DNA of 64,000 nt from positions 62,001-126,000 of the forward strand of contig NZ_LXYR01000005.1 in NCBI RefSeq assembly GCF_001650195.1, given 5' to 3'. Made by a program: the position numbers and the translations under genes. A model generated the notes under the pieces. It saw nothing but the letters and a program-made list of their open reading frames with translations, was not told the origin of the DNA and made no database searches. This DNA comes from Phormidesmis priestleyi BC1401. Its GTDB lineage: Bacteria; Cyanobacteriota; Cyanobacteriia; Leptolyngbyales; Leptolyngbyaceae. This document shows positions 1-64,000 of the stretch, in pieces (position 1 is the stretch's first letter; each line of letters opens with the position of its first letter).

Positions 1-807
1 TATAGAATCCATGTCAACATCAAGCTCTGACATCAATAGCTGATTAGAGTATCGCTGAATTGCATCCTCTACACTGCTGACTTCCTTCGTTGAGCCTCTT
101 TCTAGATATACCGCCCGCGAACACAATCTTCTAACAGCCTGGGTATTGTGGCTGACAAAAATGATAGTTCGTCCATCTTCTGCAACTTCTCCCATTTTGC
201 CGAGACATTTCTTCTGAAACGTGGCATCCCCTACAGCTAGAACTTCATCTACAATCAGAATTTCTGGTTCCAAGTGCGCCGCAACCGCAAATGCAAGACG
301 CACATACATGCCTGATGAATAGCGTTTGACAGGCGTATCTAGAAATTTTTCAACTTCAGCAAACGCTACAATCTCGTCAAACTTACGAATGATCTCTGCC
401 TTACTCATACCCAAAATAGCACCGTTCAGGTAAATGTTTTCTCTGCCCGTTAGTTCTGGGTGAAACCCTGTCCCCACTTCTAATAAACTGGCGACTCGAC
501 CTTTGATCCGGATACTTCCATTTGTGGGTTCTGTGATGCGACTGAGAATCTTAAGCAATGTCGATTTGCCTGCGCCATTGCGACCGATAATGCCCACTCG
601 ATCGCCCTGTTTAATCTCAAACGAAACATCCTTCAGCGCCCAAAACTCTTCTTGAGCAGCGCGGGCTTTAGAGCGACCTTTGAACAAAGACCCAACGCCA
701 TTCGCGATCGTCTCTCGCAGCGACTGATAACTACTGCTTCCTTCTTGCTGATGACCCAGAATGTATTTCTTACTCAGGTTCTCAACTTGAATGATTGTGT
801 CAGACAT
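1..807 (-). CDS. Polysaccharide ABC exporter ATPase (Wzt-type), 3' end beyond window
   Basis: ATP-binding subunit that would power export of a lipid-linked polysaccharide with the permease encoded at 1737-2579. The first 269 codons are visible and the frame is still open at base 1. Walker A GRNGAGKST is at residues 75-83, a degenerate signature YSSGM at 163-167 (SSG in place of SGG, usual in Wzt/TagH/RfbE-type ATPases) and Walker B ILIVDEVLA at 183-191, followed by the H-loop FVSHN. The ATG at 805-807 is chosen because it gives the normal MSDTIIQVENLSKKY start of the family. It would normally directly follow the permease gene, but here an MNT-HEPN pair lies between. A C-terminal glycan-binding extension, if present, lies outside the window. 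Confidence 0.93.
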   Translation of the reverse strand, partial: MSDTIIQVENLSKKYILGHQQEGSSSYQSLRETIANGVGSLFKGRSKARAAQEEFWALKDVSFEIKQGDRVGIIGRNGAGKSTLLKILSRITEPTNGSIRIKGRVASLLEVGTGFHPELTGRENIYLNGAILGMSKAEIIRKFDEIVAFAEVEKFLDTPVKRYSSGMYVRLAFAVAAHLEPEILIVDEVLAVGDATFQKKCLGKMGEVAEDGRTIIFVSHNTQAVRRLCSRAVYLERGSTKEVSSVEDAIQRYSNQLLMSELDVDMDSI

Positions 808-893
808 TTACAACCCCTATCTGTTTCGCTATTACCCACTACGACCACTTTGAAATTAATCAGGACAATAAAAGAACCATTACTCAAAACACA

Positions 894-1310
894 TCAATCG
901 TCTCTTAAGCCCAACTCAAGCGGCAAAACCTGAATCACAAACTTCACAAACGCTGCTGCCATTTCAAATGCTTGGGTTGCTTCAGCTTGTTCTGGAGCCA
1001 AAACCTCTCCCGGATAACGAAACTCTGTTGCATAAGGCGTTAATCTAATCGCCATTGCTCTCCACTCACCAAAACTCGGTTCCAAAGGGATACAAAGCGC
1101 CAGTAGAGCTACTAAATTGTGAGTTTTCTGAAAAATTGTATTCTGGTAGGTCAAATAACCCTTGATTGCCTTCTCAGATGCTTGTTGGCAGTGATAGACC
1201 GAGATATCAAGATAAGATTCTTCACTTTTGAGCAATAGCCGAGCTGCGCCCAAATCTCGTTGGCTTTTAATCAACCACTGGCAAACCTCATCCCGCTTTG
1301 CCTCATTCAT
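894..1310 (-). CDS. HEPN domain protein of MNT-HEPN pair
   Basis: A 138-residue all-helical HEPN protein (PF05168-like). The typical core is visible: WLIKSQRDLGAARLLL near the N-terminus, then YHCQQASEKAIKGYL and KTHNLVALL. The open frame extends further upstream, but the ATG at 1308-1310 is chosen because it overlaps the end of the nucleotidyltransferase gene by 8 bases, as in translationally coupled pairs. MNT-HEPN pairs often act as toxin-antitoxin modules in which the nucleotidyltransferase modifies and silences the HEPN ribonuclease. I do not see the Rx4-6H motif of active HEPN RNases, so this copy may be a non-nuclease or substrate-binding partner. The family call is firm; the toxin role is inference. 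Confidence 0.85.
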   Translation of the reverse strand: MNEAKRDEVCQWLIKSQRDLGAARLLLKSEESYLDISVYHCQQASEKAIKGYLTYQNTIFQKTHNLVALLALCIPLEPSFGEWRAMAIRLTPYATEFRYPGEVLAPEQAEATQAFEMAAAFVKFVIQVLPLELGLRDD

Positions 1311-1626
1311 AAAGCACCTTACCTCTCTCAAGCGCTTGGGAAACCAGCGATGTCGCCACCGTCGCCGATTTCTCAACTTCCCGACGTGTCAATACCAGAA
1401 TCTCCGTCGGAGCCGTCAATCCCCATAGCGATCCATAAGCTTGGCTTGCTCGTCGATGACGCGGTTCATCAGAGTCAGAGACAATCACCAAAATATCAAT
1501 GTCACTATCTTCATGGGGTTCTCCGTAAGCGTGGGAGCCAAAGAGAATTACCTTTTCTGGCTGCAAGCCCTGCACCAATCGCTCAACAATTTCTTTGAGA
1601 AGTTCTGCTGATAGATACTTCATCAC
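1303..1626 (-). CDS. Minimal nucleotidyltransferase (MNT) of MNT-HEPN pair
   Basis: A 107-residue protein with the polymerase-beta-type nucleotidyltransferase core: FGSHAYGEPHEDSDIDILV spans the GS pair (residues 30-31) and the two metal-binding acids D42 and D44. It begins MMKY, so the second Met may be the start. It is upstream of and overlaps the HEPN gene by 8 bases, so the two are almost certainly co-translated. In characterised pairs the MNT AMPylates and neutralises the HEPN toxin. The pair is embedded, in the same orientation, in a polysaccharide export operon, which suggests a later insertion or recruitment. Confidence 0.88.
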   Translation of the reverse strand: MMKYLSAELLKEIVERLVQGLQPEKVILFGSHAYGEPHEDSDIDILVIVSDSDEPRHRRASQAYGSLWGLTAPTEILVLTRREVEKSATVATSLVSQALERGKVLYE

Positions 1627-1736
1627 TTTTATCCCTGACTACTCACTCAACGATCGAATTGACACCACTAGTCTATTGCCATAACTCAGGTTTTCAACTT
1701 CATCCAACCCATTCTTAGCGTGTGGTTTGACGATCG

Positions 1737-2579
1737 CTAAATCACATCTGCAAACGTTCGTTCTACTTTTCGGAAATACCAAACGCCGCTCATCAAAACC
1801 AGAATCACCAGGCTGAGCGATAAGGCAAATCCGGGTAGATAAATGGCAGCCTCCTGTCCCAAAATCGCCCACCGAAACCCATCAATTACTCCCACCATCG
1901 GGTTGATCGAATACAACAACCGCCACTGCGCTGGAACAATATTGCTGCTAAACCCCACGGGCGAGATATATAGCCCAAACTGCATCACAAACGGCACGAT
2001 ATAGCGAAAGTCTCGATACTTCACCGTCAATGCTGCAAACCATAGCCCGATGCCGATCGCGGCCGCGGCTGCAATCACCACAAACAGAGGCAGCGTTAAG
2101 ATTCTCCAGCTAGGAACAAAGTTGTACCACGCCATTAGCCCCAGCAAGATCATCCCAGAGAGCATAAAATCTACAAAGCTGACGGCCACAGCACTGAGCG
2201 GCACGATCAACCGAGGAAAGTAAACTTTTGAAATCAGGTTAGCATTCCCCACTAAGCTGTTGCTGCACTCGCCCATCGCACTCGAAAAAAACTGCCAGGG
2301 CAACAGCGCCGAAAAGATCAGGATTGGATAAGGAACGCCATTAGAAGGCAGTTTAGCAATGTTGCCAAACACGATCGTAAACACCACCATCGTCAGAAAC
2401 GGACGGATTAACGCCCAGGCAAGCCCGATCGCGGTTTGCTTATAGCGCACCAAAATGTCTCGCCACGACAGAAAGTAGAGCAACTCACGATACTTCCATA
2501 AATCTCGCCAATATTGCTTTTCGGCTTGACCGGCCGCAATCACAATCTCTCTTTGAACCGACTGTATATTAGGCTGCAT
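1737..2579 (-). CDS. Polysaccharide ABC exporter permease (Wzm-type)
   Basis: Inner-membrane ABC-2 type permease of 280 residues, the usual length for Wzm/TagG proteins. Near the N-terminus is the family hallmark WRDILVRYKQTAIGLAWA (amphipathic segment before the first helix), followed by about six membrane segments and a short polar C-terminus. Its start overlaps the stop of the sugar-transferase gene as TAATG, so the two are coupled. The partner ATPase lies at 1-807, separated by the MNT-HEPN pair. It likely moves the undecaprenyl-linked polysaccharide made by the upstream enzymes. Confidence 0.93.
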   Translation of the reverse strand: MQPNIQSVQREIVIAAGQAEKQYWRDLWKYRELLYFLSWRDILVRYKQTAIGLAWALIRPFLTMVVFTIVFGNIAKLPSNGVPYPILIFSALLPWQFFSSAMGECSNSLVGNANLISKVYFPRLIVPLSAVAVSFVDFMLSGMILLGLMAWYNFVPSWRILTLPLFVVIAAAAAIGIGLWFAALTVKYRDFRYIVPFVMQFGLYISPVGFSSNIVPAQWRLLYSINPMVGVIDGFRWAILGQEAAIYLPGFALSLSLVILVLMSGVWYFRKVERTFADVI

Positions 2580-3493
2580 TAGTAGGCTCCAAATCCTGAC
2601 AGAACTTTGGGAATGGTTAACAGCAAGAACTTAAAGTCTCGCCGCAGTGACCAGCTTTCTAAATATTGAAGGTCACTACGATTGACGACGCTGATATCAA
2701 GCTGGGTCGATCGAGCCTGCACTTGCCACGCTCCCGTCATTCCGGGTAACGCATTTAGACGCTGCTGTAAGTCGGGGCTGATTCGCACCACATCGTAGAG
2801 CGCCCAAGGACGAGGGCCTACCAAACTCATTTCACCCCGCAGCACGTTGATCAACTGCGGTAGCTCGTCTAGGCTATGGCGACGCAGCCAACGCCCCACA
2901 CTCGTGACCCGTGGGTCATTTTCGAGCTTGTGCAACCCGTCTTGGTCAGTCATGACCTGATGATGCATCTGGGCTGCACCGTTGACCATTGTGCGAAACT
3001 TGATGATTTGAAACAGCCGACCTCGCTCACCCACTCGCCACTGCCGGAAGAAGACTGAACCAGGGGAATCGCGTCGAATCAGCAGCGCCAGCACTAGAAA
3101 CAGCGGACTGAGAATCAGCAGCAAGATTGCGGCAATAATCCGATCGGATACCTGCTTGAGTGCCCATCGCAGAGGGCGTTGTGCCTGCCGAAATCCGCGT
3201 TTGGTAGGAGTGCGAACAAAAGCCGATTTCCCCGCTTGCTGGCACGCATCTGCCCAGCACTTTATCGCGTCTTCGCCGATCGCCAAATCCAACTTCACCA
3301 ACTGAATCGGCGACAGACGCAGACAATCCACCAACCACGGAACTCTATTCAAGTGGGGCAGTGAGACTTGAGAATCCGAACTTGATGCCCGCACAATTAA
3401 CTTCTGAAGTCGCCAGGTCAGACTATAGTTAGGTTCACTTACGGAGGAGCTAGTGAAGGCGTGATTTGAGGAAGCAGTAGAGCTAGAAATCAT
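2579..3493 (-). CDS. Polyprenyl-phosphate sugar phosphotransferase (WcaJ/ExoY-like)
   Basis: Initiating enzyme of exopolysaccharide synthesis: it transfers a sugar-1-phosphate to undecaprenyl phosphate at the inner membrane. Of 304 residues, the first ~110 are a divergent polar region. A hydrophobic anchor follows at about 117-140, then the bacterial sugar transferase core with KFRTM (165-169), DELPQ (209-213) and GPRP (226-229). The multi-span N-terminal half of full-length WcaJ is missing, so it is closer in size to short ExoY/RfbP-core enzymes. It is followed directly (TAATG) by the permease and preceded by the Wzc-like gene by 57 bases. Sugar specificity cannot be read from sequence. Confidence 0.9.
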
Positions 3494-3550
3494 AGGATAA
3501 ATTTCAGGTAAGGGGCAAAAGACTGAACTTCAGAACGGACTGACTAACCG

Positions 3551-5734
3551 CTAGTCCTGAGCAGAATAGTAAGTCTCGCGAGCCGTTGAGCTACTCACAC
3601 CGTTGGCAACCACCCCGACTAGATTTAGCTGACTGAGCATCTCGATCGCTTGAGTCAGTTTCGGTCGAGTCACTTGATTGATCCGCCCCACCAGCAAAAC
3701 GCCACTACAGCAAGATGCTGTCAACACAGCGTCCACCATTCCCAGGGCGGGTGGGGCATCGACAATCACCAAGTCATAGGTCTTCTCAAAGGTGGCAATA
3801 ATTTCTTTCATGCGCTGAGAACTCAACAGTTTGGCAGGGTCAGCCGGGGTAGGGCCTGCTGTCAGCACCGAGATGTTCCCCCGCAGGTTAGCGTCCTGAG
3901 TTTCAATCTGTTGAGGAATCGGACTTTGGCTGACTAAAAGTGTAGACAACCCTTGTTCGTTGGGCAGATTAAGCAACTTGTGCAAATTGGGTCGCCGCAG
4001 ATCGGCATCAATTAACAACACCCGTTGATGCAGTCGCGCCGCGCTAATGGCTAACCCGACCGCTAGCGTAGATTTGCCTTCTCCTGCCAACGTAGAGGTG
4101 ATGACGATCGAGTGCAGTTCGGCCGTTGCGTTAATCAGTTGCAGATTTTGGTAGAGCAGATCGAGCGACTCGCGAAACGGCTTCCATTTAGTGATTTGTG
4201 CGATCGGTGGCAGCAGCGCTTGAGATTGCCCTGAGAGCCGTAGGGATGGTTTTCCGCTCATGGCACCCAGCGAGAGTTCTGGAATCACGCCCAACAATGG
4301 CACAGCAGTTTGCTGTTTTAACTCATCAGAACTGTGAACTGAATCGTCGATCGCTTCTCTTGCAACCGCCGCCCCACCCCCAAGAAGAATGCCAACGATT
4401 ACGCCTAACATCAGATTTTTCCGCAGATCAGGGCCGGTCTTCGCACCGATTTGGGCTTCTTCGACCACTTGCCAAGCAAAGCCACCTCGCGCAAGTTCCA
4501 ACCCCAGGTCTTGTTGGGCTTTGAGCAACTGTTTGAGCGTGTCTCGATTGGATTCAATGTCTGGCTTTAGCCGTTCATATCGAGCCAGCAGTTGAGGAAA
4601 GCGTTGCAGGTCTGCGCGAATCCGTTGCTCGCTGCTCAACAAACTGAGATATCGCGCTTGAGCCGTGCGGAGATTGCCCTGCACTTCCACAAATTGAGCA
4701 ATCAGTGTTTGGTCAAGCCCACCTAATTGCCCCGTTGATAGGAGGCGCTCTCCCGAACTTGAACCGCCCCCCAGACGACTCGCTTCGAGTTGAAGCTGTT
4801 TTAATTGGCGCTGGCGTTGGTCGAGTAGCGGCTGCATATTGAGCGTGTTGTCTTTAAAGCGAATTCGCTGTTGTTCGATCGCTAGCTCGGTTTTCTGAAT
4901 TTCATTCAACACGGCTTGGTAGCGACCTGATTGATTGAGACGTGCTGCAAACACTGCTTGCTGAGGCGAGAGATTGACCTTTTGCTGCAAGTCACCGTAG
5001 CGCGTCTGCAACTCTCGAATCTGAACCAGCGTTTCTTGTTGATCAGACAGCAATTTGTTGAGCATCTCTGTTTTGGCGGCTGCTTCAGTGGATGGCTCAA
5101 TTAAAGATTGGTCTTGTCGAAACTGCTCTAGGGCGGCTTCTGCATTCTTAACTTTTCCTTCGACTTGCGGTAGTTGCTTATCAACGAAGGACAGTCCTTG
5201 CGTCAGGCGATCTTGCTGCTGTTGAAGGTTGTAATCTTGATAGACCTGCTGCACCGCCTTGAGGACTTTCTGCGTCTTAATCGGGTCGTTGCTGGTGTAA
5301 GTGATGCTAAAGATTTTAGTTTCTACTTTTTTAGAGGCGACTTGCACGATCGTCAGTGCGCCTCTAAAGTCATTGACGCTACCCGGATCGTCTGGGTCAA
5401 GCTCTGGATATTCAGTTTGCAACAGTGCCATTGCTTTTTTCAGCAGATTAGAACTCTGCATTAATGAAATCTGCGTGGCATAATCGACTTCTACTGTAGC
5501 GTCCGTAAATGCGTCTGAAGCTCCCTTCTTACCCTGATAGTTTGGCTCAACCAAAAATTGCATCCCGCTAATGTAAGTGGGTTCTTGTCTGAGCGTGTAG
5601 GCAAACGCGATCGCCACCGATACTGCACCCGCAGCCAATACCCAAAGATAACGACGCTGAAGAACGGCAAATAATTGCCCATATCCTGATTCGGCGGCGG
5701 GGGTTGAATTCAGTGTGGGTTGAGCGGCTATCAT
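3551..5734 (-). CDS. Wzc-like polysaccharide copolymerase / BY-kinase
   Basis: A 727-residue inner-membrane protein controlling polysaccharide chain length and export. An N-terminal Wzz domain carries a first membrane helix at ~33-50. A long periplasmic coiled-coil region rich in Q, L and E follows (~170-430), then a second helix near 445-460 and a cytoplasmic bacterial tyrosine-kinase domain. That domain has Walker A AGEGKST (~546-553), Walker A' LLIDADLRRP (~570-579) and Walker B LVIVDAPP (~655). The usual C-terminal tyrosine cluster is reduced to one YY pair in the last seven residues (ETYYSAQD), so regulation by multisite autophosphorylation may be limited. Same operon as the GT4 gene upstream (45-base gap) and the sugar transferase downstream. 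Confidence 0.94.
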   Translation of the reverse strand: MIAAQPTLNSTPAAESGYGQLFAVLQRRYLWVLAAGAVSVAIAFAYTLRQEPTYISGMQFLVEPNYQGKKGASDAFTDATVEVDYATQISLMQSSNLLKKAMALLQTEYPELDPDDPGSVNDFRGALTIVQVASKKVETKIFSITYTSNDPIKTQKVLKAVQQVYQDYNLQQQQDRLTQGLSFVDKQLPQVEGKVKNAEAALEQFRQDQSLIEPSTEAAAKTEMLNKLLSDQQETLVQIRELQTRYGDLQQKVNLSPQQAVFAARLNQSGRYQAVLNEIQKTELAIEQQRIRFKDNTLNMQPLLDQRQRQLKQLQLEASRLGGGSSSGERLLSTGQLGGLDQTLIAQFVEVQGNLRTAQARYLSLLSSEQRIRADLQRFPQLLARYERLKPDIESNRDTLKQLLKAQQDLGLELARGGFAWQVVEEAQIGAKTGPDLRKNLMLGVIVGILLGGGAAVAREAIDDSVHSSDELKQQTAVPLLGVIPELSLGAMSGKPSLRLSGQSQALLPPIAQITKWKPFRESLDLLYQNLQLINATAELHSIVITSTLAGEGKSTLAVGLAISAARLHQRVLLIDADLRRPNLHKLLNLPNEQGLSTLLVSQSPIPQQIETQDANLRGNISVLTAGPTPADPAKLLSSQRMKEIIATFEKTYDLVIVDAPPALGMVDAVLTASCCSGVLLVGRINQVTRPKLTQAIEMLSQLNLVGVVANGVSSSTARETYYSAQD

Positions 5735-5779
5735 GGAGTTGTACTCAGTTGGTAGACAAAGGTTGGAGGTGCAAGCTTC

Positions 5780-6952
5780 TTATAGAACTGTTTCGTGGTA
5801 AGTCGGGGAAATCGGGAAAGATTCTCTATCTAGATCAGACTCTTGATGTACATAAGGGGTCGATCGAGGCGATTGACACACTTGATCAATCACGGCTTCG
5901 AGTTTTTGGAAGAACGTGTCTTCTGAAAAGTGATCGATCGCGTGTTCTCGAATCGCTTTGTAGTCCCATTCTTGATCGCGCGATCGCACCAATCCTCGCT
6001 GCAATGATTCTGGGGTTTGACGTTTAAACAAAATGCCTGTCTTCCCAGAGATTTGAGTGTCTAAAACACCTCCTGCACCATAGGCAACTACCGGAGTTCC
6101 ACTGGCATTCGCTTCGACGGGCACCAGTCCAAAATCTTCTAAAGCAACAACGATCACGGCTCTGGCTTTTGACATGAGTCGAGTTCGCTCAGCATCAGGC
6201 ACATAGCCTAAGAATTCGATGTTGCTGCGAGCTTGTGACTGAAGCCGTTCGCGCTCTGGGCCGTCTCCCATAATCAACAGCCGCCAGCCAAGCCAGTTAA
6301 ATGCCTCAACAATGATGTCAATTCGCTTGTAGCTCAACAGCCGTGATGAGACAAGATAAAAATCTTCTTTCACGTCTGACGGGGTAAATTTGCTTGTTTC
6401 GATCGGGCAATTAATCACGATCGCAGGTTTGTGATAGGTGCGCCGAATTCGAGCCGTCACCACACTAGAGTTACCGATATAAAGATCAGGCTCTTGAGCA
6501 TATTTCAAATCCATCGATCGCATGACCCGGAAGACATGTTCTAACGCTGGAGAAAAGCGGCGGAAGCTGCCATATTCACGCAGGTAAGTCTGCGTATCCC
6601 ACAAAAATCGAGTGATGTTATTGCAAAAGCAAACATGGCGGGCATCAGGTCGCTTGCGGACTGCTTTTGCAAAACTAGTTGTGCTGCTGATGATCAGATC
6701 ATAAGCTTGCAAATCTAGCGATCGGAATGCCGGATAATATAATGGAGCCAGCAATCTGAAGTTCTCGGCAGCATTGGGAATGTTTTGCAGCCATGTTGTC
6801 TGAACTGGGCGATCGCCAAAATCAACACTTCGGTCAGGATCGTAGAGAGAGGTATAGATATCTGCTTGGGGATAGCGTTGGCAGAGCAATTCAAAAACTC
6901 TTTCTGCCCCACCTTTTTGCGTTAGATAATCATGAACTAGTGCAATTTTCAT
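5780..6952 (-). CDS. Glycosyltransferase family 4
   Basis: A 390-residue GT-B fold glycosyltransferase. The N-terminus MKIALVHDYLTQKGGAERV is the classic GT4 start with the GGAE acceptor loop. The C-terminal nucleotide-sugar site shows ALEDFGLVPVEANASGTPV, the E-x7-E motif of retaining GT4 enzymes. The last ~30 residues are polar and probably not part of the fold. It is the first gene of the EPS operon reading leftward (GT4, wzc, sugar transferase, wzm, MNT-HEPN, wzt). The AT-rich 360 bases upstream probably hold the operon promoter. Similar cyanobacterial enzymes are often called mannosyltransferases, but donor and acceptor are unknown. Confidence 0.9.
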   Translation of the reverse strand: MKIALVHDYLTQKGGAERVFELLCQRYPQADIYTSLYDPDRSVDFGDRPVQTTWLQNIPNAAENFRLLAPLYYPAFRSLDLQAYDLIISSTTSFAKAVRKRPDARHVCFCNNITRFLWDTQTYLREYGSFRRFSPALEHVFRVMRSMDLKYAQEPDLYIGNSSVVTARIRRTYHKPAIVINCPIETSKFTPSDVKEDFYLVSSRLLSYKRIDIIVEAFNWLGWRLLIMGDGPERERLQSQARSNIEFLGYVPDAERTRLMSKARAVIVVALEDFGLVPVEANASGTPVVAYGAGGVLDTQISGKTGILFKRQTPESLQRGLVRSRDQEWDYKAIREHAIDHFSEDTFFQKLEAVIDQVCQSPRSTPYVHQESDLDRESFPISPTYHETVL

Positions 6953-7314
6953 TACCAGAAACCAGCGAAGCTAGATCGTATTTGACTCTATTGATCGTTT
7001 CTTGCAGAGAGTTCACTTTCTGACTATCTGCTTCGATGCACAACCTGGTAGATTTTCTGATCACTTACGTACATTATCACTGCATAATTTTTAATATGTC
7101 TACTGGTTCACTAAGCCTTCATAAACTTATGTTTTATAGTACATTTTTTCATGGGTTTGATGTGCTTCTAATCAATCTTTAGGATGCAATCTAACCAATA
7201 TTTATTAATTTAGTTTAGTAATAAATTTCGAGCCAAATTTAATTCTCAGTCAGCTTGTATTTTGGTTGTGCCTACTATTTCACATAAGGTTGTAAGTCAA
7301 TTGCACAACGCATT
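6953..7314. other. AT-rich intergenic region upstream of the EPS operon
   Basis: No credible gene in 362 bases. The stretch is markedly AT-rich (about 7060-7250), unlike the coding DNA around it, and includes a locally self-complementary run around 7197-7231 (ATTTATTA / TAATAAAT). It lies between the stop of the wza-like gene and the start of the GT4 gene, both on the minus strand. It is therefore the likely promoter region for the leftward operon, but I cannot assign a specific -10/-35 pair. Confidence 0.45.
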
Positions 7315-8730
7315 CTACAAACCGAAAAGTCTAAAAACACCTAGCAAGCTACTAAACGGAGATAAAATTGCTCCGATCGTGGTCGAAATGCCTGCTAAAG
7401 CCGACTTTCTAACCACTAACGTGTCATTGTTTCGCAAGGCTGGATTGTTCTGCTCGTTGAGTCCTTGAGCAAAATCGACAGAAATATCTCGTTTTGTCAC
7501 CGTTCCATTCGGGTTGAGTCGAATCAGCGTGACCGATCCTTTTCGTGCTCGATCGTTAAATCCGCCAGCCGCTAACAAACCCTGATTAAGGGGAGCATTA
7601 GGCGAAATCGCAACGGTTCCAGGTCGCCCCACTTCGCCAACCACATTGATGTTGATTTGATTGGTTGAAAAACTGGCGGCGGCAATTCGAGTTGCTTCTT
7701 GATCGTTGAGGCTCGTCGCGGTCGGAATCTCGATCGTATCGCCCTCTTGAAGCGGTACGTCTTGACGCAAATCGCCCGACGCAAGCAGCTTCCAAAAATC
7801 GACGTTGATGGTTTGAATCGCGCCCGATTGAGTCATTCGCCGCACCTGAATATTGCGAACATCAGCCGTTTGAGTAATTCCTCCTGCCGTTTGAATGGCT
7901 CGTGTCACACTGTTCGCTTGCAGTGTAGACGGATTGACTTGTCCTCCACTGGCTTGTGCGAGTGTATAAGGTCCCGGACGATTGACTTCCCCAACCACCG
8001 CAATTTTGATCGGGCGAGTTGCCGTGGTAGCGAAGTTTGCCGCCGCTAACTGCCGCATGGCGTTCAAATCAACGTTAGAACTGGTGGGAATCAAGATACT
8101 GTCGCCATCTCGTAACCGCAGATCCTGTCGGACATCTCCCGTTTGCAAAAGCTGTCCTAAACTCACCGTAATGAGTTCGTCTGCACCCTGACCAAAGGGG
8201 CGAGGACGACGAATTTGAACGCGATCTATATCGGCTGACTGAGTGACTCCTTCAGCAAGCTGCAACACACGGGTCAGTCGAGGAATGCCCCCTTCGGCGG
8301 GCACCGCATAGGAACCGGGACGATTGACTTCTCCGGCGATCGCCACGGTAACAGGACGCGCCCCCGTTAAACTTACTGTGACAACTGGGCGAGTCAAAAT
8401 CGCATCAAATCGCGCAGAAATGGTAGCGGCTGCCTGTTTAAGCGTTCGACCCCGCACCAAAACGGCTCCCACTTGTGGAAAGTTTACTGTGCCGTTGGGC
8501 AAAACCTGATAGTCGTTGGTAAACTCTGGCACGCTAAAAAAATCAATGCGAACCCGATCACCTGCATCTAATAGATAGCCATCATCTTCAGACGGTATCG
8601 ATGTAAGTGTGGGAACCGGATTAGGTTGAACGCGAGCCTGCACAACTCCAGACGACAGATAGGTCGCTGTCACTATAAGCACTAGCGTAGATTGACGGAC
8701 TAAATGTAGCGATCGAGAGCGAGGGATCAT
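7315..8730 (-). CDS. Polysaccharide export outer-membrane protein (Wza-like, SLBB)
   Basis: A 471-residue secreted protein forming the outer-membrane polysaccharide exit. A signal peptide is visible (residues ~1-33, hydrophobic core LVLIVTATYLSSGVVQA). The polysaccharide export domain follows (LDAGDRVRIDFFSVPEF, then QVLPNGTVNFPQVGAV). Three SLBB-type repeats each begin VxVxGEVxRPG: about residues 132-140 (VAIAGEVNRPG), ~245-255 (IAVVGEVNRPG) and ~362-372 (INVVGEVGRPG). The predicted mature N-terminus has no obvious lipobox cysteine. The C-terminus ends in a hydrophobic stretch. It belongs functionally with the downstream wzc/wzm/wzt genes but is separated from them by 360 bases. Confidence 0.93.
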   Translation of the reverse strand: MIPRSRSLHLVRQSTLVLIVTATYLSSGVVQARVQPNPVPTLTSIPSEDDGYLLDAGDRVRIDFFSVPEFTNDYQVLPNGTVNFPQVGAVLVRGRTLKQAAATISARFDAILTRPVVTVSLTGARPVTVAIAGEVNRPGSYAVPAEGGIPRLTRVLQLAEGVTQSADIDRVQIRRPRPFGQGADELITVSLGQLLQTGDVRQDLRLRDGDSILIPTSSNVDLNAMRQLAAANFATTATRPIKIAVVGEVNRPGPYTLAQASGGQVNPSTLQANSVTRAIQTAGGITQTADVRNIQVRRMTQSGAIQTINVDFWKLLASGDLRQDVPLQEGDTIEIPTATSLNDQEATRIAAASFSTNQININVVGEVGRPGTVAISPNAPLNQGLLAAGGFNDRARKGSVTLIRLNPNGTVTKRDISVDFAQGLNEQNNPALRNNDTLVVRKSALAGISTTIGAILSPFSSLLGVFRLFGL

Positions 8731-9616
8731 AAAGTGCGCTTACGAATATGGAATCCTTTGTTTTCTCAATACAGGCACCTCAGCAAATATCCGGACAGCT
8801 CAAGTCGATATTATGAGAAAACGTATCGCGATCATAAAATCTTGATGAAAATTCTCCGAAAATATACTTAATATTACACGGTCTATTATTTTGAAGGCAG
8901 ATAGTAATCAAGCCAGATTGGCAAGATAGAACAGTATTTACCTGGCGAAAAGGCTGTACTGTCAGGTCACACTTACCATTTAAATTCGCCTCGGTTGAAT
9001 AATATTGAGCTTCTTCTCCTGATCTCTCATCTGGAGGCTGTAAGAACAAATCTTTGCGAACTTGAATTCTCAGACTGAGATGGATTTGAGTAAATCATGC
9101 AAATTTTGTACTGACAACCACAAACTGTCCGTAGTGAGTCCAATTTTGTCTGATGTCTCAGAATTTACTAACCTGGAGGGTTCGTGCAGACATTCTCACT
9201 CCTACCCTACTACCAGGCGTGATTAGCTTGAGTATTGCAGCCTTGTCGGAAGGAGAAAGAGGAGAAAGCCAGCCAAGAAACTGCTTAATTAATGTTGGGG
9301 AATGGCAACGCTCTCTAACCTATCAAACTAGCCAATCTGGATAGATAGACTTGCTATTCCCCTTCCTGAGATCGTCCTGATTCTCCGTACAAGGTCTGTA
9401 AAAATAAACAGATGAGCATCGACCAACTCAATCAGTGGAAGTGATGTTGAATTTATCCCAGTAGGGGAAATACTTTGGGCTGACATGAATTTGATTACAA
9501 AGAGAGCTATTAGATCGGTCTGGCACAATCGCCACCTTGCTCGAATTTCTCAAAGACAAGAAAAAATATCTCTGTTTAGATTGGACGATAACGATAAACT
9601 CAGGAGCCTGCCTACG
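8731..9616. other. Long gene-poor divergent intergenic region
   Basis: Nearly 890 bases between the start of the wza-like gene (minus) and the likely ATG of the next gene (plus). The open frames here (8780-9049 minus, 9153-9344 plus and the N-terminal extension from 9485) have low-complexity or unlikely composition and no recognisable domain, and I do not call them genes. The region presumably holds divergent promoters and long 5' leaders. No repeat or RNA family was recognised. Confidence 0.5.
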
Positions 9617-11104
9617 ATGACTGAGTTTCATCAGTTCAAAAAGCCGCACGATCAAAGCCATGAGCTGAGTCCGAATCCTCAAGAACCTACGATGGACACG
9701 ATCGCCCAATCATCGTCACAAATAGACTCTCCCAGTGAAGCAACTGTCGAGGTGAATACTGAAGGCACTGCATCTCAAATATACAAGGCTCCTTATGAAA
9801 CGATACAGCAGGGACCGATCACCTATTTCCGCTATTACTATGAGGACGCGGAACAGCCAACTTACCGCACATCAGGGGTTGCTGAACTGTTTCCTAAAAG
9901 AAATCTTTTGCCCCTTTATCTTGCAGGTAGTGGTGTCTTAGGAGCTACCCTGATTTCTGGCGCGGTTATTGCTGGTTTAGCCAACAATTCTAAATCTCAG
10001 CCTCCACAGAATGTCACTCAGCCCGAAGTCAAACAAACTCCTTCCTCAACAAAGACGCGACCACAAGTTGCTCCTCCCGAATTAATGCCGCAGTCTCGAT
10101 CGACTCCAGCAAAGCCTTCTCAAAAACCTAAAAAAGCATTCACCCAAAAGTCCTCTACGGCGACTCCGGCGCAATCTTCCTCAAAGCTACTTTTACAACA
10201 GGCACTCGCAGTTCCCGATTCTATACCCGTCTCTAATCTGCCGACTTTTTCGGTGCCGATCACGCGTTCAATCCCCAAACCTTTGCCCTTTCCCCCAGGG
10301 CAGTCTTCTCAGCCCACTTCTCCAACACAAGAATCTCTACCTGCAAATCTGCCACTCCAAAATTCTCCACCATCTTCAACACAGGCACTCGCAGTTCCCG
10401 ATTCTATACCCGTCTCTAATCTGCCGACTTTTTCGGTGCCGATCACGCGTTCAATCCCCAAACCTTTGCCCTTTCCCCCAGGGCAGTCTTCTCAGCCCAC
10501 TTCTCCAACGCAAGAATCTCTACCTGCAAATCTGCCACTCCAAAATTCTCCACCATCTTCAACTCGCGCTAATGGGTCGTCCACTCCTACCCCTCCGATC
10601 GTCCCGTCTGTTCCGAAAAGTGCCACTCCGTCCCAATCCACAGCCGATGCTCGTTGCGTGAGTCCCGTATCTGACGCTGCAACAGACTCGCGATCAACTC
10701 TATTTCAGGCATCCATGTTAGTTTCTGCACCCGAGAAAGTAGAAGTGGCTGCTGTAAATTCAAAAGCTCAAATTGAAAAAAGTATGTTGGTCAAAGCTGC
10801 TCAGACGATCGCGGCTCAAGACCCCTCTCTTTCAGATGCAGAGAAAGAACTACAAGCATTTCTAGAACTTCCTCAGAGCTTTCCTACAAGTGCTGGAATT
10901 GCAATTTTGCCGTTGCCTTGTCAAATTGCCCGAACAGCGGTCGCCAAGAAACAAGTGGGTGAGTTCACAGTGTTGAGATTGAGTCCTCAAGACTATCAAA
11001 AAAGCTGGGAAACGAGCAGCAAAAATCCCCAGGCAATGGTTCCAATTTACGGATTTGTGAATTACGTGCAGCACGCGATCGTGCTAGTGGTTCAACGGAT
11101 TTAG
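9617..11104 (+). CDS. Proline-rich single-span membrane protein, unknown function
   Basis: The frame is open from 9485, but the ATG at 9617 is preferred because AGGAG lies at 9602-9606, ten bases upstream; this gives 495 residues. It has a polar N-terminus with a Tyr-rich patch (ITYFRYYYEDAEQPTY), then one hydrophobic helix at about 97-122 (LLPLYLAGSGVLGATLISG). A long Pro/Ser/Thr/Gln-rich extracytoplasmic region follows, ending in a folded-looking ~100-residue C-terminal domain with SAGIAILPLPCQIARTAV and YGFVNYVQHAIVLVV. The linker holds an exact two-copy 61-residue repeat encoded by a 183-bp DNA duplication. No family recognised; architecture resembles envelope-spanning linkers such as TonB-like proteins, but that is only a shape similarity. 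Confidence 0.75.
   Translation: MTEFHQFKKPHDQSHELSPNPQEPTMDTIAQSSSQIDSPSEATVEVNTEGTASQIYKAPYETIQQGPITYFRYYYEDAEQPTYRTSGVAELFPKRNLLPLYLAGSGVLGATLISGAVIAGLANNSKSQPPQNVTQPEVKQTPSSTKTRPQVAPPELMPQSRSTPAKPSQKPKKAFTQKSSTATPAQSSSKLLLQQALAVPDSIPVSNLPTFSVPITRSIPKPLPFPPGQSSQPTSPTQESLPANLPLQNSPPSSTQALAVPDSIPVSNLPTFSVPITRSIPKPLPFPPGQSSQPTSPTQESLPANLPLQNSPPSSTRANGSSTPTPPIVPSVPKSATPSQSTADARCVSPVSDAATDSRSTLFQASMLVSAPEKVEVAAVNSKAQIEKSMLVKAAQTIAAQDPSLSDAEKELQAFLELPQSFPTSAGIAILPLPCQIARTAVAKKQVGEFTVLRLSPQDYQKSWETSSKNPQAMVPIYGFVNYVQHAIVLVVQRI
10198..10563 (+). repeat. 183-bp tandem duplication inside coding sequence
   Basis: Copy 1 is 10198-10380 and copy 2 is 10381-10563, directly abutting. By eye they differ at one base: A at 10327 versus G at 10510, a synonymous ACA/ACG threonine change. 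The unit is 61 codons, so the frame is kept. Near identity indicates a very recent duplication, or copy-number change maintained by recombination. Confidence 0.95.
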
Positions 11105-11119
11105 CGATTATCTTAAAAG

Positions 11120-11877
<758 letters not shown>

Positions 11878-12213
11878 CGAAACTCCTAATGACCGTCAAA
11901 CCAATAAGACTAAAGGCTTTTTGGTTTGACTGTTGCAAAGACAAGCATCTAAAAGCTTCCAGACAATTTCAATCTACAGGGAAAACCCGCAACCAGTTGA
12001 TTGCTTTAATCCTTAAAACAATTTATGCCGTCTTTAGTAGAAGCGGAGCGTATTAATCTCAGCCGTTTCTTCTAGTGCAGTACCGAAGATTTTATCCGCA
12101 TCTAGATGAAGTTCTCATCAGGACATCAGTGGTATTTTGGTGAATCGATAAAGTTGTCCTGGAACAGGAATACGTCTGCGTATTAGCTAGGTGTCCCCCT
12201 CTTAAGGAGTACG
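11878..12213. other. Intergenic stretch next to IS scar
   Basis: About 336 bases between the truncated transposase start and the M23 peptidase gene. It may include the outer end of the truncated element, but I cannot define an inverted repeat. Near its right end TTAAGGAG (about 12201-12208) provides the ribosome-binding site for the ATG at 12214. Nothing else supported. Confidence 0.4.
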
Positions 12214-13842
12214 ATGCTAGACCTCATTCCCTCTCTATTATCGCAACTTACGACTCAAACAGTTGCGCTTGAAACCATTCAGCCATCGGGGACTGAAATC
12301 GCTTCTCAGCAAACGATCGTGACTCCGGTTCCGATCGCGACGATCGCGCCGCCAGAATCAGCACCTTCAGCAACCGTGCCTCTCGCGTCAGCCCAACCGA
12401 TCGCTGCTGTTACACCCGCACCTACTGTTCAAACATTTAAGGTTACTGCTCCACCCACCATTCAACGTTCAGAAGCCGTTTCTCAAAGCGCTCTACCTCC
12501 TGCTATCCTGCGTTCACAGGCGCAAGCTCGAAATACTCCACCCCCTACGATCGTCAACGCTCAGCCCGCTGCCCAACAAAAGCCTTCAGAAGATGTTTTT
12601 GAAGTTGTTGTAAATCGAGAATCGCCAGCTTCAGCGTCAGAAGAGCCAGCGAGTCCAGATTCAGTCGCCGCGATCGCCAATTCTTTTCCCACTGAAGCGA
12701 CCCCGCCCACATCAGAGAAGCCGATTCAAGATCAACAGACAGCGACTATTACAACCGAACCCGTCACGAAACCAGTATCACGATCGCAGGCAAATCGCCC
12801 AAATCAGTCAAGCCAACTCACAGAACGACGACAAGTTCTAAACCAACGTCTCGCAGAAATTGTCGCCAAAGACAACGCTAAAAGAATCGCTCAACGAAAT
12901 GAAAGTCTGGTCACTCTCGCTTATGAATCTGTCAGCAAAGGACAGTTTGATCAAGCACGTAAACTATTGCGAGAGTCAACCCTTTCTGCAACGGCACGAG
13001 TAGATATTTTAAACACTATCAATGCTCTAGAAGTCAAGAGCCGTAAAGTAGGAGTCTCTCAGGCGACCGAACCTGTCAGAATCGCGCTCAATCAGCGTCA
13101 ACTCGCTCAACGTCAGCAAACCCTGCTGCGATCGGTGCCCACTCTGCCAGCCCTCCCCACCAACCCAACGGTGAGCCGCTCAAACTCGGTGCCGATCGCG
13201 ATTCAGCGTTTGCCTCAGCCTCTAATGAATCAAGTGTCGGCAACGAGTATGGCAAGCCGCGACTCGTCGGGGCTGCCAGGAGCCGATCAAAACTACAGCA
13301 CTACCAGTCCGACGGCTCCGGGGTTGCAGGCATATCAAGGCACCACGCCGATTCCTAACAATCTAACGGGCGAACAAGTCGTGTATCCGCTGCCCGTTCC
13401 TGCGCCTGTCACGTCTAAGTTTGGGTGGCGCGTGCATCCTATCAAGGGCGATCGACGATTTCATTCGGGCGTTGATCTCGGTGCCGCTCAAGGGACTCCT
13501 ATCTTAGCTACCCGCGAGGGACGCGTTGCGGTTGCCGATCTCATGGGCGGTTATGGGTTAGCCGTGGTTCTTCAACACGCTCAGGGCAAACAAGATACTC
13601 TCTATGCCCATATGTCAGAGATGTTTGTGCGCCCTGGTGAAGAGGTCAAGCCAGGAACCATTATTGGTCGCGTTGGCAGCACAGGGCTATCAACCGGACC
13701 GCATTTGCATTACGAAACGAGACAGCAAAAGGGGTCTGGTTGGGTGGTGACTGATCCGAGTATTCAGTTAGAGGTGGCTCGAACGCAGCTTGTGCAAGCA
13801 CAGAAGGTCAGTGCGCGAGGGGTTGGGCAACAAAAGGGATAA
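12214..13842 (+). CDS. M23 family metallopeptidase with long linker (peptidoglycan hydrolase)
   Basis: 542 residues. The C-terminal ~130 residues are a LytM/peptidase_M23 domain: SKFGWRVHPIKGDRRFHSGVDLG with zinc ligands H417 and D421, and HLHYE with H497-L-H499. It would cut peptide cross-links in peptidoglycan. The first ~190 residues are Pro/Ala/Thr/Ser-rich and disordered-looking, and are followed by a charged segment (~200-290) rich in Arg/Gln with coiled-coil character. A normal signal peptide is not obvious at this start (MLDLIPSLLSQLTTQTV), so export may use a non-classical N-terminus. The start is supported by AAGGAG seven bases upstream. Confidence 0.9.
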   Translation: MLDLIPSLLSQLTTQTVALETIQPSGTEIASQQTIVTPVPIATIAPPESAPSATVPLASAQPIAAVTPAPTVQTFKVTAPPTIQRSEAVSQSALPPAILRSQAQARNTPPPTIVNAQPAAQQKPSEDVFEVVVNRESPASASEEPASPDSVAAIANSFPTEATPPTSEKPIQDQQTATITTEPVTKPVSRSQANRPNQSSQLTERRQVLNQRLAEIVAKDNAKRIAQRNESLVTLAYESVSKGQFDQARKLLRESTLSATARVDILNTINALEVKSRKVGVSQATEPVRIALNQRQLAQRQQTLLRSVPTLPALPTNPTVSRSNSVPIAIQRLPQPLMNQVSATSMASRDSSGLPGADQNYSTTSPTAPGLQAYQGTTPIPNNLTGEQVVYPLPVPAPVTSKFGWRVHPIKGDRRFHSGVDLGAAQGTPILATREGRVAVADLMGGYGLAVVLQHAQGKQDTLYAHMSEMFVRPGEEVKPGTIIGRVGSTGLSTGPHLHYETRQQKGSGWVVTDPSIQLEVARTQLVQAQKVSARGVGQQKG

Positions 13843-13923
13843 AGGAGGTTTTGGTTCCGAGGCTGTTGCGTTCAGGGTTAATTTGGTATCACTAGGATAG
13901 GTGTCATTCTCTCGGTTGCGCTT

Positions 13924-15285
13924 ATGCTCTCTTTAATCGAAACGCTCAAACTTCGTCGCCAAAAGCTTGCTAACCTGATCGAGGTTCCGATCGTTCTCTG
14001 GTCTGGAGGTCGTTCTTCGCGCAACTTTGCGGCAAATGTTTTTCCGTTTCGGGCAAGTAGTCACTTTCTCTATTTTGCAGGGTTGTCGATCGAGAATGCT
14101 GCGATTCGATTAGAGTCGGGAGGGTTAACGCTGTTTGTGGATGAGTCAAGTCCGGCGAGTGCGCTTTGGCATGGGGCTTCACCATCGCGAGACGAGATCG
14201 CGGCTGAAATCGGTGCCGATGCTGCCTATCCGTTATCGGCTCTTGCCGATCGGGTCGCCGATGCTGCAACCGTTGCCGTTCAAGACAGCCAAACTCGACT
14301 AAAACAAGCTGAGTTGCTCGATCGCGCCCTCTCTTCTACCCATCCGCAAGGCATCGATTTAGAGTTGACCAAGGCGATCGTCACGTTGCGCCTAATTCAT
14401 GACGAAGCGGCTCTCGAAGAAATTCGGAAAGCCGTTGCGGTCACGGTCAACGCTCATCAAGCTGGGATGTCAGCGACTTTAGATGCCACCGTTGAGGCAG
14501 ACATTCGGGCAGCAATGGAGCGAGTGATCATGGCAAATGACATGACCTGTGCCTATGGAAGCATCGTCACTGTTCATGGTGAAGTGTTGCATAACGATCG
14601 CTATCATCATCCGGTGCGTCCAGCCGATCTGCTGTTGGCGGATGTTGGGGCTGAAACGTCAACAGGCTGGGCATCTGATGTGACTCGCACTTGGGCAACT
14701 TCGGGCAAGTTCTCGCCGACGCAGCGCGACTTATATAATGTCGTTCTCGCGGCTCACGATGCCTGCATTGCTGCCATTCGTCCCGGTGTAGAGTATCGAG
14801 ACATTCACTTATTGGCAGGTCATACGATCGCCGAGGGACTCGTCGATTTGGGCATTCTGCGCGGTCAACCTGCCGATCTCGTTGACATGGATGCTCACGC
14901 ACTCTTCTTCCCTCACGGAGTCGGGCATATTTTGGGCTTAGATGTTCACGATATGGAAGATTTGGGCGACTTGGCAGGCTATGAATCGGGCAGAACTCGC
15001 AGTCAGCGATTTGGATTAGGCTATCTGCGGCTCGATCGTCCTTTGCGATCTGGTATGGTGGTGACGATCGAGCCTGGTTTCTATCAAGTTCCCGCGATTC
15101 TGCAAGATTCAGAGCGACGCGAAGCCTATCGCGATGTCGTCAATTGGGATCGGTTAGCAGAGTTTAGCGACGTGCGCGGCATTCGGATTGAAGATGATGT
15201 GCTGGTGACAGAAACCGGATCGGAAGTTTTGACGGCAGCATTACCGACGAGTGTGGAGGCGATCGAGCAATTCGTCCATTCGTAG
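13924..15285 (+). CDS. M24 family aminopeptidase P / Xaa-Pro peptidase
   Basis: 453 residues, normal for long aminopeptidase P proteins, with an N-terminal creatinase-like domain (~1-175) and a C-terminal pita-bread M24 domain. The five dimetal ligands are all visible: D240 (LLADVGA), D252 (ASDVTRTW), H331 (FFPHGVGH), E383 (TIEPGFY) and E423 (RIEDDVLV). It is therefore predicted to be active in removing N-terminal residues preceding proline. The stop codon TAG (15283-15285) lies inside the left arm of the palindromic repeat that follows. Confidence 0.93.
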   Translation: MLSLIETLKLRRQKLANLIEVPIVLWSGGRSSRNFAANVFPFRASSHFLYFAGLSIENAAIRLESGGLTLFVDESSPASALWHGASPSRDEIAAEIGADAAYPLSALADRVADAATVAVQDSQTRLKQAELLDRALSSTHPQGIDLELTKAIVTLRLIHDEAALEEIRKAVAVTVNAHQAGMSATLDATVEADIRAAMERVIMANDMTCAYGSIVTVHGEVLHNDRYHHPVRPADLLLADVGAETSTGWASDVTRTWATSGKFSPTQRDLYNVVLAAHDACIAAIRPGVEYRDIHLLAGHTIAEGLVDLGILRGQPADLVDMDAHALFFPHGVGHILGLDVHDMEDLGDLAGYESGRTRSQRFGLGYLRLDRPLRSGMVVTIEPGFYQVPAILQDSERREAYRDVVNWDRLAEFSDVRGIRIEDDVLVTETGSEVLTAALPTSVEAIEQFVHS

Positions 15286-15403
15286 AGACGTTTCGGTGGA
15301 ACGTCTCGATATGATTATGCAATCACGAACGATCGGTCGTTGCAATCACGAACGATCGGTCATGGCAAAATCATCGGGAGACGTTTCACCGAAACGTCTC
15401 TAC
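15282..15403. repeat. Paired GAGACGTTTC palindromes flanking a 23-bp tandem duplication
   Basis: Two ~26-bp arms (15282-15307 and 15378-15403) are inverted copies of each other with one mismatch. Each arm is itself a near-perfect hairpin: GAGACGTTTC-acc-GAAACGTCTC in the right arm. Such GTAGAGACGTTnC palindromes are common dispersed repeats in cyanobacterial genomes. Between them a 23-bp unit beginning TGCAATCACGAACGATCGGT occurs twice head to tail (15318-15340 and 15341-15362). The element begins within the stop codon of the M24 peptidase gene and may act as its terminator. Confidence 0.85.
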
Positions 15404-15521
15404 AGGCGTTGGTGAATTCATTCTCGATCGTATTCAGAAATCAAATGGGTAAACCCCAACCTCTTGCCCCTGATCGCGCCAAACGGTAAGCTCAAACCAC
15501 GACAAAAAAGGTTAAGCCAGC

Positions 15522-16364
15522 ATGACAACGGGTGAAAACTGGGTAGAAGTGGGTTCTCTGGGTTGGTTTTATCGAGAAGCCGAACCGATCGGGCGAGACG
15601 ATCGTTCACCTGTTTTGCTCCTGCACGGGTTGGTCTCCCAAAGCTATAGCTGGCGGAATGTCATTCCAGCATTGGCAGAACAAGGATTTCGGACGATCGC
15701 ACCCGATTGGATTGGCTGCGGCTATTCAGACAAACCCGATCGCCGCGACTTTGCCTATACGCCAGAAGTTTTACTCAACGCTCTCGAAGAATTCATCAAC
15801 ACGATAGGACTGAAAAAGTTCTCTCTCGTCGCTCAGGGTTTTTTGGGTTCTATCGGCATTCAATATGCGTTGCGTCATCCTCAACAGGTCGATCGGCTGG
15901 CGATTCTCAATGCGCCAATCAGCCAAACCGTCCAACTTCCCTGGAAGCTCAAGCAAATGAGTATTCCGTTAGTCGGGGATATGCTGACCCAAAATCCGCT
16001 GCTGGTCGATCGCATTCTTGAAGGGGCAGGCGGCTATCGCATCAAAGATCAGGATATGGATATCTATCGTCGCCCCTGGATTAAGAGTTCTGATGCAGGA
16101 CGGGCATTGATGGCAACCCTGCAAAATTTGCAGCTTTCGCAAGTGACGGCAGAGATTGAGACCGGGCTAGATCAGTGGGATCAACCCCTGCTGATGGCAT
16201 GGGGAATTCGGGACCCGTGGCTGTCGAGCGAGCCTGTGCACACGCTCGTTCGATCGCACAAAACCGCCGAGTTTGTCGCCCTCGAAGAAGTCGGACACTA
16301 TCCTCAAGAAGATTGGCACGAAAAAGTCAGCGAAGCATTAGTGACCTTTTTGAGACGCAGATGA
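15522..16364 (+). CDS. Alpha/beta-fold hydrolase-like protein lacking the usual nucleophile
   Basis: 280-residue alpha/beta hydrolase fold protein. The oxyanion-hole loop LLLHGLVSQSYSWRNV (~32-48), PDWIGCGYSDKPD (61-73), the late acid region WGIRDPWLS and the His loop EEVGHYPQED are all present. The nucleophile elbow, normally GxSxG or VVQDWGG, reads SLVAQGFLG (101-109), with Gly106 where Ser or Asp should be. It may be catalytically dead, use another residue, or act as a cofactor-free enzyme. The family is otherwise close to haloalkane dehalogenase/epoxide hydrolase-like proteins. ATG is preceded by AAGG at about 15508-15513. Confidence 0.88.
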   Translation: MTTGENWVEVGSLGWFYREAEPIGRDDRSPVLLLHGLVSQSYSWRNVIPALAEQGFRTIAPDWIGCGYSDKPDRRDFAYTPEVLLNALEEFINTIGLKKFSLVAQGFLGSIGIQYALRHPQQVDRLAILNAPISQTVQLPWKLKQMSIPLVGDMLTQNPLLVDRILEGAGGYRIKDQDMDIYRRPWIKSSDAGRALMATLQNLQLSQVTAEIETGLDQWDQPLLMAWGIRDPWLSSEPVHTLVRSHKTAEFVALEEVGHYPQEDWHEKVSEALVTFLRRR

Positions 16365-16396
16365 GTCCTATTTCACGTCAAGTAGACTGAGGAAGA

Positions 16397-16540
16397 GGCG
16401 TTGCTGAATCGATCTATGAAGCACAGATACCCTCACCCTAGCCCTCTCCCTAATGGAGAGGGGACAAGAGTTCTGGCTCCCTTCTCCCCAGGGAGAAGAG
16501 CTGGGAATGAGTGCATTTCGTATCGGCATTCAGCAACGCC
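16397..16540. mobile_element. 144-bp MITE-like element with 13-bp terminal inverted repeats
   Basis: GGCGTTGCTGAAT at 16397-16409 is perfectly repeated inverted as ATTCAGCAACGCC at 16528-16540. The sub-terminal bases are also imperfectly complementary, so the whole element could fold. The core is the CCCTCACCCTAGCCCTCTCC dispersed repeat (16430-16515), which occurs twice more in this window. No transposase is encoded, as expected for a non-autonomous element. No clear target-site duplication was found. It lies between the alpha/beta hydrolase and the LysM/M23 gene. Confidence 0.75.
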
Positions 16541-16566
16541 GGGAGACGTACGTCGCGATCAAATAA

Positions 16567-17451
16567 ATGCAGAAATTCAACCCACTTATAGCCGCGATGA
16601 AGTCACGATACTGGTTTGCAATTTGGCTACTTTTGAGCGGATTGGTTGCTGCCTCCACCAGCGCTGCACCGATCGGGGTTTGTCCCGCTCCTGCCCTGTC
16701 TCGCCTGGTTCGTCACAAAGTCATCTCTGGCGAAACCCTGGAGGGAATTGCCCGTCAATACAATCTCATTCCCGCTACGCTGATGGGCATGAATCCAGTG
16801 TTGCGAACGGGTAAAGCGCCGATCGGAGCCGAGATTCTCGTGCCACCTTACAACGGCATCCGCGTCGAAGTCGCCGCAGGGCAAAATTGGCGATCGGTGG
16901 CGGCTCAATACAAAGTGCGCCCCGATGTGTTGTTTGAGGTCAACGGCTGCCAAGCTGCGCCCAAAGTGGTGTTCGTTCCGGGTGTCAATTGGTCACCTGT
17001 TGAGGGTCAGCCTCCTGCCCCTGCTAATTCGATCGGGTTGTCTGGCTACCCATTGTCTGCAAATGCCAGTCTGCTTCTCGGCTATGGCTGGTATTTTCCG
17101 ACAGGACGCGATCAGCCCGTATTTCATACTGGAATGGATCTAGCGGCAGAGATCGGCACCCCTGTCTTGGCGGTCGGAGACGGCACGATCGCCTTTGCAG
17201 GTCAGCAGGGTGCCCGTGGAAATTTGGTGGTGATTAATCATCAGCAGGGCTATCAAACACGCTATGCACAGCTAGCCAGCATCAACGTTAGAGCTGGACA
17301 AACGGTAAAACGAGGAGCGACGATCGGCACTGTCGGCAAAACAGGAACCCCTAGTTCTAGCGCCCCACACTTGCATTTTGAAGTCCGATCGAACTCTAAA
17401 CTGGGTTGGGTTGCAGACGATCCCAGCCCCATTTTGAAGCGAAATCGATAG
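16567..17451 (+). CDS. LysM and M23 domain peptidoglycan hydrolase
   Basis: 294 residues from this ATG; an internal ATG at 16597 (MKSRYWFAIWLLLSGLVAA) gives a cleaner signal peptide and may be the real start. After the signal, one clear LysM domain (HKVISGETLEGIARQYN through ILVPPYNG) is followed by a second weaker LysM-like stretch (VAAGQNWRSVAAQYKVRP). The M23 peptidase domain has zinc ligands H187 and D191 (HTGMD) and H268/H270 (HLHFE). It would bind and cleave peptidoglycan in the periplasm. It is the second M23 peptidase within 5 kb but has different architecture from the first. Confidence 0.92.
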   Translation: MQKFNPLIAAMKSRYWFAIWLLLSGLVAASTSAAPIGVCPAPALSRLVRHKVISGETLEGIARQYNLIPATLMGMNPVLRTGKAPIGAEILVPPYNGIRVEVAAGQNWRSVAAQYKVRPDVLFEVNGCQAAPKVVFVPGVNWSPVEGQPPAPANSIGLSGYPLSANASLLLGYGWYFPTGRDQPVFHTGMDLAAEIGTPVLAVGDGTIAFAGQQGARGNLVVINHQQGYQTRYAQLASINVRAGQTVKRGATIGTVGKTGTPSSSAPHLHFEVRSNSKLGWVADDPSPILKRNR

Positions 17452-17622
17452 GATGAGTGTATCTCTGTCTAGCGATAGAGGAAAATAGCTTCTTAAGGTA
17501 GATAAGACAGTGGACGCTCAACCTTTAAGATTTTTTGAGATAGAGATCAGCCTCCAAAAGAGTGACTTGACTTTTTCTAAAGTGTTTAAGCTTCCAATCA
17601 GCAAGTTATTAGAGGATAGGTT

Positions 17623-18342
17623 ATGAGTAAGCTGCGTATCTCGATTATTGAAGATCATGACCTTACCCGGATTGGCTTGAGATCGGCGCTCCAACACAAA
17701 GAAGACTTTGAAGTCGTTGGGGAAGCCAGAGATGCGAAAACTGGGCTAGCGCTTTTAAGGTCGATTCGATCAGATGTAGCGATTGTCGATGTGGGGTTGC
17801 CCGACATGACAGGAATCGAACTAACTCAACAGTTCAAACGCCTGCAAGGAGCGGGAGAAGCAACTGGCACCAAGATTTTGATCATGACCATGCAAGATAA
17901 TGAAGACACCGTTTTAGCAGCGTTTGCGGCGGGTGCTGATTCTTATTGCATGAAAGATGCCACGATCGACCAACTGGCTGAAGCCCTCAAAGTCACGGCT
18001 GAAGGAAACTCTTGGATCGATCCGGCGATCGCTCGAATCGTGCTGCAACAGTCTCAAAAAGCTTACGCAAATGCAGGCACGATTGTGGCTCCCAACACGA
18101 TTACGATTAAAGGGTTGTCGGCTGAAGATGGCGAGTTCATTCCCGCTTATCCATTAACGGGCAGAGAATTAGAAGTCTTAGCGTTAATTGTAAATGGATG
18201 CAGTAATGCTGAGATTGCGAAACAGCTTTACATCACAGTCGGAACGGTCAAAACTCACGTTCGCAACATCTTAAACAAGCTGGGAGCCGACGATCGCACT
18301 CAGGTTGCAGTGCGCGCTTTGCGAACGGGATTGATTCAATAA
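17623..18342 (+). CDS. NarL/FixJ-type response regulator
   Basis: 239 residues. The receiver domain has the acidic pocket E10-D11, phospho-acceptor D56 (VAIVDVGLP), the switch Thr in LIMTMQ and the conserved Lys in YCMKD. The C-terminal LuxR-type helix-turn-helix (about 175-235) reads LTGRELEVLALIVNGCSNAEIAKQL, then TVGTVKTHVRNIL. All phosphorylation residues are intact. No histidine kinase is adjacent, so it is an orphan, as is common in cyanobacteria. ATG follows AGAGGATAGG. The last 7 bases overlap tail to tail with the acyltransferase gene. Confidence 0.93.
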   Translation: MSKLRISIIEDHDLTRIGLRSALQHKEDFEVVGEARDAKTGLALLRSIRSDVAIVDVGLPDMTGIELTQQFKRLQGAGEATGTKILIMTMQDNEDTVLAAFAAGADSYCMKDATIDQLAEALKVTAEGNSWIDPAIARIVLQQSQKAYANAGTIVAPNTITIKGLSAEDGEFIPAYPLTGRELEVLALIVNGCSNAEIAKQLYITVGTVKTHVRNILNKLGADDRTQVAVRALRTGLIQ

Positions 18343-19343
18343 TCCGAATCGCTTTTACTTCGCAAGCGATCGAGGTCTTTTTGCATCGCTGATCTCAAAT
18401 CTTCTGATTGGTGATAGGCGTGCGATCGCTCCGATGTATTATGCGGCGGCAAACGCTGCCAGGGATGCTGAACAGGTTGCAAATAATAACGCAGCCGCGA
18501 TCGCATTGCCCATACTCCCATTGATGGAAACAACACAAACACCAACAGCAGCGGTGACACTGGGAGTAACGGCATTTTGAGCCAGCGCGCTAGCCGCTTA
18601 CTGTTAAACGTCCAGGGATGCAGATATTCATTTCCGAGACAGATCACGGGCAAAATTGGCACCTGATGCCGAACGCTGAGACGCATAAAACTTGGATCAA
18701 ACGTGGCTAAATCGTAGCGATCGTGCCATCCTTTCGCGAGTCCTCGCCAGCCTTCGGGCGCATAGAGCAGAATTGTTTTTTGAGTCAGGGCGTTTTCAAG
18801 ACTTGTTTTCTCGGCTCTGACACCGCCCAACACGTGCGCCCATCCTCGCGGCACCCACCACACCAGCCAAGGATGATCAAAAAAGATTGAATGCGCCACT
18901 GGCTGCACATACCAGCCTTTCTTTTGGCTCAGGAGAACGCCCAAACACAAAAAATCCCACGGAAAGCACATCCCTGCGTGATTGAGCGCCACGATCGCAG
19001 GCGGGTCATCGGGCAGGTTTTCTAATTGATGCAGCTCTGCCCTAAAAAATCGGGTGGCGATTGGGGTCAAAATTTCGTCTCGAAACCTCTGCTGATAGTG
19101 CGGATCAGGCTGAGTCGAAGTTGATTGGGGCGATCGAAATCCCAATCTCGCCCACCGCATCAGCAACGCCACATAAAACCCGCCCGGAATCAAAAACAAC
19201 AGATATTCCAGCCAGTTCCAGCCGTCAGGATCGGGTTTGTAGTGTTGCCAATGGCGATTAAACAAAATCAGCCAACCGGGAGGATACCAGAGGCAAACCC
19301 AATCAAACCAACCAAACTGATAGGATTCATTTGTCTTCTTCAC
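18336..19343 (-). CDS. Lysophospholipid acyltransferase-like protein (PlsC-related)
   Basis: 335 residues. The N-terminal ~85 residues include a hydrophobic segment (WLEYLLFLIPGGFYVALLM). The acyltransferase core has IVALNHAGMCFPWDFLCLG and, later, LLYAPEGWRGLAKG (equivalent to the PEGTR block) and VPILPVICLG. The hallmark NHx4D is here N-H-x7-D (NHAGMCFPWD), with three extra residues between His and Asp. A second hydrophobic stretch lies near 265-290. It probably acylates a glycerophospholipid or related acceptor at the membrane. The substrate is unknown, and the spacing suggests a diverged subfamily. Confidence 0.8.
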   Translation of the reverse strand: MKKTNESYQFGWFDWVCLWYPPGWLILFNRHWQHYKPDPDGWNWLEYLLFLIPGGFYVALLMRWARLGFRSPQSTSTQPDPHYQQRFRDEILTPIATRFFRAELHQLENLPDDPPAIVALNHAGMCFPWDFLCLGVLLSQKKGWYVQPVAHSIFFDHPWLVWWVPRGWAHVLGGVRAEKTSLENALTQKTILLYAPEGWRGLAKGWHDRYDLATFDPSFMRLSVRHQVPILPVICLGNEYLHPWTFNSKRLARWLKMPLLPVSPLLLVFVLFPSMGVWAMRSRLRYYLQPVQHPWQRLPPHNTSERSHAYHQSEDLRSAMQKDLDRLRSKSDSDY

Positions 19344-19416
19344 AGCAAGATTTAGCGATTCACAGCCAATCCAAGTCTATCGAATGTAGAGTTGAAGTCG
19401 TTGATTAAGATACGCG

Positions 19417-19574
19417 ATGTGCGACCTTCCTGAAATATCCGCGAAGACTACCCTCACCCTAGCCCTCTCCCGCTGGAGAGGGAACCAGAAATGTGAAAGC
19501 CCTTTTCCTTGGGGAGAAGGGTTGCGAGGGCTTGCCCCACTGTGTGAGGAGGGCAAATTAGTTGCACATCGCGT
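19417..19574. repeat. CCCTCACCC dispersed repeat, ~155-bp version, plus orientation
   Basis: This ~155-bp block (ATGTGCGACCTTCCTGAAAT at the left end to CATCGCGT at the right) is repeated in inverted orientation at about 48610-48770. Similarity covers the whole length, including flanks outside the usual CCCTCACCCTAGCCCTCTCC core. It contains two short hairpins (CCCTCTCCC-GCT-GGAGAGGG-like and CTTGGGGAGAAGG-like). Its right end abuts the glgA stop codon at 19574-19576. A shorter relative is inside the MITE at 16397-16540. Confidence 0.85.
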
Positions 19575-20992
19575 TAAGATACCAGTTCTGCTGTCTTTTC
19601 AGGCTGCGGCTCTTCGATCGGCAACCCCAACACCTCACGATAAAGCTTGACGTACTCGATCGCTGACTTATCCCAGCTAAAGTTTTCTTTCATGCCTCGC
19701 TGCTGAAGTTCTTGCCACTCAGGTTTAAATCTAAACGCCTCCCACGCACGAACTATACAGGTATAGAGGTCAAGCGGCTCATAGCGATCAAAGCAATAGC
19801 CCGTTCCAGTGTGGTTCATGGGATCGTGATGGGTGACTGTATCGACTAATCCACCAGTGCGACGGACGATCGGCACACAGCCATAGCGCAGCGCCAACAT
19901 TTGACTGATGCCGCACGGCTCAAATCGCGAGGGCATCAAAAATGTGTCGGCTCCTGCATAAATTCGTCGTGCCAGAGCATCGTTGTAGAGCAAATAGACC
20001 GCCATCCGTCCAGGATAGCGACCTGCTAATTGCCACAGTTGCGTTTCATAATAGCGATCGCCCGTTCCTAATAAAACGAATTGAGCATCGCTGTAAGCCA
20101 TGAAGCGATCGAGCATTTGAATCACCAGATCCAATCCTTTTTGCTCAACTAATCGCGACACCATGCCCAACATCAGCGCTTTTGAGTTGACTTCTAAGCC
20201 GACTTCTTCTTGCAGCGCAATCTTGTTTTTAAGGCGTTGGTCAATGGTCTCGATCGTAAAGGGTTGCGCCAAACTCTGATCCACCGCCGGATCGTATGCC
20301 TCAGTATCAATGCCGTTGAGAATGCCCGACAGTTTGCCGCCAATAAACGACAGCAATCCTTCCAGCGTTTCGCCATAGGCAGGAGTCTTAATCTGCTCGG
20401 CGTAAGTGGGTGAGACGGTATTGACGCGATCGGCAAACTGCACCGCCGCCGCCATGACGTTATGACCCTGCATATACCACGGGCACCAAGTCATTTTCTC
20501 TAGCTTCCAGCGCCACGGACCTTGATAGGCGAGGTTGTGAATCGTAAACACTGTCGAGATATCGGGATCTTGGTGCATCCACACCGGAATCATGCCCGTG
20601 TGCCAGTCATGACAATGCACAATCTCAGGCTTCCAATAGTTCCAGCAAAACTCTGCTGCACCATTTGAGAAAAACGTAAACCGCCACTCTTCGTCTTCTC
20701 CGCCATAGATGCGACGCGGATCAAACACAGGGTGTCCAAACAAATAGAGCGGCACATCCGACCCAGGCAGCACCGTTTCATAGACCGCGAATGGGTTAAA
20801 CATTGCGCTGCCTTTCCAAATTGGCTCGGCAGGAATCTCGATTTTGTCGGGCAAAAACCCATAGTAGGGCATGAAAATCCGTACGTCGTGCCCCATGTCT
20901 TTTAGCACCTTGGGCAGCGCACCGACTACATCTCCCATTCCACCGACTTTAGCGATCGGCGCGGCTTCGGCAGCAACTATCAAAATTCGCAT
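19574..20992 (-). CDS. glgA: Glycogen synthase (ADP-glucose type)
   Basis: Elongates alpha-1,4-glucan chains from ADP-glucose. The open frame runs to 21046, but the family start is the Met at 20992 ([18 protein letters not shown]), giving 472 residues, the normal GlgA length. The KVGG motif with Lys15 binds ADP-glucose. The acceptor region [13 protein letters not shown] and the C-terminal donor motif [19 protein letters not shown], with the E of the retaining mechanism, are present. Similarity to the GlgA1-type cyanobacterial enzyme is my impression. The gene ends exactly at the border of a 155-bp dispersed repeat, which may have altered the last codons or provide the terminator. Confidence 0.97.
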
Positions 20993-21102
20993 ATCAACTC
21001 TCGCGTTCCTTTGGTCGGCATTGTGATCATACCGATTAAGGGGCACGGTTCAACGATTTGGGACGATCGTAAATTTGAGACCACGCCCTGGTCTATGACA
21101 AA

Positions 21103-21813
21103 ATGAAAGCACTCCATCATGAGCCAGGTTTTATGCTCAAACCTTCCTCAATCTCAATGCCACGATTAGAGAATGGCGATCGACTGACTCGCACCGAGTT
21201 TGAGCGTCGCTATGCAGCCACCTCTGAGAAATTTAAAGCAGAACTCATTGAAGGAATCGTTTATGTGGCATCTCCAGTTCGAGCCAAAAATCACGGTAGA
21301 CCTCATGCCTACATCATGGGTTGGTTGATTGCTTATGTTGCAGCTACGCCAGGGGTTGATATTGCAGACAACTCAACCGTCCAATTAGATCTCGACACCG
21401 AGCCTCAACCCGATGCCCTGTTGCGCATTGAGCTAGAGTTTGGCGGCAAGTCTCGCATCACTGAAGACGATTACATTGAGGGTTCGCCAGAACTCGTTCT
21501 CGAAATTGCTGCAAGTAGTGCTTCTGTAGATATGAACACCAAACTCAACGCTTATCGCCGCAACGGAGTGCAAGAGTATCTTGTTTGGCAAGTTTACGAG
21601 AATCAAATCGCCTGGTTTTGCTTACAAGAGGGTGAATACATTCGCTTGCAGCTAGACGAGACAGGAATGATCCGCAGCCGAGTCTTCCCAGGATTATGGT
21701 TAGCAGTAGATGCGCTTTTGAGAGGAAATTTAGCGATCGTACTCACCAACTTACAAGCTGGATTAGCAACGTCAGAACATGGGGAATTTGTCGATCGACT
21801 GAGCAGAAAGTAG
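21103..21813 (+). CDS. Uma2 family (DUF820) putative endonuclease
   Basis: 236 residues, or 226 if the ATG at 21133 is used (MLKPSSISMPRLENGDRLT). It is a PD-(D/E)xK-fold Uma2/DUF820 protein: FKAELIEGIVYVASP, then QPDALLRIE and the conserved EGSPELVLEIAASS with the acidic D...ExA core and N-A-Y-R-R-N-G-V-Q-E-Y. Uma2 proteins are extremely abundant in cyanobacteria and their function is largely unknown. The last ~50 residues (GNLAIVLTNLQAGLATSEH) are a common tail. A second Uma2 gene is at 60495-61055. Confidence 0.9.
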   Translation: MKALHHEPGFMLKPSSISMPRLENGDRLTRTEFERRYAATSEKFKAELIEGIVYVASPVRAKNHGRPHAYIMGWLIAYVAATPGVDIADNSTVQLDLDTEPQPDALLRIELEFGGKSRITEDDYIEGSPELVLEIAASSASVDMNTKLNAYRRNGVQEYLVWQVYENQIAWFCLQEGEYIRLQLDETGMIRSRVFPGLWLAVDALLRGNLAIVLTNLQAGLATSEHGEFVDRLSRK

Positions 21814-21861
21814 AAAATAAAATACAAGTACGTTTTCAACTATCCCCTAAGCCTAAATTCT

Positions 21862-22122
21862 CTAGTTTTGAATAAGAAATTCATACTCGTCATGTGCTCC
21901 AATCCAGATCCAGTAGTAATCATCACCCTCTTTAATAGCCAAAGCACGATGGCTGCGGCTTACCCGAACTGACCACAAGTTATCGCCAACTTTTTTGGAA
22001 TGCAACGAGGGATAAAACGGGTCGCTCAACCACAATTGATACGCCTTTTGTGCTTGTTCCTGAACCTTAGGTGAGAGCGCAGAGTAAGCTTCCCAAAACT
22101 CAGGGGTTGTTAATGACTTCAT
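21862..22122 (-). CDS. RelE/ParE-type toxin of a type II TA pair
   Basis: An 86-residue protein with the RelE/ParE fold pattern: FWEAYSALSPKVQEQAQKAYQLW, then LHSKKVGDNLWSVRVSRSHRALAI and a C-terminal YYWIWIGAHDEYEFLI. These match the subfamily often annotated as plasmid stabilisation or RelE-like toxin. The downstream position after a small acidic/helical antitoxin gene with a 23-base overlap fits a TA operon. Whether it cleaves ribosome-bound mRNA (RelE) or poisons gyrase (ParE) cannot be told from the sequence. Confidence 0.82.
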   Translation of the reverse strand: MKSLTTPEFWEAYSALSPKVQEQAQKAYQLWLSDPFYPSLHSKKVGDNLWSVRVSRSHRALAIKEGDDYYWIWIGAHDEYEFLIQN

Positions 22123-22321
22123 CCAGGGGCTTTACATGGTTTGCAGCGATGTTTGCTTTTGCTGACTGAATCAGTTTGTCTAATCGTCCAGCTTTTGCAT
22201 CGGCTGCAATTTGCTGATCCCAAGCGTCATCCAAGTATTCCTGAAGCCAATCTGATAGTTTGTGCGCTTCTTCTCTAGGAAGTTGCTCGATCGCTGCTTC
22301 AATTTCAGAAAGTGATCGCAT
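22100..22321 (-). CDS. Antitoxin partner of RelE/ParE-like toxin
   Basis: A 73-residue helical protein (MRSLSEIEAAIEQLPREEAHKL) followed by WLQEYLDDAWDQQIAADAKAG and a C-terminal tail IAANHVKPLDEVINN. The pattern EAAIEQLP..E...L..WL..y....wd..i..d...G.ld.l is typical of small antitoxins that precede RelE-type toxins. Its 3' end overlaps the toxin start by 23 bases, so translation is coupled. DNA binding by the N-terminal half is expected for autoregulation but not shown. Confidence 0.8.
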   Translation of the reverse strand: MRSLSEIEAAIEQLPREEAHKLSDWLQEYLDDAWDQQIAADAKAGRLDKLIQSAKANIAANHVKPLDEVINNP

Positions 22322-22340
22322 AAATCGTTTCCTTATTCAA

Positions 22341-22859
22341 TCATTTTGATCCTTTGTACCATTCGTGACCGCCAGACAACTCAGCTAGGTAGCGATTAAT
22401 GACCGCAGGAAGCTCTTTTGTCGAATGCTGATAGGTTAGATTGAGTAGCTTTTGAGAAGCCAGAATCAACAAAGCTCGATCGACGCGTTCACTGACTTGA
22501 ATTGGGTTGAATCGTCCGTTCAAAACTTCAACACTGGCAGGGGCGATGGCTGCTTCGATCGCTTCCTCTAGAAATAACTCCCACTCATCGATCTTGAGGT
22601 AGTGAGATGTCTTATTGTCTTTAAGATTAAGCTTTTTGATTTGTAGAATTGAATCCGCGATCGAAGCAACCCAAGAATTTGTTAATCGTTCTTCAAGTTG
22701 ATTTTTGATGAGATGAACAAGCATCCTGACGAGAAACGATTCAATATTCCGCAGGATGGCTTGTTTACTCATTCCTTCTAGCTCATCAACCAGCAGCAGC
22801 GCATCGTCGTAACGACCTTCTAAGATGCTTGACCTTAAATCAATTAGTTCTTGAGTCAT
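22341..22859 (-). CDS. DUF29-like protein
   Basis: 172 residues. The segment RYDDALLLVDELEGMSKQAILRNIESFLVRMLVHLIK resembles the DUF29 core (D...ELE.mgk......s.l..Ll.HLLK), followed by an all-helical polar region ending NRYLAELSG. Function unknown; DUF29 genes are frequent, variable and often near TA genes in cyanobacteria. It is on the same strand as, and only 19 bases upstream of, the antitoxin gene, so the three may be co-transcribed. Confidence 0.65.
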   Translation of the reverse strand: MTQELIDLRSSILEGRYDDALLLVDELEGMSKQAILRNIESFLVRMLVHLIKNQLEERLTNSWVASIADSILQIKKLNLKDNKTSHYLKIDEWELFLEEAIEAAIAPASVEVLNGRFNPIQVSERVDRALLILASQKLLNLTYQHSTKELPAVINRYLAELSGGHEWYKGSK

Positions 22860-22905
22860 CTTGAAATGCCCTCACCAATTCGTGCTGGATGAACTCTACT
22901 TAGTT

Positions 22906-23871
22906 TTACCGAACCGCAGCAGAAATCTCGTCAAGAATTTCTTTTGCGCCCTTCTCAACCAGTTGATGAGCCAGTTGAATGCCTAACGCTTCAGCATCGG
23001 CGGCGGCTCCCGAAACCTCACCTTTGACGACTTTCTGACCGTCTACACTCACAACAATTCCCGTCAGCGTCAGCGCGTCGCCCTTGAGAACGGTGTTGAC
23101 CCCGATCGGAACCTGACATCCGCCTTCTAACTCGCGCAAAAATGCTCGTTCCGCATAGCATCGATCGGCAGTCGGCTGATGCTGCAACGCTTTGAGAATT
23201 GTCAAAATCTCGGCATCGTCGCTGCGGCATTCAATGCCTAACGCCCCTTGCCCAACCGCATGAAGCGAGATCTCAGCCGGAATCACTTGATCGACTCGAT
23301 CGCCCAAATCTAACCGCTCTAAACCCGCAACTGCCAAAATCAGCCCGTCATATTCGCCAGCATCTAATTTTGCGAGACGAGTAATCACATTGCCGCGCAC
23401 ATCTTTAAACGCAAAATGCGGGAAGTGATGACGAAGTTGTGCCAATCGTCTAAGCGAAGAAGTCCCGATCACGGCACCTTCTGGCAGCGTATCGAGTTGC
23501 TTACCTTTGTGCTTTTCATGCACCACGAGCGCATCAGCAGGATTTTCTCGATCGGTGATGCAGCCCAGCATCAGCCCTTCGGGGAGGCGAGTCGGCAAAT
23601 CTTTGAGTGAGTGGACGGCAAAATCAATATCTTGATTCAGCATCCCGACTTCTAATTCTTTCGTAAACAGTCCTTTATCGCCAATCTTTGCCAACGCAAC
23701 ATCCAGGATTTTGTCACCCTGAGTACTCATCGTGTGAACTTCAAAGGTGCGATCGGGAAATGCTTTTTGTAATTGCGCCTGCACCCAGTGGGTTTGCACG
23801 AGCGCAAGCTGACTTTTGCGAGACCCGATGCGGATGGTGCGGCTAGAAACGGGGGATGTGGTGAGAGACAT
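22906..23871 (-). CDS. hemC: Hydroxymethylbilane synthase (porphobilinogen deaminase)
   Basis: Polymerises four porphobilinogens into hydroxymethylbilane for heme and chlorophyll synthesis. 321 residues, normal length. Visible signatures: [17 protein letters not shown] at the N-terminus, [30 protein letters not shown] (substrate-binding arginines), and [10 protein letters not shown], where Cys252 covalently carries the dipyrromethane cofactor. The start at MSLTTSP gives a short non-conserved leader before TIRIGS. It stands alone, with TA/DUF29 genes downstream and a 440-base gap upstream. Confidence 0.97.
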
Positions 23872-24311
23872 ATCAACGAGTATGTGAAACTGGCTTCAAC
23901 GGTGACTCTCTCCACCTTACCGTAGTGAGTCGCCCCGATCGTGGGCGATCGCCTTGAGGAATAGTTACAGATGATTAAGTTCTCAAAGGTCTAGCAGGAA
24001 ATAGGGTTTGCAATTCTATGAGCCGTCCTGTGGTACTGGTACCTTTTTTAAGCGTAGAAAATGAGAAATGCCTAAACGCCTACCCAGCGTAGTTTTTAGC
24101 CTTTATAAAAGTAGACAAGTCAAAATTCATATTAGTATCGATGCTACTAGATATTTTGATTTGTAAAACTCTCGAAACGAAGTCCAGACAAGCTTTATAG
24201 CGTTTACACAGAGTCTACCTTTCTAATATGTAAGGCTGGATGAGACTGAGATCAAATATGGCAATATCACTTGCAAATTAGCAGACTAAACCTATAGCAC
24301 AAACAAAAGCC
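23872..24311. other. Intergenic region between hemC and hicA
   Basis: 440 bases with no credible gene. Composition becomes AT-rich in the second half. A short palindrome GGTACTGGTACC followed by six T lies near 24037-24054, but its loop is too small to call a terminator. Divergent promoters for hemC (minus) and hicAB (plus) must lie here; none could be assigned with confidence. Confidence 0.4.
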
Positions 24312-24566
24312 ATGAAATTGGTCAAATTAGTCAACCGCTTTCTATCGGAACCAGCCGAAGTAAGATTTGAAGAAGTACGTCAGTTGCTTGAAGCCTTCGG
24401 GTTTGCTGAAGCCCGTTCTAAAGGAAGCCATCACACGTTTCGTAACTCTGAGGGACTTAAAATCACCGTCCCTAAGAAAAGTGGGAGAATGGTAAAAGGA
24501 ATCTACGTCAAGCAAATTGTCCTGCTTTTGAAGTTGGAGGAATGGAGAGATGAGTCAGAAGATTAA
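24312..24566 (+). CDS. hicA: HicA-type mRNA interferase toxin
   Basis: 84 residues with the HicA double-stranded-RNA-binding-like fold. The key block RSKGSHHTFRN places the catalytic His at 40 or 41, followed by GLKITVPKKSGRMVKGIYVKQI. Free HicA cleaves mRNA and halts growth. The N-terminal ~18 residues are longer than in minimal HicA proteins (~60 aa). The gene precedes hicB with a 17-base overlap (toxin first, as is usual for hicAB), so the two are translationally coupled. Confidence 0.88.
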   Translation: MKLVKLVNRFLSEPAEVRFEEVRQLLEAFGFAEARSKGSHHTFRNSEGLKITVPKKSGRMVKGIYVKQIVLLLKLEEWRDESED

Positions 24567-24807
24567 GGAGAAACCTAACTCATTACAGGACTACCTGCGC
24601 CTCAGCTACCCCGTCACTTTGTATCCAGAGCCAGAAGGTGGGTATGTAGCGATGATTAAGGATCTTCCGGGATGTATGACTCAAGGCGAAACTCCTGATG
24701 AAGTCATGGCAAATATTGAGGAAGCGCGTCAACTTTGGATAGAAACCGCCTTTGAATTTGGGGATGAGATTCCACTTCCTTCAGATATTTTGACGATCGC
24801 TGAATAG
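24550..24807 (+). CDS. hicB: HicB-type antitoxin
   Basis: 85 residues. The HicB domain is clear: LRLSYPVTLYPEPEGGYVA, then DLPGCMTQGETPDEVMANIEEARQLWI. It neutralises HicA by covering its active site. The C-terminus after IPLPSDIL is short and I see no helix-turn-helix or ribbon-helix-helix, so it belongs to the small form that may not repress transcription by itself. Overlaps hicA by 17 bases. Confidence 0.88.
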   Translation: MSQKIKEKPNSLQDYLRLSYPVTLYPEPEGGYVAMIKDLPGCMTQGETPDEVMANIEEARQLWIETAFEFGDEIPLPSDILTIAE

Positions 24808-24868
24808 GAAATATCTTGGGTGATTATGATGCGATCGACTCAGCAAAAATAGATGTTGAGTAAAGTTA

Positions 24869-25954
24869 TTACATTCCCTCGATCGCCATTCTCACTTTCT
24901 CTGCTGTCGCCGGAGCCAACAGCACCCCGTTTCGATAATGTCCGGTTGCAAGCAGAATATGTTGATAACCAGAAAGCCGTTCAATGATGGGCGCAGGACG
25001 ACCTTGAGGACGGGGACGTGACCCGTGCCAAGTGCGAATTGTCTCAGCGTTGGCTAAATCAGGGCAGAACGCGATCGCTTGCTGCATCACTGCCTTAAAA
25101 CTCGCAGCATCTGGTGCTAACTCTTCACCATCAGACGGAAATTCTACCGTTGCGCCCACCCAATAATCACAGTTTCCCAACGGCACCAGATGAACATCAT
25201 TTCCGGTGATCACAGGTTGGTTGAGTCCTAACGGATGATTGAGTCGGAGGTGAATTGCCTGACCTAAAACAGGTCGAATATCAATCGGTTGTGCCAAAGA
25301 TTGGGTAATCGCCGTTGATCCTAACCCGGCTGAAATGATCAGCCAATCGATCGCAAAATTGCCCTTTGTGGTGTGAACTTCTCGATCGTTTCCTCCTGTC
25401 ATCGTCGTACCAAACTGGAACGTTACCCCTCGCTGTTTTGCCCCCGCAATCAACGCTTGAGTTAGCGCAACCGGATTGACTTGACGATCGTCGGGTGAAT
25501 AAATCGCAGCCGTGACAAGATCTAAATTTAGATAGGGATAATCAGAGTTGAGACGATCGAGTCCTAAAATCTCTAACGTCCAGCCTTGCGATCGTCGAAT
25601 CTCGATCAACTTTTCCCAAACCGATAAATCTTCCTCAAATTGCAGCATCAAAATCCCGCTGCGATTGAAGGGAATGTCTAAGCCCATGAGGGTTTCTAAT
25701 TCAGGAATCAGTCTTTCGTAATATTGGAGGCTTTCTAATCGCATTCGGAGATTGTTGCCTTTCTCTTTTTTGCTGATGACCCCCATCAACACGCCGAGCG
25801 CTGCTCCTGTAGAGGTGGGGCAAAGACTCAAATCGGGTTCAACGGGCGTGGGCTGCTGGTCAAAAACCGTCACCGTCAAGTCTGGAATCTTGCTGAGTTC
25901 ATAGGCGATCGTGGCTCCTACAATGCCACATCCAACCACGACAACATTAGTCAT
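24869..25954 (-). CDS. FAD-dependent D-amino-acid/glycine oxidase-like oxidoreductase
   Basis: 361 residues of the DAO superfamily. The dinucleotide-binding motif VVVGCGIVGATIAYEL is at residues 4-19, with the acid at the end of the second strand (VFDQQ). The C-terminal WHGSRPRPQGRPAPII and ILLATGHYRNGVLLAP match the glycine oxidase/ThiO-type FAD and substrate site. It may supply iminoacetate for thiamine thiazole synthesis or oxidise another amino acid; no thi gene is adjacent to decide. The start at 25954 directly gives the Rossmann motif. Confidence 0.85.
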   Translation of the reverse strand: MTNVVVVGCGIVGATIAYELSKIPDLTVTVFDQQPTPVEPDLSLCPTSTGAALGVLMGVISKKEKGNNLRMRLESLQYYERLIPELETLMGLDIPFNRSGILMLQFEEDLSVWEKLIEIRRSQGWTLEILGLDRLNSDYPYLNLDLVTAAIYSPDDRQVNPVALTQALIAGAKQRGVTFQFGTTMTGGNDREVHTTKGNFAIDWLIISAGLGSTAITQSLAQPIDIRPVLGQAIHLRLNHPLGLNQPVITGNDVHLVPLGNCDYWVGATVEFPSDGEELAPDAASFKAVMQQAIAFCPDLANAETIRTWHGSRPRPQGRPAPIIERLSGYQHILLATGHYRNGVLLAPATAEKVRMAIEGM

Positions 25955-25997
25955 GGGTCACTTGTCGAAAGGGTGTACTCATGACCCATCACCTACC

Positions 25998-26441
25998 TTA
26001 TGCCTGAGGGACTAGCTGAAAGAATGCATCAAACGCTTTGACGGCTTCGCTATATTTGCGAGTGGCGAGTTCAGAATCGGTCTCTTCAGCCGCCCGATCG
26101 ATCGTGACAAGTGCATCAAAAACTTCCTTTGCCGCCTGTCGAGATGGCTTTTGGGCGTTGGGCAAGAGGTTTCGCGTCACCGCACTCATCTTCACCCGTA
26201 GCTCACCTAACGGACCGTGAATAAAATTTCGCACAAACGTCCAGTCTTCTTTTTGGATCAAGTCCTGAAGTTCGGGCAGCCGATCGCGCATAGCTGATAC
26301 CTCTTTGGCATAGCTTTGAATCTCTGCAACCTGTTCAGAGGTATAGGTGGGAACCTTCGCCACGGTCGGGCTACCACAGCTAATGAGCAACATTGCTACC
26401 AGCGCTAGAAAGATAGACAAAATCGATCGATGCTTCGTCAT
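25998..26441 (-). CDS. psbQ: Photosystem II lipoprotein PsbQ (CyanoQ)
   Basis: 147-residue lumenal extrinsic subunit of photosystem II that stabilises the oxygen-evolving complex. A signal peptide with lipobox LLISCGS places the lipidated Cys at 22. The mature part is a four-helix bundle rich in charged residues: LPELQDLIQKEDWTFVRNFIHGPLGELR and KVEAFDALVTIDRAA-type helices are characteristic of CyanoQ. It is transcribed alone, 44 bases upstream of the FAD oxidoreductase on the same strand. Confidence 0.9.
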   Translation of the reverse strand: MTKHRSILSIFLALVAMLLISCGSPTVAKVPTYTSEQVAEIQSYAKEVSAMRDRLPELQDLIQKEDWTFVRNFIHGPLGELRVKMSAVTRNLLPNAQKPSRQAAKEVFDALVTIDRAAEETDSELATRKYSEAVKAFDAFFQLVPQA

Positions 26442-26691
26442 AACAAAACTTTTTCCAACTGACTAACTTGAGTTGCATCTACAAGGTTGGGGCACGCGTT
26501 GACTGCCTGCCCATGTAAAGGAGTTTATCTCAAAACGAACTCCTATCAAACAACCAGTCGGTGCCCAATCTAAAGATCCACAACCAGAATGCCATCTGCA
26601 AAAAGCGATTATTTGAAACAGCACGGCTGCGAAATTCTGGTGAGTCCGATCAGGAGTTGTGGGATCTGGAGCGCGATCGCCGCTAGTAGAT

Positions 26692-27942
26692 CTAGGGCAA
26701 CACCCGCACCTTAGATGCCGCCTTCTTCGCCCGATCGCGGGCTTCCTCTGTGGTTTCGCCGATCGCTAATGCTACTCCCATTCGTCGATTGGCATAGCTT
26801 TTAGGCTTGCCAAACAGTCGTAGTTGGCTGGTTGGTACGGTCAGCGCTTCATTCACCCCAGCAAACTTTGGGCAATCAGTTGGCTCAGTTCCTAAAATCA
26901 CGGCTGACGCACCGGGCTTAATTAAATCAATGCTGCCGATCGCAAGCCCCGCGATCGCTCTGACGTGTAGCTCAAATTCTGACATCGTTTGGCTAATCAT
27001 CGTCACCATGCCCGTATCGTGGGGACGCGGACTCACTTCGCTAAAGTAAACCGTCTGATCTCCTGCCGGATCGCCCTGAATAAATAGCTCGACTCCAAAC
27101 AGCCCCCAACCGCCGAGAGCTTCGGTAATCTTCGCCGCCATTTCTCGACATTTAGTTAAAGTTGCCGCTGAGAGCGCACAGGGTTGCCACGATTCGCGAT
27201 AGTCGCCTTTGATTTGGATGTGCCCGATCGCAGGGCAAAAATGGGTGCCATCGATCGCCCGAATAGTCAGCAGCGTAATCTCAGTGTGAAAATCGATGAA
27301 GCCTTCGACAATCACTCGATTGTTCTGGGTTCGCCCTTTGGCGTGGGCAGAGTCCCAAGCGGGTAGCAGATCCGCTGCTGTCTTCACTGTGCTTTGCCCT
27401 TTGCCAGAAGAACTCATGACGGGCTTGACGACACAGGGCAACCCTATTGCGTCGATCGCCGATCGATACTCCGTTTCGGTGTCGGCAAATCGGTAGGGTG
27501 AAGTCGCCAAACCCAGCGTTTCTGCTGCCAATCGACGGATGCCCTCGCGATTCATGGTCAAAAAGGTCGCTTGCGCGGTGGGAATGACTCGCCACCCTGA
27601 GTTTTCTAACTCAATCAGCGTGGAAGTGGCGATCGCTTCGACTTCTGGGACGATTAGGTGAGGTTGCTCGTGTTCAACAACGGTTCTCAGCGCAGCACCA
27701 TCTAGCATATTGATAACGTGCGATCGATGAGCAATCTGCATCGCAGGCGCATTCGCGTAGGAATCGACTGCAATCACTTCAAGTCCTAGCTGCATCGCGG
27801 CGATCGCGACTTCTCGACCCAGTTCTCCTGAGCCTAGCAATAATAATCGTTGAGCATCAGGGGTGAGCGGAGTGCCCCAAACAGCCCAGGGAGGTGCAGC
27901 AGGTATCATGACAGTCGGTCGCAGTTCGTCGTGAATAATCAT
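26692..27942 (-). CDS. purT: Formate-dependent GAR transformylase
   Basis: ATP-grasp enzyme that makes formyl-GAR from GAR, formate and ATP in purine synthesis. 416 residues from this ATG; the Met at 27909 is an alternative start closer to typical PurT length. Signatures: [34 protein letters not shown] (ATP-grasp lid) and [16 protein letters not shown] near the active site. Divergently oriented from the ogt/ada-like gene, with about 100-150 bases between. Confidence 0.96.
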
Positions 27943-28049
27943 AGAGCATTTGCTCGATACGAGCGATGACTTCTCCCTCTAGACTGTCTAAAGTTTGATC
28001 GCAACGATCGAGTAGAATCTCCCTTTAGGAGCGCGTATTCTGGAGTCGT

Positions 28050-28133
28050 ATGAGTGTGTTATTCGCGTCAGAATCGGTTGTACAGCGCTCGCTTGTTTGG
28101 TTTATAAAACGTTACCGAAGAACTTCGGCATGA
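28050..28133 (+). CDS. Possible 27-aa upstream ORF coupled to ogt
   Basis: A short frame starting ATG at 28050 with GGAG at 28042-28045 just upstream encodes 27 residues (MSVLFASESVVQRSLVW, then FIKRYRRTSA). Its stop overlaps the ATG at 28130 as ATGA. This arrangement permits translational coupling to the alkyltransferase gene. No homology is recognised and the length is marginal, so it may be a chance frame. Confidence 0.25.
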   Translation: MSVLFASESVVQRSLVWFIKRYRRTSA

Positions 28134-28681
28134 CTCCTGCCTCTTACAAACAACACGGCAAAGGGGAAGATGTTCGCTATGCGATCGTCCAATCTCCTCT
28201 CGATTTTCTACTGATCGCAGCTACCGATCGGGGCTTATGCATCGTCCAACTAGGAGACTCGATCGCCCATCTTGAAGCCCAACTCCGCAGCGAATTTAGT
28301 CAGGCTTCTATCAGACAAACCGATGACCTTCAAGGCTGGATGCAAGCGATCGTGAACTACCTGAGCGGCAGTGTGCCTCTACCCGATTTGCCTTGTGATG
28401 TCAGAGCGACTGCCTTTCAAATTCAAGTTTGGGACGCTCTTAAAAAGATTCCGATCGGAGCCACGGTTCACTACAGTGACATTGCTGGCATGATCGGACA
28501 GCCGACTTCAGTTCGGGCGGTGGCTCGTGCGTGTGCGACCAACCCGATCGCGCTTTTGGTTCCCTGTCACCGAGTCACTCCTAAATCGGGTGGGCTAGGC
28601 GGCTATCGCTGGGGTATCGATCGTAAACGCGCCCTTCTTGAGCTAGAAAAATCGAGTCAAACGATCGCAGTCGAAGGGTAG
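28130..28681 (+). CDS. ogt: Methylated-DNA-protein cysteine methyltransferase (Ada C-terminal type)
   Basis: Suicide repair protein that removes methyl groups from O6-methylguanine. 183 residues from ATG 28130; the frame is open to a TTG at 28097. The core has the helix-turn-helix region GATVHYSDIAGMIGQPTSVRAVARACATN, the acceptor Cys146 in VPCHRV and the C-terminal GGYRWGIDRKRALL. The first residues, VYKTLPKNFGMTPASYKQHGKG from 28100, match the last helix of the AraC-type domain of bifunctional Ada proteins. This gene therefore looks like an Ada that lost its N-terminal sensor and most of its regulatory domain. Confidence 0.92.
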   Translation: MTPASYKQHGKGEDVRYAIVQSPLDFLLIAATDRGLCIVQLGDSIAHLEAQLRSEFSQASIRQTDDLQGWMQAIVNYLSGSVPLPDLPCDVRATAFQIQVWDALKKIPIGATVHYSDIAGMIGQPTSVRAVARACATNPIALLVPCHRVTPKSGGLGGYRWGIDRKRALLELEKSSQTIAVEG

Positions 28682-28696
28682 CAATGAATTTAGCTG

Positions 28697-29329
28697 TCAA
28701 TCTTCTTTAAATCGTTGTCTGACAATCTTCCGCACTGTTTGATAGGAGGGCGAGTCAATCTCTTCTTCGCTGTTGTCAGTGCCATCAATGTTGTGCCGAC
28801 CATAGAAAAGTGTGGTTGCAAAATAAGCGTCAACACCATTTCCTTTTTTGAGAAACAGAAGATAACGCCCTTTCTGATATGGCTGAACGGTTTCGATCGC
28901 ACTGATGTAAGGCTTTCCTCTTTTGTCACTCAGAATTACAATACTTTGACCAATCTTGATCGTTTGATTTCTAAGGTTAGGATCGCCTTTGAACACCTTT
29001 CTGACAGTCATTTTCACCAAGGAGGCAGCCGATGAGATTGCCCCGTCGGTAGCACGAGTAACGATGGGTTCCGCTTCTTCAAGAGACTGTTCAATTTTGC
29101 CAATAACGATGAGATCAGATTCCTTGATCAGCCCGTCTACATCACTGGGTCCAGCAATCGATACTTGCGATCTCTGCACAGGAATTCCATTGATTGTTTC
29201 AATAGAAGCCGAATGAAGATTATCTGAACTTTGAGAGGTTAATGCTTTTGGCACCACAGCAGAAAAAACACTCAGGCTAGTAACAATTGTCCCAACTAAA
29301 ATCAGTTTGACTCGCATTAACTTCCTCAT
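28697..29329 (-). CDS. Secreted protein of unknown function
   Basis: 210 residues. N-terminal MRKLMRVKLILVGTIVTSLSVFSAV looks like a signal peptide with cleavage near ALTSQS. The mature part contains LIKESDLIVIGKIEQSLEE, VKMTVRKVFKGD and KPYISAIETVQPYQKGRYLLFLKK, a beta-rich pattern reminiscent of secreted OB-fold-like domains that recur in Gram-positive and cyanobacterial hypothetical proteins. No catalytic motif recognised. It is convergent with ogt, 15 bases away. Confidence 0.75.
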   Translation of the reverse strand: MRKLMRVKLILVGTIVTSLSVFSAVVPKALTSQSSDNLHSASIETINGIPVQRSQVSIAGPSDVDGLIKESDLIVIGKIEQSLEEAEPIVTRATDGAISSAASLVKMTVRKVFKGDPNLRNQTIKIGQSIVILSDKRGKPYISAIETVQPYQKGRYLLFLKKGNGVDAYFATTLFYGRHNIDGTDNSEEEIDSPSYQTVRKIVRQRFKED

Positions 29330-29630
29330 CTTTCTGGTAGGTTTGTTTTATCTAAATCTGAAACCATCTTTTAGTCCCTTCAGTGGACTTTCCTCTATCA
29401 GCCCGAAATTTGTTTCAGGGCAGAATGACAACGCAGCGATCGAAGCTATCGTATCGATAGAACTTTCTAATCGGTAAAACTGCCAGTCAACAGTAGAATA
29501 GTCACCAGAAACTGAATATTCGCACGGTGGCACATTCTCAACACTTCTTTTCAGAAGGCTGAGTTTATCAGAAGTAAAAATATTATCGTTATCTTAGGCA
29601 GCACCAAACCACGAGACAGAGCATAAATCT
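29330..29630. repeat. Intergenic region with an AGTCCCTT-type dispersed repeat
   Basis: AGTCCCTTCAGTGGACTT at 29373-29390, followed by GCCCGAAATTTGTTTCAGGGC (hairpin GCCC/GGGC arms, about 29400-29422), is a known-looking cyanobacterial dispersed repeat. The same core with one change occurs at 62193-62210. A 61-codon minus-strand frame (29348-29533) runs through the repeat and is probably not a gene. The promoter of ndhN should lie at the right end. Confidence 0.6.
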
Positions 29631-30107
29631 ATGGCACTGATTACAACAGGCGGACAACTGATTCAAGACCTAGAAAAATTTGGGGCGATCGCCGCATATG
29701 TCCCGCTAGAGGGCGGGTTTGAAGGACGCTATCGTCGCCGAATTCGGGCAGCGGGCTACACCTCGCTCAGCATCACCGCACGAGGCTTAGGCGATGTCGC
29801 CATGTATTTGACAGGCGTTCACGGCATTCGTCCCGCTCACTTGGGCAAGAAAAGTTCGGGTTCAGGGGCAGCCGTCGGCTATACCTACTTTATTCCTCCG
29901 ATCGTCAACACCCAAATCGAAAACCTGCCTCCCAAATCAAAAGGCTTGCTTTTGTGGATTATTGAAGGACACATCCTTTCCAGCGAAGAGCTAGAATTCC
30001 TTGCAAATTTGCCTGCTTTGGAACCTCGTCTCAAAATCGTGATCGAAGTCGGAGGAGAGCGCTACTTCCGTTGGACTCCGCTTAAAGAGGTTATCGCGGC
30101 AGCATAA
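29631..30107 (+). CDS. ndhN: NDH-1 subunit N
   Basis: 158-residue hydrophilic subunit of the cyanobacterial/chloroplast NAD(P)H dehydrogenase-like complex, used in cyclic electron flow and respiration at the thylakoid. The whole sequence is characteristic: MALITTGGQLIQDLEKFGA, GRYRRRIRAAGYTSLSITARGLGD and RYFRWTPLKEV. Length is normal. It is followed after ~120 bases by ldpA on the same strand. An imperfect hairpin (GATCCCA / TGGGATC arms, 30138-30166) lies just after the stop. Confidence 0.97.
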   Translation: MALITTGGQLIQDLEKFGAIAAYVPLEGGFEGRYRRRIRAAGYTSLSITARGLGDVAMYLTGVHGIRPAHLGKKSSGSGAAVGYTYFIPPIVNTQIENLPPKSKGLLLWIIEGHILSSEELEFLANLPALEPRLKIVIEVGGERYFRWTPLKEVIAAA

Positions 30108-30229
30108 CGTCAAAAAATCGTTGATTTCACCGATCCCATCTTCCCCAAAAAGAGGGTGGGATCATATCCTGGTATGAAAATTTTGTCGATCGGCTCGTAA
30201 TTTTTTGACTGGCGTACTAGCATAGATGA

Positions 30230-31393
30230 GTGATTGAACTCTTCAACCCTCTACGCTCACTCAAGGAAGGTCACTGGTTTAAGCTCATTTGTGGAGCGAG
30301 TTCCCATCACCTTCCTGCCATTCGGAGTCTTACACTCGCCTATACGATCGCTGGGGCAGACTGCATTGATGTCGCCGCCGACCCTGCGATCATTTCAACT
30401 GCGCGTGAAGCCTTAGCCGTGGCAAGCAATCTGGCTGAGGAGGCGCGAGAAAAAGGATTTGCCACTAAAAACTCACCCTGGCTAATGGTCAGCCTCAACG
30501 ATGGAGAAGACCCCCATTTTAGAAAGGCTGAGTTTAACGCTGCCAACTGTCCGATCGACTGCTCAAGACCGTGCGAGTCGATTTGTCCGGCTGACGCGAT
30601 CGTGTTCGATCGTCCAGATCATTTCTCTGGAGTGATTGACAATCTCTGCTACGGCTGCGGTCGCTGTTTGCCGATTTGCCCGATTCAACACATCTCCACT
30701 CGCTCTTATGTTTACACCCCAGAAGTCATTTCCCCGCTTATTTTACAGGCGGGAATCGACGCGATCGAGATTCATACTCAGCCCGGGCGGTTGGCTGACT
30801 TTAAGCGGCTATGGAAGGCGATCGCGCCTCAAGTTCATCACCTCAAGCTGATCGCCATTAGCTGCCCCGATGGTGAAGATTTGATCGACTATCTGTGGGC
30901 ACTGCACGAGGTAATCTCGCCCCTTCCTTGTCAGCTTATTTGGCAGACCGATGGTCGCCCGATGAGTGGTGACATTGGCGACGGAGCTACACGCGCCTGC
31001 GTCAAGCTGGGGCAAAAAGTTCTTGCCGCAAATCTACCCGGATTTGTGCAGTTAGCTGGAGGAACGAATCGTCACACCGTCCCTAAACTCAGGAATTTAG
31101 GGTTGCTGAAGAATAAAAGTAGTACAATAGTATTAGAATCGATTTCGGGTATTGCCTACGGAAGCTACGCCCGGAGTTTGCTTTCGCCCATTCTCAACCA
31201 ACTAGACGCGATGGAGAGTCAACCCTTGAACATTGCTCAAACGATGTATCCTCTTAGCACTTCGTCCAACGCTGCAACGCTACTCCGTCAGCCTTCAGCT
31301 CGTCTTGAAGGCAACCCCGCCTTGCTGTGGGAAGCGGTTGAGTCAGCTCATCAGCTCGTTTCTCAATTGAAGTTCCCTGTCAGCATAGAGTAG
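30230..31393 (+). CDS. ldpA: Circadian input iron-sulfur protein LdpA
   Basis: 387 residues with a GTG start (GTG ATT GAA CTC TTC). LdpA senses redox state and light and adjusts the period of the KaiABC clock. The N-terminal domain FKLICGASSHHLPAIRSL is followed by a ferredoxin-like double cluster region: CPIDCSRPCESICPADAI, then CYGCGRCLPICPIQHI. This gives ample cysteines for two 4Fe-4S centres at roughly residues 104-162. The C-terminal half is an LdpA-specific domain. The gene follows ndhN, a frequent neighbour in cyanobacteria. Confidence 0.93.
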   Translation: MIELFNPLRSLKEGHWFKLICGASSHHLPAIRSLTLAYTIAGADCIDVAADPAIISTAREALAVASNLAEEAREKGFATKNSPWLMVSLNDGEDPHFRKAEFNAANCPIDCSRPCESICPADAIVFDRPDHFSGVIDNLCYGCGRCLPICPIQHISTRSYVYTPEVISPLILQAGIDAIEIHTQPGRLADFKRLWKAIAPQVHHLKLIAISCPDGEDLIDYLWALHEVISPLPCQLIWQTDGRPMSGDIGDGATRACVKLGQKVLAANLPGFVQLAGGTNRHTVPKLRNLGLLKNKSSTIVLESISGIAYGSYARSLLSPILNQLDAMESQPLNIAQTMYPLSTSSNAATLLRQPSARLEGNPALLWEAVESAHQLVSQLKFPVSIE

Positions 31394-31510
31394 GGCTTCA
31401 ATAGGTGGCTCAAGTGCTTGGGAATACATTCACTTAGGTCAAAAACTCTTTACGCTAGCTGACAGGCTGCTCACTTCGGTTTCTTTTCTAAAGCTGTTTC
31501 ACAAGTTGTC

Positions 31511-33445
31511 ATGGTGAATCGTAGCGATATCAACTTCTCTGACCCCGCGCCAAACGCTGAATTATCCCCCTATTTAGCGTCTGCAAGCCAATCTCAACCA
31601 GACCTTCCCTCTGCCGACGCTGCTGAAAGCCCTGTTGTAATGACTATGCAAAACACGGACGATCTCGACAAACTTTTAGGCATTTTGCCCGACGCAATCC
31701 GGGTGCATTTAGAAAACCATCCTCAGCTTGACAGCCTCGTTGAAGTCGTGATGGATCTGGGACGACGACCCGAAGCTCGGTTTCCTGGCAAAGCAGAATA
31801 TCTGTCTGAAATCCCCATCACCCAAGCCGATCTAAATGACAGCATTACCAGAGTAGGCGATTTTGGAGGAGACAACCGCGCTGGAATCGAGCGCACCCTG
31901 CACCGGATTAGCGCCATCCGCAACCGTCGCGGAGAAGTGATTGGTCTAACCTGCCGCGTCGGACGGGCAATTTTTGGCACGATCGGCATGATTCGCGATT
32001 TGGTCGAAAGTGGTCGATCGATTCTCATGCTCGGTCGCCCTGGAGTGGGCAAAACCACCGCTCTGCGAGAAATTGCGCGAGTGTTGGCAGACGAGTTAGA
32101 AAAGCGCGTCGTGATCATCGACACCTCAAACGAGATTGCGGGCGATGGAGACGTGCCCCATCCTGCGATCGGACGTGCCCGCAGAATGCAGGTGTCTCGC
32201 CCTGAGCTTCAGCACCAAGTCATGATCGAAGCGGTTGAAAACCATATGCCAGAAGTCATCATCATTGATGAGATCGGCACCGAGTTAGAAGCTTTGGCAG
32301 CGCGCACGATCGCCGAGCGAGGCGTTCAACTCGTCGGCACGGCTCACGGAAACCAGTTAGAGAACCTGATTAAAAACCCGACCCTTTCCGATTTAGTCGG
32401 CGGAATTCAGTCTGTAACGCTGGGAGACGAAGAAGCGAGACGACGCGGTAGCCAAAAGAGTGTTTTAGAACGCAAAGCTCCGCCTACGTTTGACATCGCC
32501 GTTGAGATGACCGAGCGCCAAAAATGGGTGGTGCATGAACACGTCACTGAAACGATCGATATGCTGCTGCGCGGCAGAAAGCCCAATTCTGAAGTCAGAA
32601 CCGTCAACGACGATGGAGAAGTGACGGTAACTCATGAAGTGTTGAGCAGTCCAGAGACGCAGGGAGGACGGACTCGATCGAATGGAGTTCGCAATAATCC
32701 TCTCTTGATCGCGCCCACATCGTCACAAGAAGGATTTTTTACGCCGCCGCCTCAAGGGCGAGGGTGGCGATCGTCAGGCAAAGTCAAGCCAGAAGCAGTT
32801 GCTCTTTCACCCGAACAGCAAACCTTTGAGCAAATGCTGGATGCGTCTCTCAATCGAACCTTTGACGCAAGAAATGAAGGACTGCAAAACCTCCAAGACG
32901 CTGAGGATGGGGAGTATATCCCCGGACCCAATGGGGAAGATTTGCCGCTGCACATCTATCCTTACGGGGTGAGTCGGCATCAGCTAGATCAAGTCGTTCG
33001 CACGTTGAATCTTCCCGTTGTGTTGACGAAGGATATCGATAATGCGGATGCGGTTTTGGCTCTGCGATCGCACGTCAAAAATCATTCCAAACTGCGCCAT
33101 CTGGCAAAATCTCGTCAGATTCCGATTCACACCCTCAAAGCCAGCAGCGTGCCGCAAATCGCTCACTCTCTGCGCCGACTGCTCAACATGGATGACCCCG
33201 CCATGCCTGATGCCGCAGAGCTAGAGTTGTTTGTGCGGGGCGACAGTGAGGATGAACTTGAAGCACTCGAAGAAGCCAGACTTGCGGTTGAGCAAATTGT
33301 CATTCCTAAAGGGCAACCCGTCGAACTCTTACCGCGCTCTGGGCTGGTTCGCAAGATGCAGCATGAGCTTGTAGAACACTATCGTTTGCAATCCCGCAGC
33401 TTTGGAGACGAACCCAATCGCAGACTGCGGATATATCCTGCATAA
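31511..33445 (+). CDS. Ycf45-type AAA ATPase with R3H domain
   Basis: 644 residues. A disordered N-terminus (~1-50) precedes a SpoIIIAA/Ycf45-like ATPase domain with Walker A LGRPGVGKTTALREIA (~174-189) and Walker B VIIIDEIGTELEA (~249). After a linker, a region around 480-560 with YPYGVSRHQLDQVVRTL leads to a C-terminal R3H nucleic-acid-binding domain (LPRSGLVRKMQHELVEHYRLQSRSFG). Ycf45 is retained in some plastid genomes. Its role is unproven; binding of single-stranded nucleic acid with ATP hydrolysis is the reasonable inference. Confidence 0.9.
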   Translation: MVNRSDINFSDPAPNAELSPYLASASQSQPDLPSADAAESPVVMTMQNTDDLDKLLGILPDAIRVHLENHPQLDSLVEVVMDLGRRPEARFPGKAEYLSEIPITQADLNDSITRVGDFGGDNRAGIERTLHRISAIRNRRGEVIGLTCRVGRAIFGTIGMIRDLVESGRSILMLGRPGVGKTTALREIARVLADELEKRVVIIDTSNEIAGDGDVPHPAIGRARRMQVSRPELQHQVMIEAVENHMPEVIIIDEIGTELEALAARTIAERGVQLVGTAHGNQLENLIKNPTLSDLVGGIQSVTLGDEEARRRGSQKSVLERKAPPTFDIAVEMTERQKWVVHEHVTETIDMLLRGRKPNSEVRTVNDDGEVTVTHEVLSSPETQGGRTRSNGVRNNPLLIAPTSSQEGFFTPPPQGRGWRSSGKVKPEAVALSPEQQTFEQMLDASLNRTFDARNEGLQNLQDAEDGEYIPGPNGEDLPLHIYPYGVSRHQLDQVVRTLNLPVVLTKDIDNADAVLALRSHVKNHSKLRHLAKSRQIPIHTLKASSVPQIAHSLRRLLNMDDPAMPDAAELELFVRGDSEDELEALEEARLAVEQIVIPKGQPVELLPRSGLVRKMQHELVEHYRLQSRSFGDEPNRRLRIYPA

Positions 33446-33510
33446 AGAGTTTTGAGGGTTGAGTCTGACTTTAGGTAAGGAACGAGGATTTATCAACGTG
33501 TGATGCTCAG

Positions 33511-33586
33511 AGGTCGCTCCCTAACCCCCAATCTGGGGGAGCCAGCGTTCAAAGTCCCCCAGATTGGGGGATTCAGGGGGCGACCT
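33511..33586. repeat. CCCCCAATCTGGGGGA long inverted repeat
   Basis: A ~30-bp arm at 33512-33540 and its inverted copy at 33555-33585 surround a 14-base spacer. The inner arms CCCCCAATCTGGGGGA and TCCCCCAGATTGGGGG are perfectly complementary and themselves self-complementary. The outer parts GGTCGCTCCCTAA / TTCAGGGGGCGACC pair with a few changes. It is one of the common dispersed palindromic repeats of cyanobacterial genomes and could fold into a long hairpin behind the Ycf45 gene. Confidence 0.85.
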
Positions 33587-33719
33587 TTAGGCAAGTTAGC
33601 GTCATGCAGGGCTGTTCAAACTACAAGTTATTTAATCCACGATCATAAGTCACTGCTAGACTCAAAATTCTGACAGATTGCTGCCTGAGCAGTTCAACCC
33701 TCAATTCTTAATTCTTGCC

Positions 33720-34826
33720 ATGCTTTTCATTCGATCGGACCTTTCCCAGCTTGCGGCTTATAAGACTCAACACAGCGACGATTCTCAGCAAACGACGATC
33801 GATCGGGTCGATGTTAATGAAAGTCCCTATGATTTGCCCGATCAGCTCAAGCAAAAACTAAGCTGGACTTATCAGCAGACGATCGAGAACAATCGCTATC
33901 CCGATGGTGGATATGAAGGGCTAAAAAACGCGATCGCTGAATATGTCAATGAGTCGTCTAATTCAACCTTTACAGCAGACAATCTCTCGATCGGCAACGG
34001 CTCAGATGAGTTAATTCGTTCTCTGCTGATCGCGACCTGCCTAGGGGGAGAAGGCTCGATTCTAGTCGCTGACCCGACTTTCTCAATGTATGGAATTTTG
34101 GCAAAGACGTTAGGAATTCCGGTTGTGACGATCGGGCGTTCTCTGACTAATTTTGAGATGGATTTGGTGGCGGCTCAAGGCGCGATCGCTCAGACTCTCA
34201 CCCCTCCGATTCGAGCTGTCTTTGTCGTTCACCCCAACTCACCGACCGGAAACGCCCTGACCAAGGCAGAGTTAACCTGGCTGCGAGACCTTCCTCAGAC
34301 AATTTTGGTCGTGATCGATGAGGCATACTTTGAGTTTAGTCAGACGACAGTCGCGACTGAACTCGCTCAACATCCAAACTGGGTGATTTTGCGAACCTTC
34401 TCGAAGGCGTTTCGACTCGCCGCGCATCGCGTTGGGTATGCGATCGCTCATCCCGAATTAATCACAGCGTTAGAAAAAGTCCGCCTTCCTTATAATCTTC
34501 CTAGCTTTACACAGGCGGCGGCTTTGGTGGCGATCGCTCATCGTCACGAGCTACTGTCTACCATACCTTTGATGCTGACCGAACGGACTCGGCTGATTCA
34601 AGCCTTTTCTCAGCGTCCAGAATTTCAGGTTTGGGAAAGTGCTGCTAACTTTGTCTATTTACGTCTCAAAGAAATCAATACTCAGCCGAGGCTAGCTGAA
34701 ATTTGTCAGACACTCAAAGCCCAGGGAACCTTGATTCGACAGACAGGAAATGGGCTGCGAGTCTCGATCGGCACTCCTGAAGAAAATCAGCGAACGATTG
34801 AGCGATTCAACACCCTTAGTTTCTAG
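33720..34826 (+). CDS. hisC: Histidinol-phosphate aminotransferase
   Basis: PLP enzyme converting imidazole acetol-phosphate to histidinol-phosphate. The frame is open from a TTG at 33678, but ATG 33720 ([15 protein letters not shown]) is the family-like start, giving 368 residues. Signatures: [48 protein letters not shown] and the PLP lysine in [18 protein letters not shown]. It overlaps the next gene tail to tail by 11 bases. Confidence 0.94.
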
Positions 34827-35310
34827 GCTTCACCACCTCTAAACTAGCCGACCCTCGACGCACCATTTGAATCGTGTGGGGAAGAACCCCAACCAGTCGC
34901 TCAAACGCCTTGTCGGGTAATTGTGCTGTCGCCTCTGCTCCAAAATAATTCTCAAACTGATTCAAAATCATCTGAGCGCGCTGCAACGGTGCAGGATTAT
35001 CGGTGAGTTGCTGAGTGAGTCTAATCCACTGCCGTCTAATTAGATAAGCTTTCTGCCGCTCTTCTTGATTTTCGGGATCGAGCAGAGACAGATCGCCGAC
35101 TGGCAAAATTCCTTCGCAATTTAGGTCAAAAAGGCTTCCCACCGCCGCCCCCGGACCTGCAAACTCAGCGTGAAACTTTTTGTAGATAATCAGCCCGTTT
35201 TTTCGGCGGCTATTGACGACTAGCAGTTTTCCATCGTTTAGCTGAGTCAAAATATCTGACACGATCGTGGGTTCAACAATGCCTTGATGATTCAGGCGCT
35301 CATTTTTCAT
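34816..35310 (-). CDS. Conserved cyanobacterial protein of unknown function
   Basis: 164 residues, no signal peptide. A basic N-terminal half includes [35 protein letters not shown], and the C-terminal half is helical: [17 protein letters not shown], then [13 protein letters not shown] and ending [13 protein letters not shown]-like. It looks like a well-folded soluble protein, but I recognise no domain. Convergent with hisC. Confidence 0.7.
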
Positions 35311-35389
35311 ACCGTCAAAGCCTTGAAGCGAGTAACACGGCGATAGCCATAAAGGAGCAGGCTGCCATGCAACACTGCGGTTAACCTGG

Positions 35390-35580
35390 TGAAAAAATGG
35401 TTTACGTCTAGCCTTTATCGGTCATTGCTCAGAGTACAAACCCAAGATTTGCCCAGTTGTCGGAGTTGATGCACCGCAGGGGTGAAAGCGAGTTTAACGC
35501 GGTAACCCGACTCCTCAACCCTAGTAATCTTGAGCGCCAACAGCCAGCCTTGCCACTATATTCTATGGCAACGCGTTGAG
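35390..35580 (+). ncRNA. Candidate structured RNA in a 460-bp gene-free gap
   Basis: The gap 35311-35771 has no credible protein gene. Reading the plus strand, GTTG-UC-GGAGU (35456-35466) pairs with ACUCC-U-CAAC (35510-35519), enclosing ACCGC (35473-35477) paired with GCGGU (35499-35503). Immediately downstream TTGCCA (35550-35555) pairs with TGGCAA (35566-35571) over a 10-base AT-rich loop. Size and nested helices would suit a small regulatory RNA (6S-like RNA is one thought), but no family consensus was matched. The strand is uncertain because the helices exist on both. Confidence 0.3.
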
Positions 35581-35771
35581 ATCAGGAGAATTCGGTAGAG
35601 ACTTTGAAGTAGTTGTGAAGAGGAACTAAAATCTCAGGCAATTTCTCAATGAGACCTTGATAAACCTCAGAATCCGTTCCGTCTGACCGAATTTCGGATT
35701 GTACAGAAGCCCTAGCAGAGTGATAAGCTCGATAGCCTAAGGCAACCCTATCAAAGCAAATAAGGTAAGTG

Positions 35772-35999
35772 ATGAGTGACGAGCTGATCGAGCAGCCCTC
35801 TGATTTAGACTTAAATTCTGGACTAACGCCGCCGCTCCGCGAACCCTATCGGTCAAGCTTGAAAGAAGACATCGGGCAGGGATGGGCATTTGTGCAGTTT
35901 GTTTGGCGGATCTCAAAGCGGATTCGGGGCAGCAGAAATCGGATTCGTTTTATCATCGGGCTAATCTTTTGGAAGCCTTTCTTACCCGACGATCGCTAG
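35772..35999 (+). CDS. Small basic protein of unknown function
   Basis: 75 residues from ATG 35772 (a GTG lies one codon earlier). Acidic N-terminus MSDELIEQPSDLDLNSG, then a basic amphipathic/hydrophobic C-terminal half (GWAFVQFVWRISKRIRGSRN, IRFIIGLIFWKPF) that may associate with membranes. No family recognised. It sits 43 bases before the hydroxylase gene on the same strand and may share its transcript. Confidence 0.5.
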   Translation: MSDELIEQPSDLDLNSGLTPPLREPYRSSLKEDIGQGWAFVQFVWRISKRIRGSRNRIRFIIGLIFWKPFLPDDR

Positions 36000-36042
36000 A
36001 GAAATCGCTTTAAGTTCTGTGTGTTGAGTTTCGAGCAACGTC

Positions 36043-36552
36043 ATGTATTACGATTCGCATCAGTTTGAATTTGTCGATCGCCTCGAATCTAATTGGCTCG
36101 TCATCAAAGACGAACTGAGCCGATTGACCGCCGAAGATTTCGTCCCTTACCCCGAAAAATATTTGCTGCAAAAGAAAACCGGATGGGAGATCTTTGGCAT
36201 TTATTTCTTAGGAGTCAAAATCGATATCAACTGCGAACTCTGTCCCGAAACCGCCAAACTGGTTAAAAGCATTCCTGGTATGGTGACGGCTGGCTTTTCT
36301 CGACTGGCACCTGGTGCCCATATCATCCCTCACTCTGGCAAGCCGAGCAGCGTTTTGCGATGTCACTTAGGGCTATCGGTGCCTGAAAAATGTGCGTTTC
36401 GAGTCGCGTCAGATATCAAAGCATGGGTGAATGGCGAGTGCCTGGTATTTGATGACACCTCAGAACACGAAGCCTGGAATCTCAGCGATCGCTATCGAGA
36501 TGTCCTGCTGCTTGACTTCAAAATTCCAGATGGGTTCGCGTTGAAGCGGTAG
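36043..36552 (+). CDS. Aspartyl/asparaginyl beta-hydroxylase-like dioxygenase
   Basis: 169 residues of the Fe(II)/2-oxoglutarate Asp/Asn beta-hydroxylase family (also seen in LpxO-like lipid hydroxylases). The family block GMVTAGFSRLAPGAHIIPHSG carries the first metal His. LRCHLGLSVP and FDDTSEHEAWNLSDRYRDVLLLDF carry the 2-oxoglutarate-binding basic residue and the second His. The size is that of a free-standing catalytic domain, without membrane anchor. Substrate unknown. Confidence 0.88.
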   Translation: MYYDSHQFEFVDRLESNWLVIKDELSRLTAEDFVPYPEKYLLQKKTGWEIFGIYFLGVKIDINCELCPETAKLVKSIPGMVTAGFSRLAPGAHIIPHSGKPSSVLRCHLGLSVPEKCAFRVASDIKAWVNGECLVFDDTSEHEAWNLSDRYRDVLLLDFKIPDGFALKR

Positions 36553-36559
36553 AAACGGG

Positions 36560-37330
36560 TCATCGCGGCCCACTCTCCTTAGAAATCGTCCACCCTAATC
36601 GAGTCGGCTGCTGATAAATTCGTTTTAGGGTATTTACATCTCGCGGTGAGATCAGCGGCGGATTGCGTACCTGGGAGAAATATAAGGCATCGGTTTGCAG
36701 AGAACTGTGCCCCCAAATTCCCAAGGCGTGACCTAGTTCGTGACGAGCAGACGCTAACACATAGGACTCTGCTTGATTGGGTTGCACAACAACGGTGCAG
36801 CGATGCGCCAAAATTGTTGAACCATCGCCGATCGCTTGGTCATAAAGCTCATAGCGGGTTTCAGCCGCCCGAATCCGTTGAGGAACCGAAGGCTTTCCGG
36901 GTGTAGCACGAATGGGCAGGAACGATCGACGCATCACAATATCAGCATCTTCCACCCGATCCGTCACCTGCAAAGGAAGATAAACCGTCCACTCCTGCAC
37001 CGCTTGCGACACCGCCTTAATCCAAGCTTGGGCGCGGGCAGGATTAGCGACCTCTGACTCCTTGATCGGCTGCACATAAACCTTGACGGGAAACTGCGAC
37101 CACACCAAATAGTCGGGCTGAGTTTTTTGAACTCGATCGAAATAATCTCCCTGATTGGCTGGATCTCTCCACTGCGCCAATGAGGGCGGGAGAGGATGCG
37201 CTTTGAGCGCTGGAAGGGCATCTTGGGCGATCGAAGAAGACTGCAAAAGTAAGATCAGCAGAATACACCCAAGCCCGCAAATCACTGCGAGAGGGTGCAT
37301 TTTGCCCAGCCCAAATTTTCTGCTAGCCAA
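36560..37330 (-). CDS. Secreted matrixin-like zinc metalloprotease
   Basis: 256 residues. Signal peptide core CGLGCILLILLLQSSS at ~18-33; translation could also begin at Met11. The metzincin zinc motif HELGHALGIWGH occupies 197-208 with ligands H197, H201 and H207 and catalytic E198, followed by ISPRDVNTLKRIY typical of peptidase M10-like proteins. It is predicted to act in the periplasm or outside the cell. Start is four bases from the stop of secG upstream on the same strand, so the two are co-transcribed. Confidence 0.88.
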   Translation of the reverse strand: MASRKFGLGKMHPLAVICGLGCILLILLLQSSSIAQDALPALKAHPLPPSLAQWRDPANQGDYFDRVQKTQPDYLVWSQFPVKVYVQPIKESEVANPARAQAWIKAVSQAVQEWTVYLPLQVTDRVEDADIVMRRSFLPIRATPGKPSVPQRIRAAETRYELYDQAIGDGSTILAHRCTVVVQPNQAESYVLASARHELGHALGIWGHSSLQTDALYFSQVRNPPLISPRDVNTLKRIYQQPTRLGWTISKESGPR

Positions 37331-37333
37331 CGG

Positions 37334-37567
37334 TTATCGACCTAGCCAACCAGCACTAAGCACGATCGTGATCCCAATAAAGAGAATGGTGAGCGTCCAA
37401 GTCAATCGATTGAGGGTTGTCTCAGCACTTTTGGTGCTCGTAAACAACTGAGCTTGTCCGCCCAACCCACTCAACCCATCTCCCTTGGGGCTGTGCAGCA
37501 GCACGAGAATAATAATTCCTACTGCACAGACCATCCAAACCGTCTTTAAAACTAAAATCAGTGTCAT
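37334..37567 (-). CDS. secG: Preprotein translocase subunit SecG
   Basis: 77 residues, two membrane helices (LKTVWMVCAVGIIILVLLHS and LTWTLTILFIGITIVLSAGW) joined by the conserved loop SPKGDGLSGLGGQAQLF. SecG assists SecYE-driven export. It lies between gpmI (87 bases upstream, same strand) and the protease gene (4 bases downstream); gpmI-secG is a common cyanobacterial neighbour pair. Confidence 0.95.
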   Translation of the reverse strand: MTLILVLKTVWMVCAVGIIILVLLHSPKGDGLSGLGGQAQLFTSTKSAETTLNRLTWTLTILFIGITIVLSAGWLGR

Positions 37568-37654
37568 GACGACGAGCCTAACTAAAAAATCAGCAGAGTT
37601 AAGTTTTGAACTCAGGGATCGAAATCAGTTCAAGACTCAACGCTTATTCTCGCA

Positions 37655-39253
37655 TTATCGCGCAATCTTAACCGGAGTTCGGTTTGCTCGCACATCAAAT
37701 TCAGCAGACTCGACCAGCGATCGACCCGTCATCTCAGTCGGTTGCGGCAACCTCAGAATGTCTAAAATCGTCGGTGCAATGTCGGCTAGTCGCCCACCTT
37801 CTCTGAGAGCAACGTCCGTTCCGTGCCCAGGAATCTTCAATCCTTCTCCTTCAACGAGGATGAACGGCACCGGATTTGTGGTGTGAGCCGTCCAGGGATT
37901 GCCGTTTTCGTCCCACATCATCTCGGCGTTGCCGTGGTCAGCGATGATGATCGCGGTGCCTCCAGCGCGATTGATCTGTTCTAACAGGCGACCCAAACAG
38001 CGATCGACCGCTTCGAGTGCTGTCACGGTTGCGTCCATCTGTCCCGTGTGCCCGACCATATCAGGATTGGCGTAGTTGATAACCACCAGCGAATAGATGC
38101 GCTTCTCGATCGCCGCGATCGCCACATCAGTGACTGCCTCAGCCGACATCGCCGGAGCGCTATCGTAGGTCATCACCATTGGACTCGGCACCAACTCACG
38201 ATCTTCACCGGGGAACGGTTCCTCTAAGCCACCGTTAAAGAAGTAAGTGACGTGGGCATATTTCTCGGTTTCTGCGGCGCGAAACTGACGCAACCCGTGT
38301 CGAGAAACCACTTCGCCCAAGATATTGTCTAAGTTTTGCGGCTCAAACGCGACTAAAACGGGAAGCGAGGCATCGTATTGCGTAAAGGTCACAAACGGCA
38401 GGGGACGAATCTGCTCTCGCTCAAAGCCCTTAAACTTGGGATCGACCAAAGCTTGAGTCAGTTGACGGGCACGATCGGGGCGGAAGTTGAAGAAAATCAC
38501 CCCATCCCCAGCTTTGATAGCTCCTGGCGCAATACGAGTTGGGATCACAAATTCATCTGTTTTGCCCTCGACATAGGAGGCTTGCAGCACCTCTAGCGCC
38601 GATCGACCATCGCTTTCGCCATCCTGAGTCATCACGTCATACGCCAGTTTTACCCGATCCCATCGGTGATCGCGATCGAGACTGTAATAGCGTCCGCCGA
38701 GGGTGACAATGCGACCTGTGCCGATGCGATCGCAATAGTCTTGAAGTCGTCCGATCGCGTCTGCGCCTTCAGTGGTCTGAGTGTCTCGCCCATCGGTGAT
38801 GGCGTGAATGCACACATCTTGAATCCCCTGCTCTTTTGCCAAATCAAGCAAGCCAAATAAATGACTGAGGTGAGAATGCACCCCTCCATCTGAGCACAAT
38901 CCAATCAAGTGCAGCCTTCCTTGGTGACGCTGCACTTCTTGGCAGACTTTCACTAACTTGGGATTGCTCAACAAGCTGCGATCTTCAACTGCATCTGAAA
39001 TTCGCACTAGCTCTTGAGGAACGACTCTGCCAGCCCCAATGTTGAGATGACCGACTTCTGAGTTACCCATTTGACCGTCTGGCAACCCAACATCCTTACC
39101 AGCGGTGCGAATCAGCGTGTGAGGGTATGCAGCCCACAGACTATTCATCACTGGCGTTTTAGCGGCAGCAATGGCGTTCCCGTCTGTTTCTTCGCGGTAA
39201 CCCCAACCGTCTAAGATGACCAGCACTACAGGAGAGACAGGCACCTGCGCCAT
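37655..39253 (-). CDS. gpmI: 2,3-bisphosphoglycerate-independent phosphoglycerate mutase
   Basis: Interconverts 3- and 2-phosphoglycerate in glycolysis and carbon fixation. The frame extends to 39277, but Met at 39253 (MAQVPVSPVVLVILDGWGY) is the likely start, giving 532 residues. Metal sites of the alkaline-phosphatase fold are visible: DGWGYR, GNSEVGHLNIGAG (catalytic Ser), NYANPDMVGHTG and IIADHGNAEMM. PGPM activity in cyanobacteria is known to be controlled by PirC, which is not encoded here. Confidence 0.96.
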   Translation of the reverse strand: MAQVPVSPVVLVILDGWGYREETDGNAIAAAKTPVMNSLWAAYPHTLIRTAGKDVGLPDGQMGNSEVGHLNIGAGRVVPQELVRISDAVEDRSLLSNPKLVKVCQEVQRHQGRLHLIGLCSDGGVHSHLSHLFGLLDLAKEQGIQDVCIHAITDGRDTQTTEGADAIGRLQDYCDRIGTGRIVTLGGRYYSLDRDHRWDRVKLAYDVMTQDGESDGRSALEVLQASYVEGKTDEFVIPTRIAPGAIKAGDGVIFFNFRPDRARQLTQALVDPKFKGFEREQIRPLPFVTFTQYDASLPVLVAFEPQNLDNILGEVVSRHGLRQFRAAETEKYAHVTYFFNGGLEEPFPGEDRELVPSPMVMTYDSAPAMSAEAVTDVAIAAIEKRIYSLVVINYANPDMVGHTGQMDATVTALEAVDRCLGRLLEQINRAGGTAIIIADHGNAEMMWDENGNPWTAHTTNPVPFILVEGEGLKIPGHGTDVALREGGRLADIAPTILDILRLPQPTEMTGRSLVESAEFDVRANRTPVKIAR

Positions 39254-39385
39254 ATAAAATGCCCTTCTAATGAACAATTTCTTCTAAAGATCATACCATC
39301 CCTATCGAGATGATTAAAACGCATCGCTTCTCAGCACACAGCGACTAGACACCAGGCGTTATCTCACCTTCCCTTTTTAACGGAC

Positions 39386-41104
39386 TTAATGGCTTTTCTG
39401 GGCTTTCTTTGTCTTTTCCTTCTCTTTTTGTTTTTCTCGCTTTGATTCAACTTTAGCGGCTTTTTCGTCTTCGATCGCCGCTAGCTCAGCTTTCTCTTTT
39501 TCTTCAGCCACTTTGTCGAGATAGTAGTGATAATCGCCGCGATAGAGCCGCAGTTCACCATCGCGAATTTCTACGATTTTGTTGACAGTTTGAGAGATGA
39601 AATAGCGATCGTGCGAGACGATAATCACACTGCCATCATAATTTTGAATCGCTTCTTCCAGCATTTCTTTGGCTGGAATATCCAGGTGATTGGTCGGCTC
39701 ATCCAGAATCAGCAGATTGGCGGGACGAAGCAGCATTTTCGCCAAAGCCAGCCGCGCTTTTTCGCCTCCACTCAAAGCTTCTACCTTTTTGAAGACCGTA
39801 TCGCCACTGAATAGAAAACGTCCTAAAAGCGTCCGAACTTCTTCATTCGTCCATTTAGGAACTTCGTCATGAATGGTTTCGATCACGGTTCTGTCTAAGT
39901 CGAGCGCTTCAGCCTGGTTTTGCTCAAAATAGCTGGGAATGACGTTGTGATCCCCTAGCTTGATGCTGCCATCGGTAGGTTTCTCTGCACCCGTGATTAA
40001 ATGCAATAACGTCGATTTGCCAGCGCCATTCGGTCCAAGAAAGGCAATGCGATCGCCCCGCTCAATCACCAAATCCGCTCCCAAAAACAGGATCTTCTCG
40101 CCGTAAGTGTGAACCAGGTTGTCGATCGTCACCACTTCTCGTCCGCTCCGAGGTGCGGGTGGAAAGCGAAAATGCAAGCCTCGCACATCACTATCGGGGG
40201 CTTCGATGCGATCGATTTTGTCTAATTGCTTCTCGCGGCTTTTTGCCTGGGTGCTGCGAGTGGCGCTGGCACGGAAGCGATCGACAAAGGTTTGCTGCTT
40301 CTCTAATTCTTTTTGCTGACGCTCAAAGGCACTCATCTGAGCATCTCGCTGCTCTTGCTTTTGCAGCAAATAATTGGAGTAATTGCCGAGATAAGTGGTC
40401 GAAACTCCCCGCTCAGTTTCGACAATTTGGGTGCAGAGCCGATCGAGAAATTCGCGGTCATGCGAGACGATCACCATTGGGGTTGACAACCCTTTCAGGT
40501 AGGTTTCTAACCACTCGATCGTTTCTAGATCCAAATGGTTGGTCGGCTCGTCGAGCAGCAGCAAATCGGGCTTTTGCAGCAGAATTTTGCCTAAACTCAT
40601 TCGCATTTGCCAGCCACCGCTAAAGGCGCTGACTAAGCGATCGCCATCCTCAATCTCAAAGCCCAAATCGGGCATGATTTTCTCGATTCGGGCATCTAGT
40701 CCATAGCCATCCATGCCTTCAAATCGCCATTGCAGCTTGTCCATTTTGTGGATCAGCTTGTCTAACGCTTCAGGGTTGGCGGTTTCCATGTCGCGATGCA
40801 CCTGAGTCAGCGCGTCGTGAACGTCATTCGCTTCGCCAAAGGCGCGCCAAAGCTCTTCTCTCACAGTGCGCGTCGGATCGACTTCAAATTCTTGCGTCAG
40901 ATAAGCAATGTGCAAACTTGAAGGACGAATCACCTCGCCTGTGGTTGGCTCCATTTCGCCTGCCACAATCTTAAGCTGCGTTGATTTTCCTGCCCCGTTG
41001 ACCCCGACCAAGCCGATACGATCGCCAACTTTGACCTCCCAATTGATATCTTTCAACACTTCGCCAGTCGGATAGATTTTGCTGACGTGTTCGAGTCGTA
41101 ACAT
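39386..41104 (-). CDS. ABC-F family ATPase (translation factor type)
   Basis: 572 residues with two ABC cassettes and no membrane domain. First Walker A GVNGAGKST near 34-42 with signature SGGWQMRMSLG and DEPTNHLD. The linker (P-site tRNA interaction motif region, ~240-300) is rich in Q/E/K. Second Walker A GPNGAGKST near 354 with signature LSGGEKARLALA and DEPTNHLD. The C-terminal ~55 residues are a charged Lys/Glu coiled coil. ABC-F proteins act on stalled ribosomes or give antibiotic protection. Related to Uup/EttA; exact subclass undetermined. Confidence 0.93.
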   Translation of the reverse strand: MLRLEHVSKIYPTGEVLKDINWEVKVGDRIGLVGVNGAGKSTQLKIVAGEMEPTTGEVIRPSSLHIAYLTQEFEVDPTRTVREELWRAFGEANDVHDALTQVHRDMETANPEALDKLIHKMDKLQWRFEGMDGYGLDARIEKIMPDLGFEIEDGDRLVSAFSGGWQMRMSLGKILLQKPDLLLLDEPTNHLDLETIEWLETYLKGLSTPMVIVSHDREFLDRLCTQIVETERGVSTTYLGNYSNYLLQKQEQRDAQMSAFERQQKELEKQQTFVDRFRASATRSTQAKSREKQLDKIDRIEAPDSDVRGLHFRFPPAPRSGREVVTIDNLVHTYGEKILFLGADLVIERGDRIAFLGPNGAGKSTLLHLITGAEKPTDGSIKLGDHNVIPSYFEQNQAEALDLDRTVIETIHDEVPKWTNEEVRTLLGRFLFSGDTVFKKVEALSGGEKARLALAKMLLRPANLLILDEPTNHLDIPAKEMLEEAIQNYDGSVIIVSHDRYFISQTVNKIVEIRDGELRLYRGDYHYYLDKVAEEKEKAELAAIEDEKAAKVESKREKQKEKEKTKKAQKSH

Positions 41105-41185
41105 GAGGGAGGCTCCAGGGAAAATCGGTGAGGATTGTAAAATCGTAATTAAATCTTAACAAAAGCTGAGTCGATCACGCGAATT

Positions 41186-42481
41186 TTAGCGGTCTGATTC
41201 TTCAGGGATCGCAAAGAAATCTGCCTGCTCTTGCAGAGAGGCTTCGAGCAAATCGGTCGCGCCTAGTTTGACATCTTCGTGATAAAGGTAGGCGATATCC
41301 AACGCTTCTAAGGTTGCCCGAATATGGGTGCGAATCGGCTGGCTCCCGATCGCCCGAATCAATTTAGGCACGTCTAGTTGGGCATCCCAAGCATAGGCTG
41401 CGCCGTGAAGTTTGACCAAATGATCGAGTAACTCAATCAAACCACTCGTTTCGAGCGGACGGATCGTGGGACAGGTAGACCCGATAGCGGTTTCAAAAAA
41501 GTTTTGCATCACCTGCCCTGCATCGGTGCCGAATTTCTCGATCGCCAACTCAGGAATTTGACTGCGATCGTTTTTGGCGCTCGGCGTGCTGGTGCCGCTG
41601 AACCAGACATCGTTTCGCAAACTGGAGGCAACGACCCCAAAGGTGTAAATCGGGTAGGGATTCTCGCACAATAACTCTTGATCCCCATCTCGACGCACCG
41701 GACGATCGGACCAATTTAGCAGCCAGTTGAGATTGCGATATGCCTGAAGTCGTCCGACTTTGCCAAGTCGCCCAATTAGCTCGACTTCATCCAACAACAG
41801 CACCCAACCTTTGTAGCCACACAGAGCGATCGCGTCTGCCATCACGCCAAAATAAGCGCTTCCATGCTGCGTCGTGCGGAAGTTCATGTCAAATTTGGGC
41901 ATTGACTCACCCCGGCAGTTGCGATGAATGCGTTTCAGTTCGGGGCTGGTAATCCGCGTTCCCATCAAGTCGCCGTAGAGGAGATCTTGTTCTTCGCCCG
42001 ACGTGAAAAAATAGTCCTCCAGAACGATCTCTGGGAGCGGATGACTGTAGCGATCGCGATCAGCCAGGGGACTATTGAGCAAATCGCCTGCTTTTCTAGA
42101 GCTTAATGCTTTGGTCAGTCCTGCCATTTTAGAATCGGGCGTGCGAAGCACTGAGGCGACTCGTCCATAAAAGTTGAGCAGGTGATGACATGACACTTCT
42201 CGGCTCAAAGAAACTCGACTAACCGCAAAGCCTAAATCCAGTGCGACGTGTTCAACCGTGGTCAGCGCGTGAGTTTTGCCTTGCCCATAAGGTCCCCAGG
42301 CTAACCGTCCTGCGGGATGCTGCTTACTCTGAGAGAACTGCTCTAAATCTCGCCGAATCAGGTCGGTCAGTGACTCTCGCAGATCGGGCAATTCTCTCGT
42401 TGACGTGCGGGTGGGAATTCCGGCGCGAAGAGATTCGACAACGGCGATCGATTTTCTGCGATGAGCGTCATATCGCTCCAT
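41186..42481 (-). CDS. BrxC/BrxD-like P-loop ATPase (DUF2791-type), third gene of a cassette
   Basis: 431 residues. Walker A WGPYGQGKTHAL (G63, K69, T70) and Walker B WVLLLDEVE (226-234) with VELIGRLGKVGRLQAYRNL just after, a combination seen in the BrxC/BrxD ATP-binding family of BREX systems and relatives. The N-terminal ~45 residues (RAGIPTRTSTRELPDLRESL) match the typical lead-in. It likely hydrolyses ATP while acting on DNA or a partner complex. It lies 36 bases after a second, different ATPase and in the same direction as an unrecognised 268-aa gene. No BREX core genes (pglX, pglZ, brxL) are in the window. Confidence 0.75.
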   Translation of the reverse strand: MERYDAHRRKSIAVVESLRAGIPTRTSTRELPDLRESLTDLIRRDLEQFSQSKQHPAGRLAWGPYGQGKTHALTTVEHVALDLGFAVSRVSLSREVSCHHLLNFYGRVASVLRTPDSKMAGLTKALSSRKAGDLLNSPLADRDRYSHPLPEIVLEDYFFTSGEEQDLLYGDLMGTRITSPELKRIHRNCRGESMPKFDMNFRTTQHGSAYFGVMADAIALCGYKGWVLLLDEVELIGRLGKVGRLQAYRNLNWLLNWSDRPVRRDGDQELLCENPYPIYTFGVVASSLRNDVWFSGTSTPSAKNDRSQIPELAIEKFGTDAGQVMQNFFETAIGSTCPTIRPLETSGLIELLDHLVKLHGAAYAWDAQLDVPKLIRAIGSQPIRTHIRATLEALDIAYLYHEDVKLGATDLLEASLQEQADFFAIPEESDR

Positions 42482-42517
42482 GCGTCTACCTCAATGATGT
42501 TGATTTTTGAACTCGGT

Positions 42518-43699
42518 TCATCCGTCGCTAAGTGCCATCAGAGTTGCACCAATTACGTTAGCTCGAAGTTGGCTATAGTTATCGAGAGCGGGAAGCTCGC
42601 GATCGACCACTTCAAATCCCGCTTCTTGAAATAATCGCCGCAGTCTCATCTGCACCTGTTCGGGAAAGGCTTTGCCGTTGGCAACCACATGACTGTCGGT
42701 GTCTACGATGTCCGATAAAGGGTTGAACTTGTGAATGGGCAACAAGCCTGTTTGTAACCGCATCCACAGCGCTTCGTAGCTTTTAAAGCCGCGACGATCG
42801 TCCTCGATCATCTCGCGCCGACCCGCCAGCAGCAGCAGAAAATGATCGAGCAGTTCTACATCATCAATGATCTGGCGAAACAGTTCGCAGGTGTCTTTAA
42901 TAGCGTTAGCGGTGTATCGAAAGCGGCGAGTTTCGGGATGGCGTTCGGTCATGACTTCTAGATCGTCGATCGCCACCACTAGCCCCGTCATTCCTGCCAG
43001 ATGCAGAAGCCGAATCAAAGAGTTTAACCAATAGCGAGCGTTTGGTTTTTGCAGTCGTTCGTAAAGTAAGGTCGATTGCTTTTGATGCCGTTCTAGTTTT
43101 TCACCCGACAGCCACCTGAGCGCAAGTCGAATGCTATCTTCGTTGCCACTGATCAGCCGATTGCTAATCACGCTATAAGCAAATGCCCGAAACGATGACC
43201 CAAAATCAACATCTCTGAGCGTCAGCCCGATCGCCCGTTTGATTTCATACACTGCCAGATCACGAGTTAGCCCTTGATCTTCAATCAGCAGAGACAGAAT
43301 GCGATCGCTGTCGTCGTATTGCCCATAGCCTAACTTTTTGGTGACGAGTTGACACAGACCACTCACCAAGCGCTCTTTGTCGAGTTGCTGCACGATCGCC
43401 CGATAAAACCCTGGCAAATCATTCAAACGATATTCTCGTGCTGAAAGATAAACGGTTTGGTAATCTCTGGCTTGGGCATCTTGCAGCACACAGCGCAATA
43501 GATGAGTTTTTCCCGTTCCCTCGCCGCCTACTAAAACTTTGACCTTGCTGCCGCCATCGGCAATATAGTTTGCCAAGTAGTGTTCGTGAAGATAGTCAAG
43601 CCAACGATCGTGCCCCAGCGTCATTCCCGTCAGAAGGTCCTGACTTACCGGAGGCTGACCCGACAGCAACGCCTCAATGTCCAGTTCGTCAATCTGCAT
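42518..43699 (-). CDS. Second BrxC/BrxD-like P-loop ATPase of the cassette
   Basis: 393 residues. Walker A LVGGEGTGKTHLL (58-68 region) and Walker B LVVAIDDLEVM (240-250). A short sensor-like GRREMIEDDRRGF segment follows (~300). It begins with a ~30-residue acidic leader (MQIDELDIEALLSGQP) and LGHDRWLDYLHEHYLANYI, like ORC/BrxD-type STAND-related ATPases. It is not a duplicate of its neighbour: the sequences outside the P-loop differ strongly. Start codon is 8 bases after the stop of the 268-aa gene, so the cassette is clearly an operon. Confidence 0.72.
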   Translation of the reverse strand: MQIDELDIEALLSGQPPVSQDLLTGMTLGHDRWLDYLHEHYLANYIADGGSKVKVLVGGEGTGKTHLLRCVLQDAQARDYQTVYLSAREYRLNDLPGFYRAIVQQLDKERLVSGLCQLVTKKLGYGQYDDSDRILSLLIEDQGLTRDLAVYEIKRAIGLTLRDVDFGSSFRAFAYSVISNRLISGNEDSIRLALRWLSGEKLERHQKQSTLLYERLQKPNARYWLNSLIRLLHLAGMTGLVVAIDDLEVMTERHPETRRFRYTANAIKDTCELFRQIIDDVELLDHFLLLLAGRREMIEDDRRGFKSYEALWMRLQTGLLPIHKFNPLSDIVDTDSHVVANGKAFPEQVQMRLRRLFQEAGFEVVDRELPALDNYSQLRANVIGATLMALSDG

Positions 43700-43707
43700 T
43701 GTCAGCC

Positions 43708-44514
43708 CTATCCCTCTGTTTCAACGAGATGAATCGCCAGCGTGCTGACTCGACTTTCTTGCCCTTGACTATTGACCAGCAAAAAACTACTCGCTTGATT
43801 TCGAGAGGGTTCTAGCTCAAACTGATAGCGATCGTAGCGAATCTCGGTCTGTTCTTTTAGCCGTGCTAAATCATAGATGAATAACGGCTCAGGATAATCT
43901 TGTTTGGTCGATTGCTTCATCGTCAAGAGGCGATAAATGTCTTTGAGCGGAACGGATTGCCCCCAAACGACCTCCTCTTTCTGCAACATCAGTCGATTCA
44001 GCATTTCATAGGTGCTGATGAGTTCTCGACAAAAGCGGGCAGCGTCGAACTTGCTGTCAATCACCCGTCGATATTGTCCCGACACCCAAGGGGCTAACTG
44101 TTCGGGTGCAAAGGCTTTGATTTGCTGAGATCGTCGCCCTACACTTAACCGCACTACGCCTTGCTCACGGCTAAACGTCAGCTTAAAGGGAGGAAACTCA
44201 TAGTTGGGAAACTCACCCTTGACGGGAATTCCTACCGCTTTGAGGGCATTTTCTAATTCGATCGGGTAGTCATCAGACGAGACAAAATCCTGATTAGCTT
44301 GCAGCGCATTGAGAATCACGGTTTGTTGCTCAACCCAGCGATCGCTGAATTTACCGAGTTCTTCGGTCAACACCTCTAGCGTTTGCGTCGAGGTTTTAAA
44401 GTCCCATTCTTTGCGCGATTTTTTAACGGCAGCCCAGACTTTGATCAGGCGTTTCAACGCGGTATCAATCTCGCTCAAAGCAAGTTTTTCTGATGCACTG
44501 TCCGACAATTCCAT
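43708..44514 (-). CDS. First gene of ATPase cassette, unrecognised 268-aa protein
   Basis: 268 residues, no signal or membrane segment. The N-terminal ~95 residues are helical with coiled-coil character (LSEIDTALKRLIKVWAAVKK, then TLEVLTEELGKFSDRWVEQQ). A central beta-rich part follows: FKLTFSREQGVVRLSVGRRS and FAPEQLAPWVSGQYRRVIDS. A helical stretch FDAARFCRELISTYEMLNRL and a polar C-terminal domain end it. I recognise no family; a TerB-related or kleisin-like adaptor are guesses only. Its position ahead of two ATPases suggests an accessory, scaffold or DNA-contact role. Confidence 0.6.
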   Translation of the reverse strand: MELSDSASEKLALSEIDTALKRLIKVWAAVKKSRKEWDFKTSTQTLEVLTEELGKFSDRWVEQQTVILNALQANQDFVSSDDYPIELENALKAVGIPVKGEFPNYEFPPFKLTFSREQGVVRLSVGRRSQQIKAFAPEQLAPWVSGQYRRVIDSKFDAARFCRELISTYEMLNRLMLQKEEVVWGQSVPLKDIYRLLTMKQSTKQDYPEPLFIYDLARLKEQTEIRYDRYQFELEPSRNQASSFLLVNSQGQESRVSTLAIHLVETEG

Positions 44515-44570
44515 AACTTGAGACGAGTTAGAGAGTTTAATTCTCCCTATCGTATCTCACAGATGGGCTA

Positions 44571-44702
44571 CTAGAACTCAAAGCTACTTTCCGCCAAGGT
44601 GAACTGACCGTCTTGGTCTGGCTCAAAGTCCACAACCTTGACGACAGCATCAAGATTCAACTCACTACATAGCGCCAAGTTGTTTAAAGAAACAATGTGT
44701 AA
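44571..44702 (-). pseudogene. Possible remnant of a small protein gene
   Basis: A 43-codon frame after an in-frame TGA encodes LHIVSLNNLALCSELNLDAV then VKVVDFEPDQDGQFTLAESSFEF. The composition looks like real protein, but there is no ATG or GTG start and no family recognised. It lies between the ATPase cassette and the VOC gene, and may be the tail of a deleted gene. Confidence 0.25.
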
Positions 44703-44715
44703 TCAGAGCCAAGTC

Positions 44716-45177
44716 TCACTCAGCGCTGCAGCGAATCTCAATCAAAAAACCATCGGGGTCATAGAAGTAGATGCCTCTCCCAGTCGGGCGGCTCACCGGA
44801 CCGTGATCGATTAAAATCTCGTTTTGGTGCAGCACCTCGACCGCCTGGTCAAAAAACTGGGGTGCAATATCAAACGCAAGATGATTGGCGCGAGTAAACT
44901 GCTGCTTGGGGTCAGGGTTGGGCGGAGACAAGTCTGGCTCCCAAAACAGATCGAGAATGGTGCTGTCTGGCGTTCTAAAGTTTGCCACTTTTCCGGCGGC
45001 GACTTCTGCCTTCAGCGTTTCGGGCACCTCTGCCCCGGTCAATTCATAAAGTCCCAAAATTTTGCCGTAGAAATGACGCGATCGTGACATCTCTTTAACG
45101 TTGATTGCAAAGTGATGAACGCGACGCAAACAGCCCAATGGCAGCGCCGCGCTGAGAGAAGTCGGACTGGAAAGCAT
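44716..45177 (-). CDS. VOC family (glyoxalase/bleomycin resistance-like) protein
   Basis: 153 residues with two beta-alpha-beta-beta-beta modules. LRRVHHFAINVKEMSRSRHFYGKILGL provides the first His ligand. FTRANHLAFDIAP begins the second module, and GRGIYFYDPDGFLIEIRC provides the final Glu. The metal site therefore looks intact. Substrate unknown; fold members include glyoxalase I, dioxygenases and resistance proteins. Followed upstream by an aminotransferase gene on the same strand. Confidence 0.9.
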   Translation of the reverse strand: MLSSPTSLSAALPLGCLRRVHHFAINVKEMSRSRHFYGKILGLYELTGAEVPETLKAEVAAGKVANFRTPDSTILDLFWEPDLSPPNPDPKQQFTRANHLAFDIAPQFFDQAVEVLHQNEILIDHGPVSRPTGRGIYFYDPDGFLIEIRCSAE

Positions 45178-45229
45178 AATAAGGTTTAACGCTAACTACT
45201 CTCTTTTTTAGCGCGAGATGGGGATAAAC

Positions 45230-46393
45230 TCACCCTTTTTCTAAAATCGTTTTCAACCCTTGCACCAATCGCCCGATGCCGACGATCGCCGTTTCTTTCT
45301 GCAAGGCACCATAGGCAACTCGCAGATAACAGCCAGATTCTAAGCCAAACGTCGAGCCTGGAAGGGTTGCCACACCATGTTCACGAATGAGTCGCTCGAC
45401 CAATTCCATTGAGGTCAAATCGGTGTGGACTTTGATTAGAAAATAGAACGCGCCCTTTGCAGGAGGGACAGTACATAAATGAGGAATGCGATCGAGTTCC
45501 TGCAAGACAATCTCACGCACTTGAGCGATCGCCGCTAGTTTCTCTTGATAAAACGACGCACCTGCTTCCAACGCTCCTAAAGCCGCATATTGAGAAATCA
45601 CGGGAGGACAAATCACGATCGTGTCCTGAATTTTTCTCACCGATTCTGACAGGTGCTTCGGCAAAACCAGATATCCGATCCGCCAACTGGCAAACCCATA
45701 GGCTTTTGAGAGCGTATAAATCGAAATGGTGTGCTTGCCACTTTCTAAAATTGACCCTGGCGAGAAATGATCAGCGCCATAGGTGAAATATTCATACGCC
45801 TCATCGGTGATGTGATAGAGATTGTGCGATCGACACATCTCATTCACCGCTCGCAAAGCTGCCTCTGAGTAGACTGCCCCCGTCGGATTGTTGGGTGAAA
45901 CCGTTACGATCGCCCGCGTCTTTTCTGTAATCGCTGCCCGAATCGCATCGGTCTGAAGCTGATATTTGTCATCGGTTGGCACCAAAACGGCACGGCAGCT
46001 AGTCATGACGATCGCCATCTCATGATTGAAATAATAGGGAGTTTGCAGAATAATTTCGTCTCCCGGATCGGTGATCGCAAGGACAGCGTTCATAAATGCC
46101 ATGTTGCTTCCGGCAGTGACAACAACTCGACTGTGGGGATTCAGAAAAATTCCGTTATCGGCTTCAAGTTTGACAGCGATCGCGCTCTGCAATTCTGCGA
46201 TTCCTTCAACAGCTTGATATTTGTGATTGGCGGATTGACTTAGAAACTGAGTAATTTGGGCGATCGCCTGCGGTGGTGGCGGATAGTCCACGATCCCCTG
46301 ACCGAGAGAAATCGTACCAGGATACTTGCGTATTAGTTCTCCCACCACCGGAATGATAGGCAACTGAACGGCTTGCATACGAAGAGCGCTCAT
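45230..46393 (-). CDS. Class I/II PLP-dependent aminotransferase
   Basis: 387 residues. Signatures: TISLGQGIVDYPPP, VTAGSNMAFMNAVLA, SPNNPTGAVYSE, ITDEAYEYF and PLP-lysine region YTLSKAYGFASWRIGYLV. This matches aspartate/aromatic aminotransferase-like enzymes of cyanobacteria. Specificity cannot be read. The 52-base gap to the VOC gene allows co-transcription. Confidence 0.93.
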   Translation of the reverse strand: MSALRMQAVQLPIIPVVGELIRKYPGTISLGQGIVDYPPPPQAIAQITQFLSQSANHKYQAVEGIAELQSAIAVKLEADNGIFLNPHSRVVVTAGSNMAFMNAVLAITDPGDEIILQTPYYFNHEMAIVMTSCRAVLVPTDDKYQLQTDAIRAAITEKTRAIVTVSPNNPTGAVYSEAALRAVNEMCRSHNLYHITDEAYEYFTYGADHFSPGSILESGKHTISIYTLSKAYGFASWRIGYLVLPKHLSESVRKIQDTIVICPPVISQYAALGALEAGASFYQEKLAAIAQVREIVLQELDRIPHLCTVPPAKGAFYFLIKVHTDLTSMELVERLIREHGVATLPGSTFGLESGCYLRVAYGALQKETAIVGIGRLVQGLKTILEKG

Positions 46394-46616
46394 TTATTTT
46401 GCAGTTTTAGACCTATTCCAACCCTATCGCCACGGCGGCAATTTGATACGAGAGAACCTTGCTTAACCCGTCAAATTTCAAAGGCTGACGATCGGGGATC
46501 AAATTTTCTTACATAGAAGAACTACTTTACTTTAGATAGATAGTTTAGCTTTACAAAAACTTTATGATAACCCGAAGCTAAATGTATCTACTACTACAAA
46601 TCGACTCTAGAAACTC

Positions 46617-47888
46617 ATGTCAATTTTTGGACTTGTTTGGGTGGCATCCTGGTTCGGCTCCTTTTCGTCGCTGGCGGAAAAAGTATTAGACACTCCTCGC
46701 TATCTATCGCACACTTTTTTTAACCAAAAGTCTTTGACTCGCGATGATTCCTCTAGCAAATCTCAATCCACCTTTCAAGATGCTTTCACCTCGGTTCGCG
46801 CATCTTCCCGTTTCGGGGCTGCTTCTTCGGTAAAGAAATTGAGTCCAAGTTTTAAGCTAAAAACCGCTGCGATCGGTCAGCCCATCTCATCGACTGGCGT
46901 TTGGTTAGGGGCGATCGAGACGCTGCTGTCTAACCCTTCTTATCAGCCCACGGGCTATTCTCTAGCGCTGAGTCAACCTGCTTTTCAGCCTATCGCCTTC
47001 AAGGAATCAGTTGCTACTCACCCTCACGACAACTCACTCCACTACTTGTTAGAAGTTGTGCAGAATTTTCTCTGGACAGTTCCTCCTGGCATTGCAGCCA
47101 CCGATTTTGCTAGTTCAACTCCTGCCGTAGTGGTCATCAAATCAAGCGCTGACAGCCCATCAAGCCAGACAGACTTTAGAATAGGATATTGGAGATGTGC
47201 CACTCGGCAAGAAAGCCCCTCCCAGCAGACTGCGAAAGGGTTTCAAGTTTGGGTGAAAGGATGCCTAGTTGCAGAAGTAGCGAATCAGTCGAGCGCTGAT
47301 AGCGTTGCAGATAGCCTGACCAAGCTGTTAAAAACTCCTGATCTAGATGCGTCTCAACTGACTCTTGCTTTTGAGCGAGAAATGCCTGTTGCCAAACTCG
47401 GCGATCGCGTGGTGTTTGCTTTTGAGCACAAGTTGGCATCTCAGTTCGATCGTCCGGTTGAGTTGGTGGCGATCGATTGGGTCAACAATCTAAGAATTGC
47501 ACTAGGGCAAGACCCGCTCGCAGTGGCAGATGCCCAAGTTAGAATGCACGATCTGCACGATACAGGCACCAGCATTAGTGGACTAGCATCCTGGTATGGT
47601 CCTTATTTTCACGGGCGGCAGACGGCAACGGGCGAGATTTTTGACCAAAACGAACTGACGGCTGCCCATCCTTCGCTTCCCTTCGGAACGTTTCTTAAAG
47701 TCACTAATTTGCTGAATGGCAAGAGTGTCGTGGTGCGAGTCAACGATCGCGGTCCTTATTTTGACAATCGCATTCTAGACTTATCAAACCGTGCGGCTCG
47801 ATGCATCGGAAGCGACGATAAGGGAGTCGTCCCGATCGAGGCTGAAATCATGTTGCCAACCACAGGTCAGAAAATTGCAGCGCTCTAA
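46617..47888 (+). CDS. RlpA-like septal ring lytic transglycosylase
   Basis: 423 residues. The N-terminal ~320 residues are poorly conserved, Ser-rich, and start with a hydrophobic segment (FGLVWVASWFGSFSSLAE). The C-terminal ~95 residues are a double-psi beta-barrel RlpA domain: ISGLASWYGPYFHGRQTATGE, then LPFGTFLKVTNLLNGKSVVVRVNDRGPY with the catalytic Asp of NDRGP. It would cleave peptide-free (denuded) glycan strands at the septum. No SPOR domain follows, unlike E. coli RlpA. Tail-to-tail 4-base overlap with the regulator gene. Confidence 0.9.
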   Translation: MSIFGLVWVASWFGSFSSLAEKVLDTPRYLSHTFFNQKSLTRDDSSSKSQSTFQDAFTSVRASSRFGAASSVKKLSPSFKLKTAAIGQPISSTGVWLGAIETLLSNPSYQPTGYSLALSQPAFQPIAFKESVATHPHDNSLHYLLEVVQNFLWTVPPGIAATDFASSTPAVVVIKSSADSPSSQTDFRIGYWRCATRQESPSQQTAKGFQVWVKGCLVAEVANQSSADSVADSLTKLLKTPDLDASQLTLAFEREMPVAKLGDRVVFAFEHKLASQFDRPVELVAIDWVNNLRIALGQDPLAVADAQVRMHDLHDTGTSISGLASWYGPYFHGRQTATGEIFDQNELTAAHPSLPFGTFLKVTNLLNGKSVVVRVNDRGPYFDNRILDLSNRAARCIGSDDKGVVPIEAEIMLPTTGQKIAAL

Positions 47889-48517
47889 GCAGAGCTGCCA
47901 AACGGCAGAATAATGTGACGGGTGGAGTCGATCGTCAGCCATCCCTCTTCGCGCAATTGTCCGAGGAGTCGGGTGATGGTGACGCGAGTTGTGCCGATCG
48001 CGTTTGCCAAATGTTGATGAGTCAATCGCACGTTGAGTCGCATTCCAGTGTTCACAGGTTGCCCAACTTCGTGCTGAAGCAAAATGAGCAACTGTCGCAG
48101 CCGATCTTCTACCCGACGACACCCCGCCAGTGCTAGAAAGGCTTCTGACTGCTGCAATCGACGGCTCAGGTGGCGAAAAATCTCTTGAGCCAGCAGAGGA
48201 GATTGTTCAATCTCTGTCATGCTAACCGCCATCAAATCGACATCAGTGAGCGCGATCGCTTGATAAGGGTTGATATAAGTAAAGGGCAACCCAAACGGCA
48301 TTGAGCTACTCACCAACCCCAACAGCGCTTCGTCTCCAGTTGGATACAGCGTACTCAGCAGCACGACTCCGCGACAAACCACCCAAATCTCGTGAGCAAC
48401 CATTTGAATCTGCTGACCACTGCGATAGGGATGTAAGTTGCGCCCTTGATAGCGCTGTTCTAAAACCTGGCGCAAATCAGAGGGATGAGGCGCTTCTGAA
48501 GCAAACGATTGAATCAT
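47885..48517 (-). CDS. Crp/Fnr family transcription regulator
   Basis: 210 residues. A truncated-looking cyclic-nucleotide-binding-like domain (~35-125) is followed by an HTH_Crp domain: LTHQHLANAIGTTRVTITRLLGQLREEGWL. The N-terminal domain lacks the cAMP-binding RTA/ExxxxR motif as far as I can see, and there is no Fnr-type cysteine cluster. The effector is therefore unknown. It is a distinct protein from NtcA. Confidence 0.88.
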   Translation of the reverse strand: MIQSFASEAPHPSDLRQVLEQRYQGRNLHPYRSGQQIQMVAHEIWVVCRGVVLLSTLYPTGDEALLGLVSSSMPFGLPFTYINPYQAIALTDVDLMAVSMTEIEQSPLLAQEIFRHLSRRLQQSEAFLALAGCRRVEDRLRQLLILLQHEVGQPVNTGMRLNVRLTHQHLANAIGTTRVTITRLLGQLREEGWLTIDSTRHIILPFGSSA

Positions 48518-48609
48518 AAGAAATCGTAGTGTAGCGGCTGCTCACATTCACTCTAAAACGTCAACCTCAAGGGAAGGTAATTTTCAGGTTGGCATCTGGT
48601 TAAGCTTTT

Positions 48610-48770
48610 ACGCGAGATGCAACTAATTTGCCCTCCTCACGCAGTGGGGCAAGCCCTGCCAACCCTTCTCCCCAAGGAGAAGGGCTTTCGGACATCTCTG
48701 GTTCCCTCTTCCGATGGGAGAGGGCTAGGGTGAGGGCAGTCTTTGTAGATATTTCAGGAAAGTCGCACAT
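48610..48770. repeat. CCCTCACCC dispersed repeat, ~155-bp version, inverted
   Basis: Inverted near copy of the block at 19417-19574. Shared features include AACTAATTTGCCCTCCTCAC, the CCTTCTCCCCAAGGAGAAGG palindrome, GGGAGAGGGCTAGGGTGAGG and the outer TTTCAGGAAAGTCGCACAT. By eye about four fifths or more of the bases agree. It occupies most of the intergenic space between the Crp gene and the J-domain gene. Confidence 0.85.
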
Positions 48771-48823
48771 TGCGGGCTTTTGTTTTGCAGCATCCTGAAC
48801 CTCGCTACAATAATTGAGAAGCA

Positions 48824-49456
48824 ATGAGGGTGGACTTGCAGGTGACTCAGGATAGCGTAACTCCCAACGGCGATCGACAGAGAGAGCTTGATCAGAAGGC
48901 AGTTTCTTCTACCTACTACACGTTATTAGGGCTGCATCCTTCAGCGTCGGTGCAGGATATTCGACAGGCTTATCGAGAGTTGAGTAAGCTCTATCACCCA
49001 GATATCACACAGTTGCCAGCCACGATCGCGACTCAAAAATTTCAGCAGCTAAACGAGGCGTATGCAACGTTGAGTAACGTCGATCGTAAAACTGCTTACG
49101 ATCTAAAAATCAGATATTCTCGCGTCACAGTGATTCAGACTTTACCGAGCCTCAACCGTCCCCAGCCCAAATATTCCAACTCTTCGGCGTATATTGATGC
49201 CACCGATCGCCCGCTCTCACCCGGAGAGATGTTTGCGCTGTTTATTTTAGGGCTGACTTTTTTAGGGTGTTTGCTATTGGCAATCACGATCGGGTTTACT
49301 AGAGGTGAATCTGCCTTTCAGCCGATCACTGCCGAAACCCCTATCCTTCGGAAAGTCGTGCCTGATCTCCATCCTTCAGACGATTTAACAGCGACGGTTG
49401 CCCCGATAATTTCGGCTCCGTCAGATTCGATCAAGTCCCTAACCCTACTTAAATAA
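48824..49456 (+). CDS. J-domain protein with C-terminal membrane helix
   Basis: 210 residues. A ~65-residue J domain (YYTLLGLHPSASVQDIRQAYRELSKLYHPDITQ) has the essential HPD at 58-60 and stimulates a DnaK. After a linker, one hydrophobic helix (MFALFILGLTFLGCLLLAIT, ~145-165) and a short polar tail anchor it to a membrane. No Gly/Phe or zinc-finger region, so it is a class III J-protein. Followed 7 bases later by the DUF3143 gene. Confidence 0.92.
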   Translation: MRVDLQVTQDSVTPNGDRQRELDQKAVSSTYYTLLGLHPSASVQDIRQAYRELSKLYHPDITQLPATIATQKFQQLNEAYATLSNVDRKTAYDLKIRYSRVTVIQTLPSLNRPQPKYSNSSAYIDATDRPLSPGEMFALFILGLTFLGCLLLAITIGFTRGESAFQPITAETPILRKVVPDLHPSDDLTATVAPIISAPSDSIKSLTLLK

Positions 49457-49463
49457 AGACTAC

Positions 49464-49730
49464 ATGGATTTGCCTTCTGCCGATACTCCTTTATACAACC
49501 ATCCCCTTCCCCAGATTGAAGAGTGGCTCTCACAAAACGGCGGTCAGCAGGATTCAGAAGACATTCACTGCTGGCTGATTGAGAAACCTGACTGGCGCGC
49601 AGAACTCTGCCTAGAGGTTGATCAAATTAATGTGCGCTACATTCAAGACGACGGACCGGATATCCAGCGATCGTTCAAATATTCCCTTAGCCGTCAAGAT
49701 CTCGAAGACGCGATTTTTGCCGGACCTTAA
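49464..49730 (+). CDS. DUF3143 family protein
   Basis: 88 residues. LPSADTPLYNHPLPQIEEWL at the N-terminus and QRSFKYSLSRQDLEDAIFAGP at the C-terminus are the recognisable DUF3143 ends. It is a small soluble protein nearly confined to cyanobacteria and plastid lineages; function unknown. Placed 7 bases after the J-domain gene, so likely co-translated with it. Its stop is 5 bases from the stop of the methyltransferase gene, the border of the restriction-modification island. Confidence 0.85.
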   Translation: MDLPSADTPLYNHPLPQIEEWLSQNGGQQDSEDIHCWLIEKPDWRAELCLEVDQINVRYIQDDGPDIQRSFKYSLSRQDLEDAIFAGP

Positions 49731-49735
49731 ATGAG

Positions 49736-50683
49736 TCAAACGCTAAAGAGTTCTAACTGCTGAACGGCTTGCGGTGTTGGTAAGTCCTGCTTCGAGACTT
49801 CAATGTACTGAAGAACACACTCAGCGATGTACTTGCCAAGATTGACCGGAACCGCATTACCGATCATCTGTTCCAGGCAAGTTTTAGTGCCAAACCATTT
49901 GAAGCCCTCTGGAAACGTTTGGATATAGCTTCTTTCTAAAGTCGTCAAAGGTCGGATGTGGTCGCTTGGGTCGCAGCGATCGCCATCATGCTTTTTATAC
50001 CCTTTAGGCAAAGGTCTATTGACACCTCGAATCGTTGGGCTGGGTTCATGCACACTAAAAATCCCCCTTCTTGCATAGCTTCTAGGGTGCCGATAATAAT
50101 AGTTAAGGTCTAATTTTTCGCCCATGTAGTCGAATATTGTCATGGGGTTGTTAGCTTGGTTTCTAACGAAATAGTTGTCCAAAAATCCATCTTCTGAATG
50201 TAGATGTCCAACTAAAATGAATCGTTTTCTAGTTTGAGGAACTCCACAATAGCTAGCATCCAAAACGGTAGAACTTAGTCCATAGTTGCTGGTTCTAAAA
50301 AGTGAGATTGCTTCTTGTAGAACGCGGCTCTTTTTAATCCGTTCTACGTTCTCCATCAAAAACCATTCTGGTCTCACCTTCGAGATAATTTGTGCATAGG
50401 AAGCTGTTAAATCTGCTCGACCTAGAGTTTCATCTCTCTTCCCAGCGCTCGAAAAATCTTGGCACGGAGGACCGCCAATAATTATGTCTGGCTCCCACTT
50501 TCTAAGAATTTCTAAATCTTCAAGCTTTGAAAGATCAGTTTGAAAAACAGGGTGATCAAAATTAGCTGAATAGATATCACAAGCTTCTTTCCAGTTGTCA
50601 AACGCTGCAACAACCTCAAAGCCAGCTTTTTGAAACCCTAGTGAAAGACCTCCACAACCCGCAAACAAGTCAATGACTTTCAT
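49736..50683 (-). CDS. DNA (cytosine-5) methyltransferase of type II R-M system
   Basis: 315 residues from the Met at 50683 (MKVIDLFAGCGGLSLGF), the standard C5-MTase start; the frame is open to 50743, but that would overlap the endonuclease gene. Motif I DLFAGCGG, motif IV GGPPCQDFSS with catalytic Cys74, motif VI ENVER, motif VIII QTRKRFILVG and motif X IGNAVPVNLG are all intact. It would protect host DNA against the adjacent endonuclease. Composition is clearly AT-richer than the flanking genes, a sign of transfer. Confidence 0.94.
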   Translation of the reverse strand: MKVIDLFAGCGGLSLGFQKAGFEVVAAFDNWKEACDIYSANFDHPVFQTDLSKLEDLEILRKWEPDIIIGGPPCQDFSSAGKRDETLGRADLTASYAQIISKVRPEWFLMENVERIKKSRVLQEAISLFRTSNYGLSSTVLDASYCGVPQTRKRFILVGHLHSEDGFLDNYFVRNQANNPMTIFDYMGEKLDLNYYYRHPRSYARRGIFSVHEPSPTIRGVNRPLPKGYKKHDGDRCDPSDHIRPLTTLERSYIQTFPEGFKWFGTKTCLEQMIGNAVPVNLGKYIAECVLQYIEVSKQDLPTPQAVQQLELFSV

Positions 50684-50696
50684 TCTTTTGGGTGGT

Positions 50697-51800
50697 TTAA
50701 ACAGACTCGAAAATTTCTGGTGAGTTGAAGATAATCGCATCAAATCGCCGTTCAGGACTCAAGAGATTTTGCCCACCGCCAAGAATGATTTCTCTAATTT
50801 GCTGTTTGGTAATTCTTGGCTTTGTCAAAATCTCACTCCGCATATATGGGTATGTGACCTTACCACTTACAGCAAACGCTTTGTCGTTTTTAGTATCATA
50901 CGATAACTCGTCAATCACGCGTCTGTGGTCTATTTGACCGTGCAGGCTAAAATCGTAGAGCATTTTGAAGAGCCAGACGGCTGTTCTTACTTGACGAGTT
51001 ATCGTTTTCAGTGCGATCAGTTCTCTTCTTGCCACATCAAGAAATAGTTGGGTAAAGGCAAGATTGCTCCAAACAAACACATCTAAGCAATTCTCAGAAA
51101 GCTTGGGGCTTTTCCCTTCTGTTTTCCAGATTGGCTGCATGACTAAAGGCTCTTGCTTATCTAAAATAGATAAAATTATTCTGTCAATTGCCTCTCTCAT
51201 TTTAAATACAGAAGAACGGATGTGTATGCCCTCTTGCCAATCCTCAATCGCTTCAAATCCTTCTCCAATTAAGGCTATCAAACCGCTTAAATCATCTCTA
51301 AAATGTATGACGATGCTACACGCTAAGTATACGATCGTGTCAGGTCTAATTACTAATTCACAGCCAAATCTATCTTCTGACAAATCGCACGTTGAATTGT
51401 CTGGAAGCGCCGTCAGTTTTATTTCGAGTCCCTTCAAGCAAAGTCCATTATTTCTACTTAACGTCACTAGATCAACTCTCGGAAAATTTCCTATGACAAG
51501 CTGTTGAAACGGAATGTAGGGACTTTCAAAAGAGTAGAAGATATTTTCAGAGATTGGGTCAGCTCCGTAAAGCTCTGCTGTGCCAATGCTACTATGATAA
51601 ACCCGCATATTTTCATCGAGTTTCAAGTACACATTTTCCAATCCTTGATGCTTGAGAAAAGCAGACAATGATGCTGGAAAAGATGAATTAAATTGATTTT
51701 TACCCCAATTATCTTTGTTTGAAAAGTTACGGTTTGAATATTTAATTCCGAAAAGATTGGGTTCCTGATGGCTGGGCATTTCAAGTTTTTCACTGCTCAT
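50697..51800 (-). CDS. Type II restriction endonuclease, HindVP-like
   Basis: 367 residues. The N-terminal LFGIKYSNRNFSNKDNWGKN and FNSSFPASLSAFL resemble the HindVP/HgiDI family (from memory). A PD-(D/E)xK-like core is visible: D110 (FPRVDLVTL) and E126-I-K128 (LKGLEIKLTALPDN). HindVP-family enzymes recognise GRCGYC; that specificity here is inference. Start codon is 81 bases from the stop of uppS, and the gene precedes its methyltransferase by about 13 bases. AT-rich like its partner. Confidence 0.82.
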   Translation of the reverse strand: MSSEKLEMPSHQEPNLFGIKYSNRNFSNKDNWGKNQFNSSFPASLSAFLKHQGLENVYLKLDENMRVYHSSIGTAELYGADPISENIFYSFESPYIPFQQLVIGNFPRVDLVTLSRNNGLCLKGLEIKLTALPDNSTCDLSEDRFGCELVIRPDTIVYLACSIVIHFRDDLSGLIALIGEGFEAIEDWQEGIHIRSSVFKMREAIDRIILSILDKQEPLVMQPIWKTEGKSPKLSENCLDVFVWSNLAFTQLFLDVARRELIALKTITRQVRTAVWLFKMLYDFSLHGQIDHRRVIDELSYDTKNDKAFAVSGKVTYPYMRSEILTKPRITKQQIREIILGGGQNLLSPERRFDAIIFNSPEIFESV

Positions 51801-51881
51801 TTAATGCGCTCGGCTTTGGGCTTGCGCCACTGGAATTTTAAGCACGGACTCTACAGAAAAGGAGCACTCCTTGATTTCTTA

Positions 51882-52628
51882 CTAAACTTTGCCAAATCTT
51901 CGTTCTCGTTGTTGATAGGCAGTGAGTGCTTGGTGAAATGCGTGACGATCGAAGTCGGGCCACAGCGTGTCAGTCACATAAATCTCACTATATGCCATCT
52001 GCCAGAGCAGAAAATTGCTCAAGCGCATTTCACCACTCGTCCGAATCAGCAAATCAGGGTCACTAATTCCGGCAGTGTAGAGGTGACGTTCAAATAAACT
52101 TTCATCAATGTCTTCAAGCTGCACCGCGCCCTGCTGAACCTGAGCCGCGATCGCTCGACATGCTCGCAAAATCTCCTGCCGTCCGCCATAGTTGGTGGCG
52201 ACTGTGAAGGAAATTCCCTGGTTGTCTTGGGTTTCTAGCATCGATCGCTCGATTTCAGCTTGCAAACTTCGAGGCAATGCGCCCAGATTGCCGACAAACT
52301 TAATGCGAACATTTTCTCGCATCATTTCTCGCAGTTCTTGACGCAGCACTCGCTCAAACAGCGTCATCAAAAACTCAACTTCTTCAAGCGGTCTGCCCCA
52401 ATTTTCGGTTGAAAACGCGTAGGCAGTCAGCGCCTGCACTCCCCAATCTCGGCAGCACCGCAGCAGATCTTTTAACACATCGACTCCTCGACGGTGCCCC
52501 ATAATTCGGGGTAGCCCCTGACGTTTTGCCCAGCGCCCGTTGCCATCCATAATGACAGCAACATGGTTGGGCAATTTATCTCGCTCTAGGTCAGCAGGTA
52601 ATTGTAAGACGGTGTGCTTGGCAGTCAT
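51882..52628 (-). CDS. uppS: Isoprenyl (undecaprenyl) diphosphate synthase
   Basis: Cis-prenyltransferase producing the C55 lipid carrier for peptidoglycan and polysaccharide synthesis. 248 residues. [29 protein letters not shown] contains the catalytic Asp28 and phosphate-binding GNGRW. Later, [23 protein letters not shown] is the second substrate block. Third gene of the leftward lysA-cdaA-uppS run. Confidence 0.97.
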
Positions 52629-52766
52629 TGTTTTGTGTGAGAAGCCGATGCTTGAGTAATAGAAAGTTAAACGGGTGAAGGTTTATGGAGAGAAATTTTC
52701 GGGCGATCGTACAGCACTGAACTCTAGCCTAACGACTGCAAAGATGTCATCGTACAAGAATCTGGG

Positions 52767-53705
52767 CTAGTCACTCTGCTTTTTCGCGTCTTTCGCCTTG
52801 GGGTTGGGATGCAGACTATTTTCAGCATCGCTCGTCTTTCTCTGCCGAGATAAACGCGGAAATAAAGACAACATTCTGGCAGAAATCTGACGCACCAAAC
52901 TTCGCAAATTTGGGGCAACGGCTTCACGATCGCCCGATTCAGAAAATCGTGCTTCTAGAAGTTCTTTTAGCTTAATGCTGGTTAGGGGACGATTGAGAGT
53001 GCCCCGTTCGGCGAGAGAAATCGAGCCTGTCTCCTCAGAAACGACGACGCAGATGCAGTTTTCAACCCGTTCGGTGATGCCCATTGCCGCCCGATGTCGG
53101 GTTCCTAGCTGCCGAGAGGCGGTTCGTTCTGAGAGCGGTAAGATTACCCCTGCCGCGATAATTCGAGAGCCTCGGATCAAAACTGCCCCATCGTGCAGCA
53201 GAGTTGTCGTCTGAAAGATAGTCTGAAGCAGTTCTTTAGATACTTCAGCGTTGAGTCTGATTCCGGGAACCGAGAAATCTCGTTCGTCGATCGGAGTCGA
53301 GGTTTCCAAAATCAACAGCGCTCCGATGCGGTTTTGAGATAGTTCCTTTACGGCATCAACAATTTCGTCGATCACACTGTCCGATCGAGGTAAATTTCTC
53401 CGCGACGGCTGAAATAGCTGGAAGATTTCGCCTCGCCCTAGCTGCTCTAAAAAGCGACGAAATTCTGATTGAAGAATAAACGCCATCGCCACCGCCGCGC
53501 CGATGACTAGATTATTTAGAACAAAGCTCAAAAGTCTGAGTTCTAATCTCTGGCTCACGGCTGCCGCTAACATGAGCACAATAAACCCTCTGACCATCCA
53601 GAGCGTGCGACGCTCACCGATGATGACCAACATCACATAGGTCAGCGCCAGCACTAACCCAACATCAATCAGGAACCTGAGATTATCGAGTATAAAAATC
53701 AACAA
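52767..53705 (-). CDS. cdaA: Diadenylate cyclase (c-di-AMP synthase), CdaA type
   Basis: 312 residues. Three N-terminal membrane helices (~1-80) anchor a cytoplasmic DAC domain with the catalytic DGA at 172-174 and RHR at 203-205. It makes the second messenger c-di-AMP, which in cyanobacteria is tied to osmotic, night-time and cell-wall physiology. The C-terminal ~60 residues are a polar extension. It lies between lysA and uppS, both feeding envelope synthesis. Confidence 0.95.
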   Translation of the reverse strand: MLIFILDNLRFLIDVGLVLALTYVMLVIIGERRTLWMVRGFIVLMLAAAVSQRLELRLLSFVLNNLVIGAAVAMAFILQSEFRRFLEQLGRGEIFQLFQPSRRNLPRSDSVIDEIVDAVKELSQNRIGALLILETSTPIDERDFSVPGIRLNAEVSKELLQTIFQTTTLLHDGAVLIRGSRIIAAGVILPLSERTASRQLGTRHRAAMGITERVENCICVVVSEETGSISLAERGTLNRPLTSIKLKELLEARFSESGDREAVAPNLRSLVRQISARMLSLFPRLSRQRKTSDAENSLHPNPKAKDAKKQSD

Positions 53706-53839
53706 GGACTGTATCCAGTCGGGGTTTGTTAATCAAGGTCAAGGGCTAAAGGTTCAGAGTGAAAGCGACACAGGAGTGGTTGAAATGGGTTGATTCAACG
53801 GTTAAACTCCTTCACCTTTCACCCGTCACCCTTGCCGTT

Positions 53840-55240
53840 TCACCCTGCTTTCAATCTTTCTGGGAGACGATCTTGTCGGATCAGATCTTCGTAAGTTTCG
53901 CGCTGCAAGACGATGTTTGCCTCTCCTGCATTCACCAAAACGGCAGCCGGACGCGGCAAACGGTTGTAGTTGGAAGACATACTGTAATTGTAGGCTCCGG
54001 TTGCCATGACGACGAGAATGTCACCCGATCGCGTCTCTGGTAGGTGTGCCTCTTTAATCAAGATATCGCCTGATTCACAGTGTTTTCCAGCGATCGTGAC
54101 TTGTGTGGTGATCGGGGCAGACATCCGATTTGCCACGACTGCCCGATAAAGCGACTGATAGGTGATTGGGCGCGGATTATCGGACATCCCGCCATCGACA
54201 CTTAGATAAGTGCGAATTCCAGGAACGGTTTTTTCTCCGCCGATCGTGTAAGCCGTGACGCAAGCAGAGCCGATCAGAGATCGTCCCGGTTCTGACAACA
54301 GTTTCGGCATGGGAATATTTTGACTCTGACAGGCGGCAGCGACAGACTCACACACGACTTTTACCCAATCATCGATGCTGGGAGGATCGTCTGATTCGGT
54401 ATAGCGAATGCCCAAACCGCCACCGATGTTGAGTTCCTGAATCGCCAACCCGTGTTGAGCCGCTTTGCCCAACCACTGCACCATCACCGTTCCTAAGTCT
54501 TGGTGCGGCTGCAGTTCAAAAATTTGAGACCCAATGTGAGCATGTAACCCCACAAACGCCAGCGATGACTGTTGGCTGATGAATTTGAATAGTTCGTCAA
54601 CCTGATTGGGATCAAAGCCAAATTTGCTGTCCAGATGCCCAGTCCGGATGTATTCGTGGGTGTGGCACTCAATTCCTGGGGTGAGACGCAGCATGACTCG
54701 AATGGGAGTTTGACGATCGACCGTCAAGGTCGCCAAAGTCTTCAGTTCTAACCAGTTGTCAACGACGATCGTGCAGCCGGACTCGATCGCCAATCTCAAC
54801 TCATCTAGAGACTTATTATTGCCGTGCAGATAAAGCTTGCTGGGGTCAAGCCCTGCTTTCAGTGCCGTGTAGAGTTCGCCGCCCGAAACGATATCGATTC
54901 CTAAGTCTTCACTGCCGACGATCGCGCAGACTGCCAGACAGTTCCAGGCTTTCGAGGCATATAGGACTTGCGATTCGCCGGGATAGTAGTGCTTAAACGC
55001 GTCACGATACTGACGGCAAGCGGTTCTCAAAGTCTCTTCGTCCAAAATATAGAGAGGAGAGCCAAATTTTTGCACCAGATCAGAGACATCGCAGCCTCCA
55101 ATCTCTAAGCGATCGTCGCGGTTGACTTGGGCAGTCAGAGGCAACAGGAATTGATTGGGCGATCGCTCCCCAGAAGCCGTTGAGTTAGGCAAATACTGCC
55201 GACCGGAGTTTTGAACCTCCACAGGTTGAGTCAATGTCAT
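53840..55240 (-). CDS. lysA: Diaminopimelate decarboxylase
   Basis: Final step of lysine synthesis; its substrate meso-DAP is also a peptidoglycan precursor. 466 residues, slightly longer than usual because of a ~45-residue leader. PLP lysine K97 in VLYASKAWNCL, then LHGNNKSLDEL, GGGLGIRY, EPGRSLIG and the C-terminal CESGD (active-site Cys) are visible. First gene of the leftward run, divergent from rimI. Confidence 0.96.
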   Translation of the reverse strand: MTLTQPVEVQNSGRQYLPNSTASGERSPNQFLLPLTAQVNRDDRLEIGGCDVSDLVQKFGSPLYILDEETLRTACRQYRDAFKHYYPGESQVLYASKAWNCLAVCAIVGSEDLGIDIVSGGELYTALKAGLDPSKLYLHGNNKSLDELRLAIESGCTIVVDNWLELKTLATLTVDRQTPIRVMLRLTPGIECHTHEYIRTGHLDSKFGFDPNQVDELFKFISQQSSLAFVGLHAHIGSQIFELQPHQDLGTVMVQWLGKAAQHGLAIQELNIGGGLGIRYTESDDPPSIDDWVKVVCESVAAACQSQNIPMPKLLSEPGRSLIGSACVTAYTIGGEKTVPGIRTYLSVDGGMSDNPRPITYQSLYRAVVANRMSAPITTQVTIAGKHCESGDILIKEAHLPETRSGDILVVMATGAYNYSMSSNYNRLPRPAAVLVNAGEANIVLQRETYEDLIRQDRLPERLKAG

Positions 55241-55342
55241 GTCTTTATTGTCGTCCTCGCTAGCGGCAGGCTCAAGCCATTTTTGCTATTACCAGTGTAC
55301 AATTGGAGACTGTGCATTCTGACTCGAATTCGAGAAGCTTGT

Positions 55343-55933
55343 GTGACTTCCCTCCTAAAACTTGAGCGCTTAACGTCAGAGTTTCTTCCAGCCGTTTTAG
55401 ACCTCGACCAGCGGTGTTTTGGCGGACTGTGGACTCTAGAAGGGTATCAGAGAGAACTGGACAGCCCAAACAGTGATTTGGTGATATTGGTCGATGACAG
55501 TGCTTCGACCCCTGTAGTCGGGCTGGGCTGCGTCTGGGCAATCTTAGACGAGGCTCACATCACGATCGTTGCCGTTCACCCCAACCATCAGCGCCAAGGG
55601 TTTGGACAGGCTATTCTTCTGTCTCTGCTACAATTGGCTCATCAGCGAGAGCTAGAAAGAGCTACCCTAGAAGTCAGAATTTCTAATCAATCCGCGATTA
55701 ATCTATATCAAAAGTTTGATTTTCGCGAAGCAGGGCGACGAAAGCGCTACTACCCTGACACCGGAGAGGATGCGAGCATTCTCTGGCGTGGCGGACTGCA
55801 ACACCCCAATTTTCCTGACCTTTTGACCCATTGGCAGACCCAAATCTGCGATCGCCTTGCTCAAAACCAGTGGGATTTAATGGTAGCCCCTAATACGTTT
55901 AAGACAGAAAAATTTCTGTTGACAGACGCTTGA
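55343..55933 (+). CDS. rimI: Ribosomal protein S18 alanine N-acetyltransferase
   Basis: GNAT enzyme acetylating S18. The open frame begins at 55211 inside the lysA start region. The GTG at 55343 (VTSLLKLERLTSEFLPAVL) is the better start, giving 196 residues and leaving ~100 bases for divergent promoters. The acetyl-CoA motif VHPNHQRQGFGQAIL and NQSAINLYQKFDFREAGRRKRYY are typical RimI. The C-terminal ~50 residues go beyond the usual 150-aa RimI and are of unknown role. Confidence 0.85.
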   Translation: MTSLLKLERLTSEFLPAVLDLDQRCFGGLWTLEGYQRELDSPNSDLVILVDDSASTPVVGLGCVWAILDEAHITIVAVHPNHQRQGFGQAILLSLLQLAHQRELERATLEVRISNQSAINLYQKFDFREAGRRKRYYPDTGEDASILWRGGLQHPNFPDLLTHWQTQICDRLAQNQWDLMVAPNTFKTEKFLLTDA

Positions 55934-56103
55934 GGGTTTGGTGACAATCTGCCTCTGGTTAGAGATATTGGGTATCTGGCGATCGCGAACGATCGAGTTC
56001 GGTAATCGCGACTCATTCCTACTGCGTAGACCCAGTATCGAGACAATTCCGCTATGTTAGAATCATCGGTACCGGCAACGCAGCAGGTGAGTGGAAATAC
56101 GCC

Positions 56104-58578
56104 ATGTTTGAACGCTTCACAGAAAAAGCCATTAAGGTGATCATGCTAGCCCAAGAGGAAGCTCGCCGCTTGGGTCACAACTTCGTAGGTACAGAGCAGA
56201 TCCTCTTGGGTCTGATTGGAGAAGGGACCGGCGTCGCCGCCAAAGTACTGAAGTCTATGGGTGTCAACCTCAAAGACGCTCGGATCGAAGTCGAGAAAAT
56301 CATCGGTCGAGGTTCTGGCTTTGTTGCCGTGGAAATTCCCTTTACCCCACGGGCGAAGCGAGTTCTAGAACTGTCTCTTGAAGAAGCCCGCCAGTTAGGT
56401 CACAACTACATTGGCACTGAGCACCTGCTCTTGGGTCTGATTCGAGAAGGGGAAGGAGTCGCTGCCAGAGTACTTGAAAATCTGGGAGTTGATCTCTCCA
56501 AGGTTCGCACTCAAGTGATTCGGATGCTGGGCGAAACTGCTGAGGTTTCTCCGGGCGGCAGTCAGGGGCGAACTAAGACCCCGACGCTTGACGAGTTTGG
56601 TGCAAACCTGACTCAGATGGCAGCCGATGGAAAGCTTGACCCCGTGGTCGGTCGTCAAAAAGAAATCGAACGCGTGATCCAGATTCTGGGTCGCCGCACC
56701 AAGAACAACCCTGTTCTAATCGGTGAACCAGGCGTAGGTAAAACCGCGATCGCTGAAGGTCTCGCCCAACGAATTGCCAACGACGACATTCCAGACATTC
56801 TGGAAGACAAGCGCGTCGTCACGTTAGATATTGGTCTCCTGGTTGCAGGCACCAAATATCGAGGCGAATTTGAAGAGCGGCTCAAGAAAATCATGGATGA
56901 AATCCGGTCTGCCGGAAACGTCATCTTGGTGATCGATGAGGTGCACACCCTAATTGGGGCAGGTGCGGCTGAAGGCGCGATCGACGCTGCCAACATCCTC
57001 AAGCCAGCTTTGGCGCGGGGTGAGTTGCAGTGCATCGGAGCCACCACGCTGGATGAATATCGTAAGCACATTGAGCGAGACGCTGCCCTAGAGCGCCGCT
57101 TCCAGCCCGTCATGGTGGGTGAACCATCCGTTGACGAGACGATCGAGATTCTGCGAGGTCTGCGCGAACGCTACGAGCAGCACCACAAACTGAAGATCTC
57201 GGATGCTGCCCTTGAAGCGGCTGCCAAGCTCTCCGATCGCTATATCTCCGATCGTTTCTTGCCTGACAAAGCGATCGACTTAGTGGACGAAGCAGGTTCC
57301 CGCGTCCGGTTACTTAACTCTCAGCTACCTCCTGCTGCCAAGGAACTGGATCGGGAATTGCGCCAAGTCCTCAAAGACAAAGACGATGCGGTGCGGTCAC
57401 AAAACTTTGACCGTGCAGGCGAACTGCGCGATCGCGAGATGGAAATCAAAACTGAAATCCGCTCAATCGCTCAAACCAAAAAAACAACCTCTGACGCAGG
57501 TGAAGAGGTGTCTCCGATCGTAGACGAGGAAGATATCGCTCATATTGTGGCTTCTTGGACGGGTGTTCCGGTGAGTAAACTCACCGAATCTGAGTCTGAG
57601 AAACTGCTGCACATGGAAGACACGCTGCATACGCGGCTGATCGGTCAAGACGAAGCCGTGAGAGCGGTATCCCGTGCGATTCGTCGGGCGCGAGTGGGCT
57701 TGAAAAACCCCAACCGTCCGATCGCCAGCTTTATCTTCTCCGGTCCAACTGGGGTAGGTAAGACTGAGTTAACGAAAGCACTGGCTGCTTACTTCTTCGG
57801 CTCCGAAGATTCCATGGTTCGACTCGATATGTCTGAGTTTATGGAGCGGCACACCGTTTCTAAGCTGATCGGGTCGCCTCCTGGCTATGTGGGCTATAAC
57901 GAAGGCGGTCAATTGACTGAAGCCGTTCGTCGTAAGCCTTACACAGTCGTGCTGTTTGACGAAATTGAGAAAGCGCACCCAGACGTGTTTAACATGCTGC
58001 TGCAAATCTTGGAAGATGGTCGCCTGACCGATGCCAAGGGTCGCACAGTTGACTTCAAAAACACGCTGCTAATCATGACCTCGAACATCGGTTCAAAGGT
58101 GATTGAGAAGGGTGGCGGCGGTTTGGGCTTCGAGTTCTCCAACGAAGACGTGGCAGAGTCGCAGTACAACCGCATCCGTTCATTGGTGAACGAAGAGTTG
58201 AAAAACTACTTCCGTCCTGAGTTCCTCAACCGTCTAGACGAGATTATCGTCTTCCGTCAGTTGGTCAAGGAAGAAGTCAAGCAGATTGCTGATATCATGC
58301 TCAACGATATCTTCAAGCGGTTGACCGAGCAGGGAATCACGCTGGAAGTCACTGAGCGGTTTAAGGATCGTTTGGTCGATGAAGGCTTTAACCCCAGCTA
58401 CGGAGCGCGTCCCCTACGTCGAGCGATTATGCGCTTGCTAGAAGACTCTCTGGCTGAGGAGATCCTCTCTGCCCGCGTTAAAGATGGCGATGTCGCGATC
58501 ATGGATGTGGACGAGAGTGGTCAGGTGAAAGTGCTGAAAGGGGAGAAGCAAGAATTGCTTCCCCAAGCGGTTGAGTAA
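56104..58578 (+). CDS. clpC: ClpC AAA+ unfoldase of the Clp protease
   Basis: 824 residues. Two N-terminal Clp repeats ([20 protein letters not shown], then [20 protein letters not shown]) precede AAA-1 with Walker A GEPGVGKT near 207. A middle UVR-type segment ([18 protein letters not shown]) follows, then AAA-2 with Walker A GPTGVGKT near 547 and the ClpP-binding loop region. It unfolds substrates for ClpP/R and is essential in cyanobacteria. Transcribed alone to a clear terminator at 58609. Confidence 0.98.
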
Positions 58579-58608
58579 GCCTTAATCAGTCAAACTCATT
58601 TGAATTTT

Positions 58609-58644
58609 AAGTGGTAGAAGCCTCAGAACTTCTACCACTTTTTT
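58609..58644 (+). terminator. Intrinsic terminator of clpC
   Basis: Perfect 12-bp stem AAGTGGTAGAAG (58609-58620) / CTTCTACCACTT (58629-58640) with an 8-base loop CCTCAGAA, running into a T tract at 58639-58644. It starts 31 bases after the clpC stop codon. Confidence 0.9.
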
Positions 58645-58804
58645 GTAGCACCTAGCACTCAAGCCGCGTCTGTGAAAAAGTTTCCTGTTCTAAAACATTA
58701 GTAAGAATTGATAAAACTGCTCTAAACGGCGAAATGTAGCGTGGTGCGATGATAATGCGACCTACTATTATTTGATTACGTTTGCTTGAGGAGTCGTTAT
58801 TGAC

Positions 58805-59221
58805 ATGGCAAGAAATGGATTTTTAGCAGATTTTCAGAAGTTTTTGATGCGAGGAAACGTTATTGATTTAGCGGTTGCTGTCATCATTGGTGAAGCATTT
58901 AACAAAATCGTGACCTCTTTGGTTCAAGACATCATCACGCCAGTGATTCTCAATCCTGCCTTACAAGCCGCTAAGGTGGATGACCTACAGAACTTGTCAG
59001 CGAACGGCATTAAATACGGAGTGTTTCTCGCAGCGGTCATTAATTTTGTAGTAATTGCCTTTGCGATTTTTGTGATGATTCGAGCGTTTGAGAAAGCGAA
59101 GAAGCGGTTTTCGCTTCAAGAAGCGATCGACGAAGCAGCCACTACCGACCCTGTTGTGTCGTCTCAAGAACGTTTGACAGGCGCGATCGAGCGACTCACT
59201 TCCTCAATGGAAAGTCGATAA
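58805..59221 (+). CDS. mscL: Large-conductance mechanosensitive channel
   Basis: 138 residues. N-terminal amphipathic ARNGFLADFQKFLMRGNVIDLAVAVIIGEAFNKIVTSLVQ with the pore helix, then a second helix (FLAAVINFVVIAFAIFVMIRAF) and a C-terminal helical bundle. It releases solutes under hypo-osmotic stress; the link to the nearby c-di-AMP synthase is only positional. ATG follows GAGGAG at about 58789-58794. Confidence 0.95.
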   Translation: MARNGFLADFQKFLMRGNVIDLAVAVIIGEAFNKIVTSLVQDIITPVILNPALQAAKVDDLQNLSANGIKYGVFLAAVINFVVIAFAIFVMIRAFEKAKKRFSLQEAIDEAATTDPVVSSQERLTGAIERLTSSMESR

Positions 59222-59280
59222 GAAATGGAGCGATCGTCTGACTTTCTGCTAGAGGGAGTTATGCGCTCGTCCTTGTATTG

Positions 59281-60495
59281 CTAGTCCAAAACTTCTAAAA
59301 CGGCTTTGGGTAATAGCTGATCTTTAAACCAAACAATTCGAGCAGATGTGTCGTTGAAATTGACTCCTGCTTTTTCTAGGTTAAGTCGTTCTGAAATCGC
59401 CAAAATCAAATCGTCGCGTCCGGCTTGTTGCACCTGAGAGAACTTTTTCTTCAGATATTCGGGTCGCCAATAGCCGACGATTTCTAATAAAAAGGTGCGT
59501 CCATCGGGGTGAACGAGCCGAAAGTCAGGAATCATCACGCTGCCAGGAATTGGAATTAAGTCTACTTCTCGCTCTAACTGCCACTCGGTTTTGGCTTTTT
59601 GCCACCGCTCGACAAATCCCGCTTCTAGCATACTGTCGTAGGTTTTGCCGGGGGGATAGTGGCTGACCAATCCGCAGTCTGATTCGAGGGCAAAGCGTCC
59701 GGTGCGGGTTTTGCCAGAATAAGTGTCGTTGACCTGCAATTCAGCGGCTAGACTCCATTTAGAAACGTGGAGGAGCGCAGGAAGCAGTTTGGCGATCGCC
59801 AATCCATACCGGGTTGAAGGCTTAAATAAACTGGTCGGTCCATCAACGGTGAGCGTAAACCCGTGGTCAGCGTCGCCCTCGATATAAGTCATTAACTGAA
59901 ACAGTTTGACATAGCGAAACAGCAGTTTATATTGACCCGGATCGTTGCGATGAGCATTCAAAATCAAGTGACTGGCACGATAGAACACCCCTTGCACCTG
60001 AGAGAGATTGTAGCGATGCAGTAACGCCTCTGAAGTCGGAACTTCAAACTCAGTCAGAATTTGATTATCAGGAAGATCGGCGTAAAGCCCCGATCGGATC
60101 TGCTCGGTCAACACTTCATGCCCCAACTCTTGAGTCAGGGAATCTGCGAGACGATCGAGCGTGACTTGCGTCGCTTGAGCACTAGGCGCAGCTTGAGACG
60201 ACAGCGCAAAAATTCTCTCTCTCAGCATCGGCGGCTCTAACGGACTAATCGTTTCAAAGGTGCTAAACGCGCTGTTGAGTAAATGGGCAAGTCCGCGTTT
60301 GATGCGATAGTCGGTTTCTTCGCCTTCAAGTTCTAACAGTTGGCGATTGAGTTCGCCTTTGGTGATGCCTTTGGCTTCTTGAAACAGGGTGATTAAATCT
60401 TGCGCGATCGCCAGATTGGATTGATCAAGCTTTAACCGTTTGGGAACCAGTTCTTCACCGCTAAATCGGTGCATCAATAAATCAGATGGCAGCAT
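59281..60495 (-). CDS. DUF790/Bax1-like nuclease
   Basis: 404 residues of the DUF790 family, homologous to archaeal Bax1, the XPB-partner nuclease. Typical blocks: MLPSDLLMHRFSGEELVPKR, GLAHLLNSAFSTFE, TLTVDGPTSLFKPSTRYGLA, and a C-terminal PD-(D/E)xK-like core IPDFRLVHPDGRTFLLEIVGYWRPEYLKKK (catalytic D and ExV/G). It begins as TAATG overlap with the Uma2 gene upstream. The XPB-like helicase it would partner lies at 62710-64000, same strand. Confidence 0.88.
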   Translation of the reverse strand: MLPSDLLMHRFSGEELVPKRLKLDQSNLAIAQDLITLFQEAKGITKGELNRQLLELEGEETDYRIKRGLAHLLNSAFSTFETISPLEPPMLRERIFALSSQAAPSAQATQVTLDRLADSLTQELGHEVLTEQIRSGLYADLPDNQILTEFEVPTSEALLHRYNLSQVQGVFYRASHLILNAHRNDPGQYKLLFRYVKLFQLMTYIEGDADHGFTLTVDGPTSLFKPSTRYGLAIAKLLPALLHVSKWSLAAELQVNDTYSGKTRTGRFALESDCGLVSHYPPGKTYDSMLEAGFVERWQKAKTEWQLEREVDLIPIPGSVMIPDFRLVHPDGRTFLLEIVGYWRPEYLKKKFSQVQQAGRDDLILAISERLNLEKAGVNFNDTSARIVWFKDQLLPKAVLEVLD

Positions 60496-61055
60496 TAGTC
60501 CCAGATCTCACGTAAATCAAGAATGAATTCGGGCAGGATGAATTCTCCTGAGAGGGTGTCGGGGCGATCGAGAATCTCGATCAGTTGATTTGGACGGTAG
60601 ATTTCAACCTGTTGATCTTGAGGATTAATCAACCAGCCTAGAGATGCCCCATTTTCTAGATACTCTCGCATTTTTGTTCGCAAATCTTCCAGGTCGTCAC
60701 TAGGAGAGCGCAACTCGATCACAAAATCAGGACAGAGAGGAATAAATTTCTTTTTCTGCTCAGGGGTTAACCCGTCCCATCGCTCTTGCCGAATCCAGGC
60801 GACATCGGGCGATCGAGTTGCCCCATTCGGCAGTTTAAACCCGGTTGAAGAATCAAAACTTTTACCAAGTCTCTTTTGCTGATTCCAAAACCAGACTTGT
60901 CCAGTTAATCCAGAATTCCAGTTTCCTGTTTCGCCTCCGGTAGGTGACATGATAATCAGTTCTCCAGTGGAAGTTCGTTCAAATTTGGAGTCTCGATTTG
61001 TGAGACAAATCTGCTCAAACTGCTCATCTGTCACTTTTCTATTAGTTAGCTGCAT
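60495..61055 (-). CDS. Uma2 family (DUF820) putative endonuclease
   Basis: 186 residues, normal length. FERTSTGELIIMSPTGGETG, then SPDVAWIRQERWDGL, PLCPDFVIELRSPSDDLEDL (catalytic-looking E-x-R-S) and YLENGASLGWLINPQDQQVEIY are the family signature, with intact D...ExR/K. Stop overlaps the DUF790 start as TAATG, so both are likely co-transcribed. Only distantly similar to the Uma2 protein at 21103-21813. Confidence 0.92.
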   Translation of the reverse strand: MQLTNRKVTDEQFEQICLTNRDSKFERTSTGELIIMSPTGGETGNWNSGLTGQVWFWNQQKRLGKSFDSSTGFKLPNGATRSPDVAWIRQERWDGLTPEQKKKFIPLCPDFVIELRSPSDDLEDLRTKMREYLENGASLGWLINPQDQQVEIYRPNQLIEILDRPDTLSGEFILPEFILDLREIWD

Positions 61056-61186
61056 GACGACCTCTCAATTGCTGTGAAAGCAGACGGGTTGCTCGTCGCA
61101 TTCTTGTAGTTTAGCGAGTCTGTGTTACTTCTTGGCTTTTGCCGCGTCATAATAAAAGGCAGCTTTACGATCGACACTGGGTAGAT

Positions 61187-62074
61187 ATGTTGAAATCATG
61201 GTGGCAATGGACACTCGCGATCGCGCTCTTAGCGTTGATTGTAGCTGGGAGTGTTTGGCTGTTTCGACCGAGAGAAGCGTCAGTTCCGACCACTCCATTG
61301 TTGGTTGGCGATCGACGGGTTGACCACTTAAAGATGGGAAATCCTAGCAATGCAGGAGTTGACCCCAACAATTATCTGTTGTCAAGCTCAGAGAGTGTCG
61401 ATCAACCTCGACCCTATGTGACTTCTTATAATCGGAGTAAAAACACTCCAAATTGGTCAAGCTGGCAGTTAAATAAATCGTGGCTCGGCAATTCTCCGCG
61501 TCGCAATGATTTTCGTCCTGATCCGACGTTGCCAAAAGGTTGGTATCAAGTCAGATCAAGTGACTATAACAATAGTGGATTCGATCGCGGACATCTAACC
61601 CCGGCTGCAGATCGGGACAACACTCCCAAAAACATTTCTGCCACGTTCTTAATGACCAATATTGTGCCGCAAGCGCCTGACAATAATCAGGGACCCTGGG
61701 CGCAGTTAGAAAACTATAGTCGTGGTTTAGCAGAGCAAGGAAAAGAACTCTACATCATTGCGGGTGGCTATGGAAACACTCGATCGATTGGGAAAGGCAA
61801 TGTCAAAATTACGGTGCCCGATCGTGTGTGGAAAGTGATTGTCGTCATGGACAAACCCGGACTCACTGCCAATGATGTGAATGCGAATACACGCGTGATT
61901 GCGATTGATATGCCCAATCAACAGGGCATCAAAGAGACGGACTGGCGCAAATATCGAGTCAGCGTTGATTTAATCGAAGAGAGAACGGGCTATAACTTTT
62001 TGACCAACGTGCCCGATGTGACGCAGGTGCGACTTGAGGAAAAGGTCGATAAAGTCATTGAGCGGGTTAAGTAA
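61187..62074 (+). CDS. nucA: DNA/RNA non-specific endonuclease NucA
   Basis: 295 residues from ATG 61187 (MLKSWWQWTLAIALLALIVA); the frame is open from a TTG at 61139. An N-terminal signal anchor precedes a beta-beta-alpha-metal nuclease domain with DRGH at 133-136 (His136 general base) and, further on, NIVPQAPDNNQGPWAQLENY with the metal-binding Asn. It degrades DNA and RNA outside or at the cell surface. The gene downstream on the opposite strand encodes its inhibitor NuiA. Confidence 0.95.
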   Translation: MLKSWWQWTLAIALLALIVAGSVWLFRPREASVPTTPLLVGDRRVDHLKMGNPSNAGVDPNNYLLSSSESVDQPRPYVTSYNRSKNTPNWSSWQLNKSWLGNSPRRNDFRPDPTLPKGWYQVRSSDYNNSGFDRGHLTPAADRDNTPKNISATFLMTNIVPQAPDNNQGPWAQLENYSRGLAEQGKELYIIAGGYGNTRSIGKGNVKITVPDRVWKVIVVMDKPGLTANDVNANTRVIAIDMPNQQGIKETDWRKYRVSVDLIEERTGYNFLTNVPDVTQVRLEEKVDKVIERVK

Positions 62075-62119
62075 TGGGTTAAGTCAGATCTTGCACCAGT
62101 CTATTCGCTGCGGCTCTGT

Positions 62120-62246
62120 CCCGCCCGTGAATGGAATTCCGGGCTAGCCTTGCGAAGTCCGTTGAAACGGACTGAACCTCAAACCCTCTCTCAGTCCCTT
62201 GAGTGGACTTCTCACCGTTAGACCGTGATGTTCAATCACGGGCGGG
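62120..62246. repeat. Palindromic element between nucA and nuiA
   Basis: Outer arms CCCGCCCGTGA (62120-62130) and TCACGGGCGGG (62236-62246) are perfectly complementary. Inside are the hairpin AGTCCGTT-GA-AACGGACT (62156-62173) and AGTCCCTTGAGTGGACTT (62193-62210), the latter related to 29373-29390. It sits between two converging genes and could act as a two-way terminator; it belongs to a dispersed cyanobacterial repeat class. Confidence 0.75.
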
Positions 62247-62292
62247 TGAATGCCAGAAACGAGAGAGGTTTAGTTTAGGTGCAAGATCTCAG

Positions 62293-62703
62293 TTAAGTCT
62301 CGACGGCTTTTGTGGTGATTCCAGCGAGGTGACTATCTGGAGTTTGTCCCACAATGTAAATGTCTAAATTAATCTCGCCGAGTCGGTAGACTCTGAGGGT
62401 ATTAAGACGCTGTTTGAGTGTGGCAACGAGCTGCTGATATTGTTTCATTGTGGCAATCTCTTCGTCGCCGTACCAATCTTGAGGCTGAGTGACGACTTCA
62501 AAAAAAGAGTCGAAGTCATCGGTTTTGACGATCGTATTCATTGAGTGATGCGTAAAGTCCAACAGCTTCTCATGAGTCAGGTCAGACGCGGTTTGATTCT
62601 GCCAGCAAAACACCTCAAATGGATACTCTGACTCACTGATCCACAGCAACTTGTTGCAGGCTTGTTTGAGTTGATCAATCAAATCTAAGCAATCGTGAGT
62701 CAT
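62293..62703 (-). CDS. nuiA: Nuclease A inhibitor NuiA
   Basis: 136 residues closely resembling Anabaena NuiA (from memory). Blocks seen: LLWISESEYPFEVFCW, DDFDSFFEVVTQPQDWYGDEE and RVYRLGEINLDIYIVGQTPD, ending AGITTKAVET. In the known complex the C-terminal Thr-Glu-x-Thr coordinates the nuclease metal; here the C-terminus ends VET. Encoded convergently to nucA, 218 bases apart, and 6 bases upstream of it on the minus strand lies the helicase gene's stop, so nuiA follows the helicase in one transcript. Confidence 0.92.
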   Translation of the reverse strand: MTHDCLDLIDQLKQACNKLLWISESEYPFEVFCWQNQTASDLTHEKLLDFTHHSMNTIVKTDDFDSFFEVVTQPQDWYGDEEIATMKQYQQLVATLKQRLNTLRVYRLGEINLDIYIVGQTPDSHLAGITTKAVET

Positions 62704-62709
62704 GAGTCG

Positions 62710-64000
62710 TTACCAATCTGCTTCGGGTTCGGCGGCACGAGGAATCGATTTTCTAGGAACAGCATAAACTGAAGGCGGTACTAACTCTAGCTGGTGTTGG
62801 GGTGATTTGGCAGGCGATTTCTCTCCTTTGCGGCGACGAGACACGCCTTCTTCGCTGGTATCTTCTGCTACAACTTCATAGAGCAACGCCAGCTTATTGG
62901 GGTCTTTGCCCTTGCGAAGAATTCGCCCCAGTCGCTGAATATATTCACGAGTCGAGCCTGTACCCGACAGCACGATCGCGACACTCGCCTCCGGCACATC
63001 AACGCCTTCGTTAAGAACTCGCGAAGCCACTAACGTTTTATAGTCTCCTTGCTTAAATCGCGTCAGCACATCATGCCGTTCTTTAACGGGAGTTTGATGC
63101 GTAATAGCAGGAATCAGAAACTCTTGAGAAATGCGATAAACGGTGGCGTTGTCGTCTGTAAAAATCAGAGTTCGTTCGGGATAATGTTGGGATAAAAGAT
63201 CGGCGAGAATTCGCAGCTTGCCCTCGGTGCCAAACGCGATCGCTTTGGCTTCTCGGTGCGCCAACATCGCTTTGCGTCCGGCTTTCGATCGAGCGCTTGC
63301 CTGCACAAATCGCTGCCAACCTTGAGCGCTGCTGAGATAAATATTCGCTTCTTTTAGGAATGCGTTGCGGATTTGAACTAAGCGATCGTAGCGTTCTCGC
63401 TCCTGTTTTGAAAGTTTGACTTTAATTTGGGTCGCTCTATGATTTGCGAGTGCCGAACCGGATAATTCTGCTGCGGTTTTACGATAGACTTCTGCACCAA
63501 TTAACGTATTCAGATCTTCGTGTTTGCCGTCTGTGCGTTCGGGTGTGGCGGTCAATCCTAATCGATAGGGCGCGATCGCAAATTCTGCAATCACTCGATT
63601 GAAGCCACTCGGCAGATGGTGGCATTCGTCAAACACCAGCAGCGCATATTGATTACCGAGTGTCTCCGCATTAATCGCAGCACTATCGTAAGTTGAGACA
63701 AGAATGGGAGTGCGATCGCGCGATCCGCCCCCCAATAACCCGACTTCAACGTCGGGAAACGCCGCCGTTAAGTGCGCGTACCACTGGTGCATTAAGTCTA
63801 AGGTGGGCACCATGACTAATGTACTGCGCTGTGTGATCTGCATCGCCAATTGCGCCAGATAGGTTTTTCCGGCAGCCGTGGGGAGAACGACGACTCCCAG
63901 CCGTCCCGCGTGTCTCCAAGCATCTAGGGCTTCTTGCTGATGCGGATAAGGCTCCATCTCTAAACTGGGCACCATTTCGACTTCTGCAAAGGCTTTTGCT
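62710..64000 (-). CDS. XPB-like SF2 DNA helicase, 5' end beyond window
   Basis: At least 430 residues; the frame stays open to the right edge (S-K-A-F-A-E-V-E before Met at 63975), and family members have an N-terminal DRD-like domain, so the true start is outside. Motif I LPTAAGKTY, motif II VFDECHHLP (DECHH), motif III GLTATPERTDGKHEDL and motif VI QRLGRILRKGKD are present, with the XPB thumb-like insert (~180-240). XPB-class enzymes open DNA for repair, in archaea with Bax1; the Bax1-like gene is 2.2 kb downstream. The last 45 residues are a disordered basic tail. Confidence 0.92.
   Translation of the reverse strand, partial: AKAFAEVEMVPSLEMEPYPHQQEALDAWRHAGRLGVVVLPTAAGKTYLAQLAMQITQRSTLVMVPTLDLMHQWYAHLTAAFPDVEVGLLGGGSRDRTPILVSTYDSAAINAETLGNQYALLVFDECHHLPSGFNRVIAEFAIAPYRLGLTATPERTDGKHEDLNTLIGAEVYRKTAAELSGSALANHRATQIKVKLSKQERERYDRLVQIRNAFLKEANIYLSSAQGWQRFVQASARSKAGRKAMLAHREAKAIAFGTEGKLRILADLLSQHYPERTLIFTDDNATVYRISQEFLIPAITHQTPVKERHDVLTRFKQGDYKTLVASRVLNEGVDVPEASVAIVLSGTGSTREYIQRLGRILRKGKDPNKLALLYEVVAEDTSEEGVSRRRKGEKSPAKSPQHQLELVPPSVYAVPRKSIPRAAEPEADW

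Follow-up and report, generated by a model that had tools for sequence, protein, structure and literature searches.

A three-gene module with two unequal BrxD-like ATPases in Phormidesmis priestleyi: a candidate ORC/Cdc6-class loader with a possible role in defence

What does a compact cassette made of one orphan protein and two related P-loop ATPases do in a cyanobacterium, and is it a relic of a known defence system or a module of its own? The question is raised by three minus-strand genes in a 64,000-nucleotide stretch of the genome of Phormidesmis priestleyi BC1401 (hereafter the window, i.e., that stretch at its full length). The first gene, P1 (43708..44514), is an open reading frame (ORF) for a 268-aa orphan subunit, a homologue of which precedes P2 and P3 in 34 loci; P2 (42518..43699) and P3 (41186..42481) encode BrxD-like AAA+ ATPases of 393 and 431 aa. 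They are separated by 8 bases (P1/P2) and 36 bases (P2/P3), and their coordinates, lengths and gaps all agree with an earlier note on this DNA. The three motifs quoted there are also present on the minus strand, i.e., the Walker A motifs GGEGTGKTH of P2 (43502..43528) and GPYGQGKTH of P3 (42269..42295), and the Walker B motif LLLDEVELI of P3 (41774..41800), each located from the sequence and the alignment. All three genes are under strong purifying selection. Indeed, dN/dS is 0.04-0.07 for P1, P2 and P3 against three relatives, although dS approaches saturation in the comparisons with the two more distant of these. Because of this constraint, and of a gene order kept in 34 complete loci, the trio is no chance arrangement of ORFs. 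P3 occurs once in this genome of 5.55 Mb.

Both ATPases belong to the class proposed for them at the outset. In a Pfam search, P2 (86.1 bits, E 3e-24) and P3 (60.2 bits, E 2e-16) match PF10923 (BrxC_BrxD) above its curated gathering cut-off of 22.2 bits; against the NCBIfam BrxD equivalog, they reach 72.8 and 42.9 bits, far under the cut-off of 350 bits. The two proteins are homologous paralogues (hhalign E 1e-10), and they are unequal. Wherever a P3 copy covers the motifs, GxxGxGK[ST]H and a DE Walker B are preserved. In the alignment, most P2 copies have DD or DN in place of the DE of Walker B, as in the window copy (VVAIDDLE, 42956..42979, minus strand, lacking the catalytic Glu), and Walker A is lost in 6 of 27 copies (L044, L114, L115, L116, L117 and L123), among which are all four CRISPR-linked ones. 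Hence, P3 is the predicted working ATPase and P2 a predicted weak or pseudo-ATPase. P2 also gives weak matches to DnaA/ORC-class proteins and to a DnaC-like helicase-loader family (E 0.009). A fold search with the P3 model returned ClpX, ORC1, yeast Orc4, RdrA and other AAA+ proteins at E ~5e-3 or worse, the ORC1/Orc4/RdrA type (E ~6e-3) being among its better matches, and none at E<=0.001.

The partner P1, which could not be placed from the letters alone, proved just as hard to place with libraries in hand. Pfam, NCBIfam and PHROGs gave no match for it, and in PADLOC it meets DrmB alone, at a sub-significant E of 0.03. Its AF2 model (mean pLDDT 89) predicts a long helical hairpin at the N-terminus and, after it, a mixed alpha/beta domain; no fold match was found for the model in the PDB at E<=0.001, nor any significant one in a viral-fold search. 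Weak sequence matches to coiled-coil proteins and to BiP were judged to be due to chance. Neither profile nor fold searches revealed a nuclease or toxin fold in P1, and no nuclease was identified for the trio. P1 matches no known complex, including the non-defence ones considered at the outset, and it represents a protein family that none of the searched libraries contains. It evolves fastest of the three subunits (24-53% identity, compared with 43-62% for P3), and most of the residues that are invariant in its alignment are structural ones (P, G, Y, W, L).

The trio is scattered rather than universal at a fixed housekeeping locus. A strong P3 match was found in 8 of 386 cyanobacterial genomes, the remaining matches being distant superfamily members, and 3 of the 42 genomes of the window's own family carry the trio, as do 3 of 18 in the class of G016. 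Among Bacillota, 15 of 398 genomes match, with 4/20 and 11/83 in two single classes. The order P1-P2-P3 recurs, with the three genes on the same strand, at 34 complete loci over two phyla. A further diverged set (L044) has a first gene that is only weakly P1-like, and four other trio loci are either decayed or interrupted by the end of a contig. The P3 tree mixes phyla, with well-supported branches that force at least two changes, and the window P3 is closer to Peptococcaceae copies (56% identity) than to several members of its own phylum (43-50%). Searches of plasmids and viral contigs found no member, and a PHROGs search gave no match apart from the weak DnaC-like one of P2, so an origin from these sources was rejected. 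An apparent recoding of TGA in two high-GC relatives is probably an artefact of where the match starts, since tblastn alignments under codes 11 and 4 are identical and free of stops.

The history of the insertion site can be read in part. In eight relatives, the glyoxalase and ABC-F genes adjoin with only a small DUF952 gene (~110-115 aa; PF06108, E 2e-30) between them, i.e., the site is empty. Beside the trio in the window, the ORF at 44571..44702 (minus strand; matching part 44595-44672) encodes LCSELNLDAVVKVVDFEPDQDGQFTL, the C-terminal end of that DUF952 protein (tblastn E 4e-6 against the intact genes of relatives). The remnant suspected at this place is therefore real: it is the truncated tail of the resident gene. 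P. priestleyi ULC007 has kept both DUF952 and the trio, and the window only the DUF952 tail. From the empty site in relatives and these two states, it follows that the trio was gained here, or repeatedly lost by the relatives, and that the loss of DUF952 came later, in the window lineage, which bears out the idea of gene gain and loss at this site. CSU_1_3 also has its trio beside this ABC-F gene, so that the site is common to this genome and two Phormidesmis genomes; in CSU_1_4, the trio lies elsewhere.

In other genomes, type I CRISPR-Cas genes neighbour the trio in four loci: the trio stands between Cas3 and a Cas1-like gene (L116), between Cas1 on one flank and a helicase on the other (L117), near DevR/Cas7 and Cas3-like genes (L115), or with Cas6 directly after P3 (L114). 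Elsewhere, BrxL directly follows P3 (L122), BrxC and PglXI lie upstream (L111), DruE is nearby (L039), and an SNF2 helicase belongs to the same gene string (L123). In nine Bacillota loci (L118-L120, L156-L161), a PbeA/XPB-like SF2 helicase is divergent from P1, and PADLOC PbeA models match the helicase of this clade with a best E of 7.5e-60. This four-gene unit is apparently undescribed. A subgroup at 54-56% identity (L162, L163) comes without the helicase. Decayed copies of the unit were also noticed in related genomes (L124, L165, L166), one of which (L166) shows helicase and P3 fragments decaying side by side. The sister copies that travel with helicases, like the inequality of the two ATPases, lay beyond what the earlier reading could see.

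Counted by locus, defence neighbours occur at 7 of 22 trio loci against 0 of 14 control loci (one-sided Fisher p=0.02, for a small control and related loci, with kinship uncorrected). At E<=1e-30, the PADLOC families listed for 115 flanking genes are led by Cas1, Cas4 and PbeA. For 95 control genes, broad families such as kinase, cysteine-desulfurase and WYL came up, and the 25 listed include no CRISPR effector, BREX or Druantia family. BrxC (L111) and DruE (L039) count among the 7 loci and stand outside the 115-gene set because they start within 6 kb but overrun the edge of the flanking stretch used. On the other hand, many trio loci have housekeeping neighbours only, and neither a helicase nor an effector was found beside the trio in the window or in the majority of cyanobacterial loci. 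The earlier proposal of a defence module is partly supported, by association with CRISPR-Cas, BREX, BrxL and Druantia-helicase neighbours elsewhere. On this distribution and these neighbours, defence appears the likelier purpose of the trio.

Several loci hold other genes of possible interest. In L113:3901-10509, where P3 is frameshifted, genes come after the trio for a protein of 437 aa, one whose N-terminus resembles Hsp70, another of 545 aa and one with a metallo-beta-lactamase fold. Peptococcaceae-type copies have a conserved HTH protein (346-418 aa) encoded immediately upstream of P1 (L005:4885-5925, L006:6860-7933, L111:12461-13717). A nucleotidyltransferase gene stands beside the trio together with a HEPN gene at L116:3648-4356 and with a small putative HEPN-like ORF at L122:2-861. 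A protein with TIR and FGE-sulfatase domains is encoded near the trio at L003:1030-2382, and a CHAT-TPR protein directly downstream at L036:11771-14746.

In the window itself, no helicase was recognised within 18 kb of the trio. At 15-19 kb from it, and a short distance apart from each other, lie a DUF790 (Bax1-like) gene (59281-60495, minus strand) and an XPB-like helicase (62710-63975, minus strand), which we considered as partners acting in trans. All 28 non-carrier family relatives tested have DUF790, as against 5 of 16 trio carriers. Because it belongs to the family core and is missing from 11 of the 16 carriers, the pair is not a dedicated partner of the trio, and this candidate was rejected. 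The nearest methylase is the C5-cytosine enzyme (E 2e-27 to M.HaeIII) of a HindVP-type restriction-modification pair identified by sequence similarity (49736-51800, minus strand), 5.2 kb from the trio; its HindVP-like endonuclease is 34% identical to plasmid copies, and the pair is kept in P. priestleyi ULC007. No PglX/BrxX-type methyltransferase was recognised on reading through the window ORFs, part of which were scanned.

Does the trio then correspond to a known system? According to PMC12839542, BrxD of type 2 BREX is a stand-alone AAA+ ATPase of the ORC-Cdc6 type that may load BrxHI, the helicase it is thought to serve. The trio shares the PF10923 family with it; it differs by two unequal paralogues that score below the equivalog cut-off, by P1, and by a locus without PglZ, PglX and BrxHI. 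As proposed at first, methylase, PglZ phosphatase and Lon are all missing from the module, and with PglZ and PglX absent from the locus and no BrxD orthology, we rejected its assignment to BREX. Shango, as outlined in PMC10250203, is likewise a three-gene system, which combines the TerB protein SngA, the ATPase SngB and the DEAD/DEAH helicase SngC. SngB falls in the same ATPase superfamily (PADLOC, E 3e-13 for P2 and 5e-9 for P3), but the trio has two ATPases and no TerB gene, and its window copy no adjacent helicase. P1 matches neither TerB (Pfam) nor SngA (PADLOC), and reaches only an hhalign E of 0.34 with a 714-aa protein of a Shango-like locus assigned by layout only. Since SngA with its TerB domain and SngC are absent, Shango was rejected too. 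The PbeA match of the divergent helicase points to PbeABCD. However, PbeB has 66 aa, PbeC is an ABC/SMC-like ATPase and PbeD has 152 aa (PMC6459918), so PbeBCD is not P1-P3, which also match no PADLOC Pbe model. A related concept is that of active and degenerate Orc/CDC6 copies paired in mobile conflict loci, which the accessible portion of PMC10853773 links to KAP NTPases or TIR/NACHT fusions, with no mention there of a P1-like partner. The trio was not found in the accessible text of the open-access papers covered, and, as a system, it is absent from the model libraries searched, in line with its description as an undescribed module.

The module, its linkage, the unequal ATPase sites, the patchy spread and the neighbours elsewhere are read from sequence. 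Our preferred reading, held tentatively, is that the trio is a heteromeric AAA+ complex of the ORC/Cdc6 class that would load or activate a partner motor on DNA, mainly as an accessory of phage or plasmid defence. P1, P2 and P3 would form one complex, in which P3 supplies the ATPase work, its paralogue P2 plays a structural part with an ATP site that is weak or dead, and P1, with its long helical hairpin, may act as an adaptor. This complex would bind DNA in an ATP-dependent way and load or activate a motor on its target, for example an SF2 helicase or a BrxL-like ring, by analogy with the role proposed for BrxD towards BrxHI and with ORC/Cdc6 serving MCM. We favour a loader because the linkage, the unequal sites and the repeated pairing with motor proteins fit the ORC/Cdc6 type. 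Different effectors may have adopted it, and for the window copy the partner would act in trans.

Housekeeping surroundings at many loci, including the immediate neighbours of the window trio and most helicase-linked loci, would also suit an accessory role in genome maintenance, in which the ATPase pair and its adaptor load a helicase for repair or for the restart of stalled forks. The lack of any match on the viral contigs and plasmids searched and the ABC-F site common to two Phormidesmis genomes and CSU_1_3 agree with it. However, defence accounts better for the very patchy spread, the cross-phylum tree, the decayed copies and the placement within neighbourhoods of CRISPR-Cas, BREX and Druantia genes, and we consider genome maintenance rather unlikely. 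We give still less credit to a self-sufficient abortive or exclusion system, in which the trio senses foreign DNA, P1 is an unrecognised effector and the window clade needs no helicase. The trio does stand alone in most of this clade, and yet dN/dS is as low as 0.04-0.07; a fast-evolving P1 would also suit an effector. Against this stand the absence of a nuclease or toxin fold in P1, its mostly structural invariant residues, and the motor protein added in several sister clades. That the trio is a remnant or satellite of BREX, the other genes being lost or elsewhere in the genome, is very improbable and largely refuted. Membership in the BrxC/D superfamily, a relative near BrxC/PglXI and another beside BrxL speak for it, as do PglZ genes elsewhere in the window genome (on contigs C44, C34 and C103, not C5); PglZ is found in just 4 of 13 carrier genomes, P2 and P3 stay at 73 and 43 bits where BrxD requires 350, and an intact three-gene order across phyla is unlike the pattern of a remnant.

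A more specific form of the loader reading, which we regard as possible though doubtful, is that P1-P2-P3 is a plug-in recruited separately by type I CRISPR-Cas, by BREX/BrxL, by Druantia-like helicases and by the new XPB/PbeA-helicase system, and would place a motor or effector on invading DNA, while P2 would have turned into a pseudo-ATPase along the CRISPR-linked lineage. ORC/Cdc6-like ATPases are common to BREX, Shango and related systems. In the trio, the order is constant over two phyla while the motor partner changes, so the job of the ATPases is separable from that of the effector, which makes the loader idea directly testable. The family offers for this a natural series, with one type of trio, varied partners, and P2 copies whose ATP site is live in some and dead in others.
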